From the NCBI RefSeq assembly GCF_024227435.1, contig NZ_CP100445.1, positions 3,531,369 through 3,595,368 on the forward strand: a DNA stretch of 64,000 nt, written 5' to 3'. The notes under the pieces were generated by a model that did no database searches, was not told the origin of the DNA, and saw only the letters and a list, made by a program, of their open reading frames with translations. Below, piece by piece: positions 1 to 64,000 of the stretch (positions within the stretch are counted from its first letter, which is position 1; every line of letters begins with the position of its first letter). The position numbers and the translations under genes are program-made. The stretch comes from Natrinema caseinilyticum (GTDB taxonomy: Archaea; Halobacteriota; Halobacteria; Halobacteriales; Natrialbaceae).

Positions 1-2
1 TT

Positions 3-3000
3 GCGCGGGCGCTCCGCCTGATCGCGGCGGAGCGACCCGACGCAGTAGCGCCGTCCGTCGAACGCGTGTCTGCGGGGCTCGCGGACGAGCGTGAGCGGGT
101 CCGTGTCGACGTCGCGCGGGCGCTCGCTGCCGTCGCGGCCGAGCGTTCCGACGCCGCCACCGCGATCGTCAACGACCTGGCCGCGAGCCTCGACGACGAG
201 GCCGACGTCCGTCGAGAGACGATCCGAGCGCTTCGCGATGTCGCGGATGCCGACCCCGATGCGGTCGTTCCGGCCGTGGACGCACTCGTCGAGCGAGTCG
301 ACGATCCACTCGAGGAGGTTCGGACGAACGCCGCCGCGACGCTCGCGACGCTTTCTGCGGATCGACCTGACGCAGTCGAACCCGCGGTCGATCCGCTCGC
401 CCGCCGGCTGGCTCGCGACGAGCCGGCAGTCCGGAGCCACGGGGTCGCGGCCATCGCTGCCGTCGCGGACGCGACCCCCGAAGCCGTCGAGCCCGTCGTC
501 GGGGATCTCGCCGTGGTCCTCGACGACGAGAACGATGCCGTTCGGCTCGAAGCAGCCCGTTCGATCGCGGCTGTCTCGGATACCGGTCCCGATCCGATCC
601 GTCCGATCGTGTCGGAACTCGCTCGGAGAATCGACGATCCGCACGAACCGGTTCGCTATCGAGCGGCCGACGCGCTGAGCGCCATCGCACTCGCCGAACC
701 GGTCGACGGGGTCGACGTCCAGGCGCTCGTCGACCGACTCGAGTCGGACGACGAGTGGAGCAGCGGGCACGCCGCCCGCAAACTGGCGGAAATCGCCGAG
801 GCGCGGACGGCCGACGGCCATCCGGCAGTTCGATCGTTGTGTCGGAGACTCGAGTCCGACACCGACGCGATTCGGCGGGCGGCCGCCCGTGATCTCGTTC
901 CGATCGCAGCCGAGACGCAGCGGACGGCCCGCGAGACCGTTGCCCCGCTCGGCGACCGGCTCGCGGACGACGATGCGAGCGTCAGAAACAACGCGGCCCT
1001 CGCGCTCGCTCGAGTCGCCGAAACGTATCCCGACGTCGTGGAACCGGCGCTACCGGGGCTCTTCGGCGCACTCGACGATGCGGATCGAAGCGTGCGTACC
1101 ACGGTTCGCGAGACGCTTTCGGCGGTCGCACCCGAATCGCAGGCGGACTGCCGGCCGACGGTCGCGCTGGCCGTCGAAAAGACCGCTGCCGACGAGCCGG
1201 CCGTACGGGCGGGCGCCTGCGAGGCACTCGGGATCCTCGAACTCGAGACCGGCGCCGAGACCGAGGCCGTCATCGACGCCCTGGCGACGGTGCTCGTCGA
1301 ACCGCCGGTGGTGGTTCGAAGCGCGGCCCTCGAAACGCTCGTCGCGTTGCTCGGGGCCGACGAGGAAACCGAGCCGACGCCCGTCGAGACGATCGACGGA
1401 ATCCTGTCGACCGACGACGAGCGCGCAACGGCGGTTGCGACGGCGCTCGCCGATGTCGCACGAATGGACCCGGAACTGATCGCCGACGCGGCCACGCCGC
1501 TCGTCGAGCGATTACGAGCGGGAGACACCGGCCAGCGCCGAGCGATCGAACGCGCGCTCGCGACGGCCGCCGCGGAGACGAATCTGCGATCGGTCACGGC
1601 ACTCCTGTGCGAGGACCTCGAGTCCGGTGCGGACGAGACGGCCGGGACGGGCGGCGCGGTCGGTCGGCGCTCGATCGCGCTCGAGATCGCTCGACTCGCG
1701 GCGGCGGTCCCCGACGACGCGGCGTCCGCCCGGGACCGGCTGATCGCCTTGCTGGCGGACGAGGACCAGTCGGTCCGCGGGGGTGCGGCGCTCGCACTCG
1801 GGACGCTCGTGATCTCCGGTCGGAGCGACGGTGCTGCACTGGAGGACGCCCTCGAAGACGTCGACGAACAGGTGTCCGATGCGGCGTCACTCGTCGGCGG
1901 CGGCCGGGCGCCGAGGCGCACCGACGAGATAGACGCCCGCCGTTCCGCTTTCGGACGTCGGATCGACGGCGACCCGCGAGCCGGCGGACTGGCCGTTCTC
2001 GCGCTTTCGGTCCTCGCCGACGAGTCCGAACGACTGCGTCCGTCCACCGTCTCGACTATCGCGACCGGCCTGACCGCCGACAGCCCGGCCGTTCGGGTCA
2101 CGACCGGACGAACGCTCCTGACGATGGCGACCGACGATCCCCACGGGCTCGCCGAGGCGACCGACGAACTGCGCTCGGCGCTGTCGGATCCGGATGCGGA
2201 CGTTCGAGCGACCGCCGGCCGCGCGCTCGCGGAAATCACAGAGGTCACCGGGGAACTCGAGGGTGACGCCGACGAGATCGTACCGGCGCTCCGCGCTCGA
2301 CTGGCCGATCCCGACGGGAGAGTTCGAGAAGCCGCGGTTCGGACGCTCGCGGCTATCGAGGCCGTCGACTCGGTGTCCGCGGTTCGCCCGCTCGTCGACG
2401 ACCCCGTCCCCCCCGTTTCGGGCGCGGCGGCGACCGCGAAGGAACGACTCGAACACGTCCGCGACCGCGAGGGGTCCGAGGACGCCGACTGGCCGATGGT
2501 TGGCGCGGGACCCGCGGCGACCGGTTCGGTCGGGACCGGCGAGACGCTCGGCAAGAGCCCGACGGCGCTGTGGAGCGTCGAGACGGACGGCACGGTCGTC
2601 GCTCCGCCGGCGCTGGTCGACGATACCGTCTTCGTTACGAGCGACGACGGCCGCGTCACCGCACTGGCGCTCGAGGACGGACGCGAGCGCTGGCAGTTCG
2701 AATCCGAGGCGCCGATCGGGACGGCGCCGGCCGTCGTCGACGATACCGTCTACGTCGCCGGTGAAACCGCGGTGTACGCGCTCGAGGCGGGATCGGGTGA
2801 GCGAACCTGGCGGTACGAAACTGATACGCTCGTTCGGTCGTCACCGGTCGTCGCCGGCGGGAACGTGTACGTGGGTGGCACGACGCTCCACACGATCGAC
2901 GCGGAAACCGGCCAGCCGGTCTGGACGGCGGGTCTGGCCGGCCCGCTCGTCGGGATGGCCGTCGACGACGGCGTCGTCTACACCGTCTGTGAGGGGCGGG

Positions 3001-3548
3001 CGTCTGCACTCGCGTCCGAGGGTGGCCGCCGACGGTGGATGACGGCCCTCGACCGCAACGGGGAGGCGCTGACGAGGCCATCGGTCGCGAACGGGTGCGT
3101 CTACGTCGGCTGTGGCGGCTCGCTGCATGCGCTATCGGCCGCCGACGGTTCCCAACGCTTCCGATTCGATACCGGCGGCCCCCTCACTGCGTCGCTCGCA
3201 GTCGCAGACGGGCAGCTCCACGCCGCCAGCACGGACGGGAGCCTCTACGCGATCGAAACGAATACCGGCGCCGAGCGATGGCGCGTCGATGTTGGTGATC
3301 CGACGACCGGTCCGGTCGTCGTCGACGGGACCGTCTCGATCGCCACCGCTGACGGGATCGTCCACGGGCTGTCGGTCGCCGACGGTACCCGGCGATGGAA
3401 CCTCGAGTCGATCGACACGGGGGATGCCCCGTCGCTCGTCGGCGCGAACGGACGGCTCTGTCTCGTCGGCCGGGATGGCATCGCCGTAATCGGAACCGAA
3501 CAGCCGTCCTGGCGGGACTCGATCTCCGGTCTGTTCACTCGACTGTGA
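3..3548 (+). CDS. HEAT-repeat / PQQ-like beta-propeller protein (5' end outside window)
   Basis: The reading frame is open from base 3 and already encodes HEAT-type repeats before the first GTG at 66, so the gene starts upstream of the window. The first roughly 800 visible residues are tandem alpha-helical repeats of about 35-40 residues with recurring AVRxxAAxALAxIA-like helices. From about base 2487 a DWPM motif, typical of the entry to PQQ-type propellers, begins a repeat series of about eight blades with recurring VYVG, ALDAxTG and W-rich strands running to the C-terminus. HEAT arrays and PQQ propellers are both protein-binding scaffolds, so an assembly or sensory role is inferred. No catalytic motif is seen. 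It converges on the thioredoxin-like gene. Export cannot be judged because the N-terminus is missing. Confidence 0.9.
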   Translation, partial: ARALRLIAAERPDAVAPSVERVSAGLADERERVRVDVARALAAVAAERSDAATAIVNDLAASLDDEADVRRETIRALRDVADADPDAVVPAVDALVERVDDPLEEVRTNAAATLATLSADRPDAVEPAVDPLARRLARDEPAVRSHGVAAIAAVADATPEAVEPVVGDLAVVLDDENDAVRLEAARSIAAVSDTGPDPIRPIVSELARRIDDPHEPVRYRAADALSAIALAEPVDGVDVQALVDRLESDDEWSSGHAARKLAEIAEARTADGHPAVRSLCRRLESDTDAIRRAAARDLVPIAAETQRTARETVAPLGDRLADDDASVRNNAALALARVAETYPDVVEPALPGLFGALDDADRSVRTTVRETLSAVAPESQADCRPTVALAVEKTAADEPAVRAGACEALGILELETGAETEAVIDALATVLVEPPVVVRSAALETLVALLGADEETEPTPVETIDGILSTDDERATAVATALADVARMDPELIADAATPLVERLRAGDTGQRRAIERALATAAAETNLRSVTALLCEDLESGADETAGTGGAVGRRSIALEIARLAAAVPDDAASARDRLIALLADEDQSVRGGAALALGTLVISGRSDGAALEDALEDVDEQVSDAASLVGGGRAPRRTDEIDARRSAFGRRIDGDPRAGGLAVLALSVLADESERLRPSTVSTIATGLTADSPAVRVTTGRTLLTMATDDPHGLAEATDELRSALSDPDADVRATAGRALAEITEVTGELEGDADEIVPALRARLADPDGRVREAAVRTLAAIEAVDSVSAVRPLVDDPVPPVSGAAATAKERLEHVRDREGSEDADWPMVGAGPAATGSVGTGETLGKSPTALWSVETDGTVVAPPALVDDTVFVTSDDGRVTALALEDGRERWQFESEAPIGTAPAVVDDTVYVAGETAVYALEAGSGERTWRYETDTLVRSSPVVAGGNVYVGGTTLHTIDAETGQPVWTAGLAGPLVGMAVDDGVVYTVCEGRASALASEGGRRRWMTALDRNGEALTRPSVANGCVYVGCGGSLHALSAADGSQRFRFDTGGPLTASLAVADGQLHAASTDGSLYAIETNTGAERWRVDVGDPTTGPVVVDGTVSIATADGIVHGLSVADGTRRWNLESIDTGDAPSLVGANGRLCLVGRDGIAVIGTEQPSWRDSISGLFTRL

Positions 3549-3677
3549 CGAGACGGGCGTCGCGATCACGCCATACGACCGTCGCCGGGAGTCGACTTCT
3601 GTCTCGACGCGTCGGATAGAAGCGGTGGCCACGCGGAGCGTCGTCGCCGTGTCGGTGGTCTCGGACGCGTTGCCGGA

Positions 3678-4319
3678 TCAACCGTCGGTGGTCGCGTTCG
3701 TGGTTGGAGACGCGCCCGCGTCGGTCTCGTTCGTGGCGTTCGACGTGCGTCGCTCGCTCGTCTCGATAACCGACTCGACTGCCGCGACGATGTCGTCGGA
3801 ACGTACCACGCCGAGTTTTTCCCAGCGTTTCTCCCCCTGCCTGTCGATGACGATGGTCACCGGGAAGCCGGCGACGCCGTAGTTCGCCGCGAGCGACGAC
3901 TGCGGGTCGTAGCCGACGGTCCAGTTGCCGCTGTGGTCCCGCCACCAGGTGCGAAGTTCGTCCGTCGGCATCATATCTTTAGACTGGTAAGTCGCCGACA
4001 GGACCGTCAGACCGTCCCCGTGCGTATCGACGAGCCGGGAGTGAGCCTCGGCGAGACGAGGCATCTGGCCCTGACACGTGCCACAGCCGGTGACGAAGAA
4101 CATAACGACCGTCACGTCGCCGTTCGGAACCGCGACCGTCCCTGCCTCGCTGCCGCGAGCGTCTATCGTCTCGATTTCGACCGGCAACCCCGAGTCTCCG
4201 TCGCTCGAGGAGGCGGACCGTTCGTTTCCGAACGAGGGGACGCCGCCGAGAACGATGCCGGCCGCGCCGGCGAGGACGCCGAGGCTACCGACGCCGGCGA
4301 TCAGTTCCCGTCGCCTCAT
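3678..4319 (-). CDS. Tat-exported TlpA-like thioredoxin-fold protein
   Basis: 213 residues from ATG 4319. The frame is open further upstream, but the start at MRRRELIAG places a twin-arginine motif and a hydrophobic stretch at the N-terminus, as expected for an exported haloarchaeal protein. A CGTC redox motif follows a VVMFFVTG strand, and GFPVTIVID carries the conserved cis-proline of the thioredoxin fold; this fits the TlpA/AhpC-TSA group. The last 25 residues are Thr/Asn-rich and contain three N-x-T sequons (NAT, NET, NAT), which fits an extracytoplasmic position with possible N-glycosylation. The likely role is thiol-disulfide exchange or cytochrome/copper protein maturation outside the membrane; the substrate is unknown. 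Confidence 0.85.
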   Translation of the reverse strand: MRRRELIAGVGSLGVLAGAAGIVLGGVPSFGNERSASSSDGDSGLPVEIETIDARGSEAGTVAVPNGDVTVVMFFVTGCGTCQGQMPRLAEAHSRLVDTHGDGLTVLSATYQSKDMMPTDELRTWWRDHSGNWTVGYDPQSSLAANYGVAGFPVTIVIDRQGEKRWEKLGVVRSDDIVAAVESVIETSERRTSNATNETDAGASPTTNATTDG

Positions 4320-4839
4320 CGGTCTCCCACCTCCCGGATGGAGCGTGTGCGATCGGAATCGCGAGTTCGGTCGCCGCTCTGACAGCCCACCATAGGGGGA
4401 CTGTTGTCGCCCTAGATACAAAGGATTCACTGGTCTGCGAGTCGAAACCGCCGCGCGACCGGCGAGGCGACTCGAGTGCTCGGTCTCTCGAGCCACCGGT
4501 CTTCGGTTCGACCGCTGTGGCAGCCCGGGGACGCATTCGACGGTGCTGGCGACGATACCGGGAGCGCCGTTCGGTGTTCACACCCGACTCGAACGGATTG
4601 CTCGCTGTGACCACGTGTATATATTCAAATACGGAGTAATTAGATATAAGTTACCTCGGATAGAAGGAGAATACGGTTTCAGTCACGGGTGGTCGACGGG
4701 GATCGAAACGGTTCGAGTCCGGTCGACCCGTCTTCCGGGGCGAACCCGTTACCACGACCGCACGATTGAACGATGATGTCGAGCGACAACACGGCACCCA
4801 CGATCACCGCCTACGCGGCGCCAGCCCGGGGTGGGGCTG
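4320..4839. other. Intergenic region with AT-rich promoter-like block and hairpin
   Basis: No convincing protein gene. An unusually AT-rich block (about 4617-4660, containing GTATATATTC and GATATAAG) is followed by an inverted repeat GGTCGAC (4691-4697) / GTCGACC (4722-4728), whose inner part can pair TCGAA (4703-4707) with TTCGA (4712-4716) around an ACGG loop. A 24-codon reading frame beginning at 4773 ends inside the next gene and may or may not be translated. Confidence 0.5.
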
Positions 4840-5019
4840 ATGTGTGAGTCACCCGATGCCGAGATGGTAGAATCGTCCGAGACCGCCGCGGAGGCGTCAC
4901 TTCCGACCTGCCCTCGCTGTGGGGTTCGAGTGTCCCAGGTGACGATGCGCGGTCCGACGGAACAGGTCGCGACGCCGTGTGGCTGTTCGATCGCGCCGGG
5001 TTCGCTCGAGCGTTCGTGA
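4840..5019 (+). CDS. Small CPxCG-type zinc-ribbon protein
   Basis: 59 residues starting at ATG 4840; a GTG nine bases upstream is an alternative. The protein has a CPRCG knuckle at residues 24-28 and a second Cys pair in the form PCGC at 46-49, separated by a VxxVTMRGPTE-like strand region. This is the layout of the small CPxCG-related zinc-finger proteins abundant in haloarchaea. No partner is evident: the upstream spacer is long and the next gene is convergent. A single zinc ion and a protein- or nucleic-acid-binding role are inferred. The family is largely uncharacterised. Confidence 0.7.
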   Translation: MCESPDAEMVESSETAAEASLPTCPRCGVRVSQVTMRGPTEQVATPCGCSIAPGSLERS

Positions 5020-5125
5020 CTCCTCTTCGCCCGTCGGTCGTGGCACCGTTCCTCGCTGACACCCTCCACGAGATGCGGCCCACCGCGTTCAGCCCGCTCG
5101 TCGCGGCGCTTCTCACTCGCGAGTG

Positions 5126-8100
5126 TTACTCCGAGACCACTGCCTCGACGCGATCGATCTCGTCCTCGGTCAACCCGTATCGTTCGTAGACGAGTGCGTC
5201 GATTCGGCGGTCCGTCTCTTCGATTTGCTCCGTGAGGGCCGCCGCTCGATCCGTCGTCTCGAGGTAGCGCTCCAGACCGTCTCGAACGTCCTCGAGCGCG
5301 GGAAGGGTAAGCGCCCGAAGTCGGTCGACGAGGGAAATGGTTTTCGTGGCCGTCTTGCGGACGTTCGCGAAGCCACCGGCCTCGTCGACTGCGACGGGGA
5401 CGAAGGCCTCGATCAGGTCCGCCTCGCACCGCTCGAGATCGGTGAGACGGAACGCGGGTATCGGGTCGGTCTCGGTGTAGCCCCACTGGTCGGTCTCACA
5501 CTCCGACTCGCCCCCGGGAGCCACGGTCTCGGTCGCGTCCGCGGGTTTGTACCGGGCGGTCGCTTCGATCACGACCGTCCCGGCCGACCGGCGAGTCACG
5601 GTCGCGCGTCCGAGACGAAGCTGCGTCAGCTCCGTTGCCGTCCGGGAAAGCGGCGATTCGTCCGGCCCCGCCGGGCGTATCGACCCGATGCTCCAGAGGG
5701 GATCGCCCCATCGGTACTCCCCCAGATGCGCTTCGAGGTCGAGCGTCAGCGTCCCTCGCGTTCGGGTCGCCTCGATGCGCTGGGTCACGAGAGCCGCGAA
5801 TTCGGGGCCCGTCGGAACGGCGATCGGATAGGACTCGAACGTCGACTGGTTGATTTGGGGGAAGACGGACCGATATGCGGCGTGGGTCATCTCGTGATAG
5901 TACTCCAGCAGGGACGAATTGAGGACGCCGAGGATGTGCCGAAGGTCCGTTTCGGAATCGTCCGCGGCGATGTTGTACACCGACTTGATCGTCACCCGGG
6001 ATTCGGTATCGAGCGCACCCGTCGGCGCTGCTGCGGTCTGTCGGAAAACGAGCTTCGGGCTTCGATACTGTTCGCGGTCCTTGTCGATCTCCGTCGGCGA
6101 GATGTACCGGGTTTCCGCGGCGTCGAATCCGTACGGTTCGATGGCCGAGCCGGGAACGATCGCTTCCGACTCGTTCTGTCCGGGTGCGTCGGACAGCACG
6201 TCGGCCCGTTTGCTGATCTCCTCCCCTCGCGAGATCGAAACGCGTTCTCCGAGTTTCGGATGGGACGCCAGTTTCTGCAGGATCGATCGCGTGGGTCGGT
6301 TCAGGTGTAACAGGAACCGATGCTCGTCCTGTTCCCGAAAGACCGACTGCGGAATCTCGTCGTACTCGACCGATCCGACGGCCCTGGGACCATCGGTCGA
6401 CGCACACTTGACCGCACCCTCGCCAGCTCCGGTTACGAGGACCGCAACCCCGTTCTCGACGGTGTCGAACGCCGTCCCCAGGTGAAGGACGAACGCGATG
6501 TTCGTGCGGTCGAGCAGATACCGGCGAACGTGTGCGTTCTGTTCTCGAGTCAGTATCGCATCGGGAACGACGATTCCGATTCGACCGTCTGCGGCGAGAC
6601 GGACGAACTGTTCGGTGAAAGCGACGTACAGATCGAACTGCTGTCTCGTCGACTCGTACTCGGTTTCGAGATACGCACGGAGCGACCGGTCCATGGTCGC
6701 GCTGATGGCGCCCCGGCCCGCCGTCGCGACCCACGGCGGATTGCCGATCACCGCGTCGAACCCGGCGTGGTCTCGTCGTCGCCCGTTCTCGTCGAGAACG
6801 ACGTCGGGAAACTCGAGGTCCCAGTGAAAGAACCCCTCCGCCTCGCTCGCCGACTGCGCCCGCCTGAACCAGTCCGTCGTCCGCAAATCGGCCCACGCAT
6901 CCTCGTCCTCGATCGCTCGGACCACCCGCTCGCACGCGTCGTCGGGGACCTCGCGGTCGAACCGTGCCGCGGTGGCAACGTTCGCCAGTGCGACCAGTCG
7001 CCGGAAGCGCGGTTCGGTCCGGTTCCACTCGTCGACGTCCGCCGTCGACGCCAGATCCGTGAGCGTCTCGGTCGAGAGCCGCTCGGTTATCGTCGAACCG
7101 ACCAGCGAATTGCCCACCGCGAGATGGTGGTCGAGAGCGGGGGCCGCCCCGTCGGCCGCGGCCGTCTCGAGCCACAGCGTCAGCTTCGCCACCTCGACGG
7201 CCATTTCGTTCCTGTCGACGCCGTAGATGCACTGCGAAACGATCGCACGGCGAACTCGCCCTTCGTCGACTGTCGTCGGTCCGTTCGTCCTCCGTGCCTC
7301 GGCCATCACCTGGGCCGTGAGATACGCCGTGGCCCGCGTGAGGAAGTGGCCGCTCCCCATCGCGGGATCCAGAATCGAGACGTCGGTCACCGCGCGGACG
7401 AACGCGTCCACGTATTCGTCCGTTCCCGGCTCGAGGCCGCCCGACGAGAGGTCGTCTCTGATCTCGTCGAGTAACGGCCCGACGGTCTTCTCGACGACGT
7501 CGCTCACGACAGCGTCCGGCGTGTAGTAGGTTCCCGACGTCTTTCGGTCGCCGTCGTCGGTGACGACGTACAAGCCACCGCTGTCTACGGTCTCGATCGT
7601 CTCGCTCGCCGTCACCTCGGTTGCCGGTTTCCAGACCGTCTCACCGTCAGCGGGAACGCCGGCGTACTCGGTCGGCGCGATCCGAAACTGCTGCTCGAGC
7701 AACGCTTCGTAGCCGTTTCCGAGGTGACGCGTCTCGAGATCTGCGTATTCGATCGGAACGTACCGTCCATCGTCCGTTTCGGTCGTCGAGAGCCGGTAGA
7801 GCGCTTCCGCGAGGTATCGATCGCCGACCGCGTTTGCGGCCAGCAACTCGTGTGCCGATCGGTCGAACAGCCCGCCGTCGGTCCCGGGTAGACCGAGGTG
7901 CTCGTTTCGGTCGTCGATCCACCGAAACAGCGTCTCGAGTCGCCCCCACAACGCCGTCGAACGCGCGTCGTAGCGTTCGTCGAACCCGTCGCCGCTCGTG
8001 CCGATCTCGTCGTACACCTCGAGTCGGATCGCCTCGAGACCGAGCGGCGCGTCGTCCATCCGTGTGCCGTCGGGATCTGCGGGTCGGACGAGCCCTCGGG

Positions 8101-9133
8101 ACTCCGCGTAGCAAACGATCAGCAACCGGTAGAGCAGGACGAGTGACTGGGTTTTCAGTTCCTCGAGTCGCTCGTCGTCGCTCGGATCGACGTCGAGGTC
8201 GTTCGTCTCGACGAAGCCGCGACCGAGGAGCCTCAGTACAGCGAACCCGGTCTCTTCGAGGTCCGCGCCGAGTTCGCGGACGACCGCTTCGCTCTCCGCC
8301 CGGACCGAATCGAGACCCGACCTGCCCGCGGACTCGCGGAACGCGGCCGCACGGAAGAGAGCGTAAAAATATTTGAAGTCCTCGCTGTCGTCGCGCTCGA
8401 GCAGGTTCGGCAGATCGATCTCGTAGCAGGCCTGCGCCTCGTCCGTGTCGATCCCGTCGCTCCGGGTCTCCCTGGCGTCGGTTCCCCCGCCGTGAGTCTC
8501 GTCAGTGTCGACCCCGTCGTCCCAGATTTCGGAGGGGTCTGTCCCGTCGGTTCGAGTCTCGTCGTCTGCCCGATCGGGTGGCGTGTCGACCTCGCTTGCA
8601 CGGTACAACCGCCACGTTCGCCCGTTCGTGAGGATTCCCCATCCGATCGTCTCCGGCGTGCGCTCGAGAACGCGGGCGATCCGGTCGGACGCGGTTCGGT
8701 CGATCGGTCGGTCGCCGACCGGCGTCGTGGCGTCGTCGTCTCGGCGACAGATCGCGACGATTCCGAGCGCGTGCTCGGACGGATCGGTCCGGTCGTCGGC
8801 GTCCGAGAGCGGTTTCTGACTCTCCCGTCCGGCCGGGGTATCAGCCAACAGGAGGACGTCGACGGCGCCGGTATCGTCGGGTGCCGTCATCCAGTGAGTC
8901 GACCCGAACCCGAGGACGTCGAGTACCTCCCGGACGCGGTCTCCGGTCGCGAACGGGTCGTCGGAGACGGGATCAGATTCGCCGTCGAACAGCCCTCGCA
9001 GCCGCTCCATCGCATCGGCCGCCGCCTCGTCGCAGTCCCACGCCGGTCGGTTCTGGATCCGCTCGTCGAGATAGTACCTCGCAAAGAGCGTCGAACGAGC
9101 GTACGGACGATCCGACGGCGCTGCCTCCCTCAT
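5126..9133 (-). CDS. Large type IIG-like DNA adenine methyltransferase, nuclease motif apparently degraded
   Basis: 1335 residues from ATG 9133; a GTG at 9172 is possible, but it overlaps a TATA-like TTTCTTA. The N-terminal region resembles type IIG enzymes, including LTNGRTWRLY at 168-177, but the position that normally reads ExK in the PD-(D/E)xK nuclease shows VAICRR (126-131). An imperfect decapeptide repeat follows at 193-234. The methyltransferase core has SGTYYTP (533-539), DPAMGSGHFL (589-598), GVDRNEMAVE (638-647) and the N6-adenine motif NPPW (798-801). The C-terminal 400 residues fit a target-recognition domain. No separate nuclease, helicase or BREX gene lies nearby, so it may act as a solitary DNA modification enzyme. 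Eco57I-type is the closest family description. Confidence 0.85.
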   Translation of the reverse strand: MREAAPSDRPYARSTLFARYYLDERIQNRPAWDCDEAAADAMERLRGLFDGESDPVSDDPFATGDRVREVLDVLGFGSTHWMTAPDDTGAVDVLLLADTPAGRESQKPLSDADDRTDPSEHALGIVAICRRDDDATTPVGDRPIDRTASDRIARVLERTPETIGWGILTNGRTWRLYRASEVDTPPDRADDETRTDGTDPSEIWDDGVDTDETHGGGTDARETRSDGIDTDEAQACYEIDLPNLLERDDSEDFKYFYALFRAAAFRESAGRSGLDSVRAESEAVVRELGADLEETGFAVLRLLGRGFVETNDLDVDPSDDERLEELKTQSLVLLYRLLIVCYAESRGLVRPADPDGTRMDDAPLGLEAIRLEVYDEIGTSGDGFDERYDARSTALWGRLETLFRWIDDRNEHLGLPGTDGGLFDRSAHELLAANAVGDRYLAEALYRLSTTETDDGRYVPIEYADLETRHLGNGYEALLEQQFRIAPTEYAGVPADGETVWKPATEVTASETIETVDSGGLYVVTDDGDRKTSGTYYTPDAVVSDVVEKTVGPLLDEIRDDLSSGGLEPGTDEYVDAFVRAVTDVSILDPAMGSGHFLTRATAYLTAQVMAEARRTNGPTTVDEGRVRRAIVSQCIYGVDRNEMAVEVAKLTLWLETAAADGAAPALDHHLAVGNSLVGSTITERLSTETLTDLASTADVDEWNRTEPRFRRLVALANVATAARFDREVPDDACERVVRAIEDEDAWADLRTTDWFRRAQSASEAEGFFHWDLEFPDVVLDENGRRRDHAGFDAVIGNPPWVATAGRGAISATMDRSLRAYLETEYESTRQQFDLYVAFTEQFVRLAADGRIGIVVPDAILTREQNAHVRRYLLDRTNIAFVLHLGTAFDTVENGVAVLVTGAGEGAVKCASTDGPRAVGSVEYDEIPQSVFREQDEHRFLLHLNRPTRSILQKLASHPKLGERVSISRGEEISKRADVLSDAPGQNESEAIVPGSAIEPYGFDAAETRYISPTEIDKDREQYRSPKLVFRQTAAAPTGALDTESRVTIKSVYNIAADDSETDLRHILGVLNSSLLEYYHEMTHAAYRSVFPQINQSTFESYPIAVPTGPEFAALVTQRIEATRTRGTLTLDLEAHLGEYRWGDPLWSIGSIRPAGPDESPLSRTATELTQLRLGRATVTRRSAGTVVIEATARYKPADATETVAPGGESECETDQWGYTETDPIPAFRLTDLERCEADLIEAFVPVAVDEAGGFANVRKTATKTISLVDRLRALTLPALEDVRDGLERYLETTDRAAALTEQIEETDRRIDALVYERYGLTEDEIDRVEAVVSE
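8432..8557. repeat. Degenerate 30-bp tandem repeat (decapeptide repeat in coding sequence)
   Basis: Four adjacent 10-codon units inside the methyltransferase gene encode variants of E-T-x-x-D-G-x-D-x-x, such as ETRTDGTDPS and ETRSDGIDTD. The bases repeat with a 30-bp period (gtctc...tcg...cccgtcg on the + strand), with substitutions between units. It lies in the acidic linker between the N-terminal domain and the helical part. Confidence 0.75.
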
Positions 9134-9252
9134 AGATACACTGTGTCTCGAATCGTCGGCGTAAGAAACCACTGGTCGATACGACCCCGTCCGGCGATTC
9201 CACCGAAGGCAATACGCTTTTTACGGCTGCACGCTCACTCGAGAGCGAGACC

Positions 9253-9933
9253 GTGTCTTCCCTCGTTGGTACCACGCTTGCCGGCGCGATCTTCGGGCTC
9301 GCCCTCGCGGCGCCGCCGGGACCGATGAACGCGATCATCGCCGAGGAAAGCGTCGTTCGCGGGTGGTCGGCCGGGTTCCGCGCCGGGTTCGGCGTGATGC
9401 TCGCGGACGCGCTGTTCTTCGTCCTGACGCTGGCCGGCGTCGTCGCCGTCATCGATCGCAATCCCGTCGTTCGGCCCGCGCTCTACCTCGCCGGCGGCTG
9501 TCTCATGCTGTACTTCGCGATCGGCGCGATCGACGAGGCCAGGTCCGCGTCGTCGTTTACCGACGCCGGTCGGGTCGCCGCGTCTGGCTTTCGAAAAACG
9601 TTCGCGCTCTCGCTGACCAATCCCTACCAGATCGGCTTCTGGCTCACCGTCGGCGTCGGTCTGCTTGAGCCGGGAACCCTCGACGTCCTCGCGGCCGTGC
9701 CGGTCGCCGGGCACGCGCTCGAGGGTGCGTTCGTCGTCCAGACCGGTTCGCCGGCGCTGTTGGCCGGCTTGTTCGGTGGTGTGACCTGCTGGATCGTGGT
9801 CTTTCCGGCAACGCTCGCTGCCGCCGGCCGTCGCATCGACGCGTTTGCACCGGCCGTGGCCGCACTGAGCGCCGTGGTCCTCGTGGGATTCGGACTGCTC
9901 TTTCTGGTCGTGGGGACGCTCCGGATCGTCTGA
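9253..9933 (+). CDS. LysE/ArgO-family exporter
   Basis: 226 residues from GTG 9253. A CTTTTTACGG TATA-like box about 35 bases upstream supports this short-leader start. The N-terminus has the family signature AAPPGPMNAIIAEE, followed by a conserved RGW and about six hydrophobic segments. A central F-A-L-S-LTNPYQIGFW motif matches the second signature of the LysE translocator family. These proteins export amino acids or other small metabolites across the cytoplasmic membrane, usually driven by the ion gradient. It is divergent from the DNA methyltransferase and has no linked regulator, so the substrate cannot be deduced. Confidence 0.88.
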   Translation: MSSLVGTTLAGAIFGLALAAPPGPMNAIIAEESVVRGWSAGFRAGFGVMLADALFFVLTLAGVVAVIDRNPVVRPALYLAGGCLMLYFAIGAIDEARSASSFTDAGRVAASGFRKTFALSLTNPYQIGFWLTVGVGLLEPGTLDVLAAVPVAGHALEGAFVVQTGSPALLAGLFGGVTCWIVVFPATLAAAGRRIDAFAPAVAALSAVVLVGFGLLFLVVGTLRIV

Positions 9934-10236
9934 TCGGATGCGAACGACACGGCGGCCGTCGAGGAGTCGATTTCACGGCGAGTACCGTCGGTCGAACGGT
10001 CGTCCCCGAAACCGGGGTGGCGAAAAGGAGCGTTACACAGGCGATCGCGAGGGCGATTTCGGCCGTTCGGCACAGCGTGCCCGTTACCCTCGTCTCGAAA
10101 CGACACCAGCACGAACGCACCGGCCGGACCACCCGAACGACGACGGCTCACGACGCGGCGACTCGAGCGAGGAGCGGCCGCCTCGGCACCGAACGCGGCG
10201 AGGACGGCTGGTGAGGTGGATCGAGAGCCGACGGGA
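9934..10236. other. Spacer between convergent genes
   Basis: About 300 bases between the LysE-type gene and the HD-domain gene. Reading frames here have shadow-like composition, and I see no promoter, repeat or RNA signature. Confidence 0.5.
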
Positions 10237-10911
10237 TTACTCGCCCAGGGCGGCGATCTCGTCCTCGAGCCACTCGCTGAACCACTTGACGCGTTTTAGC
10301 CGCTGGTGGCCGATGCTCTCGGCAGTGTCGCTTTGCACGCGCGAGGCTGCGTCGTACCCCCGTTCGAGGACACGTTCGACCATCTCGTCGGCGTCCATGT
10401 GGGTCCGCGCCTCGTACCCCATCCGAAGCAACATCAGGGCGGTGCCGTTCGCTCCGATCTTGTCGAGCAAGTCCGCTTCGATGAGACACTGGGTCTCCAG
10501 GGCGAGGTCGGTCAGGTCGCCCTGATAGGAGTGGTGTTCGACGGCGTGACACACCTGCTGGACGAACGATTCCGGATAGTCACCGCGCGACTCGAGGTAC
10601 TCGCGGGCGACGCGAGCGCCGGCCTCGGCGTGGAGCTCCTGGTCGGTCTCGAGTTTGGCGACGTCGTGGAAGAGAGCGGCGACGCGGGTGACGTCGACGT
10701 CCGCGCCCTCCTTTTCGGCGATTTCGGTCGCGAGCTCGACCACGTTGAGGATGTGGTTGTGCCGGTACTCGGCGGAGTGCCAGGGGTACCAGCGCATGCG
10801 ACCGCCCTCGTCTTCCTTTTCGACGCTAGCTGCGAGATATTCGAAGACGAAGCCCTTCATCGCCTCGAATTCGGCATCCGTCACACCGGTTTCTTTTATT
10901 TCAACTCCCAC
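10237..10911 (-). CDS. HD-domain phosphohydrolase-like protein
   Basis: 224 residues from GTG 10911 (N-terminus MGVEIKETGV). The frame continues to 10992, but the extra residues look unlike the rest. HNH at residues 51-53 and the paired HD at 82-83 (LFHDVAK) are metal ligands of the HD superfamily; a later HAEAG and VEHHSYQG add further histidines, and a Asp-rich ADLLDKIGANG helix follows. HD proteins hydrolyse phosphate esters of nucleotides or act as metal-dependent phosphodiesterases. The exact substrate is unknown. It stands alone, with its promoter in the short divergent-type spacer upstream. Confidence 0.82.
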   Translation of the reverse strand: MGVEIKETGVTDAEFEAMKGFVFEYLAASVEKEDEGGRMRWYPWHSAEYRHNHILNVVELATEIAEKEGADVDVTRVAALFHDVAKLETDQELHAEAGARVAREYLESRGDYPESFVQQVCHAVEHHSYQGDLTDLALETQCLIEADLLDKIGANGTALMLLRMGYEARTHMDADEMVERVLERGYDAASRVQSDTAESIGHQRLKRVKWFSEWLEDEIAALGE

Positions 10912-11104
10912 GATAGATCCCTCCGCAGCAGACGAACGATAGTCATTACTGGAATGTTCGGTCGTTCCGTTCTTTAGCCTTTGGTTCGACACGATTTCAC
11001 AGAGTGGGAACCCGACAGCGTCCGTGATATTCCGCCGGTGACACCGTGTGCTGATGCGCTACTGACCGATACCGATGTCCCAGCTCGGGCGCCCGCTCTC
11101 GGCG

Positions 11105-11446
11105 TCACCGAAGTCCCCGAACGAGCGAGCCCAGAAGCGCCGCACCCGGCGGAATCACGACGCTGACGGCGATCACCTGCCCCATCTCGAGGTAGGTGTC
11201 GAGGACGCCGACCATCGCGAGCCACGCCGTGAAGGCGACCACGGACACCAGGCCGAATCCGAGACCGACGAGCAGGCCGCGCCGAATCGTCGGCTGTACC
11301 AGGGAGACGATCGCGCCCCCGAGAACGAACCCGGCCCAGTGGACCCACGCGAACACGAGTCCGACGACGACGCCACCGGCCGTCGTCAGCCGACGACGGC
11401 GACCGTCCCCTCGAGTTTCCTCGAGCCACGCGCCGATCGACCTCAT
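11105..11446 (-). CDS. Small membrane protein coupled to penicillin acylase gene
   Basis: 113 residues starting at ATG 11446, which overlaps the stop of the penicillin-acylase gene in an ATGA arrangement, so translational coupling is likely. After a charged N-terminus (MRSIGAWLEETRGDGRRRR) the protein has three to four hydrophobic segments with Gly-rich helices. No catalytic motif is recognised. The tight overlap suggests that its function is linked to the acylase, perhaps membrane anchoring or export, but this is inference from position only. Confidence 0.7.
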   Translation of the reverse strand: MRSIGAWLEETRGDGRRRRLTTAGGVVVGLVFAWVHWAGFVLGGAIVSLVQPTIRRGLLVGLGFGLVSVVAFTAWLAMVGVLDTYLEMGQVIAVSVVIPPGAALLGSLVRGLR

Positions 11447-13875
11447 CCGTCGCCCTCCGTGAATTCGACGGCGGTGGTGGCGGTCTTCGGTGTCGAAAGC
11501 GGGATCGGCTTGTACTCCCCGTCGGCCCACCGCTTCAGTTGGTCGGCGTAGTGCTCGGAGAACGGCGAGCCGTCGTTGCCGCCCGGGAACGACCCCTGGG
11601 ACGGGCTCGCGTCCTCCAGCGGGCAAATTTGGCGCCAGCTACTCCCGACGTCGCTCTCGGCGCGGAAGTTGTCGAGCGAGGCCGCCGATCCGTCCGTGGG
11701 ATACCGTGGATAGTTCAGCCACTCTCGATCGAAGGGGTGGTCGATCGCCGTCGTGTTGTAGTCGCCGTAGGTCTCCCACCCGTTCTCCTCGAGTTCGGCG
11801 GCGGTTCGGTCGAGGGCCTCGGCGATCGCGGCGCCGCGACCGTCGGGGAACCACGCCGAGTCCGGCGGGAGCGTGACGAGGACCCAGTCGTTGCCGTAGT
11901 ACTCGTCGGGGTCGCGGCGATCGTCCAGTTCCGCCGCCAGTCGCGGCCGGAAGACCACGTCGCGATAGTGTGCGAGAAATCGTGCGAAGACGAGGGCGGC
12001 CCGCGAGTCTCGATCCATTCGGTACTCCCAGTCCTCGAGTTCCGCGAGCAGGTCGTCGGCCGCCCCGTCGACGGAACCGCGGCCGTCGTCGATCATCGTC
12101 GGGACGAACATCGCCGCCCGCTCGTCGTGGGTGTCGCGCTGGAGGGTGCGCATAAACTCGGGCGTAACCGGCTGCTCGCTCTCGACGCGACTATCCAGCC
12201 GATTCCAGAGCCGGATTCCCCGGAACGGGGCGGAATAGGCCTCGGCGAAGTAATGCGGGTAGTCGGCGTCGTCGACGATTCGTTGATTCGCCGTCCCGAT
12301 GTACTCGGGGTCGACGGCGTGGGGCATCTCTTCGTAGGGAATGAACTCGTCCCAGTCGGACTCGCCGTACGGAACGAACCCCGGCCACTCCCCCTCCCGA
12401 CTGGAACCGTCGAACACTCGGGTTCCGGAGACGGGCTCGTCGTCCGTGTATCGGATCGGAACCTTCCCGGTGACCCGATAGAGCGTGTTGCCGTCGCGGT
12501 CGGCGTACACGAAATTCTGGGTCGGCAGATCGAACCGTCGAAGCGCATCCTGTACGTCGTCGATGCCGGCGCTTCGCGCGAGTTCGAGGATCGCCTCGCT
12601 CGTTCTGGTGGCCGTCAACCCGACCCAGGAGACCGCGACCTGCGTCCGAAGGTCGTCCCTGTCGCTCTCGGTTTCGAGAACGGGCCCGTGGACGGTCTTT
12701 CTGACGGTGACCTCGCGGTCGCGTCCGCCCGCGACTTCGATAGTCCGGCGCTCGTCGTCGAACTCGCGGTACTCCTCACCGTACCGGTATCGGCCGTCGC
12801 GCGTCTCGTACTCGTAAAAGTCGATCGTATCGGCGCCGGCGTTCGTGAGCCCCCACGCGCCGGACTCGTTTTCGCCGATGACGACGAAGGGGATGCCGGG
12901 GAACGTGACACCCCTGGTGTGTGTTTCGGGACCCTCGAGGTGCATCTCGTACCAGACCGGCGGTGCCATCAGCGGCAGGTGCGGGTCGTTCGCCAGAATC
13001 GGCGATCCCGAGCGGGTGTGCTCGCCCGAGACGACCCACGAGTTCGAGCCGACGCTGGGCGGAGACTCGAAGGCCGAAACCCACGCCGTCAGCTCGGGGT
13101 CGATTCGACGCCGGCCGATGGATGGGGCCGTCCGTTCGTTCTCGGCCGCGTCGTCGCCGTGGCCGAGAATCGTCGCATCGTGGTCGAGCCGGTCGGGAAA
13201 CAGCGTCTCGGCGGTGTCCGGCCCCATCTCGGCCGCGACGGTCTCCTTGCGGAGCGTCCGGAAGCTGCCCGTCAGTCCCCAGGAGATCTGTACGGAGGCG
13301 AGTACCGTGTCCACGGGCCGCCAGGGGTCGGGCTCGTATTCCAGGAGGTCGAACTCCTGTGGAAGGGACCGGTCGAGATGTCGGTTGACGCCCGCGGCGA
13401 ACGCCTCCGCGAGTCGGCCGGATTCGCTGTCCCGGAGACGGTCCCGGCTGGCGGCCGCCGCGCCGGCGAAGTCCATCTTCACGTGGAATCGATCGGAGGG
13501 GAGCGCGCGGTCACCGACGATGGCCGAGAGCTGGCCGCGCATCTGCCGGCGCTGGAGGTCCATCTGGAACAGACGGTCGGCGCCCTGGGCGTAGCCGGCG
13601 GCGAAGTAGAGCGCTTCCTCGGAGTCGGCACTGACGTGCGGGACGCCGTCGTCGTCGTAGCTGAGCGTCGCCGACCCGTACGGGGAGGCCACCTGCGACG
13701 GAAGGTCGTCGGAGGCCGTATCCCAGACCGAGCCGCTAAACGGCGCGAACCGATCGAGATAGCTCCGCATCGGTGTGGCGGCCGCGCCTACCACGCCGAC
13801 ACCGAGAACGCCACGTCGCGTCCGTTCTCGAGGTGTAAACTGTTCCTCGATTGTTTGTTTAGCATCTCGATCCAT
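11443..13875 (-). CDS. Penicillin acylase family N-terminal nucleophile hydrolase
   Basis: 810 residues. A twin-arginine motif with a hydrophobic run (TRRGVLGVGVVGAAA, about 19-33) predicts Tat export. The fold is that of penicillin/acyl-homoserine-lactone acylases, made as a precursor that cuts itself before a catalytic serine. The signature GSNSWVVSG at 276-284 places the nucleophile at Ser277, giving an alpha part of about 276 residues and a beta part of about 530. ANDPHLPL, shortly after, is a conserved beta-chain motif. These enzymes cleave amide bonds of acylated small molecules; the natural substrate here is unknown. The downstream small membrane protein overlaps its stop codon. Confidence 0.93.
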   Translation of the reverse strand: MDRDAKQTIEEQFTPRERTRRGVLGVGVVGAAATPMRSYLDRFAPFSGSVWDTASDDLPSQVASPYGSATLSYDDDGVPHVSADSEEALYFAAGYAQGADRLFQMDLQRRQMRGQLSAIVGDRALPSDRFHVKMDFAGAAAASRDRLRDSESGRLAEAFAAGVNRHLDRSLPQEFDLLEYEPDPWRPVDTVLASVQISWGLTGSFRTLRKETVAAEMGPDTAETLFPDRLDHDATILGHGDDAAENERTAPSIGRRRIDPELTAWVSAFESPPSVGSNSWVVSGEHTRSGSPILANDPHLPLMAPPVWYEMHLEGPETHTRGVTFPGIPFVVIGENESGAWGLTNAGADTIDFYEYETRDGRYRYGEEYREFDDERRTIEVAGGRDREVTVRKTVHGPVLETESDRDDLRTQVAVSWVGLTATRTSEAILELARSAGIDDVQDALRRFDLPTQNFVYADRDGNTLYRVTGKVPIRYTDDEPVSGTRVFDGSSREGEWPGFVPYGESDWDEFIPYEEMPHAVDPEYIGTANQRIVDDADYPHYFAEAYSAPFRGIRLWNRLDSRVESEQPVTPEFMRTLQRDTHDERAAMFVPTMIDDGRGSVDGAADDLLAELEDWEYRMDRDSRAALVFARFLAHYRDVVFRPRLAAELDDRRDPDEYYGNDWVLVTLPPDSAWFPDGRGAAIAEALDRTAAELEENGWETYGDYNTTAIDHPFDREWLNYPRYPTDGSAASLDNFRAESDVGSSWRQICPLEDASPSQGSFPGGNDGSPFSEHYADQLKRWADGEYKPIPLSTPKTATTAVEFTEGDG

Positions 13876-14175
13876 GACACGTGGTTACGTCGGTCGGTCA
13901 AAACAGTTGTGGTCAGCCAACAGTACGCACGGTCGCCGAAAATCGAGACGACGGCCGGATCTCCACGAGTCATCGCCCCGGCCGTCGCTCCCGGCGGCCC
14001 GCATCGAACCGCGACTGGAAGGCCACACCCGGACTGGACGGTCGCCGTCCTCAGGGGGCTCGGACGTCGGGTTGTAACCGGCCGCTACCCACCACCAAGA
14101 TGACGGTTTCGTGGTGGGGCCTGTCTGCAACTAACTTCCGTTAAAGTCAAACAGTCGGCTCGGGAAGAGGAGCGT
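13876..14175. other. Divergent promoter region of the acylase and mutase-subunit genes
   Basis: 300 bases with no gene. A TATA-like GTTAAAG at 14140-14146 lies about 33 bases before the ATG of the B12-binding subunit, with GAGGAG just upstream of that start as a possible ribosome binding site. No clear element for the acylase gene is seen. Confidence 0.5.
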
Positions 14176-14592
14176 ATGAGCAGCGAACAGGAAGCGGAGT
14201 CGATTCGGTGTCTCGTCGCCAAAGTCGGTCTCGACGGCCACGACCGCGGTGCCCACGTCATCGCACGCGCGTTTCGCGATGCCGGCTTCGAGGTCATCTA
14301 CTCCGGATTGCACAAGTCCCCCGACGAAATCGTCCAGGCAGCGGTGCAAGAAGACGTCGACGTTCTCGGCATCTCCATCCTCTCCGGGGCCCACGACACG
14401 CTCGTCCCGAAGATCATGGACGGGTTAGAAGAGTACGGCGCCAAAGACGACACGCTCGTGCTGGCGGGTGGGGTCATTCCCGACGAGGACCGCGATGGGC
14501 TCACCGAAGAGGGCGTCGCGGCCATTTTCGGTCCCGGGACCTCGGTCGAAGAGACCATCGAATTCGTTCGCGAGAACGCCCCGCAGCGATGA
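14176..14592 (+). CDS. Methylmalonyl-CoA mutase, B12-binding (small) subunit
   Basis: 138 residues, the size of a free-standing cobalamin-binding domain. VGLDGHDRGAHVIA contains the DxHxxG motif (residues 20-25), whose His22 is the lower axial ligand of the cobalt; a SGLHKSPDEI stretch and GISILSGAH provide the remaining B12-pocket motifs. In archaea the mutase is often split, the large catalytic subunit being coded elsewhere. It interconverts methylmalonyl-CoA and succinyl-CoA, linking propionyl-CoA breakdown to the citric acid cycle. The stop overlaps the start of meaB by four bases, so the two proteins are made together. Confidence 0.95.
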   Translation: MSSEQEAESIRCLVAKVGLDGHDRGAHVIARAFRDAGFEVIYSGLHKSPDEIVQAAVQEDVDVLGISILSGAHDTLVPKIMDGLEEYGAKDDTLVLAGGVIPDEDRDGLTEEGVAAIFGPGTSVEETIEFVRENAPQR

Positions 14593-15689
14593 GCATGGAC
14601 TCGGACGACGAATCGCTGCTCGAGGCGCTGTTAGCGGGGGAACACCGCGCGCTCGCCAGAGTAATCTCGAAGATCGAGAACCGCTCGTCGGGCTATCGGG
14701 AGCTCGTCTCGGAACTCTACGCACACACGGGCAACGCGGACGTCATCGGAATCACGGGAAGCCCCGGTGCGGGAAAGTCGACGCTGGTGGATAAACTCGC
14801 CGAGGCCTACCGCGAGCGCGGCGAGACGGTCGGGATCATCGCGATCGATCCCTCCTCACCGTTTACGGGCGGGGCCGTTCTCGGCGACCGGATCCGGATG
14901 GCGTCTACGGTCGGCGACATGGACGTCTTCGTCCGCTCGATGAGCGCCCGCGGCACCCTCGGGGGGCTTTCGACGGCGACCGCGGACGCGGTCAAGGCGA
15001 TGGACGCCTTCGGCAAGGACAAGATCATCATCGAAACCGTCGGCGCCGGCCAGAACGAAATCGACATCGTTCGGACTGCCGACAGCGTCGCCGTCCTCGT
15101 CCCACCCGGGTCGGGCGACGACATTCAAACGCTGAAAGCGGGCATCCTCGAGATCGCCGATATCTTCGTCGTCAACAAAGCCGACCGGGACGGCGCGGAC
15201 CGGACCGTCCAGGAACTGCGTGAGATGGTCCACCTCGGCGAGGAAAGCGGGATCGCCGGCGGAGGCGGTGGTCACCACGGTGTCGACGCGACGGGCGGCG
15301 GTGTCGACTCGGGCGGGGCCGACGGGGTAGACGGCCCGGACGACGACTGGACACCGCCCATCGTCGAAACGGTCGCAACGACGGGGACCGGCGTCGACGA
15401 GTTCATCGATCAACTCGCGACCCACCGCGCGCACCTCGTCGACTCCGGCGCCCTCGCCGAGAAGGTACGCACGCGCTACGCCGAAGAGATCCGCACGCTG
15501 CTGCGCGAGGACGTCCACGCCATGCTCGAAGCCGAACTCGCCGAACGAGGCGGGGTCGACGACCTCGCCGAAGCCGTCCGTCGGGGCGAGACCGATCCCT
15601 ATTCAATCGTGACCGACGTCCTCGAACCCGTCGAGGACTGTCTCGGGGACATAGAGACCGAGGCCGGCGCGGCCTCGAGAACGGAGTAG
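14589..15689 (+). CDS. meaB: MeaB-like GTPase, methylmalonyl-CoA mutase chaperone
   Basis: 366 residues from ATG 14589 (ATGA overlap with the mutase subunit; a second ATG at 14595 is possible). It belongs to the G3E/ArgK-MeaB P-loop GTPases: Walker A GSPGAGKST at 57-65, switch region DPSSPFTGGA, ETVGAGQNE as the Walker B region, and NKAD for guanine specificity. Between NKAD and the PPIVETVA strand there is a Gly/His/Asp-rich insertion of about 35 residues (codons near 15250-15350) with low complexity. MeaB guards the mutase by gating cofactor loading and removing damaged cobalamin. Co-transcription with the B12 subunit supports this role. Confidence 0.95.
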   Translation: MSMDSDDESLLEALLAGEHRALARVISKIENRSSGYRELVSELYAHTGNADVIGITGSPGAGKSTLVDKLAEAYRERGETVGIIAIDPSSPFTGGAVLGDRIRMASTVGDMDVFVRSMSARGTLGGLSTATADAVKAMDAFGKDKIIIETVGAGQNEIDIVRTADSVAVLVPPGSGDDIQTLKAGILEIADIFVVNKADRDGADRTVQELREMVHLGEESGIAGGGGGHHGVDATGGGVDSGGADGVDGPDDDWTPPIVETVATTGTGVDEFIDQLATHRAHLVDSGALAEKVRTRYAEEIRTLLREDVHAMLEAELAERGGVDDLAEAVRRGETDPYSIVTDVLEPVEDCLGDIETEAGAASRTE

Positions 15690-15854
15690 CGTCGGTCCGC
15701 ACCCGGTCGTGCTGGGCCGTCGCGTGTGCCCCGACACGAAGATCGTCCGGGGGCACGGTCGTGGCTCGTCTCTCGTCGGACGATCGACGCTCCTTCGTTG
15801 CAGGTTCTGACCCTAATCCCGGGGTCTAAGGACGTTGCGGTCCTACGCTCGCAC

Positions 15855-16793
15855 ATGAACGCCCGAACAGTCCTCGGTGCAGCGCTCGGAACGGTCGGCG
15901 GCGCGATCGCCGGCAACCGTCTCCTGAAACGGCGTGCGGGAGGGCTCGAGAATCCGTTGCCCGGCATCGAGCGAACGTATCGCTGGCGCGGCATCGAGTC
16001 GACGTACACCGTCGCCGGCGACCCGAACGACCCGGATATGCTCCTGTTGCACGGAATCTACGCCGGGGCCAGCAGCAACGAGTTCGCGCTGATCTTCGAA
16101 CGACTGGCCGAGAAATACCGCGTCTACGCGGTCGACCTTCCCGGGTTCGGCCGCTCCGAACGCCCGCCGCTCGTTTACTCCGCGTCACTCTACGCCGAAT
16201 TCGTTCGGGATTTCGCGGCTCAAAACACCGCGGAGCCGATCGTCGTCGCCAGTTCGTTGACCGGTGCGTTCGCCGCAGAGGCCGCCGACGAACTCGACGC
16301 GCGGCGACTGGTGTTGATCTGTCCGACCGACGAGACGGGCGACGAGCGACCGTGGGTCCGCACCCTCCTGCGAACGCCGATCGTGGGAACGACGCTGTAC
16401 AACGCGCTCGCGAGTAAACCGGCGATCCGACACTTCTACGACCGCGACGGCTACTACGACTCCGATCGGATCGATTCGGACGAGGTCCAGTACGCCTGGG
16501 ACAGCGCTCACCAGCCCGGCGCGCGCTACGCCACCGCCTCGTTCGCCGCCGGCACCCTCGATCCCGACTTCGACCTGGCGACGGAACTGGCCGCCCTCGA
16601 GACGCCGACCACCTTGATCTGGGGTCGGGACGCCGAGCTCGTCCCGCTCCGGGAGGGTCGGAACGTGGCCGAAGCGGCCGACCTCGATCTCGTCGTCATC
16701 GACTACGCTACGCAGCTTCCACACGCCGAACATCCGGACCGGTTCGTCGAGTACCTGAGCGCGGAGGTGCCGCGCGCGGACGTCGACGAGTAG
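15855..16793 (+). CDS. Alpha/beta-fold hydrolase
   Basis: 312 residues from ATG 15855. The N-terminal 25 residues (MNARTVLGAALGTVGGAIAG) form a weakly hydrophobic, Gly-rich segment that could associate with the membrane. The fold is shown by LLLHGIYAG (oxyanion region), VDLPGFGRSE and the nucleophile elbow VASSLTG, where Ser134 takes the place of the usual GxSxG serine. WGRDAELVP and LPHAEHP supply the probable acid and histidine. The elbow lacks the canonical first glycine. The substrate is unknown. It is downstream of meaB with its own 165-base spacer, and converges on the DUF502 gene. Confidence 0.85.
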   Translation: MNARTVLGAALGTVGGAIAGNRLLKRRAGGLENPLPGIERTYRWRGIESTYTVAGDPNDPDMLLLHGIYAGASSNEFALIFERLAEKYRVYAVDLPGFGRSERPPLVYSASLYAEFVRDFAAQNTAEPIVVASSLTGAFAAEAADELDARRLVLICPTDETGDERPWVRTLLRTPIVGTTLYNALASKPAIRHFYDRDGYYDSDRIDSDEVQYAWDSAHQPGARYATASFAAGTLDPDFDLATELAALETPTTLIWGRDAELVPLREGRNVAEAADLDLVVIDYATQLPHAEHPDRFVEYLSAEVPRADVDE

Positions 16794-16824
16794 CTCGCCG
16801 TCCGCCCGACGCGTTCGAGCGAGC

Positions 16825-17484
16825 TCACTTCTGTACGGTCTCGAGTGCCTTCGGCGAGACCGCAGCCGCTGATTCGGACTCGTCGCCCATTCCCGTCGTC
16901 ACTACGAGGCGCATTCCGCGTCGGACGCTCATATCGATCTCGTGGACCTGGTCTTCCGGAAGCAACACCAGCCGCCCGGCAGTCGGGTTCGGACTGTTCG
17001 GCAGGAAGACGTTGTAGACGTCCCGCCCGGCCACCTCCTCGACCGGTGCCGGGCTCGCGCCAGTGACGAGGCCGATCATGTAGACGCCTTCGCGTGGGTA
17101 TTCGACCAGGACGACGCTCTCGTAGCCGGTCTTTCGCTCGACGAGCGAATCCGCGACCTGGCGCACGCTCGAGTAGATCGTGCTCACGAGCGGCACGACG
17201 TTGATGAGTCGGCCGATGTTGCCGAACAGGTGCCGGCCGACGCTCTGGCGGGTGAGAAAGCCGAGGATTACGATCCCCGTGACGATCAGGACGACGGCGA
17301 GAAACTGGGCGGCGACCTCCACGTTCCCCGTATACCGTGCGAGTCCCGCGGCGCGGGCGACCGGCGTGACGAATTGTAGCGACCAGTTGACGAGGAACCG
17401 GAGAACGTACAGCGTGACGGCCAGCGGTGCGACCAGTATCAGTCCCGCGACGAAGCTACTCTTGATAGCTTCCGTGAGTTTCAT
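16825..17484 (-). CDS. DUF502 family membrane protein
   Basis: 219 residues from ATG 17484 (MKLTEAIKSSFVAGLIL). Two long hydrophobic segments lie in the first 90 residues (about 12-35 and 58-82), followed by a conserved soluble part with INVVPLVSTIYSSVRQV, VVLVEYPREGVYMIGLVTG and VYNVFLPNSPNPTAGRL motifs, as in the DUF502 family of bacteria and archaea. The family's function is not established; homologues are often found with envelope genes. The frame is open upstream to 17940, but that extension is basic and unlike the conserved family start. Confidence 0.87.
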   Translation of the reverse strand: MKLTEAIKSSFVAGLILVAPLAVTLYVLRFLVNWSLQFVTPVARAAGLARYTGNVEVAAQFLAVVLIVTGIVILGFLTRQSVGRHLFGNIGRLINVVPLVSTIYSSVRQVADSLVERKTGYESVVLVEYPREGVYMIGLVTGASPAPVEEVAGRDVYNVFLPNSPNPTAGRLVLLPEDQVHEIDMSVRRGMRLVVTTGMGDESESAAAVSPKALETVQK

Positions 17485-17588
17485 AGCGACTTTGAAATCG
17501 CTCGGGTGAAATATCCGTCGCCGATGCGACGCGTGATCGGGCCCAACTGATCGAGAAAGAAACCGTAGTGTGCCGTGGCGTGGGCGCG

Positions 17589-17981
17589 TTAGACCGGCCG
17601 AAGCCCGAGGACGCGCTCGCCGGTCGTTTCGGAGACCGTGACCTGGATTTCGACGTCGAGGCCCGTTTCGACGGCCGAGAGATCGACGTCCACGACCTGC
17701 CCGGTGACGCGAACGGGCCCGAAGTCCGCGACGGCCGTCGCGTACGGCGCGTCGTCCTCGAACGCCGGCGTCGGGACGTACGTAACGTTGAACGTTTCGA
17801 TCACACCGGTTTCGGGCATCTCGACCTCCGAGAGCTCGAGCGAGCCACAGTCCGGGCAGACCCGACGAGGCGGCAGGGAGCCGTGGCCGTTTTCGCACTC
17901 GAGGTAGTACGCCCCGTCCTCTTCGGCGGCTGCGAGCCACTCGTCGAAGCCGGCGTCGTCGACAGTCTCGGAGTCGCTCAT
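17589..17981 (-). CDS. DUF35 zinc-ribbon/OB-fold protein, thiolase partner
   Basis: 130 residues. The first part has a zinc-binding pattern with Cys29, His33, Cys42 and Cys45 (PPRRVCPDCGS), and the second part is an OB-fold with VTYVPTPAFEDDAPY and VTGQVVDVD strands. In archaea DUF35 proteins form a complex with thiolase and HMG-CoA synthase, bridging the CoA sites so that acetoacetyl-CoA is channelled toward mevalonate. Here its ATG overlaps the stop of the thiolase gene by four bases, so the pair is coupled; no HMG-CoA synthase gene is in this window. A role in beta-ketothiolysis is equally possible. Confidence 0.88.
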   Translation of the reverse strand: MSDSETVDDAGFDEWLAAAEEDGAYYLECENGHGSLPPRRVCPDCGSLELSEVEMPETGVIETFNVTYVPTPAFEDDAPYATAVADFGPVRVTGQVVDVDLSAVETGLDVEIQVTVSETTGERVLGLRPV

Positions 17982-19147
17982 TGGTCCATCACCTCCAGGA
18001 CGTGAACCGTCGCACTCGCGACCGTGCCACCCGCGTTGTGGGCGAGACCGGTCGTCGCGTCGGGGACGTGATCGCTGTTGGGGTGGGTGCCGGCCAGGAG
18101 CTTCGTTACCTCGGCGATCTGGGAGGCGCCGGTCGCGCCGACCGGGTGTCCCTTCGCCTTCAGGCCGCCCGAGAGATTGACCGGCGTGTCGCCGTCGGCG
18201 GTCGTCCGCCCGTCGCGAGCCGCGGAGATACCTTCCCCGATCGGCTCTACGTCCAGCGCCTCGAGTGCGAGCACTTCGGCGATCGTAAAGCAGTCGTGGA
18301 CCTCCGCGAGGTCGACGTCGCTCGCATCGATACCAGCATCGGCGTAGGCTTCCTCGCCGGCACGGCGTGCGGCGGGCGAGCGCGCGAGGTGCTCGCGGTC
18401 GTGCAGTGCCATCCGATCACCGCCCTGTCCGGTGCCGGTGATCGCGACCGGTGCATCGAGGTCGTGGTCCGCGGCGTACTCCTCGCTGGTGAGGACGAGC
18501 GCCGCGGCGCCGTCGGAGATCGGACAGGCGTCGTAGAGGCCGAGCGGTTCCGAAACCGGTGGCGCCTCGAGGACGTCCGAGACCTCGATCGCGCGCTGGT
18601 ACTGGGCCTTGTCGTTGGTGAGAGCGTTCGCGTGGTTCTTGACGGCGATGTGGGCGAGGTCTTCGTGTTCGCCGCCGAACTCGTCGAAGTAGGCCTGTGC
18701 CATCAGCGCGTACGCGCCGGGGAACGTCATCCCGGCGCGCACCTCCCAGAGGTCGTCCGCGGCGATCGCGAGCGCCTCGGTCGCACCCGCCGTACCGAGG
18801 TTGTTCATCCGCTCTGCACCGCCGACGAGGAGGACGTCGTTCTCGCCGGTACGGATCCGTTTGACGGCCTCTCGAACGGCGGTGCCGGCCGAGGCACACG
18901 CGGATTCGTAGCGGGTCGCGGGCGCTCGGACGCCCGCCGCTTCGGCCATCAGCGGCCCCTGATGACCCTGGTGTTCGGAGAGCTCGCCCATGAAGTTCCC
19001 GTAGAGGACGGCCTCGACGTCGTCGCGAGGAACGGTGCTGTCCTCGAAGGCGTCGACGGTGGCCTCCGCGAAGAGGTCTCGACTGGTCCGTTCGGGCGTG
19101 TTCCCGAACGGCGTTAGCCCTGTGCCTGCGACTCGTACGTTACTCAT
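17978..19147 (-). CDS. Archaeal thiolase (acetyl-CoA C-acetyltransferase type)
   Basis: 389 residues from ATG 19147; a GTG two codons earlier is less likely. Family motifs: ESACASAG with the acyl-accepting Cys84, EVHDCFTIAE, and NLSGGLKAKGHPVGATG near the C-terminus, which carries the catalytic histidine. This is the SCP2/archaeal thiolase class, which pairs with a DUF35 protein rather than working alone. The reaction is condensation of acetyl-CoA or its reverse. The downstream DUF35 gene overlaps its stop codon, confirming the pairing. The spacer to the divergent M42 peptidase gene holds its promoter. Confidence 0.92.
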   Translation of the reverse strand: MSNVRVAGTGLTPFGNTPERTSRDLFAEATVDAFEDSTVPRDDVEAVLYGNFMGELSEHQGHQGPLMAEAAGVRAPATRYESACASAGTAVREAVKRIRTGENDVLLVGGAERMNNLGTAGATEALAIAADDLWEVRAGMTFPGAYALMAQAYFDEFGGEHEDLAHIAVKNHANALTNDKAQYQRAIEVSDVLEAPPVSEPLGLYDACPISDGAAALVLTSEEYAADHDLDAPVAITGTGQGGDRMALHDREHLARSPAARRAGEEAYADAGIDASDVDLAEVHDCFTIAEVLALEALDVEPIGEGISAARDGRTTADGDTPVNLSGGLKAKGHPVGATGASQIAEVTKLLAGTHPNSDHVPDATTGLAHNAGGTVASATVHVLEVMDQ

Positions 19148-19341
19148 GTACACACACGTAGTGGACGAGACCGTTAATACTCCGCGGTTAACGATTTCAT
19201 TCTACGCCAATTGATAGTTCGTGACTTTCGATACGTACCGGTTTTCGTGACGGTCGAGCGGCTGCGCCCTCGAGTCTCCGTTCGCGGTAAGAGGACCGTT
19301 CTTACCGCGGTCTTATGTGATCCCGCGCCCGACACGGAGAT

Positions 19342-20409
19342 ATGACAGCCATTCCGTTCGATCTGGATCTGCTGGCGGAACTGACAGAGGTGGGTGGGGT
19401 CCCAGGGTACGAAGACCGCGTTCGCGAGATCGTCGTCAGGGAACTCGAGGGGACCGTCGACCGCCTTCGCACGGATGCGATGGGTAACGTCGTCGGAACG
19501 ATCGAGGGGGACGGCGACTGTTCGGTCGCCGTTGCCGCACACATGGACGAGGTCGGGTTCATGGTCAGACACGTTCGCGGCGACGAGGACGGCTTCGGGT
19601 TCGTCGAACTCGACGCCCTCGGCGGCTGGGATGCACGGGTCCTCAAAGCCCAGCGCGTGACGATACACGCGTCCGACGAAGATATCCCGGCCGTCATCGG
19701 CTCACCGCCACCGCACACGCTGGATACGGACGATCGCGACGAGACGCCGGAAGTGAAAGACGTCGTCGTCGACCCGGGCCTTCCCTTCGAGGAACTGACG
19801 ACGCGCGTCGCTCCCGGCGACCTCGTCACGCTGGTCCAATCCACCGAACGCGTCGGCGAAACGATAACCGGGAAGGCCCTGGACGATCGGGTCTGCCTGT
19901 TCGCCATGCTCGAGGCGGCCCGCCGCGTGACAGATCCTGCAGTGACGATTCACTTCTGTGCCACCGTCCAGGAGGAAGTCGGGCTTCGCGGGGCGCACGC
20001 GCTCGGCGTCGACATCGACCCCGACCTCGCACTCGCATTGGACGTCACCGTCGCGAACGACATCCCCGGGTTCGAGGACGGCGAACAGGTCACCGAACTC
20101 GGCGGCGGCACGGCGATCAAGCTCAAGGACTCGAGCGTCATCACGAACCCGAAGCTCCACGGTCGCCTTCGGTCGATCGCCGAGACCGAGGACATCGACT
20201 ATCAACTCGAGATTCTCCCGTCGGGCGGCACCGACACCGCAGGCTTCCAACAAACTGCCGGCGCGAAACCCGTCGGTGCGATATCCGTTCCGACGCGATA
20301 CCTCCACACCGTAACGGAGACCGCTCACGTCGACGATATCAGGGCGACGGTCGACCTGCTCGAGGCCTTTCTCGAGACCGAAGACGGGACCTACGACTAC
20401 ACTTTGTGA
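19342..20409 (+). CDS. M42 family metallo-aminopeptidase
   Basis: 355 residues, the usual length for M42 peptidases (glutamyl aminopeptidase/TET-like or CelM-type). Metal and catalytic residues are visible: His67 in AAHMDEVGF, Asp181/Asp182 in GKALDDRV, the Glu pair 211-212 in VQEEVGLRGA, and GGTDTAGFQ with a later histidine in RYLHTVTETAH. The PDZ-like insert with GSPPPHTL lies between the two halves. These are cytoplasmic dinuclear-metal aminopeptidases, often dodecameric, that trim peptides released by the proteasome. It is monocistronic and converges with the haem O synthase gene. Confidence 0.93.
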   Translation: MTAIPFDLDLLAELTEVGGVPGYEDRVREIVVRELEGTVDRLRTDAMGNVVGTIEGDGDCSVAVAAHMDEVGFMVRHVRGDEDGFGFVELDALGGWDARVLKAQRVTIHASDEDIPAVIGSPPPHTLDTDDRDETPEVKDVVVDPGLPFEELTTRVAPGDLVTLVQSTERVGETITGKALDDRVCLFAMLEAARRVTDPAVTIHFCATVQEEVGLRGAHALGVDIDPDLALALDVTVANDIPGFEDGEQVTELGGGTAIKLKDSSVITNPKLHGRLRSIAETEDIDYQLEILPSGGTDTAGFQQTAGAKPVGAISVPTRYLHTVTETAHVDDIRATVDLLEAFLETEDGTYDYTL

Positions 20410-20525
20410 GCGGTCTCCGAACCGCTCCCCCGACACCTCTCGAATTCCCGTCTCGAGCGTCTTCGGATCGGTTCAGAGAACGCGACGAACGCCGTAGTCG
20501 ATCGGGGGGGCGTACGGGTCCGATC

Positions 20526-21944
20526 TCAGAACGCGAGCGCGTCGACGAGGATCGCGACCAGCACCGCACCGAGGAAGGCGTTCGAGGCGTGAAACGACCG
20601 GAACGCGGCCGTTTCGGTCTGTTCGAAGTGGAGTCGCACGGCGGCCCAGAGGAAGATTCCGCCGAAGAGAACGACCGTTCCGGCGTACAGGGCACCGAGT
20701 TCGGTGATCCACGCCAGTGCGATCGTGCTCACGAGCGTCGCGGCGATGTAGTAGAGGATGTGTTTCCGGGTGACGGTCTCGCCGCGGACGACCGGCATCA
20801 TGGGGAAGCCGCCGCGTGCGTAATCCTCGCCGTAGGCCAGCGCGAGATTGTAGAAGTGCGCCGGCGTCCACAGGAAGATGACACCCGCGAGCGCGAGTCC
20901 CGGCCACCCGATCTCGTTCGTGACCGCGGCCCAGCCGATGAGCGCGGGGAGCGCGCCCGCTGCGCCGCCGATGACCGTGTTCTGAACCGTGTTCGGCTTG
21001 AGGAGGAGCGTGTAGACGACGCTATAGAACAGGATCGCCGAAAGCCCCAGCGCCGCGGCCAGGCGGTTGATCGTCAGAAACGCGCCAAGCGACGCCGCGG
21101 TCAGTACGACCCCGAACGCGAGCGCGTTCCGAACCGGAATCAGGTCGACCGCCAGCGGTCGATCGGCGGTGCGGGACATCTTCTGGTCGACGTCGCGCTC
21201 GAGGACGTGATTGAACGTTCCGCTCGCGCCGATCGCGAGGACGCCGCCGCCGAGCGTCGCGACGATCGTGGAACTCTCGAGACCGGGACCGGCGGCAAGT
21301 GCCATTCCCGCGGCGGCGACGAGACAGAGCAGCCACATCAGCCGCGGTTTCATCATCTGGAAGTAGGCGAAAACGGTCAGCCTGGCACGGTGCAGTCGGC
21401 TCGACGGGAGCGACCGTTCGGCCGCGGTCGGGACGTCGGCTTCGAGCGGTTCCGGCGAATCGATGGCGTCGTCCTCGCTGCCGGTCGCGAGCTCGAGGTC
21501 CCAGGCGAGGGCGAGGACGATCGCCGTGAAGATGACGAGTCCGAGCGCGAGGTGTAAACCGGGGAGGATCGCGGCGGGGCCGATCGTGGCGGTGACGGCT
21601 CCGACACCGATCTGGACCACGTAGAGGCCTGCGGCGACGGCGAGGGCCGTCCGAACGCGACTCGACGCGTCGCCGAGAAGTCCGGCGATCGCCGCCCCGG
21701 CGACGAGGAATCCGACCACGACGGCCGTGAGCCGGTGGGTCCACGCGATCGCGAGTTCGGTCTGGTTCAACGGGTCCACGGGTGTGTGACAGGTGGGCCA
21801 CGTCGAACACGAGGCGGCCGCGTTCGTCAGCGAAGTCGTCGCGCCGACGATCAACAGTAGATAGACGCCCAGCGCGGTCGCTGCGAGCAGTGCGGAGAAC
21901 CGCCGGCGGGTACCGATCGGGCGGGGAAAGGACTCAGTTGCCAC
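20526..21944 (-). CDS. ctaB: Haem O synthase with N-terminal CtaA-like domain (protohaem IX farnesyltransferase)
   Basis: 472 residues, about 170 longer than a plain CtaB. Residues 1-150 form four hydrophobic helices with HRLTAVVVG and HLALG histidines and resemble the CtaA/Cox15 haem A synthase half-module. Residues 195-472 form the UbiA prenyltransferase part, with NHVLERDVD (first Asp-rich motif) and YGEDYARGGFPMMP (second). CtaB transfers a farnesyl group to haem B; CtaA oxidises haem O to haem A for terminal oxidases. The fused arrangement is seen in haloarchaea and would let product pass directly between sites. Because only one four-helix CtaA half is present, full haem A synthase activity is uncertain. 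Confidence 0.92.
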   Translation of the reverse strand: MATESFPRPIGTRRRFSALLAATALGVYLLLIVGATTSLTNAAASCSTWPTCHTPVDPLNQTELAIAWTHRLTAVVVGFLVAGAAIAGLLGDASSRVRTALAVAAGLYVVQIGVGAVTATIGPAAILPGLHLALGLVIFTAIVLALAWDLELATGSEDDAIDSPEPLEADVPTAAERSLPSSRLHRARLTVFAYFQMMKPRLMWLLCLVAAAGMALAAGPGLESSTIVATLGGGVLAIGASGTFNHVLERDVDQKMSRTADRPLAVDLIPVRNALAFGVVLTAASLGAFLTINRLAAALGLSAILFYSVVYTLLLKPNTVQNTVIGGAAGALPALIGWAAVTNEIGWPGLALAGVIFLWTPAHFYNLALAYGEDYARGGFPMMPVVRGETVTRKHILYYIAATLVSTIALAWITELGALYAGTVVLFGGIFLWAAVRLHFEQTETAAFRSFHASNAFLGAVLVAILVDALAF

Positions 21945-22206
21945 GGCTTGTCTCGTCTACACCGTTCGACTCCGCGTATTTATGGCTCCCGCTTCTTCCC
22001 GCTTTCGGGGACTCTCAGTCGGAAGAAAACGATCTTCGAGGGACGACAACACCCCCGGCAGTGGGCTCGAGTCTCGGCTTCCGTCCTCGCTACCGGAACC
22101 CGTTCGAGCACGGTTCGAGAGCAGACGGAGCGAGTCCCGTTGCGAGTCTGTCCGCTACTCGAGAGGCAACCGAAGAGCAATTGTGCCGGTCCGCGTACCC
22201 GCTTCC

Positions 22207-22530
22207 GTGCCCGACGAGACCCACGGCTCCGCGTCTGCGGTCGACGACCGTGTTCCAGCGGCGGCCGGTGCGAAACCCGCGTTCGACGTACACGGCGACG
22301 AACCGCCCGTTCGCTGCCCGTACTGCGGTCGACCGTTTCGGCGGGATCGATACGAATCGCTCCACCGCGGTCTCGAACACTCCGAGCGACTCTCCGTTCG
22401 GGAGCGTGCCGCGTACGATCGCGCTCGCGGCGAGGAAAATCCAGCGGTTCGCCGCGTTCGACTCGAGGCGCTCGGCGTCCTCGTTCTCCTGTACTTCGGG
22501 CTGTTGATCGTGGCCGCGTTCGTCGTCTGA
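22207..22530 (+). CDS. Zinc-finger protein with C-terminal membrane helix
   Basis: 107 residues from GTG 22207. The frame is open to 21982, but the upstream part is basic and unlike haloarchaeal proteins. A CPYCG knuckle with a following LHRGLEH gives a C2-H2-like metal site, then a charged helix, and finally one hydrophobic helix (LGVLVLLYFGLLIVAAFVV) at the very C-terminus, suggesting a tail-anchored protein facing the cytoplasm. It is divergent from the haem O synthase gene, and a link with oxidase assembly is possible but unproven. The start is the least certain part of this call. Confidence 0.72.
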   Translation: MPDETHGSASAVDDRVPAAAGAKPAFDVHGDEPPVRCPYCGRPFRRDRYESLHRGLEHSERLSVRERAAYDRARGEENPAVRRVRLEALGVLVLLYFGLLIVAAFVV

Positions 22531-22838
22531 GACAGCGCACTCTCGAGAGGCCCCTGCGAGAGACGGTCCGGCTTCCCACGGCCGGACGGCGTCGCCTCGA
22601 CGACGAACCCGAATCGCTCGCCAACTTCGGACCGCGGGGCCTGATACGTGTGCGGTTTCCGACCGGACCTGTCCGGGACCCGTACGTGCTCGAGGGCGTC
22701 GCAACGGTCCGATCCCGGCGGACACGGCTTCGACGTCTCCGACTCGAAGCTCCCTCGAACCCGTATATAATCCGCCCAGTATGACCTGCACCAGTGACTT
22801 CCAATCTGACGTAATCTATCAACGGGAAGGTGTGTTAA
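22531..22838. other. Spacer with a TATA-like box
   Basis: About 300 bases without a supported gene. TATATAA at 22764-22770 could serve the following hydrolase gene with a leader of roughly 45 bases, or point the other way. Nothing else is seen. Confidence 0.4.
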
Positions 22839-24467
22839 ATGGTGTCACATAACGACGCGGAGCAGTCACGATGCAGGACGAGCGACGAGACGCCGACCGA
22901 ACGGGTCGAGACGACGGCCAGCGAAGAGTTTGCGCCGGACCGAACTCGCGCGATCACTGGACGCTCCGGTTCGAAGGGAGTCGACAGACGACGATTTCTG
23001 CAGGCGACGACGGGGACCGCGGCGGTGTTCGCTGGGATTCCGGGAACGGCGGCGGGATGGCGTTCTCAGGCGAGTTACTCCACGTCCGATCGGACGATAT
23101 CGTCGTTCGACGGGACCGACCTCGCGACGACGTTGTATACGCCCGACGCTGGCGGTCCGAATCCGGCGATTTTGATGACCCACGGATGGGGCGAGAACAG
23201 GCGTCTCGCTTCGATGACCGCGTCGATAGCGGCAGGCTACGCGGAGAACGGCTACGTCGTCCTGGCCTACGATTCCCGCGGCGCCTACGGGTCCGACGGG
23301 ATTTCGGCGGTGAACGGCCCGAACGAGGTCGCGGACGCCAGACACCTCATCGACTGGCTCGCGGGGCGTTCGGACGTCGAAACCGACGGACAGAACGATC
23401 CCAAACTGGGGATGGACGGCATCTCCTATGCCGCCGGGCTCCAGCCGCTCGTGGCTGTGGCGGACGATCGGGTGAACGCCATCGTCCCGCGGATCGGCTG
23501 GTACGATCTCACCTACTCGTTCGTGCCAAACGGCGTCGTCAAGGACAGCTGGCTCACCTTCTTACTGGCGGCTGGTGTCTTTCAGACGCTCGATTTCGAC
23601 CCCGGCACCCGCGTCGCGGACCGGATATTCGAGTGGTATCACGACGCCATCGATACCAACCGGTTGCCGACGGACGCCGAGGAAGGGCTCGAGCAGCGAT
23701 CGCTCGCGTCGCACATCGACCGGTTCGACACACCGACGCTCCTGATCCAGGGCTGGGACGACACGTTGTTCAACCCGAACGAATATCTCCGCGCGTTCCA
23801 CGAACTGCAGGCTCGCGACGTCGAGTCGGCCATCGTCTTCTACGAGGGCGGCCACGCCATCGAAGAAATTCTGGTTTCGCCCGACGACCGCGCGTACCTG
23901 AACGACCTGGCCGTCACCTGGATGGACAAACACCTCCGGGGCGAATCGACCGACGTCCCGACGGTTTCGACGTACCTCAAGCAACGCGACGAGTGGCGGA
24001 CCGGCTCACAGTTCCCGCCCGCGGACGTCTCGATGACCGCCTACAGCCTCGAGAACGCCACTGAACGCGGAAACCCGCACATCGAACGGTGGAGTTGGTT
24101 CCACGACACCGAAGTGACCTACGAGTGGCACGTCGGACGGGACATCGAAGTCGTCGGCACGCCCGAATTCGACCTCGCGGTCGACGTCGCGGGCCCCGAA
24201 GCGCGGTTGTTCTTCGATATCAGACACGACGGATCCGACCTGGACGCGATCGGAAAATCCGTCGGAGAGGCCGCCCGCGTCGACGGACCGGGCCGCCAGC
24301 GCGTCCAGTTCGAGTTCCCAGTCTTTCAACGGTTCTTCTCGGCCGGTGATACCCTCTCGCTCCGTATCAGCACCGAGAGCCTTCTGTTCGAGGAATCGAC
24401 TCATACCGACGGCGTGACGGTCCTCCCGTCCCAGTCGGAAATCCGTCTCCCCCAGCGGCCGCAGTGA
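22839..24467 (+). CDS. Tat-exported CocE/NonD-type alpha/beta hydrolase
   Basis: 542 residues. The twin-arginine motif RRRFLQ at 50-55 with the hydrophobic run that follows predicts folded export, after an acidic 49-residue leader. The hydrolase core has LMTHGWGEN, AYDSRGAYGSDG and the nucleophile elbow MDGISYAAG with Ser196; QGWDDTLFNP and EGGHAIEE give the likely acid and histidine. The C-terminal 150 residues are beta-rich and match the jelly-roll domain of X-Pro dipeptidyl-peptidase/CocE enzymes. Members are peptidases or esterases acting outside the cell. The substrate cannot be predicted from sequence. Confidence 0.9.
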   Translation: MVSHNDAEQSRCRTSDETPTERVETTASEEFAPDRTRAITGRSGSKGVDRRRFLQATTGTAAVFAGIPGTAAGWRSQASYSTSDRTISSFDGTDLATTLYTPDAGGPNPAILMTHGWGENRRLASMTASIAAGYAENGYVVLAYDSRGAYGSDGISAVNGPNEVADARHLIDWLAGRSDVETDGQNDPKLGMDGISYAAGLQPLVAVADDRVNAIVPRIGWYDLTYSFVPNGVVKDSWLTFLLAAGVFQTLDFDPGTRVADRIFEWYHDAIDTNRLPTDAEEGLEQRSLASHIDRFDTPTLLIQGWDDTLFNPNEYLRAFHELQARDVESAIVFYEGGHAIEEILVSPDDRAYLNDLAVTWMDKHLRGESTDVPTVSTYLKQRDEWRTGSQFPPADVSMTAYSLENATERGNPHIERWSWFHDTEVTYEWHVGRDIEVVGTPEFDLAVDVAGPEARLFFDIRHDGSDLDAIGKSVGEAARVDGPGRQRVQFEFPVFQRFFSAGDTLSLRISTESLLFEESTHTDGVTVLPSQSEIRLPQRPQ

Positions 24468-24807
24468 CCGGTCGATGACCGAGCATCGGTGACGGAAGAC
24501 GACGGGTTCCGGTTCGGCCGTCGTCACCGATCAGGCCCTCGGCGGTCGTCGTTGTCCACGTCCGCCGAACTCCACCATCGCGTCCTCCTCGAGAGAGTGA
24601 GTTCGACTCCTCGTAGCGACAGAGTACTGTCGCTTCGTCGGCGTCGTCGAGAACCCGTCACAAACTGTCACCCCGATCCACTGGTCCGTCGTCAGTGAGC
24701 CGGACGGGGGATCAATTTCGACGACCCAACGATCTACATTATGCCTCGGCCGAGACGAGTCGTGCCGAAGCCGAATTCCCCACCGTCGGGCCGTGGCGGT
24801 GCCTCCG
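24468..24807. other. Gene-free spacer
   Basis: 340 bases between convergent genes. I see no conserved reading frame, RNA signature or repeat. Confidence 0.4.
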
Positions 24808-25098
24808 TCACATCCCCATGTCGTCGGCCGCGTCCGGAACGGGTAACTCGTGGGGCGAGACGCCGAGCAGTTCCCCCGCGTGATCGAGCGCCATGTCGAA
24901 CCCGTAATAGCGCTCGAGTTCGTCTCCCGCCCTCGTTCGCCGAACTTTCAACATCGCGTACCCCTCGAGATTCTGGGCGATCGCCGCCGTCCCGCCCTCG
25001 CCTCCACCGTCGCGTTCGAACGCGAGAATTCGCTCCGTTTCGGTTTCGGTGTAAGTCGCCGTGATGCCGTTGGCTTCGGCCGTCCGCTCGTCGGTCAT
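24808..25098 (-). CDS. Conserved haloarchaeal protein of unknown function
   Basis: 96 residues from ATG 25098 (MTDERTAEANGITATYTE); the frame extends to 25242 but that part looks non-coding. The sequence has alternating beta strands (TATYTETETERILAFE, EGYAMLKVRRT) and a conserved-looking C-terminal half with ELERYYGFDMALDHAGELLG and HELPVPDAADDMGM. I recall similar short haloarchaeal proteins carrying only a DUF name (DUF7111-like), but I cannot confirm this. No catalytic residues are apparent. It is divergent from the membrane peptidase gene, with 110 bases between starts. Confidence 0.75.
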   Translation of the reverse strand: MTDERTAEANGITATYTETETERILAFERDGGGEGGTAAIAQNLEGYAMLKVRRTRAGDELERYYGFDMALDHAGELLGVSPHELPVPDAADDMGM

Positions 25099-25208
25099 GG
25101 TCGGTACTCGTGGGTCGATTACCGGGAATCTGTCGGTTCCGATCCGAACCGGTCGTCCCGGACGGCGAACATCGACACCGATTTTTCGGTCGCCTTCGAG
25201 GTGCACCC

Positions 25209-26117
25209 GTGAGCCGTTCGGACCTCGCTTCGCCTCGTCCACCGCTCGCGACGTTTCGTCTCACGCGAGCGGTCGCCGCCCAGTGGCTCGTCGTTTCCGC
25301 GGTGGGGTTTTTCGGCTTCGCGTACTGTTTCGGACACGTCCTCGCCGCGGTTCGCGGAGTCGCTCTCGAGCCGATCGTGATCGAGGCAACCCTTCAGCCC
25401 ACGATCTTCGGGTGGCTGGCCATCTCGCTGGGATTGCTCGTCTGCGTCGTCGTCCCACACGAGCTGATCCACGGCGGCGTACTGGCATACTACGGCGGTT
25501 CGGCGGGGTACGGCGTCGGTGTCTCGCACTTCCTGTTACCGTACGCCTACGCCGAAACTGACGGCACGAGCTACACTCGAAATCAACTCCTCGTGGCACT
25601 GTTGGCCCCCTTCGTCGGACTGACGGCGCTCGGACTCTCGGTGATGGTCGTCGTTCCGTCTCCGCTGCTCGTCGTTCCGCTGGCCGCGAACGCGGCCGGT
25701 TCGATCGGCGACCTCTGGATGGCCGCCGTTCTCTGTCAGTATCCCGCCGACGTCCGCGTAGGCGGACTCCCCGGCGCCGACGGCCGCGGATTCGGTATTT
25801 ACGGCTCGAGCAGGTCGACCGCCGCCCGAATTCCGGGCACGCCGCTCCTGTCACGATTCGTCACCGGCGGCGTCGGGACGCTCGCTGCGGTCGCGACGTA
25901 CGCGCTCGTCGCCGTGTTGCTTTCGCTCGCGTTCGGCACCGGTGACGTCGTCCTCGGCGACCCGGATGCAGGGTGGCTTCTCTTCCGTCACGTCCGGCGG
26001 GCGGACGGCAGCGCGATCCTCGAGATCGGCGACGGCCCGCTGCTCGGCGTGGCCGCCCTCGGCGGGCTATCGTGGACGGTGATCGCGTCGGTCCGCAGGC
26101 ACCTCGTACGCGGATGA
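25209..26117 (+). CDS. Membrane-embedded putative zinc peptidase (DUF3267-like, HELIH)
   Basis: 302 residues from GTG 25209. About seven hydrophobic segments are present. HELIH at the end of the third segment is a zincin-type metal motif, followed by GVGVSHFLLPYAYAE and a helix ending NAAGSIGDLWMA, the layout of the DUF3267/putative zincin family. Proteolysis within or at the membrane is inferred from the motif; the substrate is unknown. The start is chosen because upstream codons are in a basic, non-hydrophobic stretch that overlaps the divergent gene's promoter. Confidence 0.85.
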   Translation: MSRSDLASPRPPLATFRLTRAVAAQWLVVSAVGFFGFAYCFGHVLAAVRGVALEPIVIEATLQPTIFGWLAISLGLLVCVVVPHELIHGGVLAYYGGSAGYGVGVSHFLLPYAYAETDGTSYTRNQLLVALLAPFVGLTALGLSVMVVVPSPLLVVPLAANAAGSIGDLWMAAVLCQYPADVRVGGLPGADGRGFGIYGSSRSTAARIPGTPLLSRFVTGGVGTLAAVATYALVAVLLSLAFGTGDVVLGDPDAGWLLFRHVRRADGSAILEIGDGPLLGVAALGGLSWTVIASVRRHLVRG

Positions 26118-26217
26118 GGCGGTCACCGAGGGACACGACGGTACCGAGTACGGGACGCGGCGACCGGCGGCGTCGGAAACCGTAACGCTCGAGCCTGTGC
26201 TCCACCGACGCCGTGGT

Positions 26218-26502
26218 ATGACCAAGTGGCTCCGGAGCGGCCGCCGCCGAGACGTCTGCGTTCTGCTCGCGGGCGCTGCCGACGGCGAACTGCGCGGCCA
26301 GCAACTGAAATCCCGACTCGAGTCCCACTACGACGACCGGATCGAACCGAAGGCGTTCTACGGCTCGCTCTCCGCGCTGGTCGACGCCGGCTTCGTCGAG
26401 AAGCGGACGGCGGGCCTTCACGACGTGTACGCGCTGACCGAAGCCGGCGAAAGGCGAGTGCGAGACCACTACGCGTGGGTTCGGAACTGCCTGGAAAGCT
26501 AG
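26218..26502 (+). CDS. PadR-type winged-helix transcriptional regulator
   Basis: 94 residues from ATG 26218, the length of a compact PadR domain. The winged helix is seen in GQQLKSRLESHYDDRIEPKAFYGSLSALVDAGFVEKR, split here by its turn, then VYALTEAGERRVRDHY. PadR-family regulators bind palindromes as dimers. There is no long C-terminal dimer helix, so this is a minimal member. The gene follows the membrane peptidase with a 100-base spacer and ends just before the 37-bp repeats. Confidence 0.85.
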   Translation: MTKWLRSGRRRDVCVLLAGAADGELRGQQLKSRLESHYDDRIEPKAFYGSLSALVDAGFVEKRTAGLHDVYALTEAGERRVRDHYAWVRNCLES

Positions 26503-26521
26503 CCCTCGGTTCGAGCGGGGC

Positions 26522-26646
26522 GATCGTGGCTCGAGTAACCGGTCGAGAGGGGATCAGAGATCGTGGCTCGAGTAACCGGTCGAGAGGGGATCAGAGATCG
26601 TGGCTCGAGTAACCGGTCGAGAGGGGATCAGAGATCGTGGCTCGAG
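26522..26646. repeat. Perfect 37-bp tandem repeat, 3.4 copies
   Basis: Three identical 37-bp units begin at 26522, 26559 and 26596, and a fourth starts at 26633 and stops after 14 bases (GATCGTGGCTCGAG). Each unit contains CTCGA (as in GGCTCGAGTAACC) and TCGAG downstream, so each transcript copy can form a small hairpin with an 8-base loop. The array fills the space between two convergent genes and ends three bases before the acyl-CoA dehydrogenase stop codon. The perfect identity points to recent amplification. Confidence 0.92.
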
Positions 26647-26648
26647 CG

Positions 26649-27794
26649 TTAGCCCTCGAGCAACTGGTCGCCGATCGTATTCCGCAGCACTTCGCTGGTC
26701 CCTTCGTAGATCTCGTTGAGCTTGGCGTCGCGGTAGAATCGTTGTGCGGCGAAATCCTTGGTATAGCCGTAGCCGCCGTGGATCTGAATCCCTTCGTTCG
26801 CGACCTCGCGGCTCACTTCCGACGCGTAGAGCTTCGCCTGGGACGCGTCCTTGATGTAGTTCTCGCCGCGGATTTTTTTGTCGGCGGCTTTGTGCATGAG
26901 CATTCGAGCAGCCTGGATCTTGGTGTCCATGTCAGCCAGTTTGTGCTTGATCGACTGGAATTCGCCGATCGGCTGGCCGAACTGCTCGCGTTCGGTGGCG
27001 TAATCGCGCGCTTCGTCGAAGGCCGCGCGAGCGATTCCGACGCCGCGTGCGGCGATGGTGATTCGGCCGCCGTTCAACGTCTTCAGCGCGTGGACGAACC
27101 CCTCACCCTCGTCGCCGAGTCGGCGGCTCTCGGGAACGCGGAGGTCGTCGAAGCGAAGCTCGGCGGTCGGACAGCCCTTGTCACCGAGTTTCTCCTCCGT
27201 GCCTTCGACGATGAAGCCGTCGTCCTCCGCGGGCCTGACGACGAACGACGAGATGCCTTTGTTGCCCGCACCGGGATCGGTCTTCGCGAATAGCGTGACC
27301 GTGTCGGCGACCGAGCCGTTCGAAATCCAGAGTTTACCGCCGTTGATGACGTACTCGTCGCCCGCTTTTTCCGCAGTGGTCTCCATCGCGGGCACGTCGC
27401 TTCCCGCGCCCGCCTCCGAGAGCGCGAACGCGCCGACGTCCTCGCCCGCGGCCAGCGGCGTCAGGTACTCCTCCTTTTGCAACTCGTCGCCGAACTCGTA
27501 GAGCATGTTCCCGGCCAGCGACGTGTGGGCGGCCACGATCGTCCCCAGTCCGCCGGACCCGCGGGCGATCTCCTCGAGGCCGATCGCGTACGAGTGGTAA
27601 TCCAGCCCGGCACCGCCGTACTCTTCGGGAAACGGCATTCCCATCAGTCCGAGTTCGGCCATTTCGTCGACGAGATCTCGGGGAAACTCGTCGTCGTGGT
27701 CGATCTCGTCGGCGACGGGGACGACCTCCTCGTCGACGAACTCCGACACCATGTCGCGAATCTGTTGCTGCTCGGCCGAGAGTGCAAAGTCCAT
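26649..27794 (-). CDS. Acyl-CoA dehydrogenase
   Basis: 381 residues from ATG 27794, the standard length for the FAD-dependent family. Motifs: AFALSEAGAGSDV (substrate and FAD site), LWISNGSVADT, RITIAARGVGIARAAF, EREQFGQPI and the C-terminal YEGTSEVLRNTIG, where the Glu of YEGT is the catalytic base in short- and medium-chain enzymes. It introduces the first double bond in acyl-CoA breakdown, passing electrons to an electron-transfer flavoprotein coded elsewhere. The frame is open upstream to 28262, but the conserved start MDFALSAEQQQ fits 27794. Chain-length preference is not clear. Confidence 0.95.
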   Translation of the reverse strand: MDFALSAEQQQIRDMVSEFVDEEVVPVADEIDHDDEFPRDLVDEMAELGLMGMPFPEEYGGAGLDYHSYAIGLEEIARGSGGLGTIVAAHTSLAGNMLYEFGDELQKEEYLTPLAAGEDVGAFALSEAGAGSDVPAMETTAEKAGDEYVINGGKLWISNGSVADTVTLFAKTDPGAGNKGISSFVVRPAEDDGFIVEGTEEKLGDKGCPTAELRFDDLRVPESRRLGDEGEGFVHALKTLNGGRITIAARGVGIARAAFDEARDYATEREQFGQPIGEFQSIKHKLADMDTKIQAARMLMHKAADKKIRGENYIKDASQAKLYASEVSREVANEGIQIHGGYGYTKDFAAQRFYRDAKLNEIYEGTSEVLRNTIGDQLLEG

Positions 27795-27969
27795 GGTCGA
27801 TGATTTGGGACCTCGCTTCTTTATTGTTCTTCTTTCGCTGATCCAGTTTCGAACACCGCTCGAGAAAACGGACTCCCCGCCGGTCTGGGAGACGGGAACT
27901 GGACTCGTGCGATGCGCGACCGACCGCTGCTGTCCGGACGCGGCTCCTCGAGGGAGACGGATCTCGGAG

Positions 27970-28248
27970 CTACGACTCGTCGACGAGCTGATTCGCACGG
28001 GCCACGACGTACAGCAGGACGATCCCGGTGCCGACCGCCAGGACGAACTGCGCCGCGAGCGAGAGTACCGCCGAGAAGACGGGGACGAACGCGAAGATTC
28101 GAAGCAGGAGGAATTGCAAAACAAGCGGGACGAGGGCGATCGCCCCGACGACCGCGACGAGCTTCGCGAGGGGGACCGCCTCCTCGAGCAACTGGTCGGT
28201 ATCGAGTTCTCCGGACTGCGGATCGAAGAACGGTCTCGAAGGAGCCAT
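27970..28248 (-). CDS. Small membrane protein
   Basis: 92 residues. A short polar N-terminus with a predicted amphipathic segment (LDTDQLLEEAVPLAKLV) is followed by two long hydrophobic helices (VAVVGAIALVPLVLQFLLLR and SAVLSLAAQFVLAVGTGIVL). No motif points to a function. It lies upstream of the acyl-CoA dehydrogenase gene on the same strand with a 175-base gap, and it is divergent from the TRIC-type gene. Confidence 0.75.
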   Translation of the reverse strand: MAPSRPFFDPQSGELDTDQLLEEAVPLAKLVAVVGAIALVPLVLQFLLLRIFAFVPVFSAVLSLAAQFVLAVGTGIVLLYVVARANQLVDES

Positions 28249-28501
28249 TTTCTACGTATCACTGCGCCTGAATAATAGGTCTTCGGGATCTGCGGCGAAA
28301 TGCCGGTGGAAATGACCGTCTGCGACCGGTATTATCGGCTCGGTTACCTGTACGTCAGAGAACCATTGGGGATGCGACCGAACTGGATCTCGATACCGGC
28401 TCGTCGATACTGGTCGGGGCGCCGGTACTGGTGTATCCGTACTCCGTGTGTCCGGGGTCAAAGCGGAGCCCTCAAATCACTCGTTTTCGAAGGGAGAGCC
28501 A

Positions 28502-29176
28502 GTGGTCCTCGCTCTCACCGAACCGTTGCTCGCCGACCCGTTCGCCGTGATGAACACGGTCGGACTGGTCGCGTTCGCCCTGGTCGGGGCGACCAAGGCC
28601 ATCCGCGAGGAATTCGACGTCTTCGGAATCGCGGTCGTCGGGCTCGTCACGGCGTTCGCCGGTGGGATCACGCGGGACCTTCTCGTCGACCGCATCCCGC
28701 TGGCGCTCACCTCGGTCGGCGAAATCGCGCTCGGCTTACTCGGAATCGCCCTGGCGATCGGGCTGCGTACCGCACTCGAGTCTCCGGACGGCCATCCGAT
28801 CACGCTCCTCTCGGACGCCGTCGGACTCGCCGCGTTCGCGACGGCCGGCGCCATCGTCGCGACGGGGGCCGGCGTCTCGAGTTTCGGCGTCGTCGCGATC
28901 GCGACGATCAACGCGGTCGGCGGCGGTGCGTTCGCGGATATCCTCCTAGATCGATCGCCGTTCATCCTGTTCGACGACTTCTACGCGAGTTGTGCCGTCG
29001 TGGGCGGAAGCGTCTACGTGCTCGTGGGAAGTCTCGGTGGGGCGGAAAGTACCGCCGCGGCGGCCTGTGCCGCAGTGACGGTGGGGACGCGACTGACGGC
29101 GGTCACCTACGGCTGGCGCCTCCCGACGGCGGAGATGCTCGGACTCGCACGGGACGAGCCCCGCGATAGCCGGTAG
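28502..29176 (+). CDS. TRIC/YicG-type cation channel family membrane protein
   Basis: 224 residues from GTG 28502, preceded by GGGAG six bases upstream; another GTG at 28448 would add 18 residues. Two similar halves of three hydrophobic helices each are visible: AVMNTVGLVAFALVGATKA and AVGLAAFATAGAIVATGAG, each with the family pattern FxxxGxxxA. GGITRDLLVDRIPL and GGGAFADILLDRSPF are the repeated conserved loops. The UPF0126/TRIC group includes prokaryotic trimeric channels for K+ and glycine-linked exporters. Specificity is not evident here. Confidence 0.87.
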   Translation: MVLALTEPLLADPFAVMNTVGLVAFALVGATKAIREEFDVFGIAVVGLVTAFAGGITRDLLVDRIPLALTSVGEIALGLLGIALAIGLRTALESPDGHPITLLSDAVGLAAFATAGAIVATGAGVSSFGVVAIATINAVGGGAFADILLDRSPFILFDDFYASCAVVGGSVYVLVGSLGGAESTAAAACAAVTVGTRLTAVTYGWRLPTAEMLGLARDEPRDSR

Positions 29177-29266
29177 CGCGTCACATCGAGGACGGCCGCT
29201 CGTTCGTCGCACCGACGACGGCCGGACACAGGTCGGCAGGCGGAGTTCGATCCTCGTTCGAGGGTG

Positions 29267-29524
29267 CTACTCGTCGCCGGTCGCTGTCTCTGGAGCGTCT
29301 TCGCTCGTATCGAGTTCGCCCTCGAGGTACGCTTCTCCGGCGTCCGTAATCACATAGACGCCGTTTCCGAGGTGCGTGAGCAGACCGTGATCCGCGAGTT
29401 TCCGAAGACGCCGAGAGATGTGCGATTTCGAGACCCGAACATACCCGCTCTCCTCGAGTTCTTTCGGGGAGCCGGCTCCCTCCGTTCGGATGTACTCGAG
29501 GATACGATCGTCCCATATCGTCAT
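29267..29524 (-). CDS. PhiH1-repressor-like winged-helix protein
   Basis: 85 residues from ATG 29524 (MTIWDDRILEYIRTEG); an ATG at 29545 would add seven residues. The helix-turn-helix GSPKELEESGYVRVSKSHISRR is unusually split here by the spacing between its helices, and a wing follows at LLTHLGNGVYVITDAG. This is the compact repressor type first described in haloarchaeal virus PhiH1 and now widespread in haloarchaeal genomes. It likely binds as a dimer near its own promoter; the adjacent AT-rich spacer has a candidate palindrome. Its target is unknown. Confidence 0.85.
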   Translation of the reverse strand: MTIWDDRILEYIRTEGAGSPKELEESGYVRVSKSHISRRLRKLADHGLLTHLGNGVYVITDAGEAYLEGELDTSEDAPETATGDE

Positions 29525-30511
29525 CCATGATCCCGATTTACGCATTCTCGTCCCCTATACACTCTTTAGTTCCCTATGCGGTCGGTATAGTGCTGATTGG
29601 TCATAGAATTACATTTATGCAATTCTGTGGCATTGATGGCGAATGGGTGCCTCCAACTCGGCTTGCGACGACTCTCGTCGGATCGTGAGAACGGGCGACG
29701 TTCCAGCGCCGCCCGAAAGGAGGCCCCGTTGCCATCGCATGAATTCCGGGCCATCCGTGGGGCGAAGACCCCACGCACGACGAAACGAATCGCCGTCCAA
29801 AAGATCTGACGCTCACGGGGCCTGCGGCGCTCGAGCCCCAGGTTCCACCGCCCGCATCGAATCAGCCCTTCGGCCGGACGCGGTCGGCCGGGCTATCGCG
29901 CGACTGTCGCTCGAGGATCGCGCACGTGCCGCCGACGTCGACGCGACGGAGGGCGATCGGACGTGACGACCCGCTCCCGGGATCGCGCGCGGATCCGTCT
30001 GATCGAGATTCGCGACCAGGTCCGGACGGCCGACCGGGCGCTGCCCGATCCTCTGACGCTCGAGCCGTCGATCAGGAACATCAGCGAGACGATCGAGGCG
30101 GCCGACCGGATCGCCGGTGACGGTGCTTCGACCGCCGCCGTCGACGATCGGTGACGGAAACCGACCCGGCGGCGCGGTCGCCGATGGGTCGACAGTAATC
30201 GGATCGATGAGGACCAATGAGGTCCGACGAGAGCCGACGTCCTCGATTCGATCCGGTCCCGCCCGAACGGGTCGTTCCGACCGCTCGTATGGGTCAGTAG
30301 TCTCCGACGACTCCACTCCAGCTCAGAATCGACGACCCGCACGTTACCGCCGCGAGTCGGCACCGCGTCGCCGTCTGAATATTATCGTGAATGTGCGACG
30401 TACAAGCAACCCGACGCGGCCGTAACTGACGGTCTGCGCCCACAACCGAGCGGAAGATCACGCCGAGACCGCGGCGTTTTTCCCGGATGGTAACCAAACT
30501 AACTCGAGTAG
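29525..30511. other. Long spacer with hairpins, few signs of coding
   Basis: Nearly 1 kb. An inverted repeat AGAATT (29605-29610) / AATTCT (29621-29626) lies in an AT-rich stretch, and CGTGGGG (29756-29762) / CCCCACG (29769-29775) forms a perfect 7-bp hairpin with a 6-base loop. A short reading frame at 29963-30154 is possible. No transposase or viral gene is recognised. The region could be the remains of a small element, but this is not shown. Confidence 0.5.
29963..30154 (+). CDS. Possible small protein of unknown function
   Basis: 63 codons from GTG 29963 inside an otherwise gene-poor stretch. The predicted peptide has helical stretches (RIRLIEIRDQVRTADRAL, SIRNISETIEAADRIAG) with an acidic/basic balance more protein-like than its neighbours. 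The frame before it ends at 29966, overlapping the start. There is no recognised domain, and evidence is limited to composition, so this may be a chance reading frame. Confidence 0.3.
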   Translation: MTTRSRDRARIRLIEIRDQVRTADRALPDPLTLEPSIRNISETIEAADRIAGDGASTAAVDDR

Positions 30512-31558
30512 ATGACCACGGGCCAGCCCGAACCCCCCACCGACGCCGACCTCGAGTGGTGTTACGACGCGGTTCACGGCGTTTCGCGGACTTTTTCGAT
30601 TACGATCGATCGGCTCGAAGAGCCGATGGCGAGACACATCTGTCTCGGCTACCTACTTTGTAGAATAGCTGATACGATAGAGGACGCGGGACACATCCCA
30701 CCGGAAACGCAGACCGAACTGCTCGCGGAGTACGATCGATTGCTCGACCCGAACGCGGACGGCTCCGTCTCGGCGTTCATGGACGACGTCGAGCCGTGGA
30801 TTCCGGACGACCGCACCGACGACTGGGAGGTCGTCGCCGAGACACCGCGCGTGCTCCAGACGTTCGAATCGCTCGACGAAGAACCGCGCGAGATAATGCG
30901 CGAACCGGTCCGCGAACTCGTCGACGGGATGGCGATGTTCACCGATCGATACGCCACCGAAGGCGGACTGCGCCTGCAGACCGTCGAGGAACTCGAGGAG
31001 TACTGCTGGTACGCAGCCGGGACGGTCGGCACCCTGATAACCGGGCTGGTCGCCCGCGGGACCTCACGCGATCGAGCCGCGGAGATGCGTCAAAACGCGC
31101 GTTCGTTCGCGCTCTTGCTCCAGTTGGTCAACATCGCGAAAGACGTCGAGTCGGACTATCACGACGAAAACAACGTCTACCTCCCGGCCGAGTGGCTCGC
31201 GGCAGAGGACGTCGACGTCGAGTCCGTCACCGACGAGGCCCATCGTGGTGGCGTCACCAACGTCATCAAGCGCGTCACCGGCCGCGCAGAACGCTATCTC
31301 GACGATGCCCAGCGCTACCTCGAGGTCGTCCCGGAACACCACGGGAACCGGCTCTCGGCGTGGGCGATTCCCTACCTGCTCGCGGTGGGTACTCTCCGAG
31401 AGCTTCGGGAACGTCCGGAGGACGTCGTTCGCGAGGGCGACGTCAAGGTATCCCGCGCGGAGGTGTACGAACTCCTCCAGCAGTTCGAAGACGGCGTTCC
31501 CCGCTCTCGGCTCGAGGAACTTCGCAGCAAGATGTCGCAGCAGCCGCTTCACCAGTGA
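30512..31558 (+). CDS. Squalene/phytoene synthase family protein
   Basis: 348 residues. Two Asp-rich motifs that bind the diphosphates through Mg2+ are present: RIADTIEDA near residue 52 and NIAKDVESDYH near residue 210. GVSRTFSITI at the N-terminus and CWYAAGTVGTLITGL in the middle are further family motifs. The first motif (DTIED) and the overall length resemble squalene synthases, which join two farnesyl diphosphates, more than carotenoid-type phytoene synthases; haloarchaea make both. No carotenoid genes are adjacent. A short leader and ACTAACTC-like upstream sequence suggest its own promoter. Confidence 0.88.
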   Translation: MTTGQPEPPTDADLEWCYDAVHGVSRTFSITIDRLEEPMARHICLGYLLCRIADTIEDAGHIPPETQTELLAEYDRLLDPNADGSVSAFMDDVEPWIPDDRTDDWEVVAETPRVLQTFESLDEEPREIMREPVRELVDGMAMFTDRYATEGGLRLQTVEELEEYCWYAAGTVGTLITGLVARGTSRDRAAEMRQNARSFALLLQLVNIAKDVESDYHDENNVYLPAEWLAAEDVDVESVTDEAHRGGVTNVIKRVTGRAERYLDDAQRYLEVVPEHHGNRLSAWAIPYLLAVGTLRELRERPEDVVREGDVKVSRAEVYELLQQFEDGVPRSRLEELRSKMSQQPLHQ

Positions 31559-31907
31559 TCGACGGCCGGTGAACCGGCCGACCACGGTGGCCCGTGATCG
31601 CTTTCGACGCGGATTTTCGACTCGGACCCGTCCGGGTACAGTTACGGGCGGCGATCCGACAGTTCGTTCGACCGACCGAAAGGCCGAGCGTGTCTCGAGG
31701 AACGTCGACGAGGAACGCCTGCCGGGATGCGTCGCGCCGAAAACACGAGGCGAGTCGCGGGGGTGGCTATATCGAGGCGTTCGTCGCCGCCGCTCACCCG
31801 CTCGCTCCCACGGTGGAAGACACAACACGTTTAGTAGCTACCTGATAAGATGAGAGAAATCGCCATCGGTGCGGCACGCGATCGGACCGACCGCTGGCCT
31901 GTCAGTC
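31559..31907. other. Gene-free spacer
   Basis: About 350 bases before the HTTM gene. I see no supported gene; reading frames here have the composition of shadows. Confidence 0.4.
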
Positions 31908-33543
31908 ATGAGCGTTCACGAATCGATTTCGACGCGCGCCGACGGCGTTTGTCGTCGCGTTCGCGGTGCCCTCGAACGTCGGTTCGGTATCGATCGGCGT
32001 GCGCTGGCGACTTTTCGAATGGCACTCGGGTGTATTCTGCTGTTCGACGTCGGTCACCGATCGCAGGACGTCGTCGCGTTTTACACCGACAGGGGAGTGT
32101 TGCCCCGCGCAGTGCTCTTCGAACAGTCCGCGGCCGGTCGCTACTCGATACACGCGCTCTCGGGAGAGCTGTGGGTACTGGGTGTGCTGTTCGCCTGTGC
32201 GGCAGCGCTCGCGCCTCGCGTTGCTCGCCGGGTATCGAACGCGAACTGCGACGATCCTCTCGTTTCTCCTGCTCGTCTCGGTCCAGTTCCGAAATCCGTT
32301 CGTGTTGAACGCCGCAGACAAGTTACTCCGCCAGGTCCTCCTTCTCGCCGTATTCCTGCCGCTAGGGGATCGCTGGACGATCGATACCTTGCGGGATGCT
32401 GACAGCGACACCGGTCGCGAATTGAACGGGGAGTCCAGCGTTCGGTCCGGAAAAAGCGATCGTGGAACCGTGGTTCGATCCGGGACGGGCCCTGGATTTG
32501 AAAGCGACGACCGGGTCACGACGCCGGCAACTGCGGCGATGCTCGTCTCCATCGTCGTCGTCTTCGTGAACAACGCGCTCCGCAAGGCCGAGGGGGAACT
32601 GTGGTATATCGGCGAGGCGCTCGACTACGCGCTCCGTCAGGACCACCTCACCACCCTCCTCGGGGACGTCGTCGCGACCTATCCGCTCTTTCTCGAGGGG
32701 GCCACCTACGGCTGGACCGGGCTGGTGACCGGCGCACCGCTCGTGCTCTTGCTCACCGGCCGCCGTCGGATCGCATACGTCGCGGCCTTTCTCGCCGCCG
32801 TCACCGGCATGGCGCTCTCGATGGCGGTCGGACTCTTCCCTGCCGTCCTGGCCGCCGCGTTCCTCCTGTTTCTCCCGCCCCGGGTATGGGACGCACTCGA
32901 GGGCGCCGCCGATCGGGTCGCCGGTCTCGAGCGCGCGGCGGCGGTGGGTCGGCGCGCAACCGATCGTTTGCCACGGTCGCGTCCGGTCGGGTCGGTGCTT
33001 TCGGACCCGATCCGCGGGTGGGCACGCCGGTGCTGGTCGCTCGTTCTCGTGGGCGTTTTGATCGTCGTCGTCCTGTGGAGCGTCGCGCTGGTCGGGGCCG
33101 GGAGTTCGGTCGAACCCATCGACTCGCTGGACCTGGAGGATCACCAGTGGCGGATGTTCGCTCCGGATCCGAGTACGAGCTACGGATGGTACGTGGTCGC
33201 CGCCCAGGTAGACGGCGGCGAAGACGTGGACGTCCTCTGCAGGGGCGAACTCGAAGCCGATCGGCCGCCGGACGCAGCCGACACGATTCCGACCTTTCGC
33301 TGGCGGCGGTATCTGGACTCGATAGCCGACGACGACGAACTCGCCGCGCAGTTCGCCGTCTCCATGTGCGAACGTGCGCGCACATGGGCCGATGCACCCG
33401 TCGAGACGGTTACCGTGACGTACACCGAACAGCAGATCCAACTCGACGGCGAACCACCGCCCCCGGAGACCGTCGAGGTGATCGAGCGATCGTGTTCGAA
33501 CGACCGGAACGCTGAATTACAGCCGGTTCCAACTGTCGGCTAA
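31908..33543 (+). pseudogene. HTTM (vitamin K-dependent carboxylase-like) membrane protein, frameshifted
   Basis: The coding sequence starts at ATG 31908 (MSVHESISTRADGV) and runs through FRMALGCILLFDVGHRSQD and VLGVLFACAAALA, then must change frame at about 32211-32215 to continue as LALLAGYRTRTATILSFLL and QFRNPFVLNAADKLLRQ to the stop at 33543. Both halves match consecutive parts of the HTTM family (horizontally transferred transmembrane domain), so a single base gain (or two-base loss) in GCGCCTCGCG is the simplest explanation. The rest has about eight further hydrophobic segments and a soluble C-terminal domain rich in W and Y. The DCC partner starts four bases after the stop. A sequencing error is possible. 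Confidence 0.82.
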
Positions 33544-33546
33544 CCG

Positions 33547-33969
33547 ATGAGCGAAGCCACCGCGGACGACGATCCGGTCATCCTCTTCGACGGCGTCTGC
33601 AACCTCTGTAACGGGTTCGTCCAGTTCATCCTCCCGCGGGATACGGACGGCACCTTTCGCTTCGCATCACTCCAGTCGGACGTTGGCAAGGAACTACTGG
33701 CTGAACACGGGTTGCCGACCGACGAACTCGAGTCGGTCGTCCTGATCGAGGGCGACGACAGTTACGTGAAGTCGAGCGCGGTCATCAGAATCGCTCGACG
33801 CCTCGGCGGGATCTATACGTTGTTCGGCCCGTTCAGGTTCGTTCCGAAAGCGATCAGAGACCGAGCGTACGACTTCGTCGCCGCTCACCGCTACCGCTGG
33901 TTCGGCAAGAAAGACCAGTGTGCGATGCCGCCGCGTGACGTCGACGTCGGCGCCCGATTCTTGGAGTGA
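33547..33969 (+). CDS. DCC1-like thiol-disulfide oxidoreductase family protein (DUF393)
   Basis: 140 residues. The family signature DGVCNLCNG (about residues 15-23) contains the CxxC that gives the family its name, followed by FASLQSD and SAVIRIARRLGG motifs, and a C-terminal YRWFGKKDQC. It is predicted to be a thioredoxin-fold oxidoreductase. DUF393 proteins are commonly encoded beside HTTM membrane proteins. Here the gene starts three bases after the HTTM stop codon, so if the HTTM gene is truly broken, the downstream gene may still be expressed from the same transcript. Confidence 0.92.
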   Translation: MSEATADDDPVILFDGVCNLCNGFVQFILPRDTDGTFRFASLQSDVGKELLAEHGLPTDELESVVLIEGDDSYVKSSAVIRIARRLGGIYTLFGPFRFVPKAIRDRAYDFVAAHRYRWFGKKDQCAMPPRDVDVGARFLE

Positions 33970-34003
33970 ACTTCGCTCGCGAAACGGGCCGTCGCTTTCG
34001 CGG

Positions 34004-34993
34004 TCAGGAGAGCGAGAGACCGCGAATCTCGACCGAACTACCGTCGGCGACGCGGCCGATGATCCGACCGTCGGTGGCGGCGACGAGATCCGCGGCCCGA
34101 TCCTCGGGAAGCGAGACGACGAATCCGGTTCCCATGTTGAACGTCCGGTGCATTTCGTCGTCCGTCACGTTCCCTTCCTCCTGTACGAACTCGAAGATCG
34201 GGTGTGCCGGCAGCGGATCGTCGATCACGTACTCGCGCTCGCCCATCCGCAGCAGGTTCGTCCAGCCGCCGCCGGTCACGTGCGCCGCCGCGCGGACGCC
34301 GTGGTCGCGCATCGGCTCGAGCAGGTCCGTGTAGATCCGGGTCGGTCGGAGCAGTTCCTCGCCGATCGTCACCGTCGGGTCGAGCGGGAACGCGTCGGTG
34401 TAGTCGTGATCGCGCGTCACCGCCTCGCGGGCGAGAGTCAACCCGTTCGAGTGGATCCCGTTCGACGGGAATCCCACGACCGCGTCACCGACCTGCGCGT
34501 CACCGTCGAAGACGTCCTCCGCGTCGGCGAGACCGGCGCAGGTGCCCGCGAGGTCGAATCCGGTCACGACCTCGGGCATCACCGCGGTCTCGCCGCCGAG
34601 CATCGTGAGATCGGCCCGCTCCAAGCCGACCGCGAGGCCTTCCCCGATCTGGTTGGTCAGTTCCTCGTCGGGTTCGTCGATCGCGAGGTAGTCGACGAAC
34701 GCGATCGGTTCGACGCCCGCCGCGACGAGGTCGTTGACGTTCATCGCGATGCAGTCGATGCCGATCGTCGAGAAGTCGGAGATCGCCTCCGCGATGAGGA
34801 GCTTCGTCCCGACGCCGTCGGTCGCCAGCGCGAGATATCGGTCGCCGATGTCGATCAGTCCGGCGTACTCGGTCCGCAGGTCGCTACCGAAGGCCTCGAG
34901 CAGGGCCGCGGTCGCGTCCTCGCTGGCCTCGATGTCGACGCCGGTCTCGGCGTAGGTGAGCCGTTCCTCGTCCGCGTCGTCCGTATCGGTCAT
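34004..34993 (-). CDS. purM: Phosphoribosylformylglycinamidine cyclo-ligase (AIR synthetase)
   Basis: 329 residues from ATG 34993; the frame extends nine codons further. PurM closes the imidazole ring of AIR from FGAM with ATP, the fifth step of purine synthesis. Motifs include TYAETGVDIEAS, LATDGVGTKLLIAEA (the ATP-binding glycine-rich region), DCIAMNVNDLVAAGVEP and the C-terminal HVTGGGWTNLLRM. The length matches bacterial and archaeal enzymes. It is transcribed alone and ends close to the DCC gene, with which it converges. Confidence 0.96.
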   Translation of the reverse strand: MTDTDDADEERLTYAETGVDIEASEDATAALLEAFGSDLRTEYAGLIDIGDRYLALATDGVGTKLLIAEAISDFSTIGIDCIAMNVNDLVAAGVEPIAFVDYLAIDEPDEELTNQIGEGLAVGLERADLTMLGGETAVMPEVVTGFDLAGTCAGLADAEDVFDGDAQVGDAVVGFPSNGIHSNGLTLAREAVTRDHDYTDAFPLDPTVTIGEELLRPTRIYTDLLEPMRDHGVRAAAHVTGGGWTNLLRMGEREYVIDDPLPAHPIFEFVQEEGNVTDDEMHRTFNMGTGFVVSLPEDRAADLVAATDGRIIGRVADGSSVEIRGLSLS

Positions 34994-35138
34994 ACTCGAA
35001 CGACCTCTCGGGGCGAGCAAAAGGCCACCGGTCCGGCGGACGTCGACGTCGCAGTGACGCTCCGCCTCGAGGAGCCGTGGGAAAACGTGGTACGGGCGAA
35101 CGCGGGGTCAGAACCTCCGAATCGAGACGAACGCGGGG

Positions 35139-35771
35139 TCAGAACAGCCCGACGCGGAAGATCACGAATCCGGCGAGCACCACGCTCGGGACGAACACCA
35201 GCGCGAAGACTCCCCTGTGCCACTGGAGGACGGATTTCCCGTCGAGCGGGCCGAACGGAATCATGTTGAACGCCGCGAGAAAGAGGTTGATCCAGACCCC
35301 CATCTGGCCGACGATCCCGAGTATTCCGGGAAAGATCATCAGCGGGAGAAAGAGGAGCGCGAGGAGGAGGTTCGTGACCGGTCCCGCGAGGGCGATCAAC
35401 CCGTTTTCGCGCTGCGTGATCCGGCCGCGGTGGTAGACGGCTCCCGGCGCGGCGAAGAGAAAGCCGACGAGGGCGCCCATCACCGCCAGAAAGAGCATCT
35501 GATAGTCCGCTCGAAACTCCGCGAGCTGGCCGTGTTCGATCGCGACGACTTTGTGCGCGAGTTCGTGCAGGAGGAACGCCACTCCGACGGTGACGAAACT
35601 CAGTCCGACCATGATCGCGAACGACCCGAGACTGGCCCGCCCCGTGTGGACCGGGGCCAGTATCAACGCGAACGCGACGCTGAGTGTGACCCATGCTACC
35701 GCGAGGTCGCGCAGTTCCCTGTCGCTGAACGTCAGTTCGCGACCGCCACTCAGTTCGGTGCGATGGCTCAT
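35139..35771 (-). CDS. M50-type site-2 metalloprotease (membrane)
   Basis: 210 residues from ATG 35771. Six hydrophobic segments are present; HELAHK in the second or third carries the zinc-binding HExxH, and NMIPFGPLDGK in the fifth supplies the third ligand, as in the S2P/M50 family. These proteases cut substrates within the membrane. The start codon overlaps the TGA of the TraB-like gene by one base (TGATG), implying that the two are translated together. The frame is open upstream, but that part lies inside the TraB coding sequence. Confidence 0.9.
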   Translation of the reverse strand: MSHRTELSGGRELTFSDRELRDLAVAWVTLSVAFALILAPVHTGRASLGSFAIMVGLSFVTVGVAFLLHELAHKVVAIEHGQLAEFRADYQMLFLAVMGALVGFLFAAPGAVYHRGRITQRENGLIALAGPVTNLLLALLFLPLMIFPGILGIVGQMGVWINLFLAAFNMIPFGPLDGKSVLQWHRGVFALVFVPSVVLAGFVIFRVGLF

Positions 35772-37540
35772 CAGAGGAGCCCCCGAATCAACTCGAGGCT
35801 GTTCTGTGCCCCTTGCAGGAGCTGTCCCATCAGGGCGTCGACGCCGCCGATTTCGGGTGCCAGCCACGGAAGAACCACGAACGGGAACAGCGCCGTCGCG
35901 ATCATGCTTCCGATATTCGTCAGCGCGACGATCATGATCAGCCGAAACAGCGGGACGGCGAACATCGCCTGTATGGCATCGCCGAGCGGCCGCTCGGTGT
36001 CGTCGACGATCTCGTTCAACGTCTGGATGTCGCGGACGTTGACCGGTCGGTATTTGAGTTCGACGTAGCCGGCGAACCAGCCCGGGGCGAGCAGCGGGTT
36101 GATGCTCGTCAACCAGGCCACCGCCCCACCGACGCCCGCGCTGGCCCAGCGCGCGCCGGCCAGGCGCGCCAGCGTGAACGCGAAGATGCCGTTGAACAGG
36201 AACCAGGCGACGAATAGCTTCAGCAGAAACGCGTTCCTGACTCCCGCCATGATCAACAGGAAGAAAAAGGCGAGGAAACCGACCATGATCAGGTAGCCGA
36301 TGATTTTCGCCGGTGAGAAGCGACTGCTCGAGGCAGTGCCGGACAGCGACTCGAGGGACGGAATGTCCCCCGGATTCCGTAGATGCCGCTCGATGCCGGC
36401 TCTGTGTCCGGCTCCGACGACGGCGAGGACGTCGTAGCCCTGTTCCCGGAGTTCGTTGAGGTTGTGTGCGATGTAGGCGTCGCGCTCGTCGATCAGCGCG
36501 TTCGCACCGCGCGGGCTGAACTGGCGAAACTCCTCCATCATGGCGCTGACGACGTCGCCGTCCGTGAGCTCCTCGATGTCGATCTCGTCGATCTCCTCGA
36601 CGTCGCCGCCGAACGCGCCGAGGACGAGCCCGAGCACGGCGCCGACGCTGACGCCGACGCCGAGGCCGGCGAGCGTCCCGGCAGTCCCGCGAATCGCGTA
36701 GGTGCCCGCGTTCTCGAGGGTCGCCGCAGAGAACGGTCCCACGAACGTCCCGGTCGCGACCAGTGTGAGGCCGCCGACGGTGCCGAGGAGGACGCCTGCG
36801 AGGATGCGCATCGAGAACCCGGAGAGGTACCCGTCGGCGTACCCCCCGGTCGACTCGAGAGACGGGAGGAACACGAGGCCGACCACGGCGCCGACGAGGG
36901 CGCCGACCGCGCCGCTACCGACGTATCGTAACGTTGCGGGGCCGACGGAGCCGACCAACAGGAGGTCACCGAAACCGAACAGCGGGGCGAGAAACACGGC
37001 CACGAGGAGGCCGAGGACCATCCCACCGATCGCGCCGAAGGTGAGCCCGATCGTCCGGGGATCGGTGATACCGAGCGCGAGCCCGCCGATCATTTTCAGT
37101 TTCTCGGTGAACGAAAGCCGGCTCCAGAACCGCTGGATCGTCACCTGAATGTCGCGGTCGACCAGGGCGACGCCGCACCCCGTTTCTTCGGCGGCTTCGA
37201 TGCCGGCGCGCATGTCCGCACCGGGCTCGATATCGAACTGCTCGCCCAGCCGCGACTGTACGTACGACAGCATCCAGTAGGCGAGAAACTGAAAGACGGT
37301 GTTGCCCGAGAGGAGATCCTCCGCTTCGATGTCGTCCGGGGTTCCGCCTTGCATCTGGCGGTAGCGTCCTTCGTCGAGTTCGACGGCGACGATATCCGGT
37401 TGCTCGCGCTCGACCGTGTCCCGAACTTCGTTCACGCTCGCTTGCGAGACGTGTGCCGTCCCCAGCACTTCGACAGAGCCGCGGTCGCGATCGGGGGGCG
37501 CTGGTGGCTCCGGCACGTCGGCCTCGCCTGCATCGCTCAT
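35771..37540 (-). CDS. TraB/PrgY family membrane protein
   Basis: 589 residues from ATG 37540. The N-terminal half has the TraB domain with VLGTAHVSQASVNEV, DIVAVELDEGRY and LVDRDIQVTIQRF motifs, and a second conserved part around VLAVVGAGHRAGIERHL near residue 400. Between and after these are long hydrophobic segments, including Gly/Ala/Val-rich helices and four more near the C-terminus. The TraB fold resembles that of Tiki and erythromycin-esterase enzymes, with conserved His and Glu; PrgY limits a peptide pheromone in enterococci. In archaea the function is unknown. Coupling to the M50 protease gene suggests membrane protein or peptide processing. Confidence 0.9.
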   Translation of the reverse strand: MSDAGEADVPEPPAPPDRDRGSVEVLGTAHVSQASVNEVRDTVEREQPDIVAVELDEGRYRQMQGGTPDDIEAEDLLSGNTVFQFLAYWMLSYVQSRLGEQFDIEPGADMRAGIEAAEETGCGVALVDRDIQVTIQRFWSRLSFTEKLKMIGGLALGITDPRTIGLTFGAIGGMVLGLLVAVFLAPLFGFGDLLLVGSVGPATLRYVGSGAVGALVGAVVGLVFLPSLESTGGYADGYLSGFSMRILAGVLLGTVGGLTLVATGTFVGPFSAATLENAGTYAIRGTAGTLAGLGVGVSVGAVLGLVLGAFGGDVEEIDEIDIEELTDGDVVSAMMEEFRQFSPRGANALIDERDAYIAHNLNELREQGYDVLAVVGAGHRAGIERHLRNPGDIPSLESLSGTASSSRFSPAKIIGYLIMVGFLAFFFLLIMAGVRNAFLLKLFVAWFLFNGIFAFTLARLAGARWASAGVGGAVAWLTSINPLLAPGWFAGYVELKYRPVNVRDIQTLNEIVDDTERPLGDAIQAMFAVPLFRLIMIVALTNIGSMIATALFPFVVLPWLAPEIGGVDALMGQLLQGAQNSLELIRGLL

Positions 37541-37774
37541 TACTGCCCTCAACTCGGCGGCGACTTTTACCAGTGTCGGACCGCGAGTGGTGAGGCCTCG
37601 GCCGGGGAGCGCCACGATGGTGATCGAACACGCTGATCCCCTTTCCGCGGCAACGACGGCACGTCTCCGGCCAACGATGGTGCTCGTGTGCTTCCGTGCG
37701 TCGGTGGTGATCGCCCGCTTCTTTTCGACCGGTACGACGGCAAGTCTAATGGCCGGCGTCGGCAGGGGGAGTCG

Positions 37775-38110
37775 GTGCCCGACCTCGTGGAGACGGTGAT
37801 GAGAAACGGGAGACGGTACGGCCGAACCGCGCGAACACGCTCGACGCGGCCCACGGCGGGTACGTGAATGAAGTGGATGGACGAGGTCGAGGCGATGGCC
37901 GCCACGCGGTTTGCAGGGGCGACCTGCGTCACCGCTCGCGTCGACCGGACGAACTTCGACCGATCTCGGTTGGAGAGACATTCCGGACCTGGCCAACTGG
38001 GCCGGAAGCGCCGGTGCCACCACGTGGCTCGTCACACCCGACAGGACGACGAATCCGGCTGCCACCGCGAATCGACGCTGGAATTCGTTCTCGCTGCGTC
38101 GAGTGCCACA
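37775..38110 (+). pseudogene. Decayed acyl-CoA thioesterase (hotdog, YciA-like)
   Basis: Consecutive pieces of an acyl-CoA thioesterase can be read only by changing frame several times: VPDLVETVMRN from 37775, then ETVRPNRANTLDAAHGGYV from 37810, then MKWMDEVEAMAATRFAG and TCVTARVDRTNF from 37868, then RPISVGETFRTW from 37957, and a weaker RQDDESGCHRE near 38040. The order and wording match the hotdog-fold family, whose conserved AHGG, KWMDE and VTARVD motifs are all present. At least three small insertions or deletions are needed, more than sequencing error is likely to give. The end is approximate. Confidence 0.75.
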
Positions 38111-38146
38111 CGGATCGAATCGGTGATTCGGAGACCGAAGCGGTGC

Positions 38147-38374
38147 TCACTCCGTCTCGATATCCGTCGATCCGGGAGCGTGGCCCCTGACGTCTTCGAT
38201 GGCTCCTTCGACCGTTCCGCGTGTTTCGGCGACCGTCGCGCCGACCAGTCCCCCGATCGCCCCACCAGTGCTCGCGGCGTTTCGACTGATCAGTCCCCCG
38301 ATCGCCGCGCCGATGGCCGCGCCCATCGCAGCGTACCGTGCACGGAGCAACATCTGTTTGATTCGTTCTTTCAT
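38147..38374 (-). CDS. Small glycine-zipper membrane protein
   Basis: 75 residues. After a basic N-terminus (MKERIKQMLLRARYA) come two stretches of Gly/Ala small-residue helices (AAMGAAIGAAIGGLISR, TGGAIGGLVGATVA) with GxxxG-like spacing typical of glycine-zipper proteins that pack in membranes. The acidic tail ends ESTDIETE-like. The function is unknown. It faces the thioesterase remnant and follows a short spacer from the HAD gene. Confidence 0.72.
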   Translation of the reverse strand: MKERIKQMLLRARYAAMGAAIGAAIGGLISRNAASTGGAIGGLVGATVAETRGTVEGAIEDVRGHAPGSTDIETE

Positions 38375-38530
38375 GTATCGTCACTCGTGACAGTGGCGGA
38401 TAAATATGACTCTCGAGTACAGTCGATGAGAGACGAATCGAACGGAGAAGCGACGCTCACTGGACGAACGGTCACCGGGGCAGGCTGGAGGACGGTCACC
38501 GGGCGGGATCGACGAACGGTCGCCGACCGA

Positions 38531-39310
38531 TCAGAGAAGCGTCTCGACCGCTGCCAGGGATTCGAGAACGTGGTCGGGTTCGACGTCGCTGGATGCGAGG
38601 GCCGTGCGATCCGAGACGCCGGTGAGGACGAGGGCCGTCTCCATGCCGGCTCGGTTTCCGAGCGCGATATCGGTATCGAGACGGTCGCCGACGACGAGAG
38701 TCTTCCCGGGATCGGTCTCCAGCCTATCCATCGCTGCCGCCGCCGCGACCGCGGACGGTTTGCCGAGGATCGCGTCCGGTTCCCGGCCCGCGACGGCCTC
38801 CATGGCGGCGAGGATCGCACCGGAGCCGGGAATCTCTCCCTCGTCGATCGGAATCGTCGCGTCGGGATCGGTGCCGTAGAAGGGGACGTCACCCTCGAGC
38901 GCCCGCAAGGCCTCCCAGAGCGTTCCGAACGAGAAGTTTTTGTCGAACGACCCGAGGACGACCTCGGCCGCGTCTGGGTCGGCCGTCACCTCGACGGCAG
39001 CGTCTTCGAGGATCGCCTCGAGTCGCTCCCCGCCGACCAGAAAGACTCGCTCCCCGCCGTGGGTCGCTGCGAGGTAGTCGGCGGAAACGGTCGCTGATGT
39101 GAGGACGGTGGTCGGCTCGACGTCGATCCCGTGGGGCGCGAGTTTCTCGCGGTAGTGGTCGCTTCCGCGCGTCGGATTGTTCGAGAAGAGCAAGCGCGAA
39201 CAACCCGCCGCCTCGAGCGCCTGCAGGGCGTCTGTTGCGCCCGGGAGCAACGCTTCGCCCCGGACGATCGTCCCGTCGACGTCGAGGATCACCGCCTCGT
39301 AGTCAGTCAT
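38531..39310 (-). CDS. HAD-superfamily phosphatase (NagD-like, class IIA)
   Basis: 259 residues, the usual length for HAD-IIA. Motif I DVDGTIVRG has the nucleophile and acid aspartates; motif II is FSNNPTRG, the NagD-type serine/asparagine loop; motif III lysine lies in LGKPS; motif IV is VGDRLDTDI. The C2-type cap sits between motifs II and III. The family includes 4-nitrophenylphosphatases, nucleotide phosphatases and phosphoglycolate phosphatases. The substrate is not determined by these motifs. The stop lies about 150 bases from the glycine-zipper gene. Confidence 0.93.
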   Translation of the reverse strand: MTDYEAVILDVDGTIVRGEALLPGATDALQALEAAGCSRLLFSNNPTRGSDHYREKLAPHGIDVEPTTVLTSATVSADYLAATHGGERVFLVGGERLEAILEDAAVEVTADPDAAEVVLGSFDKNFSFGTLWEALRALEGDVPFYGTDPDATIPIDEGEIPGSGAILAAMEAVAGREPDAILGKPSAVAAAAAMDRLETDPGKTLVVGDRLDTDIALGNRAGMETALVLTGVSDRTALASSDVEPDHVLESLAAVETLL

Positions 39311-39426
39311 CGGAAGACTGTACGGCGGGCCGGCGATTGAGTGTTGGGATCGGCGTCGGGCCCGCCGGTGACCCGTGTATCCTCCCCCGGGAAAACTCCA
39401 TACGGCTGTCGACCGTAGGGTGTGAT

Positions 39427-39867
39427 ATGACGCTCGACGTCGAGATTCCCGATCCGCCGGCGCTCCGCGGGCCGCAGGACCCCGGCGATTACGATGCCGT
39501 TTCAGAACCCGATGCGCGAACAGGCGACGACGCTCGACGGCAGGAATTGGCGGGCTTTCTGGACGGCGGCGCCTGGGAGGACGCCTTCGACGATTGGGCC
39601 GCGGACACGTACATGACCGAAGCGGAGTTTCGAGCCGTCCGCGAGCTCGGCCTCCTGGACGAACTCGACTTTTACTGGAACCCGTCGGCGGACGACGTCG
39701 GTTACCTCGTCCCGACGGTTCCCGACGACCGGCTGGAAGGTCGCGACGACATCGACGCCGACGATCTCGAGGAGGAATTAGACGCCCTCGCCCGAACGGT
39801 CAGCGAAGTGCTGGAAACCGACTACATCCACCGCGACGGCGAGGAGTTCGGCTTCACCTGGGAATAG
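39427..39867 (+). CDS. Haloarchaeal protein of unknown function, paralogue 1
   Basis: 146 residues from ATG 39427 (MTLDVEIPDPPALRGPQD). It is very acidic. Motifs shared with the next gene are the opening MTLxVExPxPP, QELAGFLDGGAWEDAFDDW, then a region with ELxLxxxxDFYW and a C-terminal half with ELDALARTVSEVLETDYI. No catalytic motif is recognised; the fold is likely mixed helical. Tandem placement with its paralogue, 90 bases downstream, and similar starts suggest a duplication. Confidence 0.8.
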   Translation: MTLDVEIPDPPALRGPQDPGDYDAVSEPDARTGDDARRQELAGFLDGGAWEDAFDDWAADTYMTEAEFRAVRELGLLDELDFYWNPSADDVGYLVPTVPDDRLEGRDDIDADDLEEELDALARTVSEVLETDYIHRDGEEFGFTWE

Positions 39868-39957
39868 CGGGCGGGCGGCGGCGGACGGCCGGCGCTCGCC
39901 GTCGGTGGCCGCCGCGAGGTGGGAATTCTTATCCGCCGACCCGACTTACGACCGGCC

Positions 39958-40428
39958 ATGACACTCGAGGTCGAACCGCCGGAGCCGCCGGAACTGGAGT
40001 TCGTCGATCCGAACGAATACGAGGACGCGACCATCAGCGCGGACGGGACCGAAGAGATCGACTACCGCCGCGAGGAACTGCAGGCGTTTCTCGAGGAGGG
40101 CGCCTGGGCGGAAGCGTTCGACGAGTGGCGCATCGACACCGATCTCGGGGAGCGCGAGTACGGGATCGCCCGTGATCTGAATCTCTTCGCGGGGTTCGAT
40201 TTCTTCTGGGACGATTTCGCCGACCGCGTCGGCTACCACGCGCCGGGTATCCCGGAGGACTGGCAGGCTCGAGAGTACCACCCCGAACTCGACACCTGGG
40301 GGACGGTCTCCTCGATCAACGCCGAACTGACCGAGTTCGGCCAGATCGTCTCGGTCACGCTCAAGGAGGAGTACGTCGACTGGGAGGCCGAGTACGAACC
40401 GCCGGAGGACCTGCCCGATTTCGACTGA
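39958..40428 (+). CDS. Haloarchaeal protein of unknown function, paralogue 2
   Basis: 156 residues from ATG 39958 (MTLEVEPPEPPELEFVDP). It shares with the preceding protein the start motif, REELQAFLEEGAWAEAFDEW, the DFFW-containing middle (paralogue 1 has DFYW), a VGYHAPGIP (VGYLVPTVP in paralogue 1) stretch and INAELTEFGQIVSVTLKEEY aligned to the other's LARTVSEVLETDY. Identity is moderate, so the copies diverged long ago. Conserved aromatic residues suggest a structured core. Function is unknown. Confidence 0.8.
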   Translation: MTLEVEPPEPPELEFVDPNEYEDATISADGTEEIDYRREELQAFLEEGAWAEAFDEWRIDTDLGEREYGIARDLNLFAGFDFFWDDFADRVGYHAPGIPEDWQAREYHPELDTWGTVSSINAELTEFGQIVSVTLKEEYVDWEAEYEPPEDLPDFD

Positions 40429-40485
40429 TCTGCGCGTGGGCGCCTCGGCGCGTCGGTTCGTGTCTCGAGTCGATGTCCGTCGTCC

Positions 40486-40668
40486 TCATCCGGCCCATTC
40501 GCCCGCGAGATCTCCGGCGATGTTCTCTCGCCAGTGATCGAATCCGTCCTTGCAGTCGGTATTGTCGTGGATGTGATCGATGAACCCGGCGCCCGGCGAC
40601 TCCAGTTCGTCGCCGCAGAACGGACAGGTAACCGGGTCGATCCAGTCTGTCGTCGTGTTCGCAGCCAT
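40486..40668 (-). CDS. Small zinc-binding protein (DUF7501-like)
   Basis: 60 residues. CPFCG (residues 15-19) and a later HIHDNTDC give two pairs of possible metal ligands: Cys15, Cys18, and His/Cys near 32-39, followed by FDHWRENIAGDLAGEWAG. I recognise the pattern of a haloarchaeal family of short zinc proteins (SPGAGFIDHI then WR...GEW) but its function is unknown. A TATA-like CTTATATG (complement of 40695-40702) lies about 30 bases before the start, so the mRNA is probably nearly leaderless. Confidence 0.8.
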   Translation of the reverse strand: MAANTTTDWIDPVTCPFCGDELESPGAGFIDHIHDNTDCKDGFDHWRENIAGDLAGEWAG

Positions 40669-40734
40669 CGGTGGCCGAGTCTATCAGGATCTATCATATA
40701 AGTCCCGCCCGTTAGGATTTATTACAATTAATAT

Positions 40735-40747
40735 GCCATATAATGGC
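40735..40747. promoter_or_regulatory. 13-bp palindrome upstream of MFS gene
   Basis: GCCAT-ATA-ATGGC is a perfect inverted repeat in an AT-rich stretch between the zinc protein gene and the MFS gene, about 110 bases from the MFS start. It overlaps a TATA-like ATATAAT, so it may be an operator. No evidence ties it to a particular regulator. Confidence 0.4.
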
Positions 40748-40855
40748 AACAGAGGGCGGTCAAATGCACGGGAGTGTCGACCGTCCGTCTCGCGGGAGTG
40801 AAACCGCCGATCGGTAGATACTCGGGGGTCCGGTTTCGAGTCTGCGCGAGAACGT

Positions 40856-42085
40856 ATGTCGGTTCGACGATCGGCCGGACGGTTCGCCGAGTACGACGCG
40901 CTCGTCTTGACGGCCGCGATCTGGTTTCTCGCGAAGTTTCTCCGGTACGCCTTTCCGCCGCTGTTCGATTCGTTTCAGTCGAGCTACGGCGTTTCGGATG
41001 CCGTCCTCGGAACCGCCTTCTCGGGACTCCTGCTCTGTTATGCGGTCATGCAATTTCCATCGGGCGTCCTCGCGGATCGGCTCGGGACGGTGACCGTCAT
41101 CGCGGCCGGTGCCGTCGTCGGAGCCGCCGCGTCGGTCGCGCTTTCGATCGATTCTCCGTTTATCGTCCTCGTCGGCGCGATGCTCGTTATCGGGACCGGG
41201 ACCGGCGCGCACAAGACGGCCGCCGTTCGCCTCCTCGCTCGAGCCTATCCCGAGCGGACGGGGCGGGCCCTCGGATTTCTGGACACGTTCGGGGCCTTCA
41301 GCGGCGTCGTCGCCCCCGCGGCCGTCGTCGGCGTCGCGTCGCTGGCCGTCGGGCCGGTCGCGAGTTGGCGGTTGCTCTTTCTGGTCTCGGGCCTGGTCGG
41401 ACTGGTTCTCGCGGTGACGTTCGTGGTTCGGGTTCCCCGACGGCTCCCGGACGAAACCACCGGAACGGAATCGAACTCGAGCGATCGCGGGACCGGGATC
41501 GCACGGTACGCCTCGCTCTTTCGTGACTGGCGATTCTCGGCGTTCGCTCTGTTGACGGTTCTGTTTTCGTTCATGTACAACGGGCTGGTCGCGTTTGCGC
41601 CGCGGTATCTCACGGTCGAGGCGGGTCTCACGCCGGCGACCGCGAGCGTCCTCTATAGCGGCCTCTTCCTCGCGAGTCTGGTCCAGTTGGTGACCGGCAA
41701 CTTGAGCGACCGGGTGGGACGGCTTCCGATTATCGTCGCGACGCTCGGACTGGCTTCGGTCGCACTGGTCGCGTTCGTGTCGGTCACCGAGACGGGGAAT
41801 TCGATCCTGCTCGGCGGGCTGTTCGTCGCCGTCGGTATCGGCTCGCACGGCTTTCGGCCCGTCAGAAGCGCCTATCTGATGTCCGCGATTCCGGACGATG
41901 TGGCCGCCGGCGGGCTCGGCGCCGTCAGAACGCTGTTGATGGGCGCCGGCGCAATCGCACCCGCGATCGTCGGTACTCTCTCCGAAACCGCGGGCTTCAG
42001 GGTCGCGTTCTGGCTCCTCGCGGCGACCGTCGTCTGTGCCACGGGACTCGGTTGCCTGCTCCTGGTTTTCGGACACCGGGCGTGA
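40856..42085 (+). CDS. Major facilitator superfamily transporter
   Basis: 409 residues with about twelve hydrophobic segments in two halves of six, the usual size. The loop after helix 2 reads GVLADRLGTVTV, a form of the MFS signature GxLaDRxGrr, and the corresponding loop of the second half reads GNLSDRVGRLPI. The protein includes PERTGRALGFLDTFGAFSGV in helix 5, often seen in nitrate/oxalate or sugar/drug families. No substrate-specific motif is evident. The gene is alone on its strand. Confidence 0.9.
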   Translation: MSVRRSAGRFAEYDALVLTAAIWFLAKFLRYAFPPLFDSFQSSYGVSDAVLGTAFSGLLLCYAVMQFPSGVLADRLGTVTVIAAGAVVGAAASVALSIDSPFIVLVGAMLVIGTGTGAHKTAAVRLLARAYPERTGRALGFLDTFGAFSGVVAPAAVVGVASLAVGPVASWRLLFLVSGLVGLVLAVTFVVRVPRRLPDETTGTESNSSDRGTGIARYASLFRDWRFSAFALLTVLFSFMYNGLVAFAPRYLTVEAGLTPATASVLYSGLFLASLVQLVTGNLSDRVGRLPIIVATLGLASVALVAFVSVTETGNSILLGGLFVAVGIGSHGFRPVRSAYLMSAIPDDVAAGGLGAVRTLLMGAGAIAPAIVGTLSETAGFRVAFWLLAATVVCATGLGCLLLVFGHRA

Positions 42086-42340
42086 CTGGCTCACCCGTCG
42101 AGGTCCACCGTGGGGCCCCGCGCAACCGAAACCCCCGCTGATTTCCTCTCGCATCACGCGAACCCGGTTCATCGGATAGGACCGGCTAGACTGAACCCGA
42201 ACTGCAATCCCGCGAGCGCGGCGACGAGTGCTAGCTCTCCCACTGACACGAGTGGTCGCAACACCGTCACTCGCCGCCCTCGACCATCGGTGAACTCCAC
42301 CACGAAAAGAGTTAATGCAGTCATTGTGGAGTGATAACAT

Positions 42341-42472
42341 ATGACTATTGAGGCGCGACGCGAGTACGAGTGCGTGCAGTGTGGCCGGCGGGAGACGGTC
42401 ACAGACGCACTCGTAAGCATCTGCGAGCAGTGCGGGGGTGAGATGCGGAACGTCGAGTTGGTTCGCGGGTAA
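42341..42472 (+). CDS. Rubrerythrin-like-domain microprotein (DUF7129-like)
   Basis: 43 residues from ATG 42341 to TAA 42470-42472. Two Cys pairs, CVQCG at residues 11-15 and CEQCG at 28-32, form a rubredoxin/zinc-ribbon site, followed by GEMRNVELVRG. Haloarchaea have many proteins of this size and layout, often annotated as rubrerythrin-like domain proteins. An AT-rich GAGTTAATG lies 30 bases upstream as a possible promoter. Its role is not known; binding of one metal ion is likely. Confidence 0.8.
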   Translation: MTIEARREYECVQCGRRETVTDALVSICEQCGGEMRNVELVRG

Positions 42473-42680
42473 ACGACCCTGTCCTGCTCCCTCGGCGCTA
42501 CGCGCCTCGGTCCACGAGCGGAGCGTGGGACCGGAGGTCCCTCTCGACTCGAGGCCGATGGCTCCACCTCGGATTACGCTGAACGGACTCGGACGAACGC
42601 CCCGACAGCTTCCGTATCCGTGTGTCAGGGGCCGTCGCAGTACATTCGGCCGCGGTTCGTGAGCCACACCGAGAATCGAA

Positions 42681-45600
42681 TCAGCGTGCGATGAGCACTG
42701 CGACGCCGATCAAAACGAGGCCGACGACTGCTGCGCCGGCCCCGACCGTTTGGCCGCCGGTAAGCGCAACGACGCCGCCAGCGACGATACCCGCCCCACC
42801 ACCGCCGGCGACGACTGCGGACGGGAGCGGCGGCGACGCCATCGCCTCGGCCCGAACGGCCTCGAGTTCCGTTCTGAATCCGTCGATCGCTTCGCTCTGG
42901 GTCTCCCACCGTTCGATTTCGTCGAGGCGCACGTTCGTCGACTCGACCCGTTGGTCGAGCCTCGAGAGGCCGTTCGCGGTCCTCGTCACCCGCTCGCCGA
43001 GTTCGTCCACGGTGGCATCGATCGTCCGAACTTCGTCGAGCGCCTGAACTGCCGACTCGTCCGGACCGTCGGCTTCGGCCAGACGGTCGTATTCCGCTCG
43101 AAGTGATTCGAAGCGGTCGTTCATCGTCGTAACGTCCACTTCGACGGCAGAAACGTCGTCCTCGACGGCCGAAACGTCGCTCTTGACGCCAGAGACATCG
43201 TCCTCGACGGCCACAACGGCATCTTCGAGAGACGCAATCGTGTCCTCGAGCGCCGTCGTGATGGCTTCCGATGCGACGTCGTCGGTTTCCTCGACGGCCG
43301 CCTCGACCGCCTCGAGGTCCGCCGTGATGTTGTCGACGTCGTCACACACCGATGCGACCGTCTCGTCGGTTTCTGCGAGGGATTCGCGTACCTCCTCCAG
43401 GTCGTCGTCCGCAACTGCTTCGCGGTCGAGTCGTTCGACGGTCGATTCGAGCGCCTCGAGGTCAGCCTCGACCGCGTCGGTCGCTGGGAAAACCCGTGTC
43501 TCGAGGTCGGTGACCGAGTCCTCAATTCGCTGCTCGAGACTCGCTTCGAGCGACTGAAGGTCCGAATCGAGGGCTTCCAGGTCCCCGCCGACCGTCTCGA
43601 GGGTGTCCGCGAGTTCGTCGACCCTCTCCGCGCTGGCCGTTCGCGACTCGGCGCCCGCCAGCTGTGCTTCGACGTCGTCGAGTTGCGTTGCAGTATCGCT
43701 CACCGTCTCCTGGACGTCTTCGACAGCAGTCTCGAGGTCGACCAGATCACCCGCTATGGCATCGATCCGGTCGGCACTCACGGCCTCCGTCTCGAGGTCC
43801 CCGATCGCGTCCCGAGCGGTTTCGAGACGCGTTTCGAGCGATTCGGTACGGTCGTCCAGTGCCTCGCGAACGGCGTCGACGTCGTCTGTGACGGCACCGA
43901 TTTCCTCGTCGACGGCGTCGATTTCCGCACCGATCGCGGCGGATTCCTCCTCGATCGTCGATTCGACCGCGTCGACCCGCTCGTCGGTCCGTTCCGTCTC
44001 CGTTTCGAGCCGTTCCGCGAGACCGTCGCTCCGGGTGGCGAGCTCCTCGAGCCGGCCGGTGAACCCGTCGATTCGCGTCCCGGTTCGATCGACGACTCCC
44101 TCGAGGTCTTCGAGTCCGTTCGTGAGCCGTGTGACGGTTTCGTCGACCGCTTCGAGCGCCGTTTCGGTCGCGGCGGCCGATTCGAGTTCCTCGACCGCCG
44201 CCGACAGCGTCGCGAGATCGTCGTCGAGCGCGTCCGTTCGGTCGGAGATAGCCGCAACGTCAGCGGCTAGCTCGTCGAGCCGGTCCGCCAGATCCCCTCG
44301 TCCCTCGGCTGCAACCGTCTCGACGTCCTCGAGTTCCGCGTCGATATCGTCGACGTCCGCTTCCAGTTCCGAGAGCGAGTCCGACAGCGCCGCGAGGTCG
44401 TCGTCGATCGTTTCGACGTCGTCGGTGCTCGCGTGGGTCTCGCTTTCGGCTTCGAGGTCGGCCAGTTCGTCCGCGAACGTCTCGAGTCTGTCGTCCAGTT
44501 GGTCGTCGATCGCCTCCGTCCGCTCTTCGACGTACTCGAGGTCCGAGAAGAGGCTCTCGAGGTCGTCGTGGACCGACTGGATCTCGTCGTCGCGGTTCGC
44601 GAGGCGGTCGAACAGTTGATCGATCGCATCGTCCGTTCGATCGGCGGCCATCGCGTCGGCCGACGGATCGGTGAACTCGAATTCGGTCCCCGTGCCCGTG
44701 CTCCCGTCCCCCGCCGCGCTCGAGTCCATCTCCGCCGTGTGGGTTTCGCCGACGGCCGCCGACCAGGAATCCGCCTCGGAGGCGTCGACGTCGTCCCTGG
44801 CGGCCGCGAGCGCGCCTCTGGCGGCGCTCTCGGCGGGGACGTCCGCGAGTCTGACCCCTCGTACCGAAAACGGGAGGTTGGCCGCATCGAACCGGCCACC
44901 GAAGAGAAACTCGATTCCTTCGACTGCTCCCTCGCCGGCGACCGTGAGCGGGACTGACAGCCCCTGCTGGACGTCTCTCTCGTCGGCCTCGCCTCGGATG
45001 GCCTCGATCAGGTCGGCTATCAGCGCATCGTAGGCCGCTGCGAGGCCGCTCTCGATACCGCCCACCGCGGCCTCGGGATCGAGCGTGAAGCCCTCGAGTA
45101 CCCCGGCGATCTGTGCGGCTTCGTGGCCGGTTTCGCTCGCCGTCCGCTCGATGATCCACTCGCGTCCCGTTCCGATCGAGACGGCTAGCGCCGGCACGCC
45201 GTAGTACGCCAGCGTGGCGCTCGTCGTCTGGGCCTCGAGACAGACGCCGAGACCGGTGTAATTGTCGGCGACGAACTGATCGTAAATGACGGCGAAGCCC
45301 TTGCTAATCGGCGTCGCGTCCAGCCCGCGATTTGCCACGACGGACTCGATCACCTCGCGGCACGCGCTGGTCGACTCCGACCCGGGCGTCGTATAACAGA
45401 GTCGTCCGTCGGTCGACTCACCCAGTACCTCGTCGACGAGAATCTTCAGTGCGGCCGTGGCGGGGGCGTCCGTCGCCGTCTCGAGACGGCCGTTCGCAAA
45501 CAGCAACTGGGGGTCCTCGCCGACTGCATCGGCGGCGGCTCGAGCGACCGTCCCGACGGCGTACGTCGTTCCGTTCGCTCGAACGGTGGCGTCGTCCTCG

Positions 45601-45731
45601 GAGAGCCCACCCTCCTCGAGGGCATCGTCGGCCGCGTGAACGATCGGTGGGACCGACTGGATCGTTCGACCGTCGGCCGTTTCGGTGGCGGCCCGGACCG
45701 ATCCCGGTCCGATGTCGAGACCGTAGTTCAT
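42681..45731 (-). CDS. Actin-fold N-terminal domain, giant coiled coil and C-terminal membrane segments
   Basis: 1016 residues from ATG 45731. The first 310 residues have the actin/Hsp70-type fold: phosphate-1 strand YGLDIGPGSVRAA (3-15), a degraded phosphate-2 motif VCLEAQTTSATLAYYG (163-178; Glu in place of the usual Asp and no GG), and an adenosine-type motif LTVAGEGAVEGIEFLFGG (262-279). About 370-960 is an almost unbroken coiled coil of repeated (D/E)(L/V)E, DDL and ETxD heptads. The last 50 residues have two hydrophobic stretches rich in Gly/Ala/Val, ending VGLVLIGVAVLIAR, typical of a membrane anchor. A cytoskeletal or membrane-tethering role is inferred. It is divergent from pckA. I cannot name a characterised homologue. 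Confidence 0.85.
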   Translation of the reverse strand: MNYGLDIGPGSVRAATETADGRTIQSVPPIVHAADDALEEGGLSEDDATVRANGTTYAVGTVARAAADAVGEDPQLLFANGRLETATDAPATAALKILVDEVLGESTDGRLCYTTPGSESTSACREVIESVVANRGLDATPISKGFAVIYDQFVADNYTGLGVCLEAQTTSATLAYYGVPALAVSIGTGREWIIERTASETGHEAAQIAGVLEGFTLDPEAAVGGIESGLAAAYDALIADLIEAIRGEADERDVQQGLSVPLTVAGEGAVEGIEFLFGGRFDAANLPFSVRGVRLADVPAESAARGALAAARDDVDASEADSWSAAVGETHTAEMDSSAAGDGSTGTGTEFEFTDPSADAMAADRTDDAIDQLFDRLANRDDEIQSVHDDLESLFSDLEYVEERTEAIDDQLDDRLETFADELADLEAESETHASTDDVETIDDDLAALSDSLSELEADVDDIDAELEDVETVAAEGRGDLADRLDELAADVAAISDRTDALDDDLATLSAAVEELESAAATETALEAVDETVTRLTNGLEDLEGVVDRTGTRIDGFTGRLEELATRSDGLAERLETETERTDERVDAVESTIEEESAAIGAEIDAVDEEIGAVTDDVDAVREALDDRTESLETRLETARDAIGDLETEAVSADRIDAIAGDLVDLETAVEDVQETVSDTATQLDDVEAQLAGAESRTASAERVDELADTLETVGGDLEALDSDLQSLEASLEQRIEDSVTDLETRVFPATDAVEADLEALESTVERLDREAVADDDLEEVRESLAETDETVASVCDDVDNITADLEAVEAAVEETDDVASEAITTALEDTIASLEDAVVAVEDDVSGVKSDVSAVEDDVSAVEVDVTTMNDRFESLRAEYDRLAEADGPDESAVQALDEVRTIDATVDELGERVTRTANGLSRLDQRVESTNVRLDEIERWETQSEAIDGFRTELEAVRAEAMASPPLPSAVVAGGGGAGIVAGGVVALTGGQTVGAGAAVVGLVLIGVAVLIAR

Positions 45732-45988
45732 GCTCACCGCAAGTCGAACCACCCTATTGGAAGTTCCCACCCGAAGTACCAGATGTGAAAATTAGCCCCG
45801 TTCTCCCAGGCCGGGGTCGACTCCTGCGACGAGAATTATCTCATATCTGAATACTAGTGATGGTACACCACACGTGCTATTCGACGAAACGGTGAAATCG
45901 GCTATAGATGTCCGTTAGACGACTTGCCCCGCCATATGGTGGTGAGCAACTGGGTAGTCCATGGCACACACAGAGAGGAATCCTCACG

Positions 45989-45996
45989 TTTATTTA
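45989..45996 (+). promoter_or_regulatory. TATA box of pckA
   Basis: TTTATTTA centred about 28 bases before the pckA ATG at 46021. This places the transcript start at or next to the start codon, so the mRNA is probably leaderless. Confidence 0.6.
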
Positions 45997-46020
45997 TCAG
46001 GATGATGGTGGATTAGGTGT

Positions 46021-47532
46021 ATGTCTGAAACCGGGACGGAGACCCGTCCGCTGGTCCGACAGCTTCCCGATCCATCGGCAGCGACGAACGTTCGCTACAA
46101 TCCGTCGCTCGAGGAACTGCGCGAACTCGCCGCTCCCGACGAGACGACGACCGAGTTCGGGTCGGCGTCGTACGTCAGCGAGTTCCGCTCTCGGAGCGCC
46201 GACCGGACGAAAAACGCCGTCGACGACGACTTTACTGCTCGCGATCACGCCCTGGTCGAGGAGGCGATCGACCGCACCGCCAGCACCGAGTTGCTCTGCA
46301 TCGACCGACTCATGGGCCGACACCCGGATGCAACGTTCTGTTGCCGGCTGTTCGTTCCGGTAGAGTACGCACGTATCGCGTACGCGTGGGCGGGCCTCTT
46401 CGAACCGGCCGACGGGCAGGACCCCGATCTCTACACCGTCCAGTTGCCCGACTTCGACGAGACCGCGATTCGAGTCCTCCCCGATACCGGCTTCACCGCC
46501 GTGCTGGGCAGCGACTACACCGGCGAGGCCAAGAAGTCGTTCCTCCGTCTGTTCATGTATCGAATCAAACAACAGGGCGGCCTCGGGCTCCACGCCGGCA
46601 GCAAACGCGTCCGCGTCCGGACCGACGAGGGTGACGTCCGGACCGTCGGCCAGGTGTTCATGGGGCTCTCCGCGACCGGTAAATCGACCCTGACTTCCCA
46701 CGGCTGCTGGCTCGAGGACTCGGAGGACGCCGCCATGCTTCAGGACGACGTCTGTGGGCTCCTCCCGGACGGCTCCGTCGCCGGAAGCGAGGGCGAGGGA
46801 CTGTACATCAAGACGATCGGCCTCGACGAGGACGAGCAGCCGGAACTCTACGAGGCCGCGACGGACGAGTCGGCGATCCTCGAGAACGTCGCCGTCGACG
46901 ACGACGGGACCGTCCACTTCGACGAGGACCGACACACCGCGAACTCCCGGGCGATCGTCCGGCGCGACGAACTCGAGAGCGCGGACGAGGAGATCGACCT
47001 CGGTCGAATCGATCAGGTCTTTTTCATCACGCGCAATCCGCTGATGCCGCCGGTCGCCAGACTCGACGAGGAGCAGGCCGCCGCCGCTTTCATGCTCGGC
47101 GAATCGATCGAGACCAGCGCGGGCGATCCGGAGCGAGCCGGCGAGTCGATCCGCGTCGTCGGCACGAACCCCTTCATCGTGGGTCCCGAAGGCGAGGAAG
47201 GGAACATCTTTCACGAACTCGTCGACATCCTCGACGTCGACTGTTACGTCATCAACACTGGCTATCTCGGCGAGGGTGCCGTCGACATCGGCGTGACCGA
47301 GTCAGTCGCCATCCTTACCGAGGCTGCCCGCGGGACCATCGAGTGGACCGACGACGACCGGATGGATCTGACGATCCCCGAGACCGTCCCCGGAATCGAT
47401 ATCGCGGACTACTACGTTCCGGATCACGTCGACGAGTACGACGAGGCGCTCGCGAAGTTGCGGGCCGAGCGCCGCGAGTACCTGGCCCGGTTTGACGATC
47501 TCCGCGAGGAGATCAGAACTGCCGTCTACTGA
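46021..47532 (+). CDS. pckA: Phosphoenolpyruvate carboxykinase (ATP)
   Basis: 503 residues. The P-loop is GLSATGKSTLT, the acidic metal site follows in LQDDVCGLLPDGS, and the oxaloacetate/Mn region includes GSDYTGEAKKSFLR. The enzyme converts oxaloacetate and ATP to PEP and CO2, the entry step of gluconeogenesis. The length and P-loop fit the ATP-dependent class rather than the GTP class. The gene is divergent from the actin-fold coiled-coil gene and has its own leaderless promoter. Confidence 0.95.
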   Translation: MSETGTETRPLVRQLPDPSAATNVRYNPSLEELRELAAPDETTTEFGSASYVSEFRSRSADRTKNAVDDDFTARDHALVEEAIDRTASTELLCIDRLMGRHPDATFCCRLFVPVEYARIAYAWAGLFEPADGQDPDLYTVQLPDFDETAIRVLPDTGFTAVLGSDYTGEAKKSFLRLFMYRIKQQGGLGLHAGSKRVRVRTDEGDVRTVGQVFMGLSATGKSTLTSHGCWLEDSEDAAMLQDDVCGLLPDGSVAGSEGEGLYIKTIGLDEDEQPELYEAATDESAILENVAVDDDGTVHFDEDRHTANSRAIVRRDELESADEEIDLGRIDQVFFITRNPLMPPVARLDEEQAAAAFMLGESIETSAGDPERAGESIRVVGTNPFIVGPEGEEGNIFHELVDILDVDCYVINTGYLGEGAVDIGVTESVAILTEAARGTIEWTDDDRMDLTIPETVPGIDIADYYVPDHVDEYDEALAKLRAERREYLARFDDLREEIRTAVY

Positions 47533-47747
47533 TCGGACGCTGGACCGTCGGTTCTGTTCTATTTCTCCTGGGACGTCGTCGCCGCGGTGGCGATCGAACG
47601 GCGTCGTGGATTCGAACGGACGACGACGCCACCTTCGAACCGGACCGTTGACGCCGCAATTCCGGACCGAATCCGCCCTTCACGGGACGGGACAGTAATC
47701 GTAGCACACGAATACCGTTATATGCGTCGAGTTCCCACGGTTGGGTA

Positions 47748-47939
47748 ATGAGCGCACAGGTACGAAAACCGACCGCCCGGCGGTGCGAGCAGTGCGGACG
47801 AGGCGAAGTCTGGGACGATGACCTCGAGGCGTGGCAACTCGCCCGCGAAGACGGCGTCAAACAGGTCGGCAATCCACATTGCATTCACGAATGGGACATC
47901 AACGGCACGTTCAATCCGGTCGATAACACCGACAGCTGA
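47748..47939 (+). CDS. HEWD family small protein
   Basis: 63 residues. CEQCG at 14-18 and a later PHCIHEWDINGTFNPV give the family name motif (HEWD) and a four-ligand metal site of Cys and His. The sequence is strongly conserved among haloarchaea in this short form, but no function has been established. A single zinc ion and a role as a binding protein are inferred. It follows pckA by 215 bases and likely has a separate promoter. Confidence 0.85.
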   Translation: MSAQVRKPTARRCEQCGRGEVWDDDLEAWQLAREDGVKQVGNPHCIHEWDINGTFNPVDNTDS

Positions 47940-48079
47940 CACCGTCTTCACCGACTGGCCTTCGGCCGTCGCGGCTGAAACAGTCAGTCGTCCGCCTGCA
48001 GTTGCTCCGCTGCCGGATCCGAGACGGCCGCGTGGACCGTGACGGTGTCCTTTTTTCTCCCTCGAGCGCAGGCACCGCT

Positions 48080-48363
48080 ATGCCGACAGTGTACATCACG
48101 GCAGCACCCGACGCCGCCGACGAAATCGCCGAGACGTTGGTCGCGGAGCGACTCGCCGCGTGCGTCGACCGCCTCTCGGCGACGGCGACGTTCACCGCGA
48201 GCAGGAAGCCCTGTTGCTCGCCAAAACGACGGACGAGGCGTACGAGGACCAGGTCGCGCGCGTCACGGAGGTTCACCCCCACGAGGTACCCTGTCTCGAG
48301 CGATTCGACGAGAGTGACGTCCTCGAGTCGTTCGCGGAGTGGCGCACGGAGTGCGTCGAATAA
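48080..48363 (+). pseudogene. cutA: Broken cutA (divalent-cation tolerance protein)
   Basis: From ATG 48080 the frame reads MPTVYITAAPDAADEIAETL and LVAERLAACVDRL, exactly the start of CutA, then loses agreement. From about 48190 a different frame reads GDGDVHREQEALLLAKTTDE, followed by HPHEVPCLERFDESDVLESFAEWR to the stop at 48363, exactly the rest of CutA. The connecting part, normally about eight residues with a STYRW-like core, is missing, so a short deletion with a net frame change lies near 48175-48190. CutA is a small trimeric protein involved in copper/cation tolerance. A sequencing error is unlikely to remove a coherent segment. Confidence 0.82.
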
Positions 48364-48428
48364 GCGAACGGATACTCGGAGAGCGCCACGTCAGACGGTC
48401 ACAGACGGGGTCTGCCCGAAAAAGCAAC

Positions 48429-48438
48429 CCTTAAAACT
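48429..48438 (+). promoter_or_regulatory. TATA box of the uL11 gene
   Basis: CCTTAAAACT, with an upstream GAAAAAG as BRE-like sequence, is centred about 27 bases before ATG 48460. This predicts a leaderless mRNA and favours the ATG over the GTGs at 48451 and 48454 as the start. Confidence 0.65.
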
Positions 48439-48459
48439 CGCGCACGGGTTGTGGTGGAT

Positions 48460-48948
48460 ATGGCTGGAACCATCGAAGTGCTCGTTCCGGGTGGCCAGGC
48501 CAATCCCGGCCCACCGCTCGGTCCCGAGCTCGGACCGACGCCCGTCGACGTGCAGGCTGTCGTACAGGAGATCAACGATCGGACCGCGGCATTCGACGGA
48601 ACGGAAGTCCCCGTCACCGTCGACTACGAGGACGACGGGTCCTTCGAGATCGACGTCGGTGTCCCGCCGACGGCCGCACTCGTCAAAGACGAGGCCGGTT
48701 TCGAAACCGGCAGCGGCGAACCGCAGAAGGATTTCGTCGCGGACCTCTCCGTCGAACAGGTGAAGAAAATCGCCGAGCAAAAACACCCCGACCTGCTCGC
48801 GTACGACACGAAAAACGCCGCAAAGGAGGTCGTCGGTACCTGCGCCTCGATGGGAGTCACCATCGAGGGCAACGACGCTCGAGAGTTCAAAGAACTGGTC
48901 GACAACGGCGAGTACGACGACGTGCTCGCGGCCGAAGCGGAAGCGTAA
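48460..48948 (+). CDS. rpl11: Large-subunit ribosomal protein uL11
   Basis: 162 residues from ATG 48460. The N-terminal domain has GGQANPGPPLGPELGP, the conserved proline-rich loop that contacts translation factors, and the C-terminal domain has KKIAEQKHPDLL with an RNA-binding helix and GTCASMGVTIEG. uL11 binds 23S rRNA in the GTPase-associated centre, next to the uL10-uL12 stalk coded 1.5 kb downstream. The acidic tail EYDDVLAAEAEA is a haloarchaeal feature. It is transcribed separately from the uL1 cluster. Confidence 0.97.
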   Translation: MAGTIEVLVPGGQANPGPPLGPELGPTPVDVQAVVQEINDRTAAFDGTEVPVTVDYEDDGSFEIDVGVPPTAALVKDEAGFETGSGEPQKDFVADLSVEQVKKIAEQKHPDLLAYDTKNAAKEVVGTCASMGVTIEGNDAREFKELVDNGEYDDVLAAEAEA

Positions 48949-49155
48949 TCGCCGTCCGCGACCGTTCGGTACGCGATCGATGCGGCTATTTTGGGTTTGC
49001 TGGCAACGACCCGAGCGGCCAGCCCGAACGTCTGACACGATCAGTGCGTGACCGTTCTCGCGAACGATGTCGCGAAATCGAGTCGTGAGACTCGGGCACA
49101 ATAGTCAGGGATTAAATATATCGGCTCGACAGAAATATCAACTAGTTAGCGTCGA
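48949..49155. other. Convergent spacer with AT-rich block
   Basis: Between uL11 and the membrane protein gene. A pronounced AT-rich stretch (about 49108-49150, including TTAAATATATCGG and the palindrome AACTAGTT) stands out from the GC-rich surroundings. It may act in transcription termination of both genes. No RNA gene is recognised. Confidence 0.4.
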
Positions 49156-49764
49156 TCAGATTTTATTCGCGGGCGGAACGGTTCTGTCCTCCGGTCGCGC
49201 CGCGCCGAAGCCGCCGAACAGAACGCGTATACTCGCACCGAGACCGAGCGCGCCGGTGAAACTGATCAGGGCGACCGTTGCCGGAAATGCCGTCCCGGCG
49301 AGACCGCAGAGGAGTGCGCTGACGAAGACGCCCACAAACAGGCCGTCGGTACTGAACCGCGAAGCGACGGTCCGGCCGACCGCGGTGAATCCGACCGCGA
49401 CAGCGATCGGGAGGACCGCGACGCCGAGGACGACCAGCGGAATCGCGAAGAAAATCCCGACGCTCGTGTCCACGAGGATGATCCCCGTTCCGGTGAGACC
49501 GGCGACGACGAGCAGGCTCGGCAACCCGACGCAGATGGAAATTATAGGGCTCCGTCGTGACTTTGCCACCGAACGCGTGCCGACGCCCTGGAGCAATCCG
49601 AGGACGACCGCGGCGAGGAGTATCGTTCCCACAAACTGAACGCCCGCCCGCACGAGCGAGTCGAGCGATCGGTACGCCTCGATACTGCCGCCGTGTCCCG
49701 ACACGGCGGCGAGCGAATCGAGTGTCGGCCCACTGACGATAGTATATAAATCTACTGGCCCCAT
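49156..49764 (-). CDS. Membrane protein of unknown function
   Basis: 202 residues from ATG 49764; a GTG at 49785 would add seven. Four long hydrophobic stretches are visible (VQFVGTILLAAVVLGLLQGV, ICVGLPSLLVVAGLTGTGII, FFAIPLVVLGVAVLPIAVAV and a C-terminal GVFVSALLCGLAGTAFP). Gly-rich helices at the C-terminus end with an acidic-poor tail. No family motif is recognised. It sits on the opposite strand between two ribosomal protein units, an arrangement also seen in haloarchaea, and shares a divergent promoter region with uL1. Confidence 0.75.
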   Translation of the reverse strand: MGPVDLYTIVSGPTLDSLAAVSGHGGSIEAYRSLDSLVRAGVQFVGTILLAAVVLGLLQGVGTRSVAKSRRSPIISICVGLPSLLVVAGLTGTGIILVDTSVGIFFAIPLVVLGVAVLPIAVAVGFTAVGRTVASRFSTDGLFVGVFVSALLCGLAGTAFPATVALISFTGALGLGASIRVLFGGFGAARPEDRTVPPANKI

Positions 49765-49940
49765 GAACGCGTGGTACACCGTCACGAATTATAGACACTC
49801 TGGTCACGCTGATAGTCGTGTGAGACGGACGATACCGTGGAATTACACGTCAACTGACACCTTCCACCGTCTCGAGGAGACACCCTCGACCGCGACGCAT
49901 CGACCGGTGTCGCGAGGTGGGTCTGCGGCGGTTCGACGGG

Positions 49941-49946
49941 TTTAAG
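49941..49946 (+). promoter_or_regulatory. TATA-like box of the uL1-uL10-uL12 operon
   Basis: TTTAAG about 30 bases before the likely transcript start near 49971. The leader then holds two hairpins before the uL1 ATG at 50034. Confidence 0.5.
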
Positions 49947-49970
49947 TTCGGGATAGCACTTGGTTCAAGG

Positions 49971-50033
49971 GAGACAGGCATCGCCTGTTTCACTGACCCG
50001 TAGGAGCAACCCTGCGTACTACGGAGGTGAACG
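49971..50033 (+). promoter_or_regulatory. Probable L1-binding autoregulatory leader of the uL1 operon
   Basis: Two perfect hairpins lie just before uL1: ACAGGC (49974-49979) / GCCTGT (49983-49988) with a 3-base loop, and CCGTAG (49998-50003) / CTACGG (50019-50024). The second stem partly overlaps GGAGGTGA (50023-50030), the ribosome binding site. In Halobacterium and methanogens uL1 represses its own operon by binding an mRNA structure resembling its 23S rRNA site; this leader fits that known mechanism, but the match to the rRNA site is inferred rather than measured. Confidence 0.6.
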
Positions 50034-50666
50034 ATGGCAGATTCGGAAATCGAAACAGCAGTAGCCCGCGCACTCGAGGATGCGCCCGATCGGAACTTCA
50101 CCGAGACGGTGGACCTCGCGATTAATCTGCGCGACTTAGACCTCAACGAACCGTCGAACCGCGTCGACGAGTCGATCGTCCTGCCGTCCGGAACCGGCCA
50201 GGAGACTCGCATCGTCGTCATCGCCGAGGGAGAGACAGCCGTCCGCGCCGAGGAGGTCGCGGACGACGTTCTCTCGGAGGACGACGTGGCCGATCTGGAC
50301 GACGACGAGGCCAAAGACATGGCCGACGAGACGGACTTCTTCATCGCCGAGGAGGCGATGATGCAAGACATCGCCCGGCACCTGGGTACCATTCTCGGTC
50401 CCCGGGGGAAGATGCCGGACCCGCTCTCGCCCGACGACGACGTCGTCGAAACCGTCAACCGACTCAAGAACACCGTGCAGCTTCGCTCCGGCGACCGACG
50501 AACCTTCCACACCCTCGTCGGCGCCGAAGATATGGATGCGGAACAGATCGCAGACAACATCGACGTCATCCTGCGACGCCTGCACGCCGACCTCGAGAAG
50601 GGCCCCCAGAACATCGACGCCGTCTACGTAAAGACGACGATGGGCCCGTCCGTGGAGGTGGCCTAA
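50034..50666 (+). CDS. rpl1: Large-subunit ribosomal protein uL1
   Basis: 210 residues, the length of archaeal uL1. The sequence [19 protein letters not shown] is the conserved N-terminal strand-helix, and [15 protein letters not shown] plus [19 protein letters not shown] mark domain II and the RNA-binding face. It binds the L1 stalk of 23S rRNA and probably its own mRNA leader. The uL10 start follows its stop by one base, so the two are tightly coupled. A strong GGAGGTGA ribosome binding site precedes the ATG. Confidence 0.97.
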
Positions 50667-50667
50667 C

Positions 50668-51702
50668 ATGAGCGCACAGGCTGAACGCAAAACCGAGAAC
50701 CTTCCCCAGTGGAAGCGAGAGGAAGTCGACGAACTCGAGTCCCTCATCGCGGACTACGAGAGCGTCGGCGTCGTCGGCATCGCCGGCATTCCATCCAAGC
50801 AGCTTCAGGACATGCGCCGGGGGCTGCACGGCACCGCCGTGTTGCGCGTAAGCCGCAACACGCTGCAGACGCGCGCGCTGGAGGATGCCGGCCTCGACGA
50901 CCTCGTCGACCACGTCGACGGCCAGGTCGGTCTCGTCGCGACCAACGAGAACCCGTTCTCGCTCTACAAGGAACTCGAGGCCTCCAAAACGCCCGCCCCG
51001 ATCAACGAGGGCGAAGTGGCGCCGAACGACATCGTCATCCCCGAAGGGGACACCGGTGTCGATCCGGGGCCGTTCGTCGGCGAACTCCAGCAGATCGGTG
51101 CGAACGCGCGGATCGAAGAGGGGTCGATCCAGGTCATGGAGGACTCGACGGTCCTCGAGGCCGGCGAGGAAGTCTCGGCGGATCTGTCGAACGTCCTCAG
51201 CGAACTGGGCATCGAGCCGAAAGAGGTCGGTCTCGACCTGCGCGCGGTTATCGCAGACGGCGTCCAGTTCGATCCCGAAGATCTCGATATCGACGTCGAC
51301 GCCTACCGGAGCGACGTTTCGTCGGCTGTCGCTGGCGCACGGAACCTCTCGATCAACGCGAGTTTCCCGACCGCAGCGACGGCCCCGACGCTCATCGCCA
51401 AGGCCACGGGCGAGGCCAAGAGCCTCGGTCTGCAGGCCGCGATCGAGGACGAAGACCTCATGCCCGACCTCGTCAGCAAGGCCGACGCGCAACTGCGTTC
51501 GCTCGCGGCCCAGATCGACGACGAGGAGGCGCTGCCCGACGAACTCCAGGACCTCGAAGCGCCTGCCGAACCGGCGGGGGCCGAGGAAGAGGAATCGACA
51601 GACGAGCAAGACGAACCCGAGGCTGCGGCCGACGATGACGAAGACGACGAAGACGACGATGGCGGTGATGGCGCGGCCGGCCTCGGTGAGATGTTCGGCT
51701 AA
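50668..51702 (+). CDS. rpl10: Large-subunit ribosomal protein uL10 (P0)
   Basis: 344 residues. The N-terminal globular domain ([20 protein letters not shown]) binds rRNA; the middle has the archaeal P0 insertion with [20 protein letters not shown]; the long C-terminal helix carries sites for uL12 dimers and ends in an acidic region ([14 protein letters not shown], then GLGEMFG). uL10 anchors the uL12 stalk dimers near uL11. The start lies one base after the uL1 stop, and uL12 follows 21 bases after the stop. Confidence 0.96.
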
Positions 51703-51723
51703 CAACAACCGGAGGAACTTACA

Positions 51724-52068
51724 ATGGAATACGTATACGCTGCACTCATCCTGAACGAATCGGACGAAGAGATCAACGAAGAAAACCTGACGGACGTGCT
51801 CGACGCCGCCGGCGTCGACGTCGAAGAGTCCCGCGTGAAGGCGCTCGTCGCCGCACTCGAGGACGTCGACATCGACGAGGCCGTCTCCGAGGCCGCTGCG
51901 GTTCCCGCTGGCGGGGCCGCCGCAGGCGGCGCTGCCGCGGGCGGCGAGGCGGAAGGCGAAGAGGAAGAAGAGGTCGAAGAGACCAGCGAGGTGCCGGACA
52001 CGACGGACGAGGACGAGGACGAAGACGAAGAGGCCAGCGGCGAAGGTCTCGGCGAACTCTTCGGATAA
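51724..52068 (+). CDS. rpl12: Ribosomal stalk protein P1 (L12)
   Basis: 114 residues. [22 protein letters not shown] is the conserved archaeal P1 start, split here by its first helix boundary; an Ala/Gly-rich hinge follows (GGAAAGGAAAGG), then an acidic stretch and the C-terminal GEGLGELFG that binds translation factors. Pairs of this protein sit on uL10 and recruit elongation factors. The GGAGG at 51712-51716 is its ribosome binding site. It closes the stalk operon. Confidence 0.97.
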
Positions 52069-52110
52069 CGCCGTTCCGTCGAACCGGTTTCGACGAGTAT
52101 CCGACACCGA

Positions 52111-52115
52111 TTTTT
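52111..52115 (+). terminator. Oligo-T terminator of the stalk operon
   Basis: TTTTT within CGATTTTTATTGC about 45 bases after the uL12 stop. T-runs after a coding sequence are the usual archaeal termination signal. No hairpin is required. Confidence 0.45.
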
Positions 52116-52223
52116 ATTGCGCCGTACGGCCAGTGCCGACGACGCCGACCAGCACTTCGGTGGCTCGTTGCGCGACGTGAGTCGTCTCGCATCGAGACCA
52201 ATCGCTCGTCTCGCACCGAGACA

Positions 52224-52230
52224 CTATAAC
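52224..52230 (+). promoter_or_regulatory. TATA-like box of the TctA-like permease gene
   Basis: CTATAAC is centred 27 bases before ATG 52254, so the mRNA is probably leaderless. Confidence 0.5.
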
Positions 52231-52253
52231 CCAGTACGCGGCCAGCACGGCCG

Positions 52254-53492
52254 ATGGTCGCTCCAGTCGAGTTCGTCTTCCAGCCGTCGCTGGCGCTGCA
52301 GTTGCTCGCGTGGGTCCTCGCCGGGTCGTTGCTCGGGTGCTGTAGCGGCCTCGTTCCGGGGCTCCACGCGAACAACTTCGCGCTCCTGCTCGCGGGGGTC
52401 GCAGCGTCGATTCCGGGGCCGCCGCTGTTCGTCGGCTGTGCGATGCTCGCCGCAGGCGTCGTTCACACGTTTCTCAACGCCGTTCCGGCGATGGCCCTCG
52501 GCGTTCCCGACGCGGAGATGGCGGTCACCGCGCTGCCGGGCCATCGGCTGGTCCTCGCGGGACGCGGGTACGAGGCGATCCGACTCTCCGCACTCGGCAG
52601 CCTCCTGGCCGTTCTGGCAGCGGTGCCACTCGCCGTTCCGGTGACCTGGGTCGTCTCGGCCGTCTATCCCGTGGTTCGGGCCCAACTCCCGCTCCTGCTG
52701 GCGATGGTCGCGGCCGCGTTGATCGCGTCGGAACGAACGACGAGGGGACGATTCGGCGGTCTCCTGTCGTTCGCGCTCGCGTCCGGTCTGGGCGCCCTCA
52801 CCCTCGATCTCTCGACCGACGCACCCCTCGAGGCCGGTGGGACGCTCGCCCCGCTGTTCGCGGGCCTGTTCGGTGCGCCGGTGTTGATCGATGCGATTCG
52901 AGGGGCGGGCATGCCGCCCCAGGACGGAGACGGGATCGCGGTCTCTCGTACAACCGTCGGCGTCACTGCGGTGGCCGGCACGATCGCCGGCGGCGTCGTC
53001 GGGTACATCCCGGGTATTTCAGCGGCGATCGCCGCCGTCGCCGTTCTCGCCGTCGTTCCGAGCGAGGCCAGCGACCGCGGCTACATCGTCGCGACCAGCG
53101 GCGTCGATACGGCCAACACGATCTTCGCGCTCTTCGCGCTGGTCGTCATCGGCCAGCCCCGGACCGGTGTCATGGTCGCCTTCGATAGCTTGAACGCGCC
53201 GCTCGAGCTCCCGATGCTGCTCGCCGCCGTCGTTCTCTCCGGACTCGTCGGCTTCGCCCTCGTGATCGGTCTCGGGGACGCCTACCTCGAGCTGGTCGGT
53301 CGGGTGGCGTACTGGAAGCTCTCGGTTGCGGTTCTCGCGCTGTTGCTCGTCCTCTCGGTCCTCTTTTCCGGCCCGATCGGCATCGCGATCTTCGTCGCGG
53401 CGACCGCCGTCGGACTCGTGCCCGTTCGCCTGCGCGCCCGCCGCGTCCACCTGATGGGCGTCCTCATCGGACCGCTGATCGTCGGTCTCTGA
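52254..53492 (+). CDS. TctA-like transporter membrane protein (DUF112 family)
   Basis: 412 residues with about eleven hydrophobic segments. Two copies of the family motif are seen: CSGLVPGLHANNFAL near residue 30 and GGVVGYIPGISAAIAAV near residue 245, one in each half, as in the large permease subunit of tripartite tricarboxylate transporters. No small TctB-like or solute-binding TctC-like gene is adjacent, which is common in archaea. The substrate is probably an organic acid, but this is not determined by the sequence. Confidence 0.85.
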   Translation: MVAPVEFVFQPSLALQLLAWVLAGSLLGCCSGLVPGLHANNFALLLAGVAASIPGPPLFVGCAMLAAGVVHTFLNAVPAMALGVPDAEMAVTALPGHRLVLAGRGYEAIRLSALGSLLAVLAAVPLAVPVTWVVSAVYPVVRAQLPLLLAMVAAALIASERTTRGRFGGLLSFALASGLGALTLDLSTDAPLEAGGTLAPLFAGLFGAPVLIDAIRGAGMPPQDGDGIAVSRTTVGVTAVAGTIAGGVVGYIPGISAAIAAVAVLAVVPSEASDRGYIVATSGVDTANTIFALFALVVIGQPRTGVMVAFDSLNAPLELPMLLAAVVLSGLVGFALVIGLGDAYLELVGRVAYWKLSVAVLALLLVLSVLFSGPIGIAIFVAATAVGLVPVRLRARRVHLMGVLIGPLIVGL

Positions 53493-53657
53493 CCCGCTGT
53501 CGGCCGCGTTACGTCCCCGATGGCGCCCCTCCTGTCACACACGTTCGTACTCCCACACCCTCTCGGTTCGTACTCTCGTACACTCTCGTCCGTACTCCGG
53601 TCGGTGCCGAACGAATCACTCGCATCCGGCCACCTCACCGATGGCTCACTCGAGGCG

Positions 53658-54506
53658 CTACGCTGCGTTCGAGTCGCTCTCGTGCCCTCGAGCCGCTGCG
53701 ACGAGGTCGCTTACCCGGTCGCTGGAAACCGGATTCGTCGTCTCACCGTCCCGTTTAATCGCGGTGCCGACGACGACGCCGTCAGCGCCCGCCTCGAGAC
53801 AGTCACGGATCGTCTCGGTCGTCACGCCGCTGCCGACGAACACCGGGGTTCGATCGCATCCTCGCGCTGCGAGCGTTTCCGAGACGCGTTCGACGTCGAC
53901 GAGCGGCGTCTCGACGCCCGTTCCGGGTCCTGAGACGATGACGCCGTCGGCGCGGCCGCGTTCGATCGTTTCGACGGCGGCCCGGTCGATATCTTCGTCA
54001 CCGACCGGGGTGGCGTGTTTGACGTGGACGTCCGCGAGGATTCCGACGTCGGCACCGATCCGGTCTCGGAGCCGAAGCGTCTCGTGCGCTCGTCCTTCGA
54101 GGAGGCCCTGATCGGTCGTCGCCGCGCCGACGTGGACGTTGATCCGGACGAACGAGGCATCGACCGCCGCGGCGATCGAAAGCGCCGCCGCGGCGTCGTT
54201 GCGCAACACGTTGATCCCAACCGGAACGTCGACGGCGCCGGTCACTGCCGTCGCGATGGCGGTCATCTCCGCGACGACGTGTTTCGGCACGTCGTCCGGA
54301 TAGAACGGCGCGTCGCCGAAGTTCTCGAGGACGATGCCGTCGATTCCGCCGGCCTCGAGCCGACGCGCGTCCTCGAGGGCGCGCGATCGGACGGCATCGC
54401 GGTCGCCGTCGAACGCCGGCGCGCCGGGCAGCGCCGGCAGGTGGACCATGCCGACGACGGGACGGTCGGCGTCGAACTCTTCTCCGAACGCTACACCCGT
54501 TCCCAT
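53658..54506 (-). CDS. BtpA/SgcQ family TIM-barrel protein
   Basis: 282 residues from ATG 54506. VVGMVHLPALPGAPAF is the family signature, and GIDGIVLENFGDAPF, VGINVLRNDAAAALSIA and ADGVIVSGPGTG are consistent TIM-barrel strands. The family is named for BtpA, needed for photosystem I stability in cyanobacteria, and SgcQ, a sugar-operon protein. The enzymatic role in archaea is unknown. It is divergent from the old-yellow enzyme gene. Confidence 0.92.
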   Translation of the reverse strand: MGTGVAFGEEFDADRPVVGMVHLPALPGAPAFDGDRDAVRSRALEDARRLEAGGIDGIVLENFGDAPFYPDDVPKHVVAEMTAIATAVTGAVDVPVGINVLRNDAAAALSIAAAVDASFVRINVHVGAATTDQGLLEGRAHETLRLRDRIGADVGILADVHVKHATPVGDEDIDRAAVETIERGRADGVIVSGPGTGVETPLVDVERVSETLAARGCDRTPVFVGSGVTTETIRDCLEAGADGVVVGTAIKRDGETTNPVSSDRVSDLVAAARGHESDSNAA

Positions 54507-54665
54507 GGCCGTTTTTCGTCTGCGATCGGGATAAGTTAGTGTGGCGCGGGAACGGCGTATCGGAGTGCGGTATGGAAACGGCGAGGTGCTTCGAAGGCGA
54601 ACGCGAGTCGGCAATCGCCGCTCCCTTCAGGATCGTTTTCTCCCCGCCGTCACAACGTCCGATCG

Positions 54666-55766
54666 ATGGCTGACCTGCTTGCTCCGCTGTCGCTGCGGGA
54701 CGTGACGAGTCCGAACCGAATCGCCGTGTCGCCGATGTGCCAGTACTCGTGTGCGCCGGACGGCCTCCCGACCGAGTGGCATCGCGTCCACCTCGGCAGC
54801 CGGGCCGTCGGCGGTGCCGGCATCGTCATGACCGAGGCGACCGCGGTCGACCCGGCCGGTCGAATCACGCCACACGACCTGGGGATCTGGAGCGACGATC
54901 ACGCGACGGCGCTCGAGCCGATTACAGACTTCGTTCGCGATCAGGGCGCGCTTCCGGCGATCCAACTCGCCCACGCGGGCCACAAAGCTAGCAAGAAGCG
55001 GCCGTGGGAGGGAAACGTCCCGATTCGACCCGACGACGGCGGCTGGGAGGTAATCTCGCCGTCGCCGGAGGCCTACCCCCCGTTCGACGGCGACCGTCCG
55101 GCGATTCGGAAGGCCGACGGAGACGACATCCAGGACGTGATCGACGCCTATCGGGACGCGGCTCGGCGCTCGCTCACCGCCGGATTCGAAATCGTCGAGA
55201 TTCACGCGGCCCACGGCTACCTGCTTCACGAGTTCCTCTCGCCGGTCACGAACCGCCGGACGGACGACTACGGCGGCGGCTTCGAGAACCGAACGCGCTT
55301 GCTCCGGGACGTCGTCGCGGCGGTCCGTGAGGTCTGGCCCGACGGAAAGCCACTTTTCGTCCGCATCTCGGGGACCGACTGGCTCGACGACCGCGAGTCG
55401 TGGACCGTCGACCAATCGGCGCGCCTCGCGGCCGACCTGGCCGACCTGGGCGTCGATCTGATCGACGTCAGTTCGGGGGGAATTCACCCCGATCAGACGG
55501 TCTCCGGCGGGCCGAACTTTCAGGTGCCGCTGGCCGAACGGGTTCGCGAGGGTGCCGACGTCGCGGTCGGCGCTGTCGGCGGCGTCACGGAAGCCGAACA
55601 GGCGGACGCGCTGGTTCGCAACGGACGGGCCGACCTCGTCCTCGTCGGCCGGGAGTTCCTCCGGGATCCGTACTTCGGCCTCCGCGCTGTCGGTGCTCTC
55701 GAGCGCGATCCGGAAGCGGTCGCCGAGCAGTGGCCGGTCCAGTATCGACGGGCCGCCCGCCGGTGA
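54666..55766 (+). CDS. NADH:flavin oxidoreductase (old yellow enzyme, YqjM class)
   Basis: 366 residues. FMN-site and catalytic motifs: CQYSCAPDGLPTEWH near the start with the modulating Cys of the YqjM class, QLAHAGHKAS, HAAHGYLLHEFLSPVTNRR and GLVLVGREFLRDPYF-like strand at the end. These enzymes reduce activated C=C bonds using NAD(P)H and FMN. The physiological substrate is unknown. It converges on the aldolase gene with 22 bases between stops. Confidence 0.93.
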   Translation: MADLLAPLSLRDVTSPNRIAVSPMCQYSCAPDGLPTEWHRVHLGSRAVGGAGIVMTEATAVDPAGRITPHDLGIWSDDHATALEPITDFVRDQGALPAIQLAHAGHKASKKRPWEGNVPIRPDDGGWEVISPSPEAYPPFDGDRPAIRKADGDDIQDVIDAYRDAARRSLTAGFEIVEIHAAHGYLLHEFLSPVTNRRTDDYGGGFENRTRLLRDVVAAVREVWPDGKPLFVRISGTDWLDDRESWTVDQSARLAADLADLGVDLIDVSSGGIHPDQTVSGGPNFQVPLAERVREGADVAVGAVGGVTEAEQADALVRNGRADLVLVGREFLRDPYFGLRAVGALERDPEAVAEQWPVQYRRAARR

Positions 55767-55788
55767 GCCGCCGGTTCCGACGACGCAC

Positions 55789-56577
55789 CTAGCCGTGGTC
55801 GTAGTCGTCCAGCCAGCCCGACACTGACGACTGCAAGGCGCCGGTCGTCGTCCCGATATTCAGGAGTTGGTACCCGTTTTCGGCCTTCCGATTGACGTCG
55901 TCCATGCCGAAACCGAGTCCGCCGACGGGAACGCCCGCGTCGACGGCCGCCGATCGAATCGTTTCGACGGCTTCCGCGACCGCTTCGTGGTCGAACTCAC
56001 CCGGATGTCCCAGCGAGACGGAGAGATCCAGCGGGCCGATGAAGACGAATCCGAGTTCGGGGACCTCGAGAATTGCCGCGAGGTCGTCGAGCGCGTCTTC
56101 GGTTTCGACGGTGACGCCGACGACGACCGATTCGTCCTCGCTCGACACGTAATCGTCGGTCAGTCCCCAGCGACCCGCGCGAGGTGAGGCCATGCCGCGG
56201 CGGCCGGGTTCGCCGTCGTACTCGAACCGACCGGCCCGCACCGCCGCCTCGAGTTCCTCGGCGCTGCCGACCCGCGGGAGGAAGACGTTCCGAACGCCGG
56301 CGTCGAGTGCCTTTCGGACGAGCGTGGGATCGCTATCCGGAACCCGGACCAGCAACTCGGCGTCGGTCCCTTCTACCGCCCGGAGAAGTGCCTCCAGTCG
56401 GTCCGCGTCCCACGGGCTCGGTCCGCCGTGTTCGAGGTCGATCCAGACGAAGTCGAGACCCATCGTGGCGTAGAGTTCGACGACGGTCGGACTGTACGTG
56501 TTGTCCAGGACGCCGAGCGAGACCTCGCCGGCCTCGAGCGAGTCGCGGAGCGCGTTTCCGCGCGGACTGTGACTCAT
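55789..56577 (-). CDS. HpcH/HpaI-type class II aldolase
   Basis: 262 residues from ATG 56577. Metal and substrate motifs: DFVWIDLEHGGPS, then AGVRNVFLPRVGSAEE, followed by VGVTVETEDALDD, the Mg-binding Glu/Asp strand, and a conserved PLDLSVSLG. The family includes 2-keto-3-deoxy-L-rhamnonate and 4-hydroxy-2-oxoheptanedioate aldolases. It splits 2-oxo acids to pyruvate and an aldehyde. The exact substrate is not clear. The thioredoxin-like gene lies 77 bases upstream on the same strand. Confidence 0.92.
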   Translation of the reverse strand: MSHSPRGNALRDSLEAGEVSLGVLDNTYSPTVVELYATMGLDFVWIDLEHGGPSPWDADRLEALLRAVEGTDAELLVRVPDSDPTLVRKALDAGVRNVFLPRVGSAEELEAAVRAGRFEYDGEPGRRGMASPRAGRWGLTDDYVSSEDESVVVGVTVETEDALDDLAAILEVPELGFVFIGPLDLSVSLGHPGEFDHEAVAEAVETIRSAAVDAGVPVGGLGFGMDDVNRKAENGYQLLNIGTTTGALQSSVSGWLDDYDHG

Positions 56578-56654
56578 GGCCTCGCCTACTACGGCGACCA
56601 CTAAAACGGAGCGTCCACCCGTCGGGGGCGGAGACGGTCACCGGCCGGGGAAAC

Positions 56655-57218
56655 TCATTCGTCTTTCCACTTGATCGAGCACCCGCGAGAGGGCTGCCAC
56701 TCGAGGTCGACGGCCTCGCCCGCGAGTACGGACTCGATCGCTTCGCGGATGTGAAACCGGGACGGCTCGTCGTCCGGATTGAGCGCGTCGTCGAGGCGGC
56801 CGTGGTAGACCAGCCGGAACTCCCCGTCCGTGCGGTCGAAGAGAAACGGATCCGGCGTACAGACCGCCCCGTACTCGCGGGCGACGTCTTGACGTTCGTC
56901 GCGCAGGTAGGCGTCGTAGTCGATCGTCCCGTCCGCGACGTACTCCCGCATCGTTTCGAACGAGTCCTCGGGATACGCCTCGGCGTCGTTGGGATTGATG
57001 CCGACGACCGCGACGTCGTCGTATTCCGCGGCCAGTTCGTTCAGCAGGTCGAACTTCGCTTTCGCGTACGGGCAGTGGTTGCACGTGAAGACGAACAAGA
57101 GCGCCTCGACGTCGGCGAACGACGCGAGCGAATACGTCTCACCGTCGGTGCCCTCGAGTTCGAAGTCGGGTGCGATATCGCCGGCCGCGAGTTCGGATTC
57201 CGATTCCGTCAGGACCAT
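56655..57218 (-). CDS. Thioredoxin family protein (AhpC/TSA-type)
   Basis: 187 residues. FTCNHCPYAKAKFDLLN contains the redox CNHC motif (with NHC as in the AhpC-related redoxin set) and VVGINPNDAEAYPEDSF is a conserved following strand; CTPDPFLFDRTDGE carries a cis-proline. A C-terminal Cys in RGCSIKW could be a resolving residue. There is no signal peptide, so it is cytoplasmic. Peroxide or thiol metabolism is inferred. Confidence 0.9.
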   Translation of the reverse strand: MVLTESESELAAGDIAPDFELEGTDGETYSLASFADVEALLFVFTCNHCPYAKAKFDLLNELAAEYDDVAVVGINPNDAEAYPEDSFETMREYVADGTIDYDAYLRDERQDVAREYGAVCTPDPFLFDRTDGEFRLVYHGRLDDALNPDDEPSRFHIREAIESVLAGEAVDLEWQPSRGCSIKWKDE

Positions 57219-57442
57219 ACCGAGTATTCGGCTCGTCCGTCCTTAATCGTCACGTTCGTTTCTCGTCGTCGCGTCCGTCCGGTGTCGTCGCGCTCGTCGC
57301 GACCGGCGGGCTCGAGTCTGCGGTCTGGCGCCGCCGGCACGGTCGGATTACGACGCGGAGCCTCGGACGGGCGTACAGCCCGTCACGACTGTTCGGATAG
57401 TTGCAATAACGTATTATCTGGCTCCGCGTCGTCCATCGAAGC

Positions 57443-57892
57443 ATGCAAGGATTGCGCTGGCTCCAGATGACCGACGACGAGATAGGCGAGTTCCTCGGGC
57501 GGGGTGGGACGGGAGTCATTTCGTTCGCACCGGAGTCCGGCGACCCGCCGGTCTCGATACCGGTCTCGTACGGATTCAACGAGGACGAACAACTGTTCTA
57601 CTACCAGCTATCGTTTCCGCGAGACAGCAGGAAAGGTGAACTGGTCGACAAACCCGTCTCTTTCGTCGTGTTCGACGAGATCGACGACAAGTGGCAAAGC
57701 GTCATCGCATCGGGTACGCTCGACGATCTCGAGGACACGCCGTACGAGTCGGCCACGATACAGGGGATGTGGGCGATCCAGATCCCCAGAGTCGACATCT
57801 TCGAGCGGCCGCGAGAGGAGGTCACGTTCCGGTTCTACTATCTCGATCCCGACACGTTGACGGGTCGGAAGGAAGTCCCGTCCCGGCCCTGA
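57443..57892 (+). CDS. Pyridoxamine 5'-phosphate oxidase-like FMN-binding protein
   Basis: 149 residues. The split beta-barrel is suggested by GGTGVISFAPESGDPPVSIPVSYGF, QLFYYQLSF, KPVSFVVFDEIDDKWQSVIASG and a C-terminal FRFYYLDPDTLTGRKE. FMN-binding by this fold is typical of PNPOx-like and nitroreductase-related proteins that bind flavin or F420. The family is large and mostly uncharacterised in haloarchaea. It stands alone with a divergent gene upstream. Confidence 0.82.
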   Translation: MQGLRWLQMTDDEIGEFLGRGGTGVISFAPESGDPPVSIPVSYGFNEDEQLFYYQLSFPRDSRKGELVDKPVSFVVFDEIDDKWQSVIASGTLDDLEDTPYESATIQGMWAIQIPRVDIFERPREEVTFRFYYLDPDTLTGRKEVPSRP

Positions 57893-57933
57893 CCGCGATA
57901 CGGGGGCGCGTCCATCGCGTTCTCGAGCGGCTC

Positions 57934-58161
57934 TTACCCGAAGAGTTCCGCGACCGAAAGGAGGTGACCGGGGACGATCAGCAAGGCGAACCCGCCGAGG
58001 ATCAACATCAGCGGGAGGACGAGCAGTCCCATGTCCGTCAGTAGCCAGAGGCCGAGACCAGCAACGACGCCGAGCAGGCCGACGAGTCGGAGGAGCCACA
58101 CGAACGCTCCCTCGAGTTCCGAGTCGGCGATCACGTCTACGAGTTCGAGTACGTCGTCCAT
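57934..58161 (-). CDS. Small two-helix membrane protein
   Basis: 75 residues from ATG 58161. A short acidic N-terminus (MDDVLELVDVIADSELEG) precedes two hydrophobic helices (FVWLLRLVGLLGVVAGLGLW and TDMGLLVLPLMLILGGFALL) joined by a short loop, ending HLLSVAELFG. The reading frame extends further upstream but is basic there. Function is unknown. It converges with the preceding flavoprotein gene. Confidence 0.75.
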   Translation of the reverse strand: MDDVLELVDVIADSELEGAFVWLLRLVGLLGVVAGLGLWLLTDMGLLVLPLMLILGGFALLIVPGHLLSVAELFG

Positions 58162-58502
58162 AGCCGGCCGGATGTGGCTGCCGAAGGGCCTTAGTATCAC
58201 TGCTGCTCGGTCAGGCGAGGTCCACCCACCTTTAAACGCGCACGCGGCCACTCGACCGGGACGCATCAGCCGACGCTCAGTTCGCGCACGTGGTTCGGCG
58301 CTGGGCACGCCCACACGATTCGGCGTCCGGTTCGTCCGACCTCGAGAACGAGTTATTTGTTCCTCGGCCGACAGGCATGCACATATGGGAGGAATGCGGT
58401 TTCAGGCTAGAACGGAGGGCTGTATCGACGGTATCCGTCCGTTCGAGAGTGGCAGTCTATCGACGACTCACATATTTGTACCTTCGCAATAATCGACGGG
58501 AT
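58162..58502. other. Divergent promoter region
   Basis: 340 bases without a supported gene. CATATTTG at 58471-58478 is the likely TATA box for the acidic protein, 28 bases before its ATG. CCTTTAAA near 58230 may serve the leftward gene. No RNA signature is seen. Confidence 0.5.
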
Positions 58503-59114
58503 ATGCAAACGCTCGAGGTCACCGACGAACAGTACGCGTTCATCCACCACCTCCGGGAGGAGATATCCGAATCGGTCGTCGGCAAGTACGGGTTCGTCCG
58601 CGAACGGGACGCCGTCCAGTTTCTGATAGACAATCTCGACGAGGACACCGAAATCGACGCCGACGGTGACGTCGACTCCTCGGCGACGGACGACGTATCC
58701 GCGTCCGTCGTGGCCGCCATCGACGGCGAGGTCGATCCGACCGAACTCGAGGAAGTGTCGTACATCGAAACCGAGACCATCGACGCCGACGAGACCTCGG
58801 ACGACGAGTCCGACGGCGCGGCGTCCGACCCGGACGCCGCCGGTGATTCGGAGTCGTTCGACGCCGACGATGCGGACGGCGAGGCGGCGGGCGACGGCGA
58901 CGACACGAACGCGACGGCGGCCGGTGACGTCGGCTCGGCCGACGACGACGACATGTTAGACGAGATGATGAGCCTGCTCGAGACCCACGACGACAAGTGG
59001 GAGGAGGCGACCTCGCCGGACTATCGATACGCCGTCGAACTTCCCGACGGATCGACCGACCAGGTCCAGACGAGAGACGACGTTCGGGCGTTGCTGTTCA
59101 AAAACTATCGGTGA
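58503..59114 (+). CDS. Acidic haloarchaeal protein with conserved N-terminal domain
   Basis: 203 residues from ATG 58503. The N-terminal 45 residues (MQTLEVTDEQYAFIHHLREE, then VGKYGFVRERDAVQFLIDNL) look conserved and may be a small helical binding domain; a long Asp/Glu/Ala/Ser-rich stretch follows; the last 45 residues (LLETHDDKWEEATSPDYRYA, ending DVRALLFKNYR) again look ordered. Such low-complexity acidic linkers are common in halophiles. No known function. It has its own TATA box and lies directly before the Lrp regulator. Confidence 0.8.
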   Translation: MQTLEVTDEQYAFIHHLREEISESVVGKYGFVRERDAVQFLIDNLDEDTEIDADGDVDSSATDDVSASVVAAIDGEVDPTELEEVSYIETETIDADETSDDESDGAASDPDAAGDSESFDADDADGEAAGDGDDTNATAAGDVGSADDDDMLDEMMSLLETHDDKWEEATSPDYRYAVELPDGSTDQVQTRDDVRALLFKNYR

Positions 59115-59167
59115 GCCGCTCCCGCAAAAGCGCGCGTCTCGTCGCGACCGACGAACGAGAACGGTAG

Positions 59168-59175
59168 AACTTTAC
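59168..59175 (+). promoter_or_regulatory. TATA-like box of the Lrp-aminotransferase unit
   Basis: AACTTTAC lies about 28 bases before ATG 59199, suggesting a leaderless mRNA for the Lrp gene and, with it, the aminotransferase. Confidence 0.5.
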
Positions 59176-59198
59176 TCGCGCTCGCGCTTGCAAGCGGT

Positions 59199-59684
59199 AT
59201 GAGCGAACGCGAGGTGCTCGAGTTGCTTCGTGAGAACGCGCGGTACTCCGCGGCGGACATCGCGCGAATGACCGACCTCGACGAGCGAGAGGTCGAGGCA
59301 GCAATCGAGGAACTCGAGGCGGCAGGCCTCGTCCGGGGCTATCAGGCGGTCGTCGACTGGGATCGGCTCGAGGACGAACGCGTCCGCGCCGAGGTCGAAT
59401 TGAACGTCCGTCTCGACCGCGAGACGGGATACGACGACATCGCCGAGCGACTCGCGCGGTTCCCGCAGGTGAAAGCCCTGCGACTGGTCAGCGGCGACTA
59501 CGACTTCGACATGGAAGTCGAGGGCGACTCCATCCGCGAGGTGTCCCAGTTCATCAGCGAAAAGGTCGCGCCCGTCCCCGAGATCACCCAGACGGTCACC
59601 CATTACGTCATGACTTCCTACAAGGAAAACGGGATCGAACTCGGCGACGGCGAAGACGACGACCGCCTCTCGTTTTCACCCTGA
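59199..59684 (+). CDS. Lrp/AsnC family transcriptional regulator
   Basis: 161 residues. The winged helix MSEREVLELLRENARYSAAD with RMTDLDEREVEAAIEELE is the DNA-binding part, and the RAM domain with VRAEVELNVRL, VKALRLVSGDYDFDMEV and VTHYVM binds amino acids or mediates oligomers. Lrp-type regulators sense amino acids and adjust metabolism. The stop is two bases from the aminotransferase start, so the two are co-transcribed; regulation of that gene is plausible. Confidence 0.93.
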   Translation: MSEREVLELLRENARYSAADIARMTDLDEREVEAAIEELEAAGLVRGYQAVVDWDRLEDERVRAEVELNVRLDRETGYDDIAERLARFPQVKALRLVSGDYDFDMEVEGDSIREVSQFISEKVAPVPEITQTVTHYVMTSYKENGIELGDGEDDDRLSFSP

Positions 59685-59686
59685 TC

Positions 59687-60844
59687 ATGACGTTCGAACT
59701 GTCAGACCGCGTGCAGACGGTCCCGCCGTCGGGGATCCGGCGTTTCTTCGAGATCGCCGAGGAACGCGACGAAGTCATCTCGCTGGGCGTGGGCGAACCG
59801 GACTTCGCGACCCCGTGGGCGGCCCGCGACGCCGCGATAACGTCGCTCGAGCAAGGCAAAACGTCGTACACGGCGAATCGGGGCAAGCGCGAACTCCGCG
59901 AGGCGATCGCCGACTACGTCGCCGACCGATTCGACCTGGGCTACGATCCCGACGAGGAGATCCTCGTCACGGCGGGCGCGAGCGAGGCTGTCGATCTGGC
60001 CTTTCGGGCGTTCGTCGACCCCGGCGACACGGTCGCGATCGCCCAGCCGTCGTACATCTCCTACGAGCCGGGCGTGATCTTCGCAGGAGGCGAGGTGCTG
60101 CCCGTCCCGACGAGAGAGGAAGACGAGTTCCGACTCACCGTCGAGGGCCTAGAGCGGGCCGGTGCGGCCGAGGCCGACCTGCTGGTGCTTTGCTACCCGA
60201 ACAACCCGACCGGGGCGATCATGTCCGCCGACGACCTCGAGCCGATCGCCGAGTACGCCCGCGAGCACGACTTGACGGTCCTCTCGGACGAGATTTACGC
60301 CGAATTGACCTACGACGGTGACCACACCTCGATCGCGAGCTTCGAGGGGATGCGCGAGCGCACCATCGTCTTCAACGGCTTCTCGAAGGCCCACGCGATG
60401 ACCGGCCTTCGGCTCGGATACGCGCTGGGCCCCGCCGACGCCATCGGTGCGATGAACAAGATCCACCAGTACACGATGCTCTCGGCACCGACGACGGCCC
60501 AGTACGCCGCGATCGAGGCCCTCGACTCCTGTGCGAACGACGTCCGGGAGATGGTCGATCAGTACGACCGGCGGCGACGGTTCGTCCTCTCACGGTTCCG
60601 CGAGATCGGGATGGACGTCTTCGAGGCGAAGGGCGCGTTCTACTGCTTCCCCGAGGTGCCCGAGGGCTTCACCGCGGAGGAATTCGCCGAGGACGTCCTC
60701 CGCGAACAGGGCGTCGCCGTCGTGCCGGGCGACGTCTTCGGCGACGGCGGCGCGGGCCACCTCCGAATCTCGTACGCGACCGGCCTCGAGGAACTGCGTA
60801 ACGCGCTCAATCGAATCGAGGCGTTCGTCGCGGATCACGCCTGA
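59687..60844 (+). CDS. Pyridoxal-phosphate-dependent aminotransferase (class I/II)
   Basis: 385 residues. The cofactor lysine is in NGFSKAHAMTGLRLGY; CYPNNPTGAIMSADD and TAGASEAVDLAFRAF are substrate and phosphate motifs, and DEIYAELTYDG is typical of aspartate/aromatic aminotransferases of class I. The specific amino acid is unclear; archaeal homologues cover aspartate, aromatic, alanine and branched-chain substrates. It is co-transcribed with the Lrp regulator. Confidence 0.95.
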   Translation: MTFELSDRVQTVPPSGIRRFFEIAEERDEVISLGVGEPDFATPWAARDAAITSLEQGKTSYTANRGKRELREAIADYVADRFDLGYDPDEEILVTAGASEAVDLAFRAFVDPGDTVAIAQPSYISYEPGVIFAGGEVLPVPTREEDEFRLTVEGLERAGAAEADLLVLCYPNNPTGAIMSADDLEPIAEYAREHDLTVLSDEIYAELTYDGDHTSIASFEGMRERTIVFNGFSKAHAMTGLRLGYALGPADAIGAMNKIHQYTMLSAPTTAQYAAIEALDSCANDVREMVDQYDRRRRFVLSRFREIGMDVFEAKGAFYCFPEVPEGFTAEEFAEDVLREQGVAVVPGDVFGDGGAGHLRISYATGLEELRNALNRIEAFVADHA

Positions 60845-60979
60845 CACCGCTCGATCCCGCTTTCGGAGTCAGGAATCGGCAACCGAACCGTCTCCGGTGT
60901 GTGGAACGGTAGTCCGCTCGGCGTCGGGCGACCGAACCGTCCCGGCCGGGGTACCCGGCCCTTTCTCGAAGCATTCGAC

Positions 60980-61330
60980 TCAGGGCTCGAGCGCGTTCTC
61001 CTCGAGCCAGGCGCCGGCCCAGCATTCGATTTCGTCGAAGACCGGCTCGAGCGATTCGCCCTTGGCGGTGAGGCTGTAGAAGGTTGCGACGGGGGCGTCC
61101 TCTTCGAGACGGCGCTGGACGAATCCCATCTCACCGAGGTCGTCGAGGACGCGCGAGAGGGTCCGCGCGTTCGCGCCGGTCGAGCGCTTGAGTTCGTTAA
61201 AACGCTGTTCGCCGCCCAGCAACTCGTGTAGGACGGCGAGGCGCCATTGGGATCCAATCTGCTCGAGGGAGGCGATGACGGGGCAGGCATCCGCGTTTCG
61301 CTCGCGGGAACTGGTCTGTGGCGATGACAT
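60980..61330 (-). CDS. HxlR family winged-helix regulator
   Basis: 116 residues. CPVIASLEQIGSQWRLAVL is the family N-terminus, with the Cys used by redox-sensing members; RFNELKRSTGANARTLSRVL is the recognition helix region and FYSLTAKGESLEPV the wing. HxlR regulators are dimers, often activated by thiol modification, that control enzymes for aldehyde or redox stress. It is divergent from the flavin reductase gene, and two palindromes lie between them. Regulation of that gene is a natural inference. Confidence 0.92.
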   Translation of the reverse strand: MSSPQTSSRERNADACPVIASLEQIGSQWRLAVLHELLGGEQRFNELKRSTGANARTLSRVLDDLGEMGFVQRRLEEDAPVATFYSLTAKGESLEPVFDEIECWAGAWLEENALEP

Positions 61331-61342
61331 CGATGTGTTCTG

Positions 61343-61403
61343 CGTTCGCGTACGTTACGAACGGCTTTAGTAGTTCGCTTCCGAACCGGATAACATTATG
61401 TTA
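61343..61403. promoter_or_regulatory. Candidate HxlR operator region
   Basis: CGTTCG (61343-61348) and CGAACG (61358-61363) form an inverted repeat with a 9-base spacer just upstream of the HxlR start. A perfect palindrome TAACAT-T-ATGTTA lies at 61391-61403. Both sit between the divergent starts. Confidence 0.5.
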
Positions 61404-61465
61404 GTAGATAGCGCGATGGCTGCCGCGACACCGATGGCCCCGAACCGACGGTTCGAGGGTGAACC

Positions 61466-62095
61466 ATGACGGAGAACGAGTCGACCGCCGAGGAGGCGGC
61501 TCCCGCACTGGAGATCGACGCGGACGAGCACGATCGAACGCTCTATCGGATCCTCTCGAGCGCGGTCGTCCCGCGACCGATCGCGTGGGTGAGTACGCGA
61601 AGCGAAGCCGGCGTCGACAACCTCGCGCCGTACAGCTTCTTTACCGTCGCTTCGGTTGAACCGCCGGTCCTGCTGTTTGCGCCCGTCGACGGCGCAGACG
61701 GGCTCAAAGACACGCCGCGTAACGCCCGCGACACCGGCGAGTTCGTCGTCAATCTCGTCACCGAGGAACTGGCCGCGGCGATGAACGACACCAGCGCGAC
61801 GCTGGCGGCCGGCGACAGCGAATTCGACCACGCGGGCATCGAGCGCGCCGACTCGAGCGCGGTCGAACCGCCGCGCGTCGCGGACGCGAAGGTGGCCTTC
61901 GAGTGTACCCTGCACGACCTCGTCGACGTCGGCGGTTCGACGCTCGTCCTCGGCGAGGTTCGTCGCGTCCACCTCGCGGAATCCGTGACGACCGACGGGA
62001 AGATCGACGTCGACGAAATCGACGCCGTCGGGCGGCTCGCGGGGAGTCGATACGCCCGAACCGCAGACCGGTTCTCGCTCGAGCGGCCGCCGTAA
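61466..62095 (+). CDS. Flavin reductase-like FMN-binding protein
   Basis: 209 residues. SSAVVPRPIAWVSTRSEAGV, NLAPYSFFTVASVEPPVLLF, TPRNARDTGEFVVNLVTEE and a C-terminal LAGSRYARTADRF mark the flavin-reductase-like split barrel that binds FMN. Such proteins reduce flavins with NAD(P)H or bind flavin for partner oxygenases. The gene is divergent from the HxlR regulator and probably under its control, as in other HxlR-flavoprotein pairs. Substrate unknown. Confidence 0.9.
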   Translation: MTENESTAEEAAPALEIDADEHDRTLYRILSSAVVPRPIAWVSTRSEAGVDNLAPYSFFTVASVEPPVLLFAPVDGADGLKDTPRNARDTGEFVVNLVTEELAAAMNDTSATLAAGDSEFDHAGIERADSSAVEPPRVADAKVAFECTLHDLVDVGGSTLVLGEVRRVHLAESVTTDGKIDVDEIDAVGRLAGSRYARTADRFSLERPP

Positions 62096-62195
62096 GGCGA
62101 GTTCCGCGAGGCGAAGGCGGCGACTGCTCTCGGACTGCGAAATCCGTTCAGCACACAGGCCGCTCTGTGTGCCCGCTTTCGTCCGATTTCGAGGG

Positions 62196-62216
62196 GTCAC
62201 TCATATAGACAGTGAC
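62196..62216. promoter_or_regulatory. TATA box flanked by a perfect inverted repeat
   Basis: GTCACT (62196-62201) and AGTGAC (62211-62216) are exact inverted copies around CATATAG (62202-62208), the likely TATA box of the CHRD-NosL gene. A regulator bound here would block the promoter. Confidence 0.55.
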
Positions 62217-62249
62217 GTTTCAAGTGTCGCCTTTAGGATCGAAACCAGC

Positions 62250-63350
62250 GTGGAAGAGGCTCTGTCCGACGGCGACTCGCACCCGTCACACGAACGGAGC
62301 GATATCGGCGTTCGAAGACGTGACCTCGTGGTTCTCGGCGCAGCGACGGCGCTCAGAACCGGATTTGGAACGGCTGGAGCGACGGCGTCCGCTTTCGAGA
62401 CCGTCCAGGACGATGGTGGAGAACCGAGCGGGCTCTTCTTCGCCGCGTTGACCGGCGATCAGCAGCTGGAACCGGTCGAGACGACCGCGACGGGCGGGGC
62501 GGTGGTCAGCCTGAGCAAGGACGGGAGCGAACTCGAGTACGCGGTGCTCGCGAACGCCATCCGGGACGCCACGCAGGCGCACATTCACCTCGGCTCCGAC
62601 GGTGACGCGGGCCCCGTCGTCGCGTGGCTCTATCCCGGTCCTGACGCGACCGGGCCCGAACCGCAGGCTGGACGGTTCGACGGCGTTCTCGCGCCCGGCG
62701 CGATCACCGCCGATACCCTCACCGGTGATCTCGAAGGAGAGTCTCTCGATGCGATCAGGGACGGATCCGCGTCCGTGATCGTCCACACCGAAACCCACCC
62801 CGACGGCGAGATCGGCGGCCGACTCGTCGGCGTCGAGGAGGTCGCCGCCGCGCTTTCGAACACCGATTCGAACGACGAGGGAACGAACGCGGACGAGTCG
62901 GTCGAACCCGTCGACGTTCCGGAAGACGCGACCTGTGCGGTCTGTAACATGGTTCTCGCGGAGTTCCCCGACCGGAACGCGCAACTCGTCTACGAGGACA
63001 GCGAGCGCGTCTACTTCTGCTCGCCCGGCCGCATGGCCGCGTACTACGTCGTTCCCGAGCAGTTTGGCGCCCCCGACGCGCCGGTCGCGGGGATCTGGGC
63101 GCGCGATTTCGAGACCCGCGAACTGATCGACGGGTTCGAGGCGAACTTCGTGCTCGAGACCGACCCCGACCGCGTCGAGGACCCGATGCGGTTGAACCCG
63201 CTTCCCTTCGCCGACGAGGCGGAGGCGACGGCGTACGTCGAACAGTACGACGACCTCGACCGGGACGACGTCGTGCCGATCGACGAGTTCGAACGGGACG
63301 TCGCGGACCTGTACCGGGGACGGTTACTCGACGGGACCGATTCCGGTTGA
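62250..63350 (+). CDS. Tat-exported CHRD-NosL fusion protein
   Basis: 366 residues from GTG 62250. An earlier GTG at 62169 lies before the TATA box and would give an unusually long leader, so it is less likely. RRRDLV at 22-27 is a twin-arginine motif. Residues 61-192 form a CHRD domain, with AHIHLGSDGDAGPVVAWL and HTETHPDGEIGGRLV typical repeats. A linker leads to the NosL part, with CAVCNM at 229-234 (Cys/Met copper-type ligands) and VYFCSPGRMAAYYV. NosL is a copper chaperone for nitrous oxide reductase in bacteria; the CHRD domain is a secreted beta domain. Fusion of the two is uncommon. No N2O reductase gene is in the window. Confidence 0.88.
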   Translation: MEEALSDGDSHPSHERSDIGVRRRDLVVLGAATALRTGFGTAGATASAFETVQDDGGEPSGLFFAALTGDQQLEPVETTATGGAVVSLSKDGSELEYAVLANAIRDATQAHIHLGSDGDAGPVVAWLYPGPDATGPEPQAGRFDGVLAPGAITADTLTGDLEGESLDAIRDGSASVIVHTETHPDGEIGGRLVGVEEVAAALSNTDSNDEGTNADESVEPVDVPEDATCAVCNMVLAEFPDRNAQLVYEDSERVYFCSPGRMAAYYVVPEQFGAPDAPVAGIWARDFETRELIDGFEANFVLETDPDRVEDPMRLNPLPFADEAEATAYVEQYDDLDRDDVVPIDEFERDVADLYRGRLLDGTDSG

Positions 63351-63583
63351 AGGGTGTCGAAGGACGTGGCGTCGCCGAGAAGCGTGGCGTCTCGAGCGGT
63401 CACGTCCGTCGGCCGCCGTTCGACCGGGTCGGGGAAGACGACGTCCAAACTCGAGTCCCGCCGACGGCCGTTCGACGAGCGAAGCCGACGGACCGAGTCG
63501 TCCGAGCGACGACGGTCACGGACGAGACCGCCGTCGTCTTCGTCGGTCTCGCCGGGTGAATGGGGAGCGAACGACAGGGGGAG

Positions 63584-63988
63584 TTAGCGAACGGCCGGTT
63601 TCCCGTCTTCGAGTATCGCCTCGAGATTCTCGAGCGATCGCAGGCTGATCGGCGCGTATCCCGCCTGGTGGAGTGGCAGTTCGAACGCGATCCGACAGCG
63701 ATCGTCGCCGAGGTCGTCGACGCGGTGGCCGGCGGCCGGAATTTCGGTCACTCGCCAGGTCCACCGGCGGTCCGCACACGAGGTGATCCGAAACGGAACC
63801 CAGACGCCGGGAAGCCGCACCCGACCGGTCGTCCCGGTTCGAATTCGACGGTCCGTCGCCTCGACGCCGAGGACGACCGGCGACCACTCGGGCCACAGCG
63901 TCGTGTCGACGATGGCCTCCCAGGCGTCGGTTGCGGGGACCGACAGGACGTTCGAGACCTCGAGACGGCTTCCCTCCGGCGTTCGCAC
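63584..63988 (-). CDS. SRPBCC (START-like) family protein, may extend beyond window
   Basis: 134 residues from GTG 63988. The frame stays open to the window end, so the true start could lie outside. VLSVPATDAWEAIVDTTLWP is the characteristic start of SRPBCC lipid-binding folds; WSPVVLGVEATDRRIRTGTT and WTWRVTEIPAAGHRVDD follow as strands, with a closing helix YAPISLRSLENLEAIL. These proteins bind hydrophobic ligands or act in polyketide-like cyclisation, but many are of unknown role. It converges on the CHRD-NosL gene. Confidence 0.8.
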   Translation of the reverse strand: MRTPEGSRLEVSNVLSVPATDAWEAIVDTTLWPEWSPVVLGVEATDRRIRTGTTGRVRLPGVWVPFRITSCADRRWTWRVTEIPAAGHRVDDLGDDRCRIAFELPLHQAGYAPISLRSLENLEAILEDGKPAVR

Positions 63989-64000
63989 GGTCCGGACTCG

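Follow-up and report, generated by a model that had tools for sequence, protein, structure and literature searches.

A type IIG-like DNA methyltransferase of Natrinema with a lost nuclease active site and a conserved recognition block

Introduction

What becomes of a fused restriction enzyme when its nuclease decays and its methylase does not? We asked this of a type IIG-like gene in the window, the whole 64-kb stretch of Natrinema DNA that was analysed. A sequence-only reading of the locus had proposed either a solitary modification enzyme or an unusual defence methylase, with the nuclease lost or replaced. How restriction enzymes turn into regulatory methylases is debated, and the transition has been called infrequent (PMC6471742).

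Results

ORF and motif matches identify a nuclease-dead type IIG-like adenine DNA methyltransferase gene at 5126..9133 on the minus strand (1335 amino acids plus stop). The open reading frame spans 5126-9172, encoding 1348 amino acids from a GTG codon or 1335 from the ATG at 9133. Stops interrupt the plus strand across 5126-9133; the boundaries first proposed are right and the strand is minus.

The protein matches Eco57I (93 bits) and TaqI_C (49 bits) above cut-off. Motif I (DPAMGSGHF, residues 589-597, 7343..7369, minus), motif IV (NPPW, residues 798-801, 6731..6742, minus) and a C-terminal TaqI_C specificity domain (residues 1012-1104, 5822..6100, minus) occupy a single chain, as expected of a type IIG enzyme. 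Earlier claims of intact methylase motifs, seen here as GTYYTP, DPAMGSGHFL and NPPW with TaqI_C, and of a type IIG layout marked by LTNGRTWRLY after the nuclease (residues 168-177) both hold. Upstream of the methylase are a degenerate N-terminal PD-(D/E)XK-type domain (residues 12-183, 8585..9100, minus), recognized by alignment with intact relatives and by its dN/dS, an acidic insert following LTNGRTWRLY (residues 178-237, 8423..8602, minus) and a connector (residues 237-515, 7589..8425, minus). The insert is 60 residues long here, 41 and 21 in the orthologues L052 and L053, and 10-12 in the matched rows that are not orthologues. A tandem-repeat origin was dropped as an explanation for it, as a repeat scan gave only one short, low-scoring row.

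The N-terminal domain lacks the catalytic D...(E/D)xK motif of type IIG enzymes. Relatives with 40-48% identity read VEAKQW exactly where this protein reads VAICRR (residues 126-131). The catalytic E-x-K is thus replaced by A-I-C (residues 127-129, 8747..8755, minus), with Ala at 127 and Cys at 129, and the reported loss of both Glu and Lys is borne out. The accessory Gln in the helix after ExK is replaced by Arg (R151, 8681..8683, minus), leaving D92 (8858..8860, minus) as the sole acidic residue of the old active site. The alignments revealed no conserved triad elsewhere in the domain. Every one of the 34 relatives whose recognition block differs retains all four active-site positions, and Glu, Lys and Gln are missing from L052 and L053 too; the residue loss is therefore not due to chance.

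Three further Natrinema genomes (G054, G055 and G062) carry an orthologue at the corresponding chromosomal position. Two of these orthologues are L052 and L053; the third, L054 from G062, lacks the entire N-terminal nuclease domain. Neighbour comparison places the insertion site between a thioredoxin/TlpA-like gene (3678..4496, minus) on the left and a LysE-type exporter gene (9253..9933, plus) on the right. The gene tree and the neighbour-gene tree share one branching order, ((G000,G054),G055),G062, which together with the shared site indicates vertical inheritance in this clade of four genomes. The reading frame is open across all 1335 codons, and also in the three orthologues.

Selection differs sharply between the two halves of the protein. 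Nuclease domain dN/dS is 0.60, 0.54 and 0.50 in three orthologue pairs versus 0.07-0.10 in five intact pairs, about six times weaker selection, although values below 1 indicate that some constraint is left. The block comprising motif IV and the target-recognition region (the VATAG block, residues 766-1104, 5822..6838, minus) has the lowest dN/dS (0.20, 0.16 and 0.16 in the same number of orthologue pairs), and its identity among the four orthologues is 70-91%. The methylase is under purifying selection. Intact relatives at similar motif-I identity have a conserved scaffold and a changed block (mean block identity 27-32%); in the nuclease-dead rows that share the block, the block is the best-conserved part. 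The normal pattern between nuclease scaffold and recognition block is turned round in the dead relatives.

To place the block among its relatives, we used 72 matching ORFs, which yielded 59 rows including the query (L051). Eleven were left out as copies of genomes already included (L073, L075-L080 and L082-L085) and two as short (L148, and L081, which covers only residues 286-1329). Five more rows, long or atypical ones, were omitted from the AU tests (L049, L054, L135, L136 and L137). The VATAG block forms a single clade of 25 sequences and occurs with two or more nuclease scaffolds. Twenty-four of these 25 rows have no ExK left; the 34 relatives with other blocks all retain it. The one block-sharing row with D-x-K and Gln, L134, has Glu for the first Asp and is nearest to the four orthologues in the block tree (support 90). 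Since the 24 losses represent just two to three independent events, the association between block and ExK loss is only suggestive; it is not significant in a sign test on three independent pairs (p 0.5). These comparisons suggest that the cutting half was lost more than once among the relatives, and two separate losses probably occurred on the same block.

The predicted model of the N-terminal domain has a mean pLDDT of 57.5, and its match to BpuSI (Z 6.4, rmsd 3.8, 119 aligned) ranks below two mitoribosomal chains. Foldseek gave no match at E 0.001, and a profile built from intact N-terminal domains, searched against PDB sequences, gave none at E 5. By sequence, the domain aligns clearly with intact relatives and looks like a worn restriction-endonuclease domain rather than a replacement; the idea that the nuclease had been replaced thus finds no support.

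Scanning eight neighbour genes revealed no nuclease or defence partner. Neither pglZ, brxC and the other genes that adjoin pglX in BREX nor the drmA, drmB, drmC and drmD that accompany DrmMI in DISARM class 1 (PADLOC) are among these eight. As neither the chain nor these neighbours supply a cognate nuclease, and given the lost active site in the gene and its orthologues and the purifying selection on the methylase, the proposal of a solitary modification enzyme that lost its nuclease is supported; that of an unusual defence methylase is not.

A possible link to a target site comes from the methylome of N. versiforme BOL5-4, in which the motif GACGAAC is 100% modified and gene assignments are called putative (PMC6696651). 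The gene given GACGAAC there is probably our nuclease-dead relative from G077, which lies at 3034158-3037743 of contig C2 and carries the VATAG block; the match was made through interpolated locus tags. Through this relative, the methylome indirectly supports methylation by the query protein. Block identity between the query protein and this relative is about 52%, so the query's target may differ from GACGAAC. Orphan methylases tend to leave some sites unmethylated (PMC4752239); complete GACGAAC modification contrasts with this tendency and counts against an orphan reading. GACGAAC occurs 76 times in the 64-kb window versus a shuffle mean of 40.8. We rejected this excess as a mark of methylation and attribute it to codon usage: related heptamers are equally common, and density per 64 kb is similar at loci of genomes with the gene (68.7) and without it (64.6).

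Discussion

We consider this protein, with a probability of roughly 75%, to be an orphan methylase that is still active and that arose from a type IIG enzyme, like Bacillus subtilis DnmA. The gene would have entered the chromosome between the TlpA-like and LysE genes in an ancestor of the four sampled Natrinema and descended vertically since. In vivo, the methylase and recognition block may continue to recognize a short site, probably an asymmetric one, and to methylate adenine on one of its strands. Cutting by the attached nuclease domain would have ceased, as its active-site Glu, Lys and accessory Gln are gone.

Among the alternatives, a dying relic that drifts toward loss and whose leftover methylation is useless is unlikely, even though the relaxed nuclease domain, the varying acidic insert and the lost domain in G062 fit such decay: four frames remain open and the block is conserved at the dN/dS and identity given above. 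It is more doubtful still that the protein is a defence methylase paired in trans with a nuclease or effector, in the manner of PglX in BREX or DrmMI in DISARM. DrmMI is its top PADLOC match (189 bits) and its methylase region is also hit by PglX models, but NCBIfam BREX matches all fall far below cut-offs (66 versus 500 bits), and the genome's only strong PglZ match is on contig C3, adjoining a different Eco57I gene; the eight neighbours offer no partner, though one may lie farther away.

That the N-terminal domain still cuts DNA using other residues is very improbable. D92 is kept, the predicted fold may be compatible with restriction endonucleases (with the mitoribosomal chains ranking higher) and some constraint persists, yet three of the orthologous proteins, including the query, have lost Glu, Lys and Gln, the fourth has no such domain, and selection on it is weak relative to intact relatives. 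We give least credence to a resident vaccine, in which methylation would cover the sites of circulating restriction enzymes that share the block and so blunt their cutting or addictive hold. L134, which keeps D-x-K and Gln and is nearest to the orthologues in the block tree, favours this, but it is one row in 25 and its first Asp is altered. Nor was a close block found on plasmids (84 records, all below 60% identity; best among the matches listed, 29%), phages (four weak matches only, all at or below 33%) or viral contigs, where the block query found none and the other query one intact relative.

Returning to the orphan methylase, we tentatively propose, at rather less than even odds, that one methylase-plus-recognition block has repeatedly been kept as a chromosomal DNA marker and its attached nuclease discarded, on at least two nuclease scaffolds. 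If so, these genes would be a replicated natural experiment in how an epigenetic writer arises from a restriction enzyme, and methylation at the block's target would be useful to Natrinema and its relatives. The fused enzyme shows the change within a single gene family, where intact relatives serve as controls and the nuclease domain is worn but retained. This makes the question testable through methylomes and deletion strains from Natrinema species that differ only in the gene.

Type IIG enzymes of the Eco57I, MmeI and BpuSI kind have the same order of nuclease, connector, methylase and recognition domain; the Natrinema protein differs in lacking the nuclease-site Glu, Lys and Gln, which its 34 intact relatives keep. 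Passages of PMC7261158 and PMC9973331 describe DnmA (YeeA) as an MmeI homologue (MmeI being a fused restriction enzyme) without the N-terminal endonuclease motif, an orphan methylase that methylates non-palindromic GACGAG and affects gene expression. The conserved neighbours of DnmA, yeeB and yeeC, have no counterpart beside the Natrinema gene, and DnmA belongs to another branch than this archaeal Eco57I/TaqI_C protein. CamA of Clostridioides difficile, the best PDB sequence match of the methylase and described as an orphan methylase in PMC8187626, has 577 amino acids and, unlike the Natrinema protein, no N-terminal nuclease-like domain.

Among haloarchaea, excerpts of PMC4389544 and PMC5867850 present Haloferax volcanii HVO_A0006 and HVO_A0237 as a type IIG enzyme split from its nuclease: the gene is in two pieces, the nuclease motif of HVO_A0006 is intact and no methylation was found. 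The Natrinema gene instead keeps a single unbroken frame, in which the nuclease carries point mutations. The HG5 group, a PglX-like methylase with target CTGGAG, persists in seven of nine Haloterrigena genomes according to PMC10609329; the genus overlaps the group searched here, and HG5 is a possible family match when compared by description. The Natrinema protein belongs to a known kind, the nuclease-dead type IIG-derived methylases, and its interest lies in the reversed selection on nuclease and block and in the replicated nuclease loss, probably twice on the same block.

Nuclease residues of the N-terminal domain

The type IIG-like methyltransferase gene (5126-9133, minus strand) is present in a single copy in the Natrinema caseinilyticum genome. 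Its product has 1335 amino acids from the ATG at 9133, and an in-frame GTG at 9172 would lengthen it by 13 residues. Pfam matches over cut-off include Eco57I (634-885), N6_Mtase, TaqI_C (1012-1104), and MmeI_Mtase, with no match in the N-terminus. The nearest named relative found is from Natrinema gelatinilyticum (85%).

We identified matches in 60 of 125 genomes of the same family (E 1e-20), and many of the relatives from these genomes have an intact N-terminal domain. Their alignment distinguishes two intact nuclease scaffolds, A (YVD..LLFED...VEAKQWD...NASHQI) and B (RPDYGFF...VADAKRW...NPSYQI). For one intact scaffold-A enzyme, Pfam gives a match to the MmeI N-terminal domain that falls below cut-off (E 7.5e-5). 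Alignment and tree both assign the N. caseinilyticum protein to scaffold A, where its GIVAICRRD corresponds to GLVEAKQWD. The sequence-only reading, which described a methyltransferase with a degraded nuclease motif, was right: of the four nuclease positions (D, E/D, K, and Q), only D92 survives. A relative on a contig listed as viral (1864-5556 in IMGVR_UViG_3300038974_000721) has an intact B-type site, PDYAFF...GDAKAW...NPSYQI.

The hairpin that follows LTNGRTWRLY has 10-12 residues in other matched rows, 21 and 41 in two orthologues (L053 and L052, respectively), and 60 in the N. caseinilyticum protein. This insert (8423-8602) is acidic and repeat-like and lies within the former nuclease domain.

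An AlphaFold2 model of residues 1-245, built from 11 sequences, has a mean pLDDT of 57.5. BpuSI (Z 6.4, rmsd 3.8, 119 aligned) is among its best structural alignments, as are HsdR proteins, but mitoribosomal chains rank equally high. The model is compatible with a restriction-endonuclease fold and is no proof of one.

A shared recognition block

Motif IV and the target-recognition part of the protein (residues 766-1104, NPPWVATAG...SRGEE.) form a block shared by 25 of 59 aligned rows, which make up one clade (support 99). In the tree of residues 237-690, block rows are not a clade, and the N. caseinilyticum protein and its orthologues are nested within scaffold A. The AU test rejects a tree in which the 20 block rows in the reduced set are all forced together (p-AU 1.8e-144; 6.6e-7 without L134, a block relative in genome G214). 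E/D-x-K is retained in 1 of 25 block rows, compared with 34 of 34 other rows. The exception is L134 (5101-9123), which has D-x-K and the Gln, with Glu in place of the first Asp; it is possibly an active enzyme with the same specificity. The tree requires only three block changes and two nuclease-state changes (independent-pairs sign test, p 0.5). These counts support two separate nuclease losses among block rows and do not establish a causal tie between block and loss.

A single copy of the block is present in each of 16 of 29 Natrinema genomes (50-100% identity), and 18 of 392 genomes sampled from the order also carry it (E 1e-85 or better). Searches of plasmids, phages, and viral contigs with the block revealed no near relative.

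We estimated dN/dS by NG86, which is crude for GC-rich genes, with 1000 codon bootstraps. Nuclease-domain values in three orthologue pairs were 0.60 [0.34-1.04], 0.54 [0.36-0.80], and 0.50 [0.32-0.71]; block values in these pairs were 0.20, 0.16, and 0.16. Five intact pairs gave nuclease-domain values of 0.07-0.10. Two pairs of other nuclease-dead relatives gave 0.30 and 0.33, so their nuclease too is still under some constraint. At motif-I identities of 0.7-0.8, mean identities of the block and the nuclease were 0.85 and 0.69 for dead block-sharing pairs (n=3), compared with 0.27 and 0.65 for intact pairs (n=165).

Genomic context and probable methylase activity

The gene lies between TlpA-like and LysE genes, the same place it occupies in three other Natrinema genomes (G054, G055, and G062); the G062 orthologue is an open frame without the first ~288 residues. 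LysE was found in all 29 Natrinema genomes searched, and beside it the 25 non-carriers have no trace of the methyltransferase gene (best E 1.0). The site is empty in 11 of these 25, with a TlpA-like gene (at least 50% identity) within 1 kb of LysE. In another non-carrier (G067) the TlpA-like gene is 4 kb away, five have only a 32-40% match to it near LysE, and eight have no TlpA-like gene within the stretch examined around LysE. The four carriers group together in a LysE and HD protein tree (support 82) with the branching order of the gene tree; being built from genes linked to the methyltransferase gene, this is not a species tree.

The available text of the N. versiforme BOL5-4 methylome report putatively assigns two fully (100%) modified motifs, GACGAAC to FEJ81_15005 and GAACAYC to FEJ81_15230, and does not give the modified base (PMC6696651). 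We interpolated locus tags on contig C2 of genome G077, taken as the BOL5-4 chromosome, using PF01555 matches whose identities were inferred from the fit: 1,500.9 kb (CATTC gene, 07280), 1,997.0 kb (CTAG gene, 09745), and 3,336.7 kb (CCWGG gene, 16560). With three anchors, tag numbers over five climb per kb by 0.97, 0.99, and 1.02. The G077 block gene (3,034-3,038 kb) then interpolates near tag 15030 (14785-14910 without the third anchor). From it to a second Eco57I gene further on, the distance is 34-58 naive gene calls, depending on candidate and cut-off, compared with 45 expected. The seven larger neighbours of the block gene on a 20 kb stretch include no other methylase. In the product of the block gene (L058), the first Asp is missing, as are the Lys and the Gln. 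From the fit to FEJ81_15005 and these missing residues, it is probable that methylase activity persists in a nuclease-dead relative.

In the window (1-64000), GACGAAC occurs about twice as often as in dinucleotide shuffles. We rejected this excess as a mark of methylation: related heptamers are equally common, so codon usage explains it.

A BREX or DISARM methylase was also considered, as the best PADLOC match is DrmMI and NCBIfam matches are to BREX PglX models, far below cut-off. The eight neighbours (HEAT/PQQ, thioredoxin-like, LysE, HD domain, penicillin amidase, B12-binding, MeaB, and alpha/beta hydrolase) include no BREX or DISARM partner, and the genome's strong PglZ match is on contig C3, which also bears its other Eco57I gene; this assignment is therefore unlikely. 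Weak PADLOC matches among the neighbours, to OloA, Cas3, and mad8, are consistent with repeat, HD, and GTPase folds; the OloA match is a PQQ beta-propeller fused to a HEAT-repeat protein (66-3548). On contig C3 (113.5 kb; 5270-5755 and 9703-10410), the PglZ-domain gene is ~4 kb from the Eco57I gene, which has a 1445-aa frame, and the two possibly form a plasmid-borne BREX-like system of this organism.

A solitary methylase is the best-supported reading of the N. caseinilyticum gene. Our literature search found no paper on the gene or the block, though such papers may exist. A haloarchaeal survey lists persistent methylases, including HG5 in Haloterrigena (CTGGAG; PMC10609329), which may or may not belong to this family. 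What makes the gene worth attention is that nuclease loss appears to have recurred with a single recognition block. Its kind is already known: DnmA of B. subtilis is a close precedent (PMC7261158, PMC9973331).

Follow-up and report, generated by a model that had tools for sequence, protein, structure and literature searches.

The closest described relative of the protein analysed here is volactin (VolA, HVO_2015; Pfam family PF25216). In the searchable text of the papers cited here, H. volcanii volactin assembles into dynamic filaments and favours the disk shape of cells (PMC10869688, PMC7617734), the filaments contact the membrane by their tips only, volactin-binding factors are unknown (PMC10869688), and only one actin homologue has been identified in this organism (PMC7617734). 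Salactin of Halobacterium salinarum forms filaments that are anchored at one end, at the cell poles, and the searchable text describes no coil or tail fusion (PMC10746226, PMC10869688). It resembles our protein as a haloarchaeal actin-superfamily member, but it belongs to a separate family; the presumed salactins compared match the Volactin profile weakly, at ~20–33 bits. The fusion that we report here is likewise not described in the searchable part of the volactin and salactin literature, which mostly leaves out subscription papers and preprints, and Pfam or InterPro may list the architecture.

In bacteria, FtsA, PilM and GspL are actin-fold domains that are linked to the membrane and recruit another polymer or complex, FtsA attaching by a short amphipathic helix and GspL by one transmembrane segment. 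We regard them as work-alikes of the fused volactin, in which a membrane-linked actin fold would likewise be a recruiter; to our knowledge none of them has a long coil, and the fused head has no Pfam match to their families. MreC, EzrA and crescentin-type proteins are long coiled coils, some of them membrane-anchored, which organise a cytoskeletal polymer, and they share the long coiled coil with the fused volactin but, as far as we know, are without an actin-type head.

The fused volactin is encoded in the window, that is, the whole stretch of 64,000 nucleotides of Natrinema caseinilyticum DNA that was analysed (NZ_CP100445.1, 3,531,369 to 3,595,368). The gene, its main parts and its neighbours are:

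42681..45731, minus strand: whole gene, 1016 aa, volactin-like head, coiled coil and C-terminal hydrophobic hairpin (open reading frame, homologues)
44799..45731, minus strand: head, residues 1–311, Pfam PF25216 Volactin domain of the actin superfamily (profile match)
42837..44666, minus strand: coiled coil, residues ~356–965, heptad period 3.50, ~90 nm if one straight rod
44565..44636, minus strand: head/coil junction motif TDDAIDQLFDRLANRDDEIQSVHD, residues 366–389, in most fused homologues
42753..42845, minus strand: first uncharged hydrophobic stretch, Gly-rich, residues 963–993 (31 residues)
42687..42749, minus strand: second uncharged hydrophobic stretch, residues 995–1015 (21 residues), followed by a terminal Arg
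46021..47532, plus strand: divergent upstream neighbour pckA (phosphoenolpyruvate carboxykinase), syntenic in many relatives
40856..42085, plus strand: convergent downstream neighbour, an MFS transporter, syntenic in many relatives

The open reading frame is intact and real at the coordinates first proposed for it, with its ATG at 45731 and a stop that ends at 42681; a chance frame is excluded by conservation across dozens of species and by six species pairs in which head, coil and tail each show a dN/dS of less than 0.65. The gene stands alone between pckA and the MFS transporter. Candidate operon partners were considered and rejected, since the syntenic pckA, MFS transporter and a HAD phosphatase were judged unrelated to the fused volactin, and we do not think that pckA or the transporter is part of the system. 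Elsewhere in the window, a 1160-aa protein at 66–3548 (plus strand) combines HEAT repeats with a PQQ-type beta-propeller, a 1348-aa Eco57I/MmeI-like restriction-modification methylase with a TaqI-type specificity domain lies at 5126–9172 (minus strand), and a single 472-aa frame at 20526–21944 (minus strand), with an N-terminal COX15/CtaA match and a C-terminal UbiA prenyltransferase match, is by these matches a haem-pathway fusion.

An architecture of volactin-family head, long heptad coil and C-terminal hydrophobic hairpin is well supported by the sequence comparisons below. Tentatively, and somewhat short of even confidence, we hypothesize that the protein arose by duplication and divergence of a volactin and has turned into a membrane-anchored filament tether. 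Its head corresponds to a full-length family member: residues 1–311 cover the full Volactin profile (380 bits, E 1.5e-113, against a curated cut-off of 35 bits), the domain was recognised in all 43 fused heads scanned, and the head aligns with stand-alone volactins by hhalign with an E value of 9e-63 at ~35% identity. The initial annotation had called the head actin-like, and the motifs it quoted (GLDIGPG, VCLEAQTTSATLAYYG and VAGEGAVEG) are all present; it was correct about the type but missed the recognised family. Described volactin is stand-alone, ~340–380 aa long, near invariant and forms dynamic filaments, whereas the fused protein adds the giant coil and the hairpin. Stand-alone open frames are mostly 340–400 aa (~350 aa being typical), so a length of 1016 aa makes an ordinary volactin less likely and leaves Volactin domain membership unaffected. 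By hhalign, the volactin profile aligned with E. coli MreB over the whole domain with motif order kept, although with weak statistics, MreB being a single sequence. The actin-superfamily fold of the head is supported because of this family membership and motif order. The AlphaFold2 model of the head, built from three sequences, was poor (pLDDT 48.5, pTM 0.44). From this low-confidence model the sole Foldseek match below 1e-3 was the actin-like filament protein AlfA (1.2e-4), and the top structural alignments, which cover the N-terminal lobe only, include MreB3, MreB and crenactin (Z 8.0–8.7). These model-based matches to an actin-type fold are supporting, not decisive. A PDB sequence search with the head and the head profile gave nothing meaningful.

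The coiled coil of about 600 residues proposed in the initial annotation is borne out. The hydrophobic residues of 375–955 recur with a period of exactly 3.50 residues, at which the spectral power is 14.7 against a mean of 3.8 and a maximum of 10.8 in shuffled sequences; this region has 0.3% Pro and 32% Asp plus Glu, and a single-sequence AlphaFold2 model of residues 341–1016 is a near-continuous helix over ~356–965 (~610 residues) with five short breaks. Coil length varies over a roughly sevenfold range from species to species, as expected of a spacer. Profile matches of the coil to ASRP, SMC, Rad50, baculovirus PEP and FlaC were set aside as generic: few of the Pfam ones pass their cut-offs, and the families of those that do are unrelated. 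The Rod_CreS, EzrA and SMC profiles scored 25.5, 24.6 and 73 bits against curated cut-offs of 100, 39.6 and 567, the NCBIfam SMC and Rad50 matches lie far below the NCBIfam cut-offs, and we take the crescentin, SMC, Rad50 and EzrA matches to be typical of any acidic coiled coil.

The last 54 residues contain both uncharged hydrophobic stretches, and an equivalent hairpin is found in 45/45 intact fused homologues vs 0/39 stand-alone volactins. A membrane anchor had been predicted here from the start, and the hydropathy and conservation of the hairpin agree with a segment that probably inserts in the membrane. The tail has a pLDDT near 30 in the model of 341–1016. With no N-terminal signal sequence and a basic terminus, the hairpin would be expected to sit in the cytoplasmic membrane so that both ends face the cytoplasm.

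Coil accounts for ~60% of the protein, which would fit a membrane-rooted coiled-coil scaffold of an intermediate-filament or EzrA-like kind, whose head merely docks another partner such as chromosome, division or surface machinery. The head/coil junction motif, DDAIDQLFDRLANRDDEI in the window protein, is common to most fused homologues, which also fits such a scaffold. Against this, every fused head scanned still matches the Volactin domain and is under purifying selection, and the crescentin, SMC, Rad50 and EzrA profiles all fall below curated cut-offs; we consider a scaffold of this kind unlikely.

Fused and stand-alone volactins were compared in four segments of the nucleotide site:

45699..45722, minus strand: phosphate-1 motif GLDIGPGS, residues 4–11, Asp6 in 44/46 fused heads
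45294..45314, minus strand: connect-1 segment TPISKGF, residues 140–146, position 144 Lys, Glu in stand-alone volactins
45210..45257, minus strand: phosphate-2 segment TGLGVCLEAQTTSATL, residues 159–174, EAQ in place of the GAG loop (166–168)
44916..44948, minus strand: adenosine-type motif LTVAGEGAVEG, residues 262–272, GG pair changed to GE (second Gly replaced)

Compared with the stand-alone signature, the window protein keeps Asp6 and has lost Glu144, the phosphate-2 GAG loop and the adenosine GG pair, and the same trend holds over 46 homologues. Position 144 is Glu in 49/49 stand-alone volactins; in the fused heads tallied it is Lys, Arg, Thr or another non-acidic residue and never Glu. 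Glu144 pairs by hhalign with the Glu of the MreB EEPMAA motif, which we take to be MreB's proposed catalytic Glu, and by analogy it may be catalytic in volactin. Glu140 was considered for this role and rejected: it is absent from volactins outside haloarchaea, all of which keep the Glu144 that aligns with EEPMAA, making Glu144 the better candidate by sequence. Gly168 of the phosphate-2 loop is present in 49/49 stand-alone volactins vs 3/46 fused heads, and the second Gly of the adenosine pair (Gly267) is found in all 49 stand-alone volactins and is not among the residues listed in fused heads. The phosphate-2 Thr is kept in 44/46 fused heads. In stand-alone volactins themselves the position of the MreB phosphate-2 Asp is Ser, and thus rules based on MreB need care. 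The most degenerate nucleotide sites that we saw belong to two fused proteins (L091 and L096) in which the phosphate-1 Asp is gone too (GIALS and GLALS, residues 4–9). Since the phosphate-1 Asp is present in 44 of 46 fused heads, nucleotide could still be bound; with the MreB-aligned Glu, the phosphate-2 loop Gly and the adenosine GG lost in nearly all of them, the terms ATPase and nucleotide-gated, as first applied to this protein, are doubtful.

The window genome also encodes an ordinary stand-alone volactin (C1:166809-167771, 463 bits, open frame of 361 aa), which makes the window gene a paralogue. A search of other haloarchaea for the same fusion was successful: 87/125 Natrialbaceae genomes carry a fused copy, its open frame spanning 539–1564 aa (~70% of the genomes; the family label was assigned from named hosts, one of them Natronorubrum thiooxidans), one further genome has a fragment and 37/125 have no fused match. 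The fusion first noted in this one sequence is real, but its wide spread in Natrialbaceae had been missed, as had the ordinary volactin encoded elsewhere in the genome. The 44 other intact fused homologues have total lengths of 575 to 1295 aa. In every one of the 87 genomes a stand-alone volactin accompanies the fused copy; because stand-alone volactin is nearly universal in Natrialbaceae, this co-occurrence is weak evidence. Among 391 genomes of the class no close fused copy was found outside Natrialbaceae, and distant ones were found in two further haloarchaeal families, represented by four genomes: G136 (family f10) and G033, G141 and G243 (family f7). The fused form is absent from the class genomes without a volactin above the cut-off (117/292), those other families of the phylum in which stand-alone volactin occurs showed no long fusion, and the viral contigs searched contained no relative. 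Stand-alone haloarchaeal volactin is almost frozen, at 91.5–99.7% identity in 15 genomes of three families (e.g. L001). One genome (G106) has a broken extra volactin, seen as a pair of neighbouring partial matches that lie in different frames (C4:12424-13352), together with two intact copies on other contigs that have identical scores.

In a tree that took in ten volactins from outside the class, one branch (support 100/98) sets off all 46 fused heads and another (98/91) sets off the stand-alone haloarchaeal volactins, in agreement with an earlier tree without an outgroup. A single origin of the fusion would suffice if the tree is rooted among the stand-alone proteins; exactly where the f7 and f10 copies belong is unsure because of their long branches. 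Across 12 Natrialbaceae genomes that carry the two copies, mean identity is 56.5% for fused heads and 96.3% for stand-alone volactins. This fast divergence could reflect a separate polymer, in which the heads assemble with one another, or serve as a nucleotide-dependent switch, and are tied to the membrane by the coils, independently of stand-alone volactin. The nearly constant phosphate-1 Asp and phosphate-2 Thr, and the selection that acts on the head, agree with such a polymer. However, the fused heads have lost the Glu that aligns with MreB's catalytic residue, the glycine loop of phosphate-2 and the adenosine GG, and they vary in sequence whereas the self-polymerising stand-alone volactins are almost invariant, so that we judge an autonomous polymer improbable. 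Fused head dN/dS is 0.20–0.28 in six close species pairs, indicating purifying selection, and on a fast-diverging head this looks like a functional pseudo-enzyme rather than decay. That the gene is a duplicate under drift, with a small role outside the cytoskeleton and a head diverging by relaxed constraint only, is very unlikely, for although divergence is fast and absence is scattered (37/125 Natrialbaceae genomes), those dN/dS values, an architecture kept by 45/45 intact homologues and the stable synteny of the fused gene in relatives all argue against it.

The filament tether is our preferred reading. The hairpin would root the protein in the cytoplasmic membrane, the coil would dimerise into a rod of up to ~90 nm, and the head would be a weak or dead ATPase in the cytoplasm. 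Using its volactin subunit interface, this head would dock onto volactin filaments, cap them or nucleate them, and the variable-length coil spacer would fix how far the filament tips lie from the membrane. That the head docks, how the protein is oriented in the membrane and that ATP turnover is lost are all inferred from sequence. The tether idea agrees with the membrane-bound cytoskeletal element suggested in the initial annotation, although not with its nucleotide gating. We count against the tether that the genes around the fused volactin are metabolic and ribosomal, and fast head divergence may mean loss of the polymer interface. Furthermore, the tip anchoring of filaments in H. volcanii, where the searchable literature identifies one actin homologue, implies that the fused volactin is not a universal anchor and that other anchors act there.

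A more specific version, in which a dedicated membrane-anchored pseudo-actin caps or nucleates archaeal actin filaments and a coiled-coil ruler sets their distance from the membrane, is possible though rather doubtful; if true, it would be an actin filament anchor built from actin itself. The fused volactin is a candidate for an actin that has become a pseudo-enzyme and an adaptor, like some eukaryotic actin-related proteins. It would also provide a direct genetic handle on the attachment, nucleation or capping of archaeal actin filaments.
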